Positions 1 through 24,130 of a stretch of DNA of 24,130 bases are shown here, one piece after another. How positions within the stretch are numbered: position 1 is the first letter of the stretch; every line of letters starts with the position of its first letter. The notes under the pieces are model-generated. The model was not told where the DNA came from. It was given only the letters and a program-made list of their open reading frames with translations, and searched no databases. Made by a program: the position numbers and the translations under genes. This DNA comes from a virus: positions 1 through 24,130 of IMG/VR virus record IMGVR_UViG_3300042894_000406; one strand, 5' to 3'.

Positions 1-3000
1 GTGTTATCTTATTAGACACATCACCTAAACTTGGTAAACCGGGAAGACCTGAAGGTAAGCTAGGTAGACTTAATCCTGATGCTATTCCTAAACCTGCCTT
101 ACCTTTAATGCTCTGTGGGAATGCTATCTTGTTAATGGATGCTGTCACTGCGTTAGTAATAATCGCATTCAATGCAGGATTCTTGGGTATACCTAACGAA
201 CCCAATGATTTGTTAACGATAGAGCCAACGCTTAGTTGTCCACCTGGTAAACCAAACAGACCTGTGCTTCTACTGTTTTTACCAAATACACCTGCAATTC
301 TACCAGCAGAATTGATAATTGAACCGTAAGCACCTAATGTTGTGTTGATGTTTTTACTTGTAGCAAGTGCGTCTACTGCTCTAAAGATTTGTCCTGTATT
401 GGATATTACACTATTGATCTTCTTAGTAGTACTTGCTAGTCTCTTGTTACCAAATACTGCGCCACCTCTACCAATACCACCAAACACACCTAACAATCCA
501 CCGAGTGCTTGCGATGCATTCTTAGCATTAGCAATAACACCTAGACTACGGTTGACCTGTGTGGATACACCGATGATAGAGTTAACATCTCTTGCGGCTT
601 TGGCTAATGACTTGTTACCTAATGCAGATCCTAATGTTCCCAAACTACCAATAACACCTGTCAATCCTGCTAGACCCTGTGATGAGTTCCTAGCACTATT
701 TAGACGATTGATAGCAGTAATTCCACCTGAAACGGCACTTGTAACTTTAGCATATCTACCGCCTACAATTTGTCCTGCTGTACGTAGAACTTGTGCAGTT
801 GTCAACAATGAATTCGATCTTAAAAGTGCAGAGTCCATTGTTGCAGATGATGTTGCTCTTAAGTTAGAAGGACCACGTGGTAATGCAGTCAAAGATGCGG
901 CAATCAAACCAAATGCGGCTGCACTGGCGCCTCTGTTACTCATCCTAGACCCTGCAATTAATCCTGCTACAGGTAATGCCACGCCCAATATAGATCCTAA
1001 ACCACCTGTACTAGATTCTGCAAGTCCGGCAGCAAATTTACCTGAACTAATAGCGTTTGTAACTGGATTTGTGACTCCGGGTAGTCCAACACCCGGTAAT
1101 GAGATGTTACCAGCCAATGAACCTAAGTTCTTAACTGCATTGATTGTATTGCTAAGTCCCGCAGTTGCGCCGGCCATAACTAGACCTGCAATAGAGGTTG
1201 ATGATTCTTTACCAGACATCAACCCTGCGCTTGTCAATGCTGATTGTGATTGCTGGAAGTTAGAAACCATTCCATTAATCTGTGCAGATGGATTGTTCAC
1301 TAATGAAGTCAAGCTAGTAACACCGTCTTTGCCTGTAAACAAGTTAGTAGGTAGTGCCTGTGACAACGATGAACCACCCTGTACTAACGAATCTACTAAG
1401 CTTGATGAGCCGGGTTTCAATATTCCGGCTGCTTCAAGTTGCGCAGGAGATTGTGCAAATGAGCCAATTGCCGCTACTGAACCAGTAGCTGTTTCTACGA
1501 TACCAGCACCTTGTGCGACTGCTTCTGCTGCCGGGCCAGTTGCCGCATTTGTAGCAACTGCACCAAGCATAGATCCAGTAGCTTGCGGATCTATAGCTTC
1601 ACTTACTGGTGGTGCATTTGGTACACTAGCCAATGCCGCTGGTTCTACTGGTGTTGTTGTAGGTGATACATCCGCGGATTGGTTTGCTTTTTCAACTTCT
1701 GCACTTGGAGCTTCGGGCAAGTTATCACTTGCATTTGGACTTGTTTCAACATTAACACCTTGATTAGCATTTGACCACGGGGCGTGTGCAGGAGTTCTTG
1801 TTGTAATACTCTTAAGTGTTCCAGGAGAGGCAATATATCCTTTTGTAGAATCAAACATTGTATCCGTTTGTGCCTTATCTGTCAATGGTGCAACCGATGC
1901 AGGGGAAGCACCTTGACCTGTATTCAAATTAACCTTGCTTCCGTTAATGTAAAATGTACCACTAGATACTAGACTGCCTTCGCCACCTGATTCTAAGCTA
2001 AATGATCCTCCTATTTTATGGCCGTGAGTTCCAGTAGTTTCAATATTATAATCACTACCAATTAGGTGTTTAGATGATTTTTCAGACTGTATGAAAATAT
2101 CTTCTGCTTTGATATTCAATTTTTTCTTGGCGTGAATGTTTATATCATTATCAGCATGAAAATTGATATCACCTTGTGTCCTTACGTTAAAGCTGTTAGT
2201 ACAGAACATATCGATGGTACCTTCTTTGCCCATCTCAACCCATGATTGTCCGTTACTGTGAATGATGAAGATGGTTTGTCCATCATCGCTCATTAAAATC
2301 TGATGTCCGGCTGCTGAACGTAATCTAATTAATTGGTCTCTACCAACCAAATCACCATCGTCTAAAACAATAGAGTGGCCACCTCTACGTGAGATGACTG
2401 TCATTCCGGCTGCATCTTTACCTTGTGTTGCGGCAGTAGCAATAGAAGTATCATTATATCCGCCGGCAAAAATAGGTCTTCCCGGTGAGCTAACACCCCA
2501 CCCAATACGAGATGGACTCTCACGTTGAGCACTTGATGTGATCGTACCTCTTAATGTATCACGAATAAGACCTTGTTTGAATAGAATAGAAGCTTGATAG
2601 CTATGAATTGGTTTAGGTTCATCTAAGAAGTTATTGCCATCAGCAACCGCTTCATTATTCATATTGATATTTGTTACAGGAAGTTGTGTTGCACCACCGT
2701 AACTGTTTGCTTCACCGTCATTGTTTGTGACAATATTTTCACTTGAACCAATAGCAGGTACCATGTGTAGTGCTTCTGCTTTAGGAGCACACCCGATATA
2801 GAATCCGTAGTTAGGGTCACCGTTAATGAAAATACAAATAACAGTAGTACCTAGATCAGGCGCACTATTCCAAACACCGTAACTAGCAGGGTTTGCAGTG
2901 AAATCACCTTCTCCGGTAGTACTTGCCGTTGGTTCAACAAATCCATAGAACGGACTCATATAAGAGACGGTTGCCCAACCGGCTGGATTATCAGGATCAT

Positions 3001-3163
3001 CACTACCCAAATCAGAGATATAAACTTGAATACGACCTGTACGTGTAGGATCAATATTGTTTTTAACTATACCTAGTACCGGTACATTTCTTACTACACC
3101 GCCGCCGGCGTCGGGTTGACTTGCTTTTGACGCCCCGGTCTGTTTAATAATATTCTCAGCCAT
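1..3163 (-). CDS. 5: gp5-like baseplate spike/hub protein (OB-fold plus beta-helix), C-terminus cut by window edge
   Basis: An open frame runs leftward from ATG at 3163 to the window edge: 1054 codons with no stop. Residues about 20-160 look like the gp5/VgrG OB-fold (NVPVLGIVKNNIDPTRTGRI, then GTTVICIFINGDPNYGFYIG). Residues about 290-410 hold short alternating repeats (DINFHADNDINIHAKKKLNI) typical of the triple-stranded beta-helix of gp5/VgrG spikes. The rest is a long Gly/Ala/Ser-rich region ending in 56-residue tandem repeats. No lysozyme domain is visible between the OB-fold and the helix, unlike T4 gp5. The start overlaps the stop of the upstream hub gene by 8 bases (ATGGCTGA), which implies translational coupling. 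Known for the family: the trimeric spike sits at the baseplate tip and pierces the outer membrane. The OB-fold and helix assignment is fairly firm; the role of the long C-terminal region is unknown. Confidence 0.82.
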   Translation of the reverse strand, partial: MAENIIKQTGASKASQPDAGGGVVRNVPVLGIVKNNIDPTRTGRIQVYISDLGSDDPDNPAGWATVSYMSPFYGFVEPTASTTGEGDFTANPASYGVWNSAPDLGTTVICIFINGDPNYGFYIGCAPKAEALHMVPAIGSSENIVTNNDGEANSYGGATQLPVTNINMNNEAVADGNNFLDEPKPIHSYQASILFKQGLIRDTLRGTITSSAQRESPSRIGWGVSSPGRPIFAGGYNDTSIATAATQGKDAAGMTVISRRGGHSIVLDDGDLVGRDQLIRLRSAAGHQILMSDDGQTIFIIHSNGQSWVEMGKEGTIDMFCTNSFNVRTQGDINFHADNDINIHAKKKLNIKAEDIFIQSEKSSKHLIGSDYNIETTGTHGHKIGGSFSLESGGEGSLVSSGTFYINGSKVNLNTGQGASPASVAPLTDKAQTDTMFDSTKGYIASPGTLKSITTRTPAHAPWSNANQGVNVETSPNASDNLPEAPSAEVEKANQSADVSPTTTPVEPAALASVPNAPPVSEAIDPQATGSMLGAVATNAATGPAAEAVAQGAGIVETATGSVAAIGSFAQSPAQLEAAGILKPGSSSLVDSLVQGGSSLSQALPTNLFTGKDGVTSLTSLVNNPSAQINGMVSNFQQSQSALTSAGLMSGKESSTSIAGLVMAGATAGLSNTINAVKNLGSLAGNISLPGVGLPGVTNPVTNAISSGKFAAGLAESSTGGLGSILGVALPVAGLIAGSRMSNRGASAAAFGLIAASLTALPRGPSNLRATSSATMDSALLRSNSLLTTAQVLRTAGQIVGGRYAKVTSAVSGGITAINRLNSARNSSQGLAGLTGVIGSLGTLGSALGNKSLAKAARDVNSIIGVSTQVNRSLGVIANAKNASQALGGLLGVFGGIGRGGAVFGNKRLASTTKKINSVISNTGQIFRAVDALATSKNINTTLGAYGSIINSAGRIAGVFGKNSRSTGLFGLPGGQLSVGSIVNKSLGSLGIPKNPALNAIITNAVTASINKIAFPQSIKGKAGLGIASGLSLPSLPSGLPGLPSLGDVSNKIT
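284..619 (-). repeat. Tandem 56-residue repeats in the gp5-like protein
   Basis: Translating the minus strand, two consecutive 56-residue units begin at GNKSLAKAARDVNSIIG (619) and GNKRLASTTKKINSVIS (451). Each starts with GNK(S/R)LA, then (D/K)(V/I)NS, an Asn/Lys-rich middle (ANAKNAS, ATSKNIN) and a Gly-rich end closing in AVF or GVF. The start of a further unit, GKN, lies exactly 168 bases on (283). A shorter, diverged copy (KVTSAVSGGITAINRLNSAR) precedes them. The DNA has diverged, so these are old protein-level duplications. Confidence 0.75.
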
Positions 3164-5318
3164 TATTATCTCCCGACAACTCTTCCGGTGAAACTATTCC
3201 GGCTGATTCACCACTTGATCCGCTACTTGGTGGAGGGTCTGTTGTAAGACCGGTTGATCTGTTTTGTAATTGTTGATTTTCAGTATCAGCGTACTCTTTA
3301 TTTTCTGTCTCTCTCATTTGTTCAGACATTTTAAGACCATCAACATCTGGAAAGGTGTTAATAGCCATGTTAATTTCTTGAGTAAACTTGCCACCTCTAA
3401 ACATATGTTTGATATCTTTGACTTGGTAACTAATAGCACCATTTAATTGTTCTGCTACTTTTACTGGATAATCCCAAAGCATAAGTTTATCATTGATGTT
3501 CATCACACCTGTACTATTATTGTAATCAACTGCTTCTAAAAATTTTATCTCAACAAATATTTGACCTGAGTTTGATTGTATTGTGTATCCATCATTACCA
3601 TAGAATGATTTAGCATCACCCGATGAATATTCAGGGTTAGCTAACCAATCAGGGTCTCCTAAGATTTCAATCTTAGCATCGGCCCAAGCTCCAGGGTCAT
3701 ATAAATCAGTAACAACACTGTTCTGCGCTTCCATACCCACATCTAATTTACCTAAACGGTCTGCTTTTTGTCTTTTACCAAATACTAAAGGTATGTTTGC
3801 TTTACCACCAGTTGAAGCCGAAGATGCACTATCACCAGATAGTGCTACAGTAAAGTAAGTATTATTCATCGTCTGTTCATACTTTACAATCTCAGAGTTT
3901 TGACCTGTCCACCAATACTCATACCGTTTTACTGCACCGTAGTAAGGTGTAGTCTTGTCTGCATAAGCTGATTTCAATATAGGAATCTCATATGTTTTTA
4001 CTTGGTAGGTGATATTGTACACCCAATCTTTAGATTTTCTATCAAACTTAATGTCCTCAATTTTAGGCATAACAGTAAACCACTTTAAACGTTTCTTACT
4101 GTCAATTTTTTCAGAACTATTAGAGTTTGTTTTTGCATCCGGTGATTCTTCGGTAGTGTATACTTCTTTCAATCCGTTAACCAAATAATCACTTTGTTTG
4201 ATAACGCTTGTAATTGCTTGTATGATTGGAGTAGCACCATTGAATGCCATTGTGCGTTCTTTACTATTAGGCTGCGCCTTAATTTCAAGACTTGAGTTTA
4301 CGGTAGATTTATCGCTTGGCTCTGCCATAGGCCACTTAATCTTACTAACGTCGGCTGAGCTAACGATAGTAGATGCGGCAATCTCTTGTGCATCATCAAA
4401 ATATTCTACCTTATAAGTAGTTGCAAATTCCTTGTCTCCGCTTTTAACTAAGGCTTCCTGATCTTTAGTCACTTTAGCCATTAGTTTATCAAGAATGTCA
4501 CCTACAGTATTACCTGTTAGTTGATTAGCACCTTTGTCAATAATTCCTCGTTTTTGACCTATCGCACCTGATATTTCAGTATGAGTAGCTTTAATGTTAT
4601 ATACAGTTGTTTTTCCATCTATCTTAAACTTTAGTTCAGTTATCTCAATATTATAGAATCGTTGAAACGTTGGATCTGAGCCTCCAAGTCTCTCATTGAT
4701 ATAAGAAGATTGTGTAATCAATCTTCCGGCGGGATCATAACCTAAGAATTTGATTCCTAAAATGAAGAATTGTTTAGATGCGTTCTGTGAATCTTTAAAG
4801 TTTGTAGTTGCTGAATACTGATCCAATGCGTCTTTTGCTCTTTTTAAATTAGTAATGAACGAAAGACCATAAGCTTCAGTAATATTAAACGTCATGTCTA
4901 CGTTTGTTGTTGGGCCACCTGTACTTGCACCGTTAACCGCAGAGTTGATGACTAAATTGTCAATAAAATAATCAAAGTGGAATCCCGGTGCTCTTACTGA
5001 AGGATCTTCTATACCACCACTTTGTGCAATTAGATACGCGCCGCCACCGCCTTCGTTACGGTCGTTTACTAAAAATATGTTTTTTCTACCGGTATTATTA
5101 AATTCTTCATAGGCGTCAGGACTTATCATATACAATGACAATTGATATGTATAACTTGAGTACAAACTTAATGGATTGTACTGTCTGACACCAATACCAA
5201 ATTCGTTTGTATCTGTACCAGAAGAACCTGCTTGTGTAGTGCCGGCGCTGGATACTTCGTCTGGACCGTCACCGTAATCGCCAATTACATTTCCCAATTC
5301 ATCATAGATAACTGCCAT
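3156..5318 (-). CDS. Putative baseplate hub protein in the gp27 position
   Basis: A 720-residue soluble protein with no signal peptide or membrane segment. It lies between the gp53-like gene (1-base gap) and the gp5-like gene (8-base overlap), where T4-like phages often carry the hub partner of the spike. The C-terminal part (KLMLWDYPVKVAEQLNGAIS, then YQVKDIKHMFRGGKFTQEIN) resembles the end of gp27/late-control-D type hub proteins, in which a domain ends with 'Y.V..v.H.f..G.F'. The N-terminal part (NPLSLYSSYTYQLSLYMISP) and the middle are not recognised. It is about twice the length of T4 gp27 (391 residues), so extra domains are likely. The last 40 residues are Gln/Ser/Gly-rich and look disordered. 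The role in the hub ring under the tail tube is inferred mainly from position and the C-terminal motif. Confidence 0.6.
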   Translation of the reverse strand: MAVIYDELGNVIGDYGDGPDEVSSAGTTQAGSSGTDTNEFGIGVRQYNPLSLYSSYTYQLSLYMISPDAYEEFNNTGRKNIFLVNDRNEGGGGAYLIAQSGGIEDPSVRAPGFHFDYFIDNLVINSAVNGASTGGPTTNVDMTFNITEAYGLSFITNLKRAKDALDQYSATTNFKDSQNASKQFFILGIKFLGYDPAGRLITQSSYINERLGGSDPTFQRFYNIEITELKFKIDGKTTVYNIKATHTEISGAIGQKRGIIDKGANQLTGNTVGDILDKLMAKVTKDQEALVKSGDKEFATTYKVEYFDDAQEIAASTIVSSADVSKIKWPMAEPSDKSTVNSSLEIKAQPNSKERTMAFNGATPIIQAITSVIKQSDYLVNGLKEVYTTEESPDAKTNSNSSEKIDSKKRLKWFTVMPKIEDIKFDRKSKDWVYNITYQVKTYEIPILKSAYADKTTPYYGAVKRYEYWWTGQNSEIVKYEQTMNNTYFTVALSGDSASSASTGGKANIPLVFGKRQKADRLGKLDVGMEAQNSVVTDLYDPGAWADAKIEILGDPDWLANPEYSSGDAKSFYGNDGYTIQSNSGQIFVEIKFLEAVDYNNSTGVMNINDKLMLWDYPVKVAEQLNGAISYQVKDIKHMFRGGKFTQEINMAINTFPDVDGLKMSEQMRETENKEYADTENQQLQNRSTGLTTDPPPSSGSSGESAGIVSPEELSGDNNG

Positions 5319-5319
5319 G

Positions 5320-5637
5320 TTATATACCTAAGGATCTCTTTAGTGTGTCTAATTTGGGTAAGTAAATTTCTATCCCTGCTACAAAGTCAAAATATGGATC
5401 TTTGAGTCTGTTTGGATTACGTTGTGCGAATACCCACCACAACCTGCTATCCGAATATAAGTCATATGCCAATATGTCAGGTCTAAATTCGTAGACAGGA
5501 GTGATAGTCCAAAAAACATCAGAAGCTAACGCAGGAATTGCACGATTTACCATTACATCCAAAAACTTTTTATTAACAACATCAGTTGTGTAATAAGGAC
5601 TAGTTGTTGGATACAATCCGTTATCAATTGAAGCCAT
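5320..5637 (-). CDS. 53: gp53-like baseplate wedge protein
   Basis: A 105-residue protein with the core pattern of the T4 gp53 wedge family: an aromatic stretch followed by YEFRPDILAYDLYSDSRLWW, then FAQRNPNRLKDPYFDFVAG and an 'I-y-L-P' end. Known for the family: gp53 joins neighbouring baseplate wedges around the hub, and related short proteins carry LysM-like folds. It is shorter than T4 gp53 (about 196 residues), so it represents mostly the conserved core. Start and stop are tightly packed: its ATG shares one base with the TAA of the upstream gene (TAATG), and the next gene starts after a 1-base gap. This shows co-translation within one baseplate operon. Confidence 0.75.
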   Translation of the reverse strand: MASIDNGLYPTTSPYYTTDVVNKKFLDVMVNRAIPALASDVFWTITPVYEFRPDILAYDLYSDSRLWWVFAQRNPNRLKDPYFDFVAGIEIYLPKLDTLKRSLGI

Positions 5638-6497
5638 TACCAGACACCTCCGCTTTGTGGTCTATTTGATCCAAGCAATAATCTTCCAGAAGCATATTGC
5701 TCCAGACTGAAATTTTCGCTGATATCTCTGCGACTGATGATTGGAACTGCATTAATTTGTATTTGCATTTTCGTTGGTACATACGTAGGACCGTCAGAGC
5801 CACTGCCACCACTGTTAACTTGAGACAATGCCCATTGAGGGGGCATCGGTACTCCACCGGGGCTTATTCCTGCTGATGCAGTTCTAGTATTAGATGGATT
5901 ATCAGACCATTGTCCTAGTATAGAATCAGGGTTCTCTTGACTTGATATGTTTGAACGTATATAGTCAACGTCATTGGGTAAGCTATAATTAAATCCCGTA
6001 ATAGCTAACGGGTGTTTGTTAAACTGAAAGGCTCCTAGACCATATAGATAGCACAGAGGGGGAGGGGTTCCGTTCCTAGGATTTTGATCCTGTCCGTAGA
6101 ACATTTTAGTAATTGATCTAAAGAAATGAATCACTGCTATCACGTAATTTGCCTCAAACGTATCTTGTGCAGTAAAATCACCTGTAATCGACACAGTATC
6201 AACTGAGCTACTTCTGTATTGAAATATTTTATAATTGCTATGCGCTACTTCAGTTGGGTCATATGACGCTGAGTATTGAACTGCAACTTGTGGCGTGTAG
6301 GGGAATATAACACCGTCAGTCAACGCCAATGGTGCTAGAATTCCCGGGTTAGGGGCTTTGTACAGATATCCAGAAGATTCTGGTGCTAGCCTCAATACAA
6401 CACGCCAATCTCTGTATTGTTGAAAGTTGGCCTGGTCTTGTGCGGTACCTTGTTCTCTGGCGTTTTCAATTTCACCTTGTAGTCCGAATTCTGCCAT
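5637..6497 (-). CDS. Tail-tube cap / baseplate-tube junction protein (gp48/gp54-like)
   Basis: A 286-residue protein, the first gene of the leftward baseplate operon. Its segment DFTAQDTFEANYVIAVIHFF followed by RSITKMFYG resembles the T4 gp48 tail-cap family ('T..D...i...i.yfn.fsYG'). It is followed, as in gp48, by a loop (LYGLGAFQFNKHPLAITGFN) and a beta-rich end (KMQIQINAVPIISRRDISEN). In T4, gp48 and gp54 cap the hub and start tail-tube polymerisation. Which of the two it corresponds to cannot be decided by eye. The ATG at 6497 has AAGGA 14 bases upstream, and a late-promoter-like ATAAATA on the minus strand (6524-6518) would give a leader of about 15 bases that includes it. Confidence 0.62.
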   Translation of the reverse strand: MAEFGLQGEIENAREQGTAQDQANFQQYRDWRVVLRLAPESSGYLYKAPNPGILAPLALTDGVIFPYTPQVAVQYSASYDPTEVAHSNYKIFQYRSSSVDTVSITGDFTAQDTFEANYVIAVIHFFRSITKMFYGQDQNPRNGTPPPLCYLYGLGAFQFNKHPLAITGFNYSLPNDVDYIRSNISSQENPDSILGQWSDNPSNTRTASAGISPGGVPMPPQWALSQVNSGGSGSDGPTYVPTKMQIQINAVPIISRRDISENFSLEQYASGRLLLGSNRPQSGGVW

Positions 6498-6517
6498 AAT
6501 AGTTTTTTCCTTATCTA

Positions 6518-6524
6518 TATTTAT
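6518..6524 (-). promoter_or_regulatory. T4-type late promoter candidate for the baseplate operon
   Basis: On the minus strand the sequence reads GAATAAATATAG, matching 7 of 8 bases of the T4 late consensus TATAAATA. With T4 spacing, transcription would begin near 6512, about 15 bases before the ATG at 6497 and just upstream of its AAGGA ribosome site. Confidence 0.55.
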
Positions 6525-6526
6525 TC

Positions 6527-6533
6527 ATAAATA
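6527..6533 (+). promoter_or_regulatory. Late promoter candidate facing the gp55 gene
   Basis: CATAAATATTAG on the plus strand holds ATAAATA two bases from the opposite-strand copy, forming a near-palindromic divergent pair. If used, the gp55 mRNA would carry a leader of about 80 bases and the late sigma would feed its own expression. The motif may be only a by-product of the palindrome. Confidence 0.35.
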
Positions 6534-6568
6534 TTAGTTCGTTTTTTACCTTTTCTTCACCCTAAGTG

Positions 6569-6597
6569 TTGCATTTTCGCAACTTTTGTGCTATGCT
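6569..6597 (+). promoter_or_regulatory. Sigma70-like extended -10 promoter for gp55
   Basis: TTGCAT (6569-6574), a 17-base spacer and TGC-TATGCT (-10 at 6592-6597, with the TG of an extended -10) lie 24 bases before the ATG at 6621. The -35 is weak and overlaps a small GTTGC/GCAAC inverted repeat (6568-6582). This would be read by the host polymerase early or in middle phase. Confidence 0.5.
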
Positions 6598-6620
6598 AGA
6601 GCAATAACAACAAGGACCCT

Positions 6621-7532
6621 ATGAGCTTACCTTCAAAAAAACCGGTTAACTACCTCAATAACAAAGACATTCTAAAAGAGATTCATGAAAGCAAAACAAC
6701 ATATTGCTACTTTACAAAACCTGAGTATCATCAATATGACTACATCGTAGACATGCCCCAAGAACCCTTAGAAAAATCATTTGAACACGCATTTTCAGCA
6801 GAATCTATACAACAAGCCCGAGAAACTAGAGCATTAAGAATGGATATTGAGCAAGGATTGGCAAAGGGAACAACTGATTCTTTATCTATTCCTGTGACTG
6901 ATTTGATGTTCCGTATCATGACTTGGGACCATATTCCGGTATCACAAAAACAACCACGCAAAACAGTGAAGAAGAAAACAGCAAAAGACATATTTGAGTT
7001 TGAAGAGGGCGATCCAGATGAGATTTTTGCTGACTTAGAAGATACAACTACTAAAGATGAAGTTGATGACATGGTTCATGTCAAAGTCAACTTTCCACCA
7101 TTTCAACACTACAAGATTGATGAAAACAATTCATTCTATTGCGTGGGAAAAAGTCATTGGACTGGTGGATTGACCCGTGGTAATTTTAGTAAAGAACACG
7201 GACAGATTACAAACAAACTAGCACGTATGTACATCATGATGTGTGAAAAGTACGCCATGAAATACAATTGGCGTGGATACACATATAATGATGAGATGCG
7301 TAACAGTGCTATTCTACAACTAACTTATGTTGGATTACGATTCAATGAAGCAAAATCAGCTAATCCATTCGCTTATTACACTGCCGCTATAACAAACAGT
7401 TTCTGCCGTGTATTAAACACAGAAAAACGCAACCAAAACATACGTGATGATATTTTAGAAATTAATGGCTTAAACCCAAGTTGGAGTCGTCAAGGTTCTA
7501 GTGCCGGCGTTTCAATGACATACGAAGAATAA
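6621..7532 (+). CDS. 55: Late-transcription sigma factor (gp55-like)
   Basis: A 303-residue protein. Its C-terminal third, residues about 195-280, carries the gp55/sigma-2-like core: an ARMYIMMCEKYAMKYNWRGY helix, TYNDEMRNSAILQLTYVGLR, then FNEAKSANPFAYYTAAITNS and FCRVLNTEKRNQN. The 'Y..Dem...ai......F...ks.NPFAYyt....naF.r.l..Ek' pattern is the mark of this family. Known role: gp55 replaces sigma70 on host RNA polymerase and recognises TATAAATA late promoters, activated by the sliding clamp. Several such motifs lie in this window. It is far longer than T4 gp55 (185 residues): about 190 residues precede the core, including a basic stretch (QPRKTVKKKTAKD) and an acidic one (FEFEEGDPDEIFADLEDT). 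AAGGA lies about 8 bases before the ATG. Confidence 0.85.
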   Translation: MSLPSKKPVNYLNNKDILKEIHESKTTYCYFTKPEYHQYDYIVDMPQEPLEKSFEHAFSAESIQQARETRALRMDIEQGLAKGTTDSLSIPVTDLMFRIMTWDHIPVSQKQPRKTVKKKTAKDIFEFEEGDPDEIFADLEDTTTKDEVDDMVHVKVNFPPFQHYKIDENNSFYCVGKSHWTGGLTRGNFSKEHGQITNKLARMYIMMCEKYAMKYNWRGYTYNDEMRNSAILQLTYVGLRFNEAKSANPFAYYTAAITNSFCRVLNTEKRNQNIRDDILEINGLNPSWSRQGSSAGVSMTYEE

Positions 7533-7550
7533 TCAATTTAACCAAGGGGG

Positions 7551-7580
7551 TTGCTTTTGCACTCCCTCTTCTTATATAAT
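7551..7580 (+). promoter_or_regulatory. Sigma70-like promoter with perfect -10, immediately upstream of gp47
   Basis: TTGCTT (7551-7556), an 18-base spacer and TATAAT (7575-7580). The A of the ATG at 7587 lies 7 bases after the -10, about where transcription should begin, so the mRNA from this promoter would be leaderless. The -10 is a perfect consensus match. Confidence 0.5.
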
Positions 7581-7586
7581 AGATAT

Positions 7587-8603
7587 ATGAATAATCTTTT
7601 CAAAAAAGCCGCTGTGTTCACTGATATCCACTTTGGATTGAAGTCTAACAGCCTACAACACAATCAAGACTGCGCTAACTTTGTAGAGTGGTTCATTGAA
7701 CAAGCCAAAAAAGAGGGATGCGAAACATGTTTCTTTTTGGGTGATTGGAACCATCATCGTGCCAGTATTAACATTCACACATTGCAATTTGGTTTACAAG
7801 CATTGGAGAAACTAAGTGCTAGCTTTGATACTGTATATTTTATACCAGGCAATCACGATCTTTATTATCGTGACCGTAGGGACATTCATTCTATTGAGTG
7901 GGGTAAGCATTTACCAAACGTTAAAATCGTCAATGATTTCTTCCAAGAAGGAGATGTAGTCATTGCTCCCTGGCTAGTCGGTGAGGATTTCAAGAAACTC
8001 CAAAAGATGAAGGGCAAGTATCTGTTTGGTCATCTTGAGTTGCCACGCTTCTATATGAATGCTATGGTTGAAATGCCAGATCACGGTGAAATCAATGAAG
8101 AACATATGACTGGCTTTGAGAAAGTATTCAGTGGTCACTTTCATAAACGGCAGTCACGTAAGAATATTTGGTATGTTGGTAACGCATTCCCTCACAACTA
8201 CGCTGATGCAGGTGATGACGCACGTGGTATGATGATATTAGAATGGGACAGTGAGCCAGTATTCAAATCATGGCCTCGTCAGCCCGTCTATCGTGTACAC
8301 AAGCTCAGTGATGTTATTGAGCAGCCAGAAGGCTTGTTATTAATTGATAGTCATGTTAGAGTACATCTTGATATCGAGATTAGTTATGAAGAGGCAAACT
8401 TCTTACGTGAAACATGGCTCCCTGAATACAAACTGCGTGAAATGGTTTTAATTCCAGTAAAGGGTGAGCAGGGTGATACTACTCAAGGAGCAGACGGATT
8501 GAAATTTGAAAGTGTTGACCAGATCATTTTAGATCAGATCAATGCCATTGAATCAACAACGTTTGACAAAAAACTTTTGTTAGATATCTATAACAACCTA
8601 TAA
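7587..8603 (+). CDS. 47: Recombination endonuclease subunit gp47 (SbcD/Mre11-like)
   Basis: A 338-residue metallophosphoesterase with all the Mre11/SbcD nuclease motifs in order: TDIHFG (D13, H15), GDWNHHR (52-58), GNHDLYYRD (88-96), GHLEL (H149) and SGHFHKR (H184, H186). These residues bind two metal ions. With gp46 it forms the exonuclease that resects double-strand ends for recombination-dependent replication. I chose ATG 7587. An in-frame TTG at 7551 would add 12 residues, but those codons overlap the -35 to -10 promoter region and place the conserved D-x-H far from the N-terminus. No Shine-Dalgarno precedes 7587, fitting a leaderless start. The next gene starts one base after the stop. 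Confidence 0.9.
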   Translation: MNNLFKKAAVFTDIHFGLKSNSLQHNQDCANFVEWFIEQAKKEGCETCFFLGDWNHHRASINIHTLQFGLQALEKLSASFDTVYFIPGNHDLYYRDRRDIHSIEWGKHLPNVKIVNDFFQEGDVVIAPWLVGEDFKKLQKMKGKYLFGHLELPRFYMNAMVEMPDHGEINEEHMTGFEKVFSGHFHKRQSRKNIWYVGNAFPHNYADAGDDARGMMILEWDSEPVFKSWPRQPVYRVHKLSDVIEQPEGLLLIDSHVRVHLDIEISYEEANFLRETWLPEYKLREMVLIPVKGEQGDTTQGADGLKFESVDQIILDQINAIESTTFDKKLLLDIYNNL

Positions 8604-8604
8604 C

Positions 8605-9264
8605 ATGTTTGATAAGAAGGTTTACGTACTCAGAGAACCCAGATCCGGTGGAAGTTTCCTCTCTTCCTACTTGGGTCATCATATAACCCAACGCTGGAAC
8701 ATTCACTTAACCGAAGAAGTATTCATCGATACACACGATTTTAGCATTTTAGGTGAGATCGCTCAAAATCCTAAAGCTTTTATTGTACGTATTGATAGAA
8801 GAAATTTAACAGAACATTTCTTGAGCACTATGGCTGCTCAAACCGTACAGTTTAGGTTTACAAACTTAACTCCTGAAATACCTTCTAACCCATTATGGAA
8901 TAGAATAAAAGATTCTAAGATTACGATTTCAGTTGAAGAAATCAGTAGTTATATAGAAAAGAAGATAGGGACTGAAGTTCAATTCTTAGAAACAACGGCA
9001 AAGTATAATATACCATACCATAGAGTATGGTATGAAGATGCCTTTCAGACTACTTTTGATATTCCTGATTTAGATTTATATGGCCTTAATCCAAAAGACG
9101 AAAAAGATGCGGTAGCAACTTTTAAATTACCCGAGTACAAAAGTACCGTTTTTACAAATTACAACAATATTCCAGAGTGGATAGAAAGATATAAGAATGC
9201 TTACATTAAAAAACATAACCTTGAAAAACTTCTTGAGCATTGGACAAGTAACACAAGCTGTTGA
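8605..9264 (+). CDS. Sulfotransferase-like protein inserted between gp47 and gp46
   Basis: A 219-residue protein with sulfotransferase fold signatures. Near the N-terminus, after a beta-strand, is a PAPS-binding-loop-like motif (VLREPRSGGSFLSSYL, residues 8-23; compare 'PRSGST-LL'). It is followed by a Glu-rich acceptor region (LTEEVF). A 3'-phosphate-binding-like motif (IVRIDRRNLTEHFLS, 60-74) has Arg66 and Ser74 at the canonical 8-residue spacing. WYED (about 152-155) recalls the 'yEdl' element of Stf0-like enzymes. The expected reaction is transfer of sulfate from PAPS to an acceptor, which cannot be told from sequence. It starts one base after the gp47 stop with no ribosome site of its own, so it is probably coupled. 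Its last 68 bases overlap the start of gp46 in another frame, suggesting later insertion. A degenerate P-loop kinase-like protein is the main alternative. Confidence 0.65.
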   Translation: MFDKKVYVLREPRSGGSFLSSYLGHHITQRWNIHLTEEVFIDTHDFSILGEIAQNPKAFIVRIDRRNLTEHFLSTMAAQTVQFRFTNLTPEIPSNPLWNRIKDSKITISVEEISSYIEKKIGTEVQFLETTAKYNIPYHRVWYEDAFQTTFDIPDLDLYGLNPKDEKDAVATFKLPEYKSTVFTNYNNIPEWIERYKNAYIKKHNLEKLLEHWTSNTSC

Positions 9265-11269
9265 CTTTGACAAGAAAGAGATTACACTAATTCTAGGCGA
9301 GAACTTAGATTTAGGTGGTGATGGTGCTCGTAATGGTACGGGCAAGACTACGTTGATTCAAGGATTGTGTTATGCACTGTTTGGTGTACCTATTAATAAC
9401 ATTCGCAAAGACAACCTTGTCAACAGAACAAATACTAAAGGAATGTTAGTTACACTTGAGTTTAATATCAATGGTACAAACTACAAGATTGAACGTGGAC
9501 GCAAACCAAACATTCTCAAGTTCTACGTAAATAATGTTCAGTCAAAAGGTACCGAAGATCAACAAGGTGAAAATAAAGAAACGCAGGCCCACATTGAACG
9601 TGTTATCAATATGTCTGTTGATATGTTCCGTCACATTGTTGTATTGAACACATACAGTGAGCCATTCTTAGCATTGAAGAATAATGAGCAAAAAGATATT
9701 ATTGAGCAAATGCTTGGTATCACATTACTTTCAGAAAAAGCTGAAATTGTTAAAGAGTTGATTCGTCAAAGCAAAGACGATATACAAAGTGAAGAATTTA
9801 GAATTAAGGCAGTAGAAGAAGCAAACAAACGTGTCAAAGAACAAATTGATGCTATCAAACGCCGTCAAATGTTATGGATCAAAAAACATGACGAAGATTT
9901 GAATAGTATTGTTATTGAATATGATGACCTTAGTAAGATTGACATTGACACAGAACTACAAGCACACAAAGATTTAGTGATTTGGAATCAACAAAAGCAG
10001 ATTCAAGACACTTACAATGCGTTAATTGCTCGTTCTACTGCATGGCAACAAAAACAAGATAAAGACATTGCTCAACTTAAAGTCAAGATGGATGAGCTAA
10101 GTCACATCGACTTTACTGTTGAATTGCAAACACACCGTGACTTAGTTACATACAATCAGCAAGTTCAGTTGAAAACTGCGTATGACAGTAAAGTTGAAAG
10201 TTTGCGTAAAGACACTACTAAAGAAGGTAAGAATTATGACAAACTAATAAAAGAAGTTGAAACACTTAAAGAACACAAGTGCTATGCTTGTGGTCAAGAT
10301 TTCCATGACGACCAACATACCGGTGTTTTGAATTCTAAAATCGAGTTGTTGAATACTAGCAAGAGTCATTTGGATGATTTAAAGTTTCAACTTGATGAAA
10401 TGACTGCGAACCCAATAATTGTAGGAGATAAACCTGTTACACATTATAAGACTGAAGCTGAAGCAGTCAGGCAGTCAACAGAAATTGATAACATCAACAA
10501 GCAGATTAACGAAAAATCCAGCGAGAATAATCCTTTTGACGGACAACTTGCCGAAACTCCTAACGTCACTCTTGGTAAGCGTCCATCTACTCATTACGAT
10601 ATCGAAGCCCAAGCAGTAGAGCACAGAACAAAGATATCAAGTTTACTATCACAAATTGAGAACAAAGCGGCAGAGACTGATCCGTATCAAGAACAAGTTT
10701 CTGACATGGAGACACAGGCACTTCAAGAGATAAACTTTGATACTATCAATCAACTAACAAGAACTATGGAACATCAGAAGTTCTTACTTGATTTGTTAAC
10801 TAGTAAAGATAGTTTTGTGCGTAAGAAAATCATTGACCAGAACTTGAGTTACTTGAATACACGATTGACTCACTATCTTGATAAGATTGGTCTACCACAT
10901 CAAGTGGTCTTTAAGAATGACTTACAAGTTGAGATTACAGAGTTAGGTCGTGATTTAGACTTTGATAATTTGAGTCGAGGTGAGCGTAACCGATTGATTC
11001 TAGGATTGAGCTTTGCTTTCCGTGATGTATGGGAATCATTGTATCACCCTATCAACACATTGTTCATTGATGAATTGATTGACAGTGGTCTTGATACAAT
11101 GGGTGTTGAAAACAGTTTAGCAATCTTAAAAGATATGAGTCGCCGTCGTCAAAAGTCTATTTGGCTTGTTTCACACCGTGAAGAACTGGCAGGTCGTGTA
11201 CCAAACGTTCTGAAGGTTGTGAAAGAAAACGGATTCACAAGTTACAGTACAGCAGTTGATATAGAATAA
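9197..11269 (+). CDS. 46: Recombination endonuclease subunit gp46 (SbcC/Rad50-like ATPase)
   Basis: A 690-residue SMC-type ATPase. The N-terminal lobe has strands and the LKNFLSIG motif typical of the family, then a Walker A with an unusual insertion (GENLDLGGDGARNGTGKTT, residues 34-52). Two long coiled-coil arms (about 170-350 and 375-570) flank a zinc hook, CYACGQ (Cys362, Cys365), through which two molecules dimerise. The C-terminal lobe holds the ABC signature LSRGERNRLILG (592-603), Walker B TLFIDELID (621-629) and the H-loop WLVSHREE. It partners gp47 in DNA-end resection. Length is close to Rad50-type phage proteins (T4 gp46 is 560 residues). The start at 9197 is kept because LTLKNITLKNFLSIG matches the conserved N-terminus, although this makes it overlap the upstream gene by 68 bases. 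Confidence 0.92.
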   Translation: MLTLKNITLKNFLSIGQVTQAVDFDKKEITLILGENLDLGGDGARNGTGKTTLIQGLCYALFGVPINNIRKDNLVNRTNTKGMLVTLEFNINGTNYKIERGRKPNILKFYVNNVQSKGTEDQQGENKETQAHIERVINMSVDMFRHIVVLNTYSEPFLALKNNEQKDIIEQMLGITLLSEKAEIVKELIRQSKDDIQSEEFRIKAVEEANKRVKEQIDAIKRRQMLWIKKHDEDLNSIVIEYDDLSKIDIDTELQAHKDLVIWNQQKQIQDTYNALIARSTAWQQKQDKDIAQLKVKMDELSHIDFTVELQTHRDLVTYNQQVQLKTAYDSKVESLRKDTTKEGKNYDKLIKEVETLKEHKCYACGQDFHDDQHTGVLNSKIELLNTSKSHLDDLKFQLDEMTANPIIVGDKPVTHYKTEAEAVRQSTEIDNINKQINEKSSENNPFDGQLAETPNVTLGKRPSTHYDIEAQAVEHRTKISSLLSQIENKAAETDPYQEQVSDMETQALQEINFDTINQLTRTMEHQKFLLDLLTSKDSFVRKKIIDQNLSYLNTRLTHYLDKIGLPHQVVFKNDLQVEITELGRDLDFDNLSRGERNRLILGLSFAFRDVWESLYHPINTLFIDELIDSGLDTMGVENSLAILKDMSRRRQKSIWLVSHREELAGRVPNVLKVVKENGFTSYSTAVDIE

Positions 11270-11302
11270 ATTTAGTGTCATTAAAAAGACATAAGTATCT
11301 AT

Positions 11303-11872
11303 ATGCCAAGTCCACAAAAACAAAAAGGTTCTAGTTTTGAGCGTGAAGTAGCTCAATATCTTTCAAAAATCTACGGTGAGTCGTTTATTCGTGCACCGGG
11401 TTCTGGTGCCTATGTAGGAGGCAAGAATCAAAAGCGTACAGAGTTTCTACATGAGGGTCAAATTCGTTCTTTCAAGGGCGACATTGTACCCGGGCAAAGC
11501 TTCAAACTGTTTAATGCAGAATGCAAATCTTACGCTGATTTTCCTTTTCACTTAGTACTTGCAGGAGACTGCAAGCAACTAAACAGTTGGCTGGATCAAC
11601 TTATGGCAGTAGCTGAGCCGAACGATATAAACATACTCTTTATGAAATTCAATCGTAAAGGTAAGTTCGTGTGCGTTCCGTCAAATTTAACTTGGGTAAC
11701 CGATCAATTCTTATATTACACCTCGGAAAAATATGGTGATTGGCTCATGATTGAGTTCGATCACTTTTGGAAACACAACAAAGACCTATTTAAAACATAT
11801 TCTACAGGCAATACAGACACCAAGTCATCAATCGAAAATATTCAAATCAAAAACATTTTACCAAGCGTTTAA
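11303..11872 (+). CDS. PD-(D/E)XK nuclease, possible Holliday-junction resolvase
   Basis: A 189-residue protein with the PD-(D/E)XK nuclease arrangement of small resolvases. GSSFEREVAQYLSKIYG supplies the helix-1 glutamate (Glu13), FKGDIVPG the aspartate (Asp60), and FNAECKSY the E-x-K pair (Glu73, Lys75). The AxGSGAYVGGKNQKR segment between them recalls archaeal Hjc-type resolvases ('R.pgSGa'). Cleaving branched DNA would suit its place directly after gp47/gp46 (33-base gap) and before packaging genes. T4 uses the unrelated gp49 (endonuclease VII) for this task. No strong ribosome site is seen; the ATG follows ATAAGTATCTAT directly. A general DNA repair or degradation nuclease is also possible. 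Confidence 0.7.
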   Translation: MPSPQKQKGSSFEREVAQYLSKIYGESFIRAPGSGAYVGGKNQKRTEFLHEGQIRSFKGDIVPGQSFKLFNAECKSYADFPFHLVLAGDCKQLNSWLDQLMAVAEPNDINILFMKFNRKGKFVCVPSNLTWVTDQFLYYTSEKYGDWLMIEFDHFWKHNKDLFKTYSTGNTDTKSSIENIQIKNILPSV

Positions 11873-12443
11873 AAAACGCACTTACACTTTAAATTTGTTT
11901 AGTCGGGGAACCTCGACTCTCCTTGAGTTTGTACAGATTGTGCTGTGCTGACGGATCTGGAGTAGCAGAAATTAATTTTTCTGGATATACCGAGAAGGCA
12001 ATCGACAAAGCGAACCTTCAACAAGTCTATAGCGACTTTATCTTTAAGCTATAGAATGTGCGTTGCGGAATCGTCAATTGAAAGACATTGATAGGTTCAC
12101 TACAGTCCCATAAACTTTACAGAGCAACCGGTAGCGTATATGTACCAAAAATAGGTGACAATACGGGGAAGAGATAACATTGGATGACGGGCATGGCAAG
12201 TACCCTTAACCATTGGTAGTGCTTATTAGCACTACCATGGCTTCAAAGCGGCAATATATCTCCTATAAAAAAACAGTTAAGAGATTAATTAGATTACAAT
12301 CACAATAACGAACGTGGTACGAACGAAGTGAGTACTAGTGATGTTATTAGATGTCCGAAGGACATCTTAGAATGAGAAAAGAATGTATCCTGAATTGAGT
12401 AAATGAATAGCTATGGACAAAGCATAGATGAGATACATCTGTA
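11873..12443. ncRNA. Candidate large structured RNA in a 571-base gene-free region
   Basis: No convincing coding frame exists on either strand between the convergent nuclease and chaperone genes. Instead there is a chain of perfect or near-perfect stems. These are AGTCGGG/CCTCGACT (11901-11918); CAGAAA/TTTCTG; GAAGG/CCTTC enclosing TCG/CGA (11994-12019); CTATAGC/GCTATAG (12027-12054); TCAAT/ATTGA (12074-12091); GGTA/TACC (12130-12146); a 12-pair stem with one bulge and TTATTA loop (12210-12240); AATAAC/GTTATT enclosing GGTAC/GTACT (12304-12348); AGATGTCC/GGACATCT (12349-12367); and ATGTATC/GATACAT enclosing CTATG/CATAG (12383-12438). Large ornate RNAs such as GOLLD and ROOL occur in phage genomes and have similar size, but I cannot assign this region to any family. 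The transcribed strand is undetermined. Confidence 0.5.
12210..12240. repeat. Strong 12-pair hairpin
   Basis: CCAT, a bulged T, GGTAGTGC, a 6-base TTATTA loop, then GCACTACC and ATGG. It is the longest perfect inverted repeat in the window. No T-run follows on either side, so it is not an ordinary rho-independent terminator. It sits in the middle of the structured region. Confidence 0.8.
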
Positions 12444-12674
12444 TTAGAAGAACGGTAGTCCTGACTTCTTAGTTGTTTCTAAGTTCTTATCTACAAGTTC
12501 ATTTAAATAATCACGTTCGGTAGCGGACATATTAAGAACATCTTCATATGTCGCGCCACCCCGCATGTACCATGCCAATGACATGGCATTTTTCTTTATT
12601 TGCTCGACGGCTTTCTCGTAACCCTCGATAAGCTTCTGTATGCCTTGTGGGTCAAGGCGGAGAAGCGTTAACCG
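12444..12674 (-). CDS. -1 frame extension of the gp26-like protein (frameshifted tail-assembly chaperone domain)
   Basis: An open frame in the -1 phase relative to the upstream gene, with no good start codon near its 5' end: a TGA lies just before the slippery run, then TTT TTT CGG TTA. Its 76 codons read like a real protein: LDPQGIQKLIEGYEKAVEQI, then MSLAWYMRGGATYEDVLNMS, ATERDYLNELVDKNLE and TTKKSGLPFF. The helical 'W-Y-M-R-G-G-x-T-Y-E-x-x-x-x-M-S-x-x-E-R' pattern is what I would expect of a small tail-assembly protein. Translation would be reached by slippage at 12680-12674, giving a fusion of about 351 residues. The alternative is independent initiation at the internal ATG at 12584, which would give only 46 residues and has no clear ribosome site. 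Confidence 0.72.
   Translation of the reverse strand, partial: RLTLLRLDPQGIQKLIEGYEKAVEQIKKNAMSLAWYMRGGATYEDVLNMSATERDYLNELVDKNLETTKKSGLPFF
12621..12658 (-). promoter_or_regulatory. Hairpin/pseudoknot candidate downstream of the slippery site
   Basis: On the minus strand GCCTTG-ACCCA-CAAGGC forms a perfect 6-pair hairpin (12658-12642), starting 15 bases after the heptamer. Its loop ACCC (12652-12649) can pair with GGGT (12624-12621), making a possible H-type pseudoknot. The spacer is longer than the usual 5-9 bases, so a stimulatory role is plausible but not certain. Confidence 0.45.
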
Positions 12675-13498
12675 AAAAAATCAGAAGTATTCAGTGTGAA
12701 TGGTTGCTCATATTCATGAGTACAGTGTACGCACTTAATCTTTAGTGGTTTAATTTCAGTTTCGGATTTCAAGTCAGCATTATAATCACGTATCGTTACA
12801 TAGATGTTCTTATCGCAGTTATTTAAGAAATCCATGATATACTCTTTAGTATCCACACGTATCGTAGGCGTTTCAATGTACTCAATTGCACCAGTTAAAA
12901 TGTTGATTGTTAGAGTAGTGACACGTTTTAGCGCATCTTGTCCTCGTTGTTTTCTGACTTCTTCATCAGGTTCTTGATCTAACATCATGAAAACACGTTG
13001 GATTTCAAGCTGGCCTAAGCTAGCATCATTCATTTCTTTGTATGTCAACGGTCTGAATTTAACCTTCAAATCACTAATTTCAAGCTCTTTATCATAGTTG
13101 CCGGGACGCATTTGACTAAGCATGTTAATCAAATTTAATCCATACTTACCAATGTCAGTGCATTTTGGACAAGTGGATTCAATCTCCATGTCAGCACCGC
13201 CACCGGCTGCTCTGATACCAATAAGAATAGCATCAATGTCCATACTATTGATAGACCATGGATCTTTGATGTTAGGCACACAGCTTTTCATCAAGTCAGA
13301 CATTGCTGAACCGTTGTATAGTGCGTCCGGTGTTTTTGTAGTAATCTCATCGATTGCAGTCATTGGATAGATTGGAATCTCTCCGTTCTCGGGCATATCT
13401 ATTATACCCGCTGGGTAGTATTTTCCACCGCTGGGTAGTTTGATATAAACAGAAGGACGACGGAAGTACTGTTTTAGTGGGTTGTTTTCTATTGCCAT
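12668..13498 (-). CDS. 26: gp26/gp51-type baseplate hub assembly protein (T4 base-plate protein family)
   Basis: A 276-residue protein whose start (NPLKQYFRRPSVYIKLPSGG, then KYYP) is the hallmark of the T4 gp26-like base-plate family. Two CxxC pairs, CPKC at 110-113 and CVHC at 256-259, could together bind zinc. In T4, gp26 and gp51 are needed for hub assembly but are not clearly in the virion, as expected of chaperones. The gene faces away from the tape-measure-like gene, across an intergenic region with late promoters on both strands. AGAGGA lies about 10 bases before the ATG. It ends in TCT GAT TTT TTC GGT TAA; the T TTT TTC run allows a -1 shift into a 76-codon extension. This matches the general layout of long-tailed phages, in which a frameshifted chaperone accompanies the tape measure. 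Confidence 0.82.
   Translation of the reverse strand: MAIENNPLKQYFRRPSVYIKLPSGGKYYPAGIIDMPENGEIPIYPMTAIDEITTKTPDALYNGSAMSDLMKSCVPNIKDPWSINSMDIDAILIGIRAAGGGADMEIESTCPKCTDIGKYGLNLINMLSQMRPGNYDKELEISDLKVKFRPLTYKEMNDASLGQLEIQRVFMMLDQEPDEEVRKQRGQDALKRVTTLTINILTGAIEYIETPTIRVDTKEYIMDFLNNCDKNIYVTIRDYNADLKSETEIKPLKIKCVHCTHEYEQPFTLNTSDFFG
12674..12680 (-). promoter_or_regulatory. T TTT TTC slippery heptamer (candidate programmed -1 frameshift site)
   Basis: The gp26-like frame reads GAT TTT TTC GGT TAA, so the heptamer T TTT TTC is in the correct X XXY YYZ phase two codons before the stop. Slipping back one base gives TTT TTT CGG TTA, which enters the 76-codon downstream frame exactly. Confidence 0.7.
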
Positions 13499-13522
13499 TT
13501 AGGTTTTTCCTCTTAAGTTAAA

Positions 13523-13540
13523 ATTGGGTCTTTACCCAAT
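13523..13540 (-). promoter_or_regulatory. Leader hairpin of the gp26-like mRNA
   Basis: ATTGGGT-AAAG-ACCCAAT on the minus strand forms a 7-pair stem with a 4-base loop, in the 51-base leader predicted from the late promoter at 13561-13555. It is followed by TTTTAA, too short a T-run for a clear terminator. It may stabilise the message or attenuate it. Confidence 0.45.
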
Positions 13541-13541
13541 A

Positions 13542-13548
13542 CTAAATA
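13542..13548 (+). promoter_or_regulatory. Late promoter candidate for the tape-measure gene
   Basis: CTAAATA within ACTAAATACA (13541-13550), a decamer that recurs exactly at 18573-18582 before the portal gene. With T4 late spacing, transcription would start near 13554, 20 bases before the ATG at 13574. Confidence 0.6.
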
Positions 13549-13554
13549 CAAGTA

Positions 13555-13561
13555 TATTTAT
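13555..13561 (-). promoter_or_regulatory. Late promoter candidate for the gp26-like gene
   Basis: AAATAAATATAC on the minus strand contains ATAAATA. Transcription would begin near 13549 and run leftward across the opposite-facing CTAAATA motif, giving a 51-base leader with a hairpin. Confidence 0.55.
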
Positions 13562-13573
13562 TTGGTAAAAACC

Positions 13574-16500
13574 ATGGACGAAAATTCTCAACAAGTATTT
13601 CAGCAATTAAGCGATGAACTCCGCGCCCTAAACGAGGCTTTGGCTATTAATAGTCAAGTCCGTATGTCTGCGATGAAACCGGAGGAAATCGAGAGGATGA
13701 ACCTCAGCAATACTTTTGGACGAAACTCAAGAGCAGTTGGCGATAACACGGTAGCGGTAGATACTAGTTCTAGGGCCTACAAAGAAAACTTACAGGCTGC
13801 TAAAGAATACAATCAAGCAATGCAGAACTTTGCAAGCGCCTTAAAAGGTGGTGCAGAGGGTGTAGGAAAAGTATTTAATAATATTATCAGCCAAGATCCA
13901 TCACGTAGTATGGCAAAATACAGCGATGGATTGAGTACATTAGGTGATGCAGTTTCAAAAGCCGCAGAAAACTTTGGTCCGTTAGGTAAAGCAATAGGAT
14001 TCACAGTACAAACAATCACTAAGGTGTCTGGTTTGTATTTAAAGCAAGCAGATGATCTACTAAAAGCAAACGATAACTTAGCAAAGTTTGGTACTGCCGG
14101 GGCATTCACTACTAGAGAATTGCTGGACATGGCTCACAAAGCCGGTGTCACTAGTAAGAATATGGATGTATTGGTTAAGCCACTACAAAGCTTAGGCCCT
14201 GCATTAACTAACTTGGGCGGAACAACCGGTGAAGGTGTAAAAGCGTTTGCTAAGTTAGCGGCAGTAAGCAACGAAACACGTGAACAGTATCAACGTTTGG
14301 GCGTCAGTCAAGAAGAATTGATGCAAAACCAAGCTGACTATATTCAGCTACAACGCTTAACCGGTAAGAGTTTAAAAGGTGAATTACAAGATAAAGCAGC
14401 CTTACAAAGAGCGTCACTAGAATACACTGATAGATTGATGACGTTGAGTTCCATCACTGGTGAAAACGTAGAATCTATTAAGAAACAACAAGCAGAAGCT
14501 AGAGCCGCAGTTAACTTCCAAATCTCTCAAGCTAAGTTAGCGCAAGAAGTTAAAGCATTAGAAGCAAAACGCGACACCGCCGGAGCAGAAGCTAAGAAGA
14601 AAGAGATGAAAGCTAGGGAGGAATTCCTAGATAGTGTTGCGGCACTTGGTGATTCACAAATGACTGCGGCTGTTCAGTCTAGACTTGCTACCGGTACCGT
14701 GACAGAACAAAGCGCATATTTGGCACGTATGGGTGTGCCGATGGACAAATTCGAACAGGCGTTGAAGAAAGGTGCTGATGGCACTGAAACAGCCGGCAAG
14801 TTCATGAATTCCTACACCGATAAGATGGGTGAGGCGATTAAAAATCAAGGACGAGCCGCTACATTCTCAGATGAAACTGCCAAAGCCTTTGGTATGAATA
14901 AAAAGTCGATGCAAAACTACGGTTCAATGCTCGATAAAGACATGACAGAGGAGATGAGGAAGTCCAAAGCAGAAAGAGAAAAGGCTAAGGAATCAGGTAA
15001 AGATCCTGCACAAGACGCAAGAGCTAAGATGACTACGGTTGAGATCGAAGTAGGTAAAGCCTTCGATAAACTGCTTGTAAGTGGTAACTTTTTAGTAAGT
15101 GGATTCAATGCAAGTACTATTGCAATTGGATTATTCACAGGCGCAGTCGCAGTAGCAACAGGAATGTTGACTAAACAACTTGGTTCTAAATTACTAGATT
15201 CAGGAAAGAACGTACTAGCAAATGCCGCAAAAGGATTAATGGGCGGTGCGGCACCAGTAGCAAGTACAGTAGCAACAGCAGCCGCTCCAGTAGCAGCCAC
15301 AGCCGCAACAGCCGCAACCGCGGCGGCACCAGTAGCGGCAACCGCAGCCGGCACTGCGGCCGCAGGCGGAGCAGGAACTGCCGCATCAGCCGCAACTGCG
15401 GCCGGTACTGCACTTTCTAAATTAGCAGGACCTTTAACAGGCTTATCTAAGGCAGCACCATTGATTGGTACTGTAATGTCAGTTGGTACAGGCGTAGTAG
15501 ACGCATATCAAGGCATAAAGAAAGCTGACAAAGACCTCAAGGAAGGTAAGATAACAAAAGAAGAAGCACGTGTTGAAAAGGGTGAAGCAGTTGGCGGAGG
15601 CGCAGGAACAGCAATTGGTGGTACAGCAGGCGCACTAAAAGGTGCAGCCGCAGGTGCCGCAATTGGCTCTGTTGTTCCTATATTAGGCACAGCAGTAGGT
15701 GGCATCATAGGTGCCGCACTCGGTGGATGGTTGGGTAGCAAAGCAGGTAAAGCTATTGGTGAAGTTGCCGGCGGTGGCATCGCTAAGATGACCAGTGATG
15801 CTGACAAGAAAGTTGATGAAGCTTCCAAGAAAGCAGATGCTAAAAAAGATGCTAAGACAGCAAATGTACTAGAAAAAGATTCTGCAAAAAATAAAAACGA
15901 TCCTGTAAAGGTATCTATCGTCAAGGTAGAAGATCCAAACCTAATGAAGGCATTCGGTGCAATGACACCGGGAACAAAACTAGGAGCATCTGAATCTACA
16001 GGAAACATAGCTACTAAAGCAGCCACTAAATCAGAAACTAAATCATTTACATTTAGTGAGATGGAACTTGCAAAGAAAGATGAAAAATTATACAAAGAAT
16101 ATCTTGAAAGAAAGAAAGAATTATTTGATAAAGAATTGGAATCACGCAAAAAGAATCTTCCTAAAAACGCATCAGCACAACGAATACTGGGAACTGAAAG
16201 TATAGCACGTGATATTGCTGACATGAAAGCAAAAGAAGAATTCGCAGAACGTGCAGAAAAAGTTGGTGCGGCCAAGATAGATAAACCTGTTATAACTACA
16301 TCTACTGCACCAAAAGCCGCAGAGGTTGCACCGATTACAGCAGTGGCAAAATCAACTGCTACTGAATCTAAACCAGAATCAAATAGTAGGTTAACTGATT
16401 TACAAAAGAATAGAGAAGAATTTGAGAAAAAGGGCCCTGCGACTGATAGCGCACAGAGTAAACTTGCATACAATAATATCTTACAACAGATGGATCGTGC

Positions 16501-18571
16501 AATTGCTAATGAGAAAGCAAGGGACAGTGCACCAAAAGCCGCAATCGGTGGTATATTCGAAGGACCTAAGTCTGGATATCCAGTTGAACTTCATGGTAAA
16601 GAAATGATTACACCATTGGGCAGTGGAATGAAAACTGCCGCGGTACCAAAATCTGAGGATGAGGAATTACAAAAAGAAATAGAAGCAATCAAAGAGCTAA
16701 AGAATACAATCAAAGACACTGATTCTATATTCAAGAAACTAACTGCATCTGTTATCAAGTTAGATGAAATACAAAAAGATATACTAGAGAATGAAGAAGA
16801 TGCTTCTACTTCAATGGAAAGTGTACAAGATAAACTGAAAAATGTTTTTAATGCCGCGGCAGTTGATCTTAGTAAGTTCTCAAACAAAATAAAAGTAGTA
16901 ACACAAGAATCTGGTTCTACTGGAACTGGTACTGGTATTAAACTTCCAGATAACGTTGGTGGAATATTAGGAGGCAGTGCAGGTAGCGGAACTGGTTCTG
17001 CAAAAACCGGAGCGCCGGCTGCAGCCGAAGGACAGGGTATAAAGCCTCCATCAGCACCTCCTCTAGCAGGTATGGGCGGCGGCACTGGATTGAAACCGGC
17101 TAAAGCTAAAGATCAGGATATTAAACAGAATCTAGGCGATGTTAAAGCCGCAATGATGAAGCGTGGCATGGGAGATGAAAAATATCTTAATGCTGTTCTT
17201 GGTAATGTTATGAAGGAAACCGGTGGTGTACTTCAAAACGAAAATTTAGATTACGGTAAAACTAGTAACGAGAGAATCCGATCAATATTTGGATCCAGAG
17301 TAGCTGGGAAATCAGATCAAGAAATAAATGAGATTAAAAAGAACCCCGAAATGATGGGTGAAGTAATGTACGGCAAAGATACTAAGATCGGCCGTGGCAT
17401 GGGTAATACTGAAATAGGTGACGGTTTCAAGTATCGCGGACGAGGCTATATCGGTATTACTGGTAAAGCAATGTATGCAAAGGCTTCACAAGCATTGTTC
17501 GGTGATGATAGACTAGTAAAAGACCCGGATCTATTGAATAATCCTCAAGTAGCGGCCGAAGCAACTGCATGGTACATGGAAATGACTAAAGGCAGTATGG
17601 CTAAAAGGATGGGTATTGATCCCTCACAGCCTATGACTCAAGATATGGCTAACCAATTAGCAACTAGTCAAGTTGCAGGCCGTGATGTTAATAAGTCAAG
17701 TGACTACATTAAAGGTGAATTGTTAGGTAAAGTATCGAGGTATGCCGCATCTAAAGACATTCAAGGTATACAACCGTCTCAAGGTCAGGGTACGATGGTT
17801 GCATCTGCTGATACTAAAAAGTCAGACATTCCAAAAGCACAAAGGGGCGGCGTTTTTGATGGCCCTGACACAGGATATCTAGTAGAATTGCATGGCCCTG
17901 AAACAGTTATACCTAATGACAAGATTGCAAGTGTGGGTAAGCAAGGACTTGAATCTATTACTAAGATGACTGGTAATGTAACAACCGGTGGCGATACTGC
18001 AATGCCATCAATAGATGCAACATCAATTGCAAAGAAATCAATTAAGTTATTTTCTGAAGAAATGGGTCCAACTGCATTTGGGGTGAATGAGTATGCAGGA
18101 TATAATCAAGGTCCTATGTCAACTGATCTTGGTGCTATCTCTAAGATGGCAAGCAAGATAGGAGCATACGATGATAAGACACAAACCATAACTGATCCTG
18201 AAGCTTGGAAAAAGATTGTTGGTTCTGGAATTGGAACAAACTCTAATCTTGCAGGAGCAGAGTTAGGTACTAAAGCATTTGATCCCGAAATAGGTGATGT
18301 ATTAGGTGACAGATTGAAAGAACTCATGGAGAATAATAATGAGGATCTTTCTACTGCAATGGAAAAATTAACAACTGAATTCAGAGAAGTTTTACTACAG
18401 CTTAAAGATACATTGACTAAGCAATCAGCCGATACGGTTGCTGGTATGAATCCTTCTGATCCAGGAGAAGATCCAATGACAGAAATGGTAAGCATCTTAT
18501 CCGATATTAAGGATAAGCTATCAGAATCGTATGACACACAAGAGAAGTTATTGCAGAATTCACGAGCCTGA
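13574..18571 (+). CDS. Tape-measure-like tail protein with embedded GH19 lysozyme/chitinase domain
   Basis: A protein of 1665 residues from ATG 13574; an in-frame TTG at 13562 would add four. The first 550 residues are helical, Ala/Gln-rich and coiled-coil-like, as in tail tape measures. Then come hydrophobic segments (NFLVSGFNASTIAIGLFTGA), an Ala/Pro/Thr low-complexity stretch, and Gly-rich transmembrane-like stretches (AAAGAAIGSVVPILGTAVGG). Residues about 1190-1345 form a GH19-type muralytic domain: NVMKETGG with the catalytic-type Glu, ENLDYGK, and the diagnostic DGFKYRGRGYIGITGKAMY. Two copies of a GG(I/V)F(E/D)GP..GY.VELHG motif flank it. It probably sets tail length and cuts peptidoglycan during DNA entry. 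It is unusually long next to T4 gp29 (590 residues). A non-tape-measure virion lysozyme is the main alternative, but the neighbouring gp26-like chaperone favours tape measure. Confidence 0.75.
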   Translation: MDENSQQVFQQLSDELRALNEALAINSQVRMSAMKPEEIERMNLSNTFGRNSRAVGDNTVAVDTSSRAYKENLQAAKEYNQAMQNFASALKGGAEGVGKVFNNIISQDPSRSMAKYSDGLSTLGDAVSKAAENFGPLGKAIGFTVQTITKVSGLYLKQADDLLKANDNLAKFGTAGAFTTRELLDMAHKAGVTSKNMDVLVKPLQSLGPALTNLGGTTGEGVKAFAKLAAVSNETREQYQRLGVSQEELMQNQADYIQLQRLTGKSLKGELQDKAALQRASLEYTDRLMTLSSITGENVESIKKQQAEARAAVNFQISQAKLAQEVKALEAKRDTAGAEAKKKEMKAREEFLDSVAALGDSQMTAAVQSRLATGTVTEQSAYLARMGVPMDKFEQALKKGADGTETAGKFMNSYTDKMGEAIKNQGRAATFSDETAKAFGMNKKSMQNYGSMLDKDMTEEMRKSKAEREKAKESGKDPAQDARAKMTTVEIEVGKAFDKLLVSGNFLVSGFNASTIAIGLFTGAVAVATGMLTKQLGSKLLDSGKNVLANAAKGLMGGAAPVASTVATAAAPVAATAATAATAAAPVAATAAGTAAAGGAGTAASAATAAGTALSKLAGPLTGLSKAAPLIGTVMSVGTGVVDAYQGIKKADKDLKEGKITKEEARVEKGEAVGGGAGTAIGGTAGALKGAAAGAAIGSVVPILGTAVGGIIGAALGGWLGSKAGKAIGEVAGGGIAKMTSDADKKVDEASKKADAKKDAKTANVLEKDSAKNKNDPVKVSIVKVEDPNLMKAFGAMTPGTKLGASESTGNIATKAATKSETKSFTFSEMELAKKDEKLYKEYLERKKELFDKELESRKKNLPKNASAQRILGTESIARDIADMKAKEEFAERAEKVGAAKIDKPVITTSTAPKAAEVAPITAVAKSTATESKPESNSRLTDLQKNREEFEKKGPATDSAQSKLAYNNILQQMDRAIANEKARDSAPKAAIGGIFEGPKSGYPVELHGKEMITPLGSGMKTAAVPKSEDEELQKEIEAIKELKNTIKDTDSIFKKLTASVIKLDEIQKDILENEEDASTSMESVQDKLKNVFNAAAVDLSKFSNKIKVVTQESGSTGTGTGIKLPDNVGGILGGSAGSGTGSAKTGAPAAAEGQGIKPPSAPPLAGMGGGTGLKPAKAKDQDIKQNLGDVKAAMMKRGMGDEKYLNAVLGNVMKETGGVLQNENLDYGKTSNERIRSIFGSRVAGKSDQEINEIKKNPEMMGEVMYGKDTKIGRGMGNTEIGDGFKYRGRGYIGITGKAMYAKASQALFGDDRLVKDPDLLNNPQVAAEATAWYMEMTKGSMAKRMGIDPSQPMTQDMANQLATSQVAGRDVNKSSDYIKGELLGKVSRYAASKDIQGIQPSQGQGTMVASADTKKSDIPKAQRGGVFDGPDTGYLVELHGPETVIPNDKIASVGKQGLESITKMTGNVTTGGDTAMPSIDATSIAKKSIKLFSEEMGPTAFGVNEYAGYNQGPMSTDLGAISKMASKIGAYDDKTQTITDPEAWKKIVGSGIGTNSNLAGAELGTKAFDPEIGDVLGDRLKELMENNNEDLSTAMEKLTTEFREVLLQLKDTLTKQSADTVAGMNPSDPGEDPMTEMVSILSDIKDKLSESYDTQEKLLQNSRA
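15238..15415 (+). repeat. Ala/Thr/Pro low-complexity coding repeat in the tape measure
   Basis: Imperfect GCA/GCC/GCG-ACA codon repeats encode APVASTVATAAAPVAATAAT and similar, about 55 residues with few other amino acids. It links the helical part to the Gly-rich hydrophobic part. Codon usage varies enough (gca, gcc, gcg, gct) to suggest selection at the protein level. Confidence 0.7.
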
Positions 18572-18573
18572 CA

Positions 18574-18580
18574 CTAAATA
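18574..18580 (+). promoter_or_regulatory. Late promoter candidate for portal gene
   Basis: CTAAATA within ACTAAATACA, identical over ten bases to 13541-13550. It lies directly after the TGA of the tape-measure gene (18569-18571). The predicted start near 18586 gives a 14-base leader to the ATG at 18600. Confidence 0.6.
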
Positions 18581-18599
18581 CATGTAACTCATTGAGATT

Positions 18600-20399
18600 A
18601 TGACATACAAAAAGAAATTTTTAAACAGAAGCGGCGTATCTAGTCCCATTTCAGGTAGCAATAACAATCAGGGAGCTTGGAACGGCAGTCCTGGTCAAAA
18701 TGGCAGCTCTACTGGTGGATGGAACGATTTAGATTGGGGCTATCGCAACTACATGAGTAGACTTCCTGAAGTCTACACAGGTCATCCAAACCGTATTGAA
18801 CGATATAATCAGTATGAAATGATGGACGTTGATGCTGAAATTAACGCATGTTTAGATATTATTTCTGAATTCAGCACGATGAAAAACGAGCAAAATAAGA
18901 CTCCTTTTATGTTTGAATTTAAGGAAGATCCTACTCCACACGAAGTAGAAATGCTCAAAACACAATTACAACAATGGTGCAAACTCAATGAATTTGACGT
19001 TCGCATCTTTAAAATCTTCCGTAATGTTATCAAATACGGAGATCAGTGCTTTGTACGTGATCCAGAAAACTTCAAGTTATACTGGGTCGATATGGTTAAG
19101 ATCATTAAGGTTATTGTCAATGAAAGTGAAGGTAAAAAACCTGAACAATATGTTATTAAAGACATTAACATTAACTTACAGAACTTAACAGTAGCACAGA
19201 AAACTAATACAGACTTTGCCGCTAATCCTGCAACAGGCTTAGGTGGTACAGGCGGTGGTGGCACAGGTGGTGGAGGTGGTTACACTGTTCCTGCAATGCC
19301 TTACAACACATCCGGTAGTCGATTCACTTTAGGCCAGAGCGAGTCAGCCATAGATGCTAAACATGTAGTCCATCTAAGTTTGACTGAAGGTCTGGATCGT
19401 TTCTGGCCTTTCGGTCAAAGTATTTTAGAAAACATCTTTAAAGTATATAAGCAAAAAGAATTGCTTGAGGATGCGGTTCTTATCTATCGTGTACAACGTG
19501 CTCCTGAACGTAGAATGTTTAAGATTGACGTTGGTAACATGCCAAGTCACATGGCTATGGCATTTGTTGAACGTATTAAGAACGAGATTCATCAACGTAG
19601 AATTCCAAGCATATATGGTGGTTCTAGTATAGTTGATGCATCATACAACCCATTATCAATGAACGAAGATTACTTCTTCCCTGTCACTGCTGACGGGAGA
19701 GGATCAAGTGTTGAAGTCCTTCCCGGTGGTCAAAACTTGGGCGAGATTGATGACTTGCGCTACTTTAACAACAGATTAGCACGTGGTTTACGTGTGCCAA
19801 GTAGCTATCTTCCTACAGGTCCTGATGATAATGTTACTCCTATGAGTGACGGTCGTGTTGGTACTGCTATGATTCAAGAGTTTCGTTTTAATCAATATTG
19901 CGAACGTTTACAAAGCTATGTTGCACTGAAACTTGATGAAGAATTCAAGTTATTCTTGCGTTGGAGAGGATTAAACATTGATAGTGGATTGTTCCAGTTA
20001 AAGTTCAACCCACCACAGAACTTTGCGGCCTATCGTCAAAGTGAACTAGACAATGCACGTGTTGGCACATTTACTAGCATGGAAGCGTTCCCTTATATTG
20101 CTAAACGTTTTGCACTAGAACGATTCTTAGGATTGACTGAAGAAGAAATTACTAAAAACGAAGAACTATGGCGTGAAGAAAACAATGAGACTGAAGATGA
20201 CAAACCAGAAGGTCAAGATTTACGAAACGTTGGCGTAAGTGTAGGTGATATTGAAACTGATGAACAAACAGGTGAAGAGATGAGTGAACCTGAAAACCCT
20301 GAGGGAGAAGCAATAGCTCCTGATGTAGCAGGTCCTGTACAATCATCACCAGGCGCAATGCCAAGTGGACCAAGCGCCGGTGGCGGCTTAACAGCATAA
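18600..20399 (+). CDS. 20: Portal vertex protein gp20
   Basis: A 599-residue homologue of the T4 gp20 portal, the dodecameric ring through which DNA enters and leaves the head and on which the prohead starts. Family landmarks are MMDVDAEINACLDIISEFST, LLEDAVLIYRVQRAPERRMF, KNEIHQRRIPS, YNPLSMNEDYFFPVTADGRG, VEVLPGGQNLGEIDDLRYFN and RLARGLRVPSSYLPTG. A Gly-rich insert (GLGGTGGGGTGGGGGYTVP, about residues 216-234) and a long acidic, Pro-rich tail (about 530-599) make it longer than T4 gp20 (524). The N-terminal 40 residues are Ser/Gly/Asn-rich and look disordered. It is preceded by a late promoter motif and only a weak ribosome site (TGAGA). In T4 it follows genes 17-18-19; here it follows the tape measure. 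Confidence 0.94.
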   Translation: MTYKKKFLNRSGVSSPISGSNNNQGAWNGSPGQNGSSTGGWNDLDWGYRNYMSRLPEVYTGHPNRIERYNQYEMMDVDAEINACLDIISEFSTMKNEQNKTPFMFEFKEDPTPHEVEMLKTQLQQWCKLNEFDVRIFKIFRNVIKYGDQCFVRDPENFKLYWVDMVKIIKVIVNESEGKKPEQYVIKDININLQNLTVAQKTNTDFAANPATGLGGTGGGGTGGGGGYTVPAMPYNTSGSRFTLGQSESAIDAKHVVHLSLTEGLDRFWPFGQSILENIFKVYKQKELLEDAVLIYRVQRAPERRMFKIDVGNMPSHMAMAFVERIKNEIHQRRIPSIYGGSSIVDASYNPLSMNEDYFFPVTADGRGSSVEVLPGGQNLGEIDDLRYFNNRLARGLRVPSSYLPTGPDDNVTPMSDGRVGTAMIQEFRFNQYCERLQSYVALKLDEEFKLFLRWRGLNIDSGLFQLKFNPPQNFAAYRQSELDNARVGTFTSMEAFPYIAKRFALERFLGLTEEEITKNEELWREENNETEDDKPEGQDLRNVGVSVGDIETDEQTGEEMSEPENPEGEAIAPDVAGPVQSSPGAMPSGPSAGGGLTA

Positions 20400-20400
20400 G

Positions 20401-20407
20401 ATAAATA
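20401..20407 (+). promoter_or_regulatory. Late promoter candidate before the small 76-residue gene
   Basis: GATAAATACTATACT begins at the portal stop codon and matches ATAAATA, the best extended match in the window to the T4 late form. The predicted start near 20413 is 2 bases before the ATG at 20415, which would leave almost no leader. Confidence 0.5.
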
Positions 20408-20414
20408 CTATACT

Positions 20415-20645
20415 ATGAAACTAATGGAAATGTTCGATCCGCCGATAGCAGGTTATCAAGATGTAAATCAAGATAACAGCAAACCGGAATGGAAACAATC
20501 AAGAAAAACTAAACTTACGTTAAAGCAAATACGTAAATTGCGTAAGATGATGGATGTTCGCAACTATGAAAAGAAGCAACATCTGAAGAAAGTCCATATA
20601 CAATATGGACCAAAACCGGAGTCGGACGGAGCTCCGGCAGTGTGA
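20415..20645 (+). CDS. Small basic protein between portal and prohead core genes
   Basis: A 76-residue, strongly basic protein (KLTLKQIRKLRKMMDVRNYE, then KKQHLKKVHIQYGP) with a short acidic start and a Pro-rich end. The 'LTLKQIRKLRKM-D-RNYEKKQ' helix and terminal 'IQYG' look like a conserved small protein found after gp20 in aquatic T4-like phages, but I cannot name it. Its place is that of T4 genes 67/68. A role in prohead assembly or portal-scaffold contact is inference from position only. There is no clear ribosome site; a late-promoter motif ends 7 bases before the ATG. A strong terminator follows 32 bases after the stop. Confidence 0.7.
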   Translation: MKLMEMFDPPIAGYQDVNQDNSKPEWKQSRKTKLTLKQIRKLRKMMDVRNYEKKQHLKKVHIQYGPKPESDGAPAV

Positions 20646-20677
20646 TTTAGTATATCTCAATTAAAAACGCAAAAAAT

Positions 20678-20700
20678 GAGCACTTATTGTGCTCTTTTTT
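20678..20700 (+). terminator. Rho-independent terminator after the portal unit
   Basis: GAGCAC-TTATT-GTGCTC is a perfect 6-pair stem with a 5-base loop followed by six T (20695-20700). A run of six A stands one base before the stem, so it might also work in reverse. It ends the gp20 plus small-gene transcript just before the next promoter motif. Confidence 0.85.
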
Positions 20701-20710
20701 ATGATACCCA

Positions 20711-20717
20711 CTAAATA
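20711..20717 (+). promoter_or_regulatory. Late promoter candidate for the capsid operon
   Basis: CTAAATA within CCACTAAATAATT, 11 bases past the terminator. The predicted start near 20723 gives a 30-base leader that includes AGGAGA (20741-20746) before the ATG at 20753. Confidence 0.6.
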
Positions 20718-20752
20718 ATTATTACAAAGCCATTCTATTCAGGAGACAAACA

Positions 20753-21631
20753 ATGGATAACAAAAAATTTGAAAAACTTATTGATTTGATTATCAATGAG
20801 AACGAAGAACAAGCACGTGAATTATTTCACGATATCGTGGTAGAGAAATCACGTGAAATCTATGAGTCTATTATGGACGACGAGATGATGGGCGAAGGCG
20901 GCATGGTTGGTCAAGTCGGTGATTTGATGGATGAAATCAATGCTGAAGAAGCCGGCGGTATGACAGAAGCTGACGAAGAAATGGAATTCGATGCTGATGA
21001 CGGTGAAGGCGATGACGAAATAATTGACATTGACGCAGATGACGTTGGTGATGATGAAGCCGGCGAAGTTGAAGATGCAGTTATTCGTATTGAAGATAAG
21101 CTAGACCAATTAATGGCCGAATTTGAAGAAATCATGGGCGGCGATAACATGGGCGATGACGACATGGGCGATGACGACATGGGTGACGAAGAAGATTTTG
21201 GCGGTGACGAAGAAATGATGGAAGCCGAAGAAATCGATGAAGAAGATGATGATTTAGAAGAATCAGTTATGGAAGCTATTCAACTAAAACAAATTGGTGG
21301 ACAAACATACAATTCATACGGTAAGATGGGTGACAACGGTGCTCAAACAAAGAGCCCAAGCCTACAAAACAGCGGTCAAGCTGGTATGGATTCTAAGCCA
21401 GTCAAATTCAGTGGTCAATCAGAATCTGTTCCTAACAGCCCTAAAGCTCCTAGCAACTACGGTTCTAAGGGCGAGACACAAGTTAAAGGCGCAGGACAGT
21501 TCAAGAATGCTCCTGCACAAAAGACACAAGATTTAGAAAAGGCTCCAGTCCCAACTAAGTCTCAAGCTTCTGGCGTAAACACAAAGAGTCCAGTCTCTGA
21601 GTCACGCAAGATAGTTAAGAAACGTATCTAA
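20753..21631 (+). CDS. 67: Acidic prohead core protein (gp67-like)
   Basis: A 292-residue protein in three parts. The N-terminal helix (FEKLIDLIINENEEQARELF, then HDIVVEKSREIYESIM) resembles the start of T4 gp67, the prohead core protein PIP ('EAIKSNDLVAARKLFAEAM'). Residues about 40-175 are extremely acidic (Asp/Glu/Gly/Met), with a short tandem repeat GDDDM, as in gp67's acidic tail. The last 110 residues are Gln/Ser/Lys/Pro-rich, disordered-looking and end basic (SRKIVKKRI). It is far longer than T4 gp67 (80 residues). By analogy it fills the scaffold core and is cut to small peptides by gp21. It has its own promoter motif and a good AGGAGA ribosome site, and gp21 follows after 14 bases. 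Confidence 0.75.
   Translation: MDNKKFEKLIDLIINENEEQARELFHDIVVEKSREIYESIMDDEMMGEGGMVGQVGDLMDEINAEEAGGMTEADEEMEFDADDGEGDDEIIDIDADDVGDDEAGEVEDAVIRIEDKLDQLMAEFEEIMGGDNMGDDDMGDDDMGDEEDFGGDEEMMEAEEIDEEDDDLEESVMEAIQLKQIGGQTYNSYGKMGDNGAQTKSPSLQNSGQAGMDSKPVKFSGQSESVPNSPKAPSNYGSKGETQVKGAGQFKNAPAQKTQDLEKAPVPTKSQASGVNTKSPVSESRKIVKKRI
21143..21184 (+). repeat. 15-base tandem repeat in the prohead core gene
   Basis: GATGACGACATGGGC (21155-21169) is followed at once by GATGACGACATGGGT (21170-21184), with a 12-base partial copy before (21143-21154). It encodes repeated D-D-D-M-G units and is nearly identical at the DNA level, so it is a recent expansion. Confidence 0.85.
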
Positions 21632-21645
21632 GGAATCTGAGAGCA

Positions 21646-22281
21646 ATGGCTTTGTATCTCAAAGAGCATTTGACATTTGACCGAGCCGGTATGGTGGTTG
21701 AATCGTCAGATGACGGCAACGGAAAATCCCTATATATGAAAGGGATTTTCATTCAGGGTGGGGTAAAAAACGCCAACGAGCGTGTTTACCCCGTTTCTGA
21801 AATCGAATCAGCCGTTAATACTCTCAACGAACAAATCACAGGTGGCTACTCAGTTTTAGGTGAAGTAGATCACCCAGACGATTTAAAGATTAACTTAGAC
21901 CGTGTATCACATATGATTACATCTATGTGGATGGACGGAGCTAACGGCTTCGGTAAATTAAAGATTCTACCAACTCCAATGGGTCAGTTAGTAACTACCA
22001 TGTTGCAGAGTGGTGTTAAACTTGGCGTGTCTAGTAGAGGTAGCGGAAACGTTAACGATATGGACGGCCGTGTCAGTGACTTTGAAATAGTCACTGTGGA
22101 TATTGTCGCTCAACCGAGCGCACCCAATGCATATCCCAAAGCGATTTATGAAGGCATGATGAATATGCGTCATGGTCATAAATTGTTGAATATTGCAAAG
22201 GATGCTCAAGGTGACAAAAAAGTACAGAGATATCTTGCTGAGGAAGTAAAACGCCTTATCAAGGATCTCAAAATCAAATAA
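21646..22281 (+). CDS. 21: Prohead core protease gp21
   Basis: A 211-residue protein matching the T4 gp21 prohead protease. It has the substrate-domain strand GKSLYMKGIFIQGGVKNANE, the conserved NERVYP, the catalytic-type histidine in GEVDHPDD (His76), the serine loop GVSSRGSG (Ser129/130), and DFEIVTVDIVAQPSAPNAYP. In T4 it is activated inside the prohead and cuts core proteins and gp23 after short L/I-x-E motifs. It is the same length as T4 gp21 (212). The Lys-rich C-terminus (KRLIKDLKIK) may be self-cleaved. AAGGA lies about 11 bases before the ATG. It sits between core protein and scaffold genes with 14- and 12-base gaps, in the T4 order. Confidence 0.93.
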   Translation: MALYLKEHLTFDRAGMVVESSDDGNGKSLYMKGIFIQGGVKNANERVYPVSEIESAVNTLNEQITGGYSVLGEVDHPDDLKINLDRVSHMITSMWMDGANGFGKLKILPTPMGQLVTTMLQSGVKLGVSSRGSGNVNDMDGRVSDFEIVTVDIVAQPSAPNAYPKAIYEGMMNMRHGHKLLNIAKDAQGDKKVQRYLAEEVKRLIKDLKIK

Positions 22282-22293
22282 AGGGGAATAAGC

Positions 22294-23403
22294 ATGTTTG
22301 ATGCTATCAAACCATTACTTGAAAGCGGTCTAATCAATGAGGAAGTGGGCAAAGAATTAAACGAAGCCTGGGAATCCAAATTGTCTGAAGCCCGTGAACA
22401 AGTACGTGCAGAATTACGTGAAGATTTTGCACGCCGTTACGAACACGACAGAAGTGTGATGGTTGAAGCCCTAGATAAGATGATGACAGAAAGCTTGCAG
22501 ACTGAAATTGAAGAATTTCAATCTGAAAGACAAGCTATGAATGAAGACCGCGTTCGTGCAAATCAAAAACTACGTGAAAGCGCAGTTAAGTTCAATGATT
22601 TCATGGTTACTAAACTAGCCGAAGAAATTAAAGAATTACGCAATGATCGCAAAGCAATGAAAGAAAGCCAAGCTAAACTAGAACAATTCGTTGTTCATGC
22701 TCTTGCCCGTGAAATTAAAGAATTCACGCAGGACAAGCAAGCAGTTGTTGAAGCTAAGGTTAAACTAGTTGCCGAAGGTCGTTCACACCTTGAAGCATTG
22801 AAGCAACGTTTTGTTGCCGAATCTGCTAAGAGACTGAACACAGTAGTCACATCACATCTTAAGGGTGAATTATCTCAGCTTAAGGAAGACATTCAGATTG
22901 CAAAAGAAAATAATTTCGGTCGCAAACTGTTTGAAGCATTCGCCGGCGAATTCTCTGTTACTCATCTAAATGAGAAAGCAGAAACTCGCAAGCTAGTGTC
23001 ACAACTACAAGAAAAAGATCAAAAGTTAGCAGAGGCAGCGCAAGCTATGTCTAATGCTAAGAAGTTGGTCGAAAGTAAAGAACGTGAAGTTCGCATTATC
23101 AAAGAATCTAATCAACGTGAAAAATTGATGGGTGACTTGCTTAGTACTCTTAATGAAGAAAAAGCAACGACAATGCAAAACTTGCTAGAAAGCGTCCAGA
23201 CACCAAAATTGAAGGTCGCATTCGATAAGTATCTACCAGCAGTTCTAAACTCCGGTGGCACAACAAAGCCTGCATCAAAGCAAGCATTGGCTGAGTCCAG
23301 AGTTGTTACAGAAGTAACTGGTGATAAATCTGCCAAGAAACAAGAAATTGATATGAGTCAACGTGACAACGTTATTGATATCAAACGTCTGGCAGGGCTA
23401 TAA
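22294..23403 (+). CDS. 22: Prohead scaffold core protein gp22
   Basis: A 369-residue, highly charged protein that is almost all predicted coiled coil (VRAELREDFARRYEHDRSVM, repeated EEIKELRNDRKAMKES-type heptads at residues about 25-280), as expected for the main scaffold of the T4 prohead. The N-terminus (MFDAIKPLLESGLINEEVGK) matches the start typical of gp22 in aquatic T4-like phages. The C-terminus (RDNVIDIKRLAGL) may contact the capsid or portal. A tandem internal likeness is visible between 'EEIKELRNDRKAMKES' and 'REIKEFTQDKQAVVEA'. It is probably degraded by gp21 at maturation. AAGGGGA lies 8 bases before the ATG. Confidence 0.9.
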   Translation: MFDAIKPLLESGLINEEVGKELNEAWESKLSEAREQVRAELREDFARRYEHDRSVMVEALDKMMTESLQTEIEEFQSERQAMNEDRVRANQKLRESAVKFNDFMVTKLAEEIKELRNDRKAMKESQAKLEQFVVHALAREIKEFTQDKQAVVEAKVKLVAEGRSHLEALKQRFVAESAKRLNTVVTSHLKGELSQLKEDIQIAKENNFGRKLFEAFAGEFSVTHLNEKAETRKLVSQLQEKDQKLAEAAQAMSNAKKLVESKEREVRIIKESNQREKLMGDLLSTLNEEKATTMQNLLESVQTPKLKVAFDKYLPAVLNSGGTTKPASKQALAESRVVTEVTGDKSAKKQEIDMSQRDNVIDIKRLAGL

Positions 23404-23432
23404 ATTAACGACATCTATAGGAGAATATTAAT

Positions 23433-24130
23433 ATGTCAAAAGTTCTATTAGAAAGCCGTTGGGGCGAAACCAAAGAGGCCCTGTTAGAAGGCTTAAAGGG
23501 CACACGCCGCTCAACAATGGGTGTTATCTTAGAAAACACCAAAAAACAGTTACTAGCTGAATCTTCAGCCGGTACTACAACTGCAGGTAACATTGCAACT
23601 CTTAACCGCGTTATTCTACCGGTTATCCGTCGTGTTATGCCAACTGTTATTGCTAACGAACTAGTCGGCGTTCAGCCAATGACTGGTCCAGTTGGTCAGA
23701 TACACACATTGCGTGTACGTTATGCTCAGTCATTGACTGACAACTCAGCAGCCGCTACTAGCGTTACAGCTGGTGAAGAAGCATTGTCACCGTTCAAGAT
23801 TGCTCAGGCATATTCTCGCACTCCAAGCGGTGATGCTTCAACAAGCTATTACACAGCTAACGACACTGCTGCCTTAGAAGGCAACGGTGGTAAGCAAATC
23901 AGCGTACAAATCTTGCGTCAGGCTGTTGAAGCTAAGTCACGTAAGTTGCAAGCACGTTGGACATTTGAGGCAGCACAAGATGCTCAGTCTCAACATGGTA
24001 TTGACGTTGAAGCAGAAATCATGGCCGCTCTAGCACAAGAAATTACTGCTGAAATTGACCAAGAAATCTTGTTATCTCTACGTACTCTAGCATCTACAGA
24101 GTATACATACAACCAAGCTACTGTATCTGG
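23433..24130 (+). CDS. 23: Major capsid protein gp23, N-terminal part
   Basis: The frame is open to the right edge: 232 codons seen. The match to gp23 is clear in NRVILPVIRRVMPTVIANEL, VGVQPMTGPVGQIHTLRVRY, SRKLQARWTFEAAQDAQSQH and GIDVEAEIMAALAQEITAEI, all landmarks of the T4-type HK97-fold capsid protein. The N-terminal delta region (residues 1 to about 43) contains several L/I-x-E sites. KQLLAE, ending at Glu43 and followed by SSAGTTTAGN, is the likely gp21 cut. AGGAG lies 9 bases before the ATG. It is the last gene of the 67-21-22-23 unit. The remaining half or more lies outside the window. Confidence 0.95.
   Translation, partial: MSKVLLESRWGETKEALLEGLKGTRRSTMGVILENTKKQLLAESSAGTTTAGNIATLNRVILPVIRRVMPTVIANELVGVQPMTGPVGQIHTLRVRYAQSLTDNSAAATSVTAGEEALSPFKIAQAYSRTPSGDASTSYYTANDTAALEGNGGKQISVQILRQAVEAKSRKLQARWTFEAAQDAQSQHGIDVEAEIMAALAQEITAEIDQEILLSLRTLASTEYTYNQATVS

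Follow-up and report, generated by a model that had tools for sequence, protein, structure and literature searches.

Could a T4-like phage encode the short and the long form of its tail assembly chaperone (TAC) in a single gene, by means of a programmed -1 frameshift near the end of that gene? The question is raised by a 24,130-nt DNA fragment (IMG/VR record IMGVR_UViG_3300042894_000406, positions 1-24,130), the whole of which is called the window here. The window contains genes for the portal protein gp20, the prohead protease, the major capsid protein gp23, gp46-like and gp47-like proteins, a late sigma factor and gp53, and no tRNA was found in its 24 kb; judged by its sequence, the source is a T4-like myovirus. 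The original prediction for this locus was a programmed -1 frameshift yielding a short and an extended gp26-family chaperone, next to a tape-measure gene, and the comparative evidence presented below supports that central reading. We consider it very probable that the gene makes a short and an extended T4-like chaperone by a frameshift of the lambda G/GT type. The features concerned are listed below in window coordinates, with the basis of each assignment.

13498-12668, minus strand: short tail assembly chaperone (TAC-N; T4 gp26 / PF12322 T4_baseplate family), 276 aa, the 0-frame ORF; Pfam and PHROG matches.
13509-13514, minus strand: likely ribosome-binding site AAGAGG, 10 nt 5' of the chaperone ATG; read from the sequence.
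12680-12674, minus strand: slippery heptamer T_TTT_TTC, phased as X_XXY_YYZ for a -1 shift, with an invariant G after it; sequence.
12681-12683, minus strand: TGA of the -1 frame, directly 5' of the heptamer; sequence.
12668-12670, minus strand: 0-frame stop TAA, 3 nt past the heptamer (0-18 nt in relatives); sequence and relatives.
12444-12674, minus strand: extension in the -1 frame (TAC-C domain), 76 codons and the stop TAA (12446-12444); ORF reading and relatives.
12632-12666, minus strand: hairpin beginning 7 nt past the heptamer, with the outer stem GCTTCT/AGAAGC and the inner stem GCCTTG/CAAGGC; fold, synonymous controls and compensatory changes.
13562-18571, plus strand: tape-measure-like protein with a GH19/endolysin-like domain, 1669 aa, divergent neighbour; PHROG matches and a weak Pfam match.

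The 276-aa short protein matches Pfam PF12322 with an E-value of 1.9e-14 (54.3 bits, against a cut-off of 24.5) and PHROG 150 (baseplate hub) with an E-value of 8e-15. Its 1669-aa neighbour matches the tape measure families PHROG 794 (1.2e-9) and PHROG 167 (1e-5). The chaperone gene therefore adjoins a tape-measure-like gene, as would be expected of a tail chaperone, and both gene assignments made from the sequence alone hold. In RaK2 as well, the annotation of the gene beside the chaperone notes a similarity to a tape measure protein. The window's neighbour also matches the endolysin family PHROG 181 (E-value 5e-24) over residues about 1187-1344, while the Pfam GH19 match is weak and under the cut-off; such a domain inside a tape-measure-like protein suggests a tape measure that cuts the cell wall. 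In the short gap between the two divergent genes there is a perfect 7-bp inverted repeat, ATTGGGT-AAAG-ACCCAAT (13523-13540), a possible regulatory site or leader hairpin.

At its 3' end, the 276-codon ORF (13498-12668, minus strand) reads GAT TTT TTC GGT TAA, which places T TTT TTC at 12680-12674 in the exact phase for -1 slippage, just as predicted. The -1 frame is open from 10 nt ahead of the 0-frame stop, and initiation upstream in this frame is ruled out because the TGA at 12683-12681 abuts the heptamer. The reading of a 76-codon extension with a TGA just upstream and a fusion of about 351 residues was confirmed on the sequence, the predicted fusion being 275 + 76 = 351 aa.

Is this arrangement kept in related phages? 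When IMG/VR was searched with both parts of the gene, the short protein found 58 loci and the extension at least 578 candidate relatives, of which the best 80 were kept. Wherever both parts were readable, the extension is encoded in the -1 frame with respect to the short protein, and the in-phase TTTTTTC is present in 98 of the 98 distinct loci of this first set, where it stands 3-18 nt ahead of the 0-frame stop. Three further searches with divergent extensions, together with named phages, enlarged the set to 211 distinct junctions. All 211 have an in-phase T6 run followed by a homologous -1 extension; 210 of them read TTTTTTCG and one reads TTTTTTT. The arrangement is retained down to about 31% protein identity. 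It should be noted that the loci were picked by protein homology and not by a DNA motif, so that the count is not circular. Nor is the fixed order TTT TTC due to codon usage, since phenylalanine is encoded elsewhere in the relatives' genes by 510 TTT and 211 TTC codons. Counted from the FF residues, the extension is 78 aa long in nearly all of the 75 non-redundant members of the first set. The in-phase site with its -1 extension is a genuine feature, far more regular than chance would give. The comparison of related gp26-family loci that had been proposed as a check thus found the slippery run and the -1 frame kept throughout, and none of the 211 junctions lacks the T6 run; homologues with no slippery run and a separate start for the 76-residue protein had been named as a refutation.

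The same comparison bears on the trivial explanation, that a sequencing error or a pseudogene has broken one true frame at the homopolymer. Although homopolymers are error-prone on some platforms, the same two-frame layout and stop window recur in 211 distinct loci, mostly from independent metagenomes, as well as in isolate genomes. The relatives thus refute an error at the six-T run, which had been named as a possible refutation, and we give this explanation a negligible probability.

The extension also bears the marks of a translated frame. In 72 gap-free extensions, the entropy at codon positions 1, 2 and 3 of the -1 frame is 1.00, 0.65 and 1.51, respectively, the third positions being the most variable. 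Averaged over 406 closer pairs, pN/pS is 0.36 in the -1 frame, whereas the two remaining frames give 1.17 and 1.83; these values indicate a direction rather than a precise quantity because synonymous change is near saturation. Both other frames are interrupted by stops in 72 of the 72 extensions. The extension evolves as a protein in the -1 frame only, and the purifying selection that had been proposed as a check is found there.

Downstream of the heptamer and its G, the next 80 nt fold with -25.4 kcal/mol (dinucleotide-shuffle z -2.99; 1 of 200 shuffles was equally stable). The hairpin consists of two stacked stems, and it begins 7 nt after the heptamer, which is a usual distance between heptamer and structure for -1 stimulators. 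A perfect hairpin had been described here; each stem is indeed perfect, but an asymmetric internal loop separates them, and they do not form one perfect hairpin. When the shuffles were constrained to keep the -1 protein, z was -4.3 for the window, with a mean of -2.05 over 68 relatives of its clade, and two further clades gave means of -3.0 and -2.0 under the same control. In the cyanophage-type group no hairpin was detectable by this control (z -0.3), and consequently the hairpin is not required family-wide. The pairing of the outer stem is kept in most sequences, with compensatory two-sided changes at the pairs 15:49, 18:46 and 19:45; its covariation score exceeds that of every shuffle and every slid version, although the relatedness of the sequences inflates the comparison with shuffles. 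The inner stem is variable among relatives, which is probably why RNAalifold returned no structure for 51 sequences; the pairs of the named hairpin were counted directly in place of its consensus. A search of Rfam gave nothing relevant to the region. Taken as a whole, the hairpin at 12632-12666 is probably a frameshift stimulator, an element that many but not all frameshifts of the G/GT type possess. The potential for a pseudoknot, which had also been proposed, did not hold up as a conserved feature: the ACCC loop could pair with GGGT in the window, but only 33% of cells are paired in relatives. In the window's fold, a second hairpin is predicted directly after the first (12604-12628, minus strand).

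The hairpin and the T6 run also bear on RNA polymerase slippage, in which a base added or removed on the T6 would let some transcripts encode the fusion in frame. The junction does hold a homopolymer, which reaches T8 in one relative (Melnitz). However, six T are short for efficient transcriptional slippage, and in nearly all loci the run has exactly six T, with C and G next, in the X_XXY_YYZ phase. Both this regularity and the presence, in most clades, of a hairpin at the spacing of a ribosomal stimulator fit ribosomal slippage better, and polymerase slippage is accordingly judged very improbable.

Among named phages, 13 of the 14 frameshift-type phages examined have the in-phase T6 and the -1 extension, namely Synechococcus S-RIM8, Methylophilales Melnitz-1, Delftia PhiW-14, KVP40-like VH1_2019, Aeromonas ZPAH1, Vibrio 2.275.O, PA5oct, CBB, Salicola SCTP-2, Stenotrophomonas RAS14, RaK2, Agrobacterium Atu_ph07 and Sinorhizobium Phosso. 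The exception is Serratia 3M (Ackermannviridae), which reads G_GTT_TTC at the corresponding place where gp26 ends (around locus position 3190) and has a homologous-looking -1 extension. In T4 and Acinetobacter Octan, gene 26 was found to end without a slippery site, and a separate gene 51 is present. When a profile of the predicted fusions from frameshift phages is aligned with the T4 proteins, the match to gp26 stops at the junction and that to gp51 runs across it, with scores of 26-85 bits (26-37 for gp51); none of 2000 shuffles scored above 8.1 bits. The profiles of the window's clade alone are weak against the single T4 gp26 and gp51 sequences in hhalign, and the window's own C domain has no direct match to T4 gp51; the link is therefore made through intermediate phages, by way of which the -1 fusion is equivalent to T4 gp51. 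One TAC-N and one TAC-C, adjacent to each other, occur in each of eight relatives' contigs of 157-364 kb, and no second gp26/gp51-like gene was found in these contigs, which may be incomplete.

Could the extension nevertheless be a separate small gene with its own start, whose translation follows the TAC-N stop by re-initiation or by coupling? Some records are annotated in this way: in Phosso the start overlaps the stop, and S-RIM8 and Melnitz use internal ATGs. In addition, an ATG stands at codon 3 or 4 (0-based) in about 12 of the 75 non-redundant loci. But no start codon near the junction is conserved in these 75 loci, the first ATGs being scattered, and in the window the first ATG of the -1 frame is codon 33 from the slip site, whose use would lose a conserved helix; the claim that the extension lacks its own start near the junction is thereby borne out. 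A separate gene would also leave unexplained the in-phase T6 in 211 of 211 junctions, the homology that starts at the slip site and the collinear T4 gp51. We regard it as a most unlikely alternative to the programmed frameshift. As for the records themselves, the S-RIM8 (3232-3369) and Melnitz-1 (3223-3366) genes (Kyanoviridae) annotated as 'baseplate hub assembly catalyst' or 'baseplate hub assembly' are C-terminal pieces of the -1 extension with an internal ATG, so what is labelled 'gp51' there is probably part of a predicted frameshift product. The -1 fusion would explain a recurrent annotation error, in which the C-terminal part is either omitted or labelled as 'gp51' or as some unrelated small gene.

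For both domains, structures were predicted with a pLDDT of 88-89; Foldseek found no significant known structure with either model, and VIA-align with the short form gave no informative match. A chaperone that leaves the tail would be expected to be missing from the finished virion. In the virion mass-spectrometry list of the relative CBB, CBB_251, the tape-measure neighbour, is listed with 29 peptides and CBB_248-250 are not, the gene numbering having been matched in the present analysis (PMC5259590).

How might the programmed frameshift work at this locus? Most ribosomes would stop at the TAA and release the 276-aa, gp26-like TAC-N. A minority would slip back one base, with the P-site and A-site tRNA-Phe re-pairing on U_UUU_UUC, aided by the RNA hairpin that starts 7 nt downstream, and would produce the 351-aa TAC-NC. 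Many copies of TAC-N may then coat the tape measure protein (the product of 13562-18571), as with lambda gpG/gpGT, while the C domain of a few TAC-NC copies would recruit tail-tube subunits and so link tape measure and tube. That ribosomes slip here, how often they would do so and what the two forms bind are inferred. With regard to the history of the locus, we lean, by a small measure, towards the following scenario: the single T_TTT_TTC gene is the ancestral and dominant arrangement for the tail chaperones of T4-like phages, all the way from cyanophages to jumbo phages; genes 26 and 51 of T4 are a derived duplication that replaced it; and the hairpin stimulator, absent in cyanophages, evolved in the window's lineage and related clades.

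The abstract of Vladimirov, Gautam and Davidson from 2022 reportedly assigns T4 gp26 as TAC-N and gp51 as TAC-NC, and is said to describe the frameshift as apparently conserved in several T4-like groups, with T4 itself using genes 26 and 51. Their identification of the chaperones of T4-like phages (Virology 2022;566:9-15) is drawn upon in passages of two later papers. According to the PRFect paper, some T4-like phages do not frameshift but carry one short gene and one long, fused gene (PMC10885494, citing Vladimirov et al., 2022), and according to the paper on phage Adele, poly-T signals for a -1 shift are a known feature of the TAC-N genes in T4-like phages (PMC12846349, citing the same work). 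As these passages present it, the general idea of frameshifted long and short tail chaperones in phages, T4-like phages included, is already published, and the novelty implied by the original prediction was overstated. The results obtained here are the hairpin evidence, the conservation in 211 of 211 junctions and the lack of a second gp51 in the window's lineage. The frameshift has been described as widely conserved among long-tailed phages 'except T4' (Atkins et al. 2016, PMC5009743). Since a classic -1 site is present in the wider relatives of T4, which range from cyanophages to jumbo phages of 490 kb, this exception is confined to T4's own branch.

Compared with known systems, the window shares with the T4-like chaperones the PF12322 family and the pair of short and long forms, gp51 matching the fusion through the junction and gp26 ending there. 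T4 and Octan, however, use two genes with no slippery site, whereas the window and its relatives use one gene with T_TTT_TTC. The slippery heptamer of lambda gpG/gpGT differs from that of the window. The logic of gpG/gpGT is the same, a short chaperone and a low-level -1 extended form made beside the tape measure gene (PMC5009743), but the lambda chaperone gene lies directly upstream of the tape measure gene on the same strand, whereas that of the window is divergent from it. At the TAC locus of Vandenendeviridae/Andersonviridae (phage Adele), a -1 frameshift on a conserved poly-T signal (GTTTTT) has been inferred for the TAC gene of a myovirus from similar comparative evidence (PMC12846349); Adele belongs to a different phage group from the window's.
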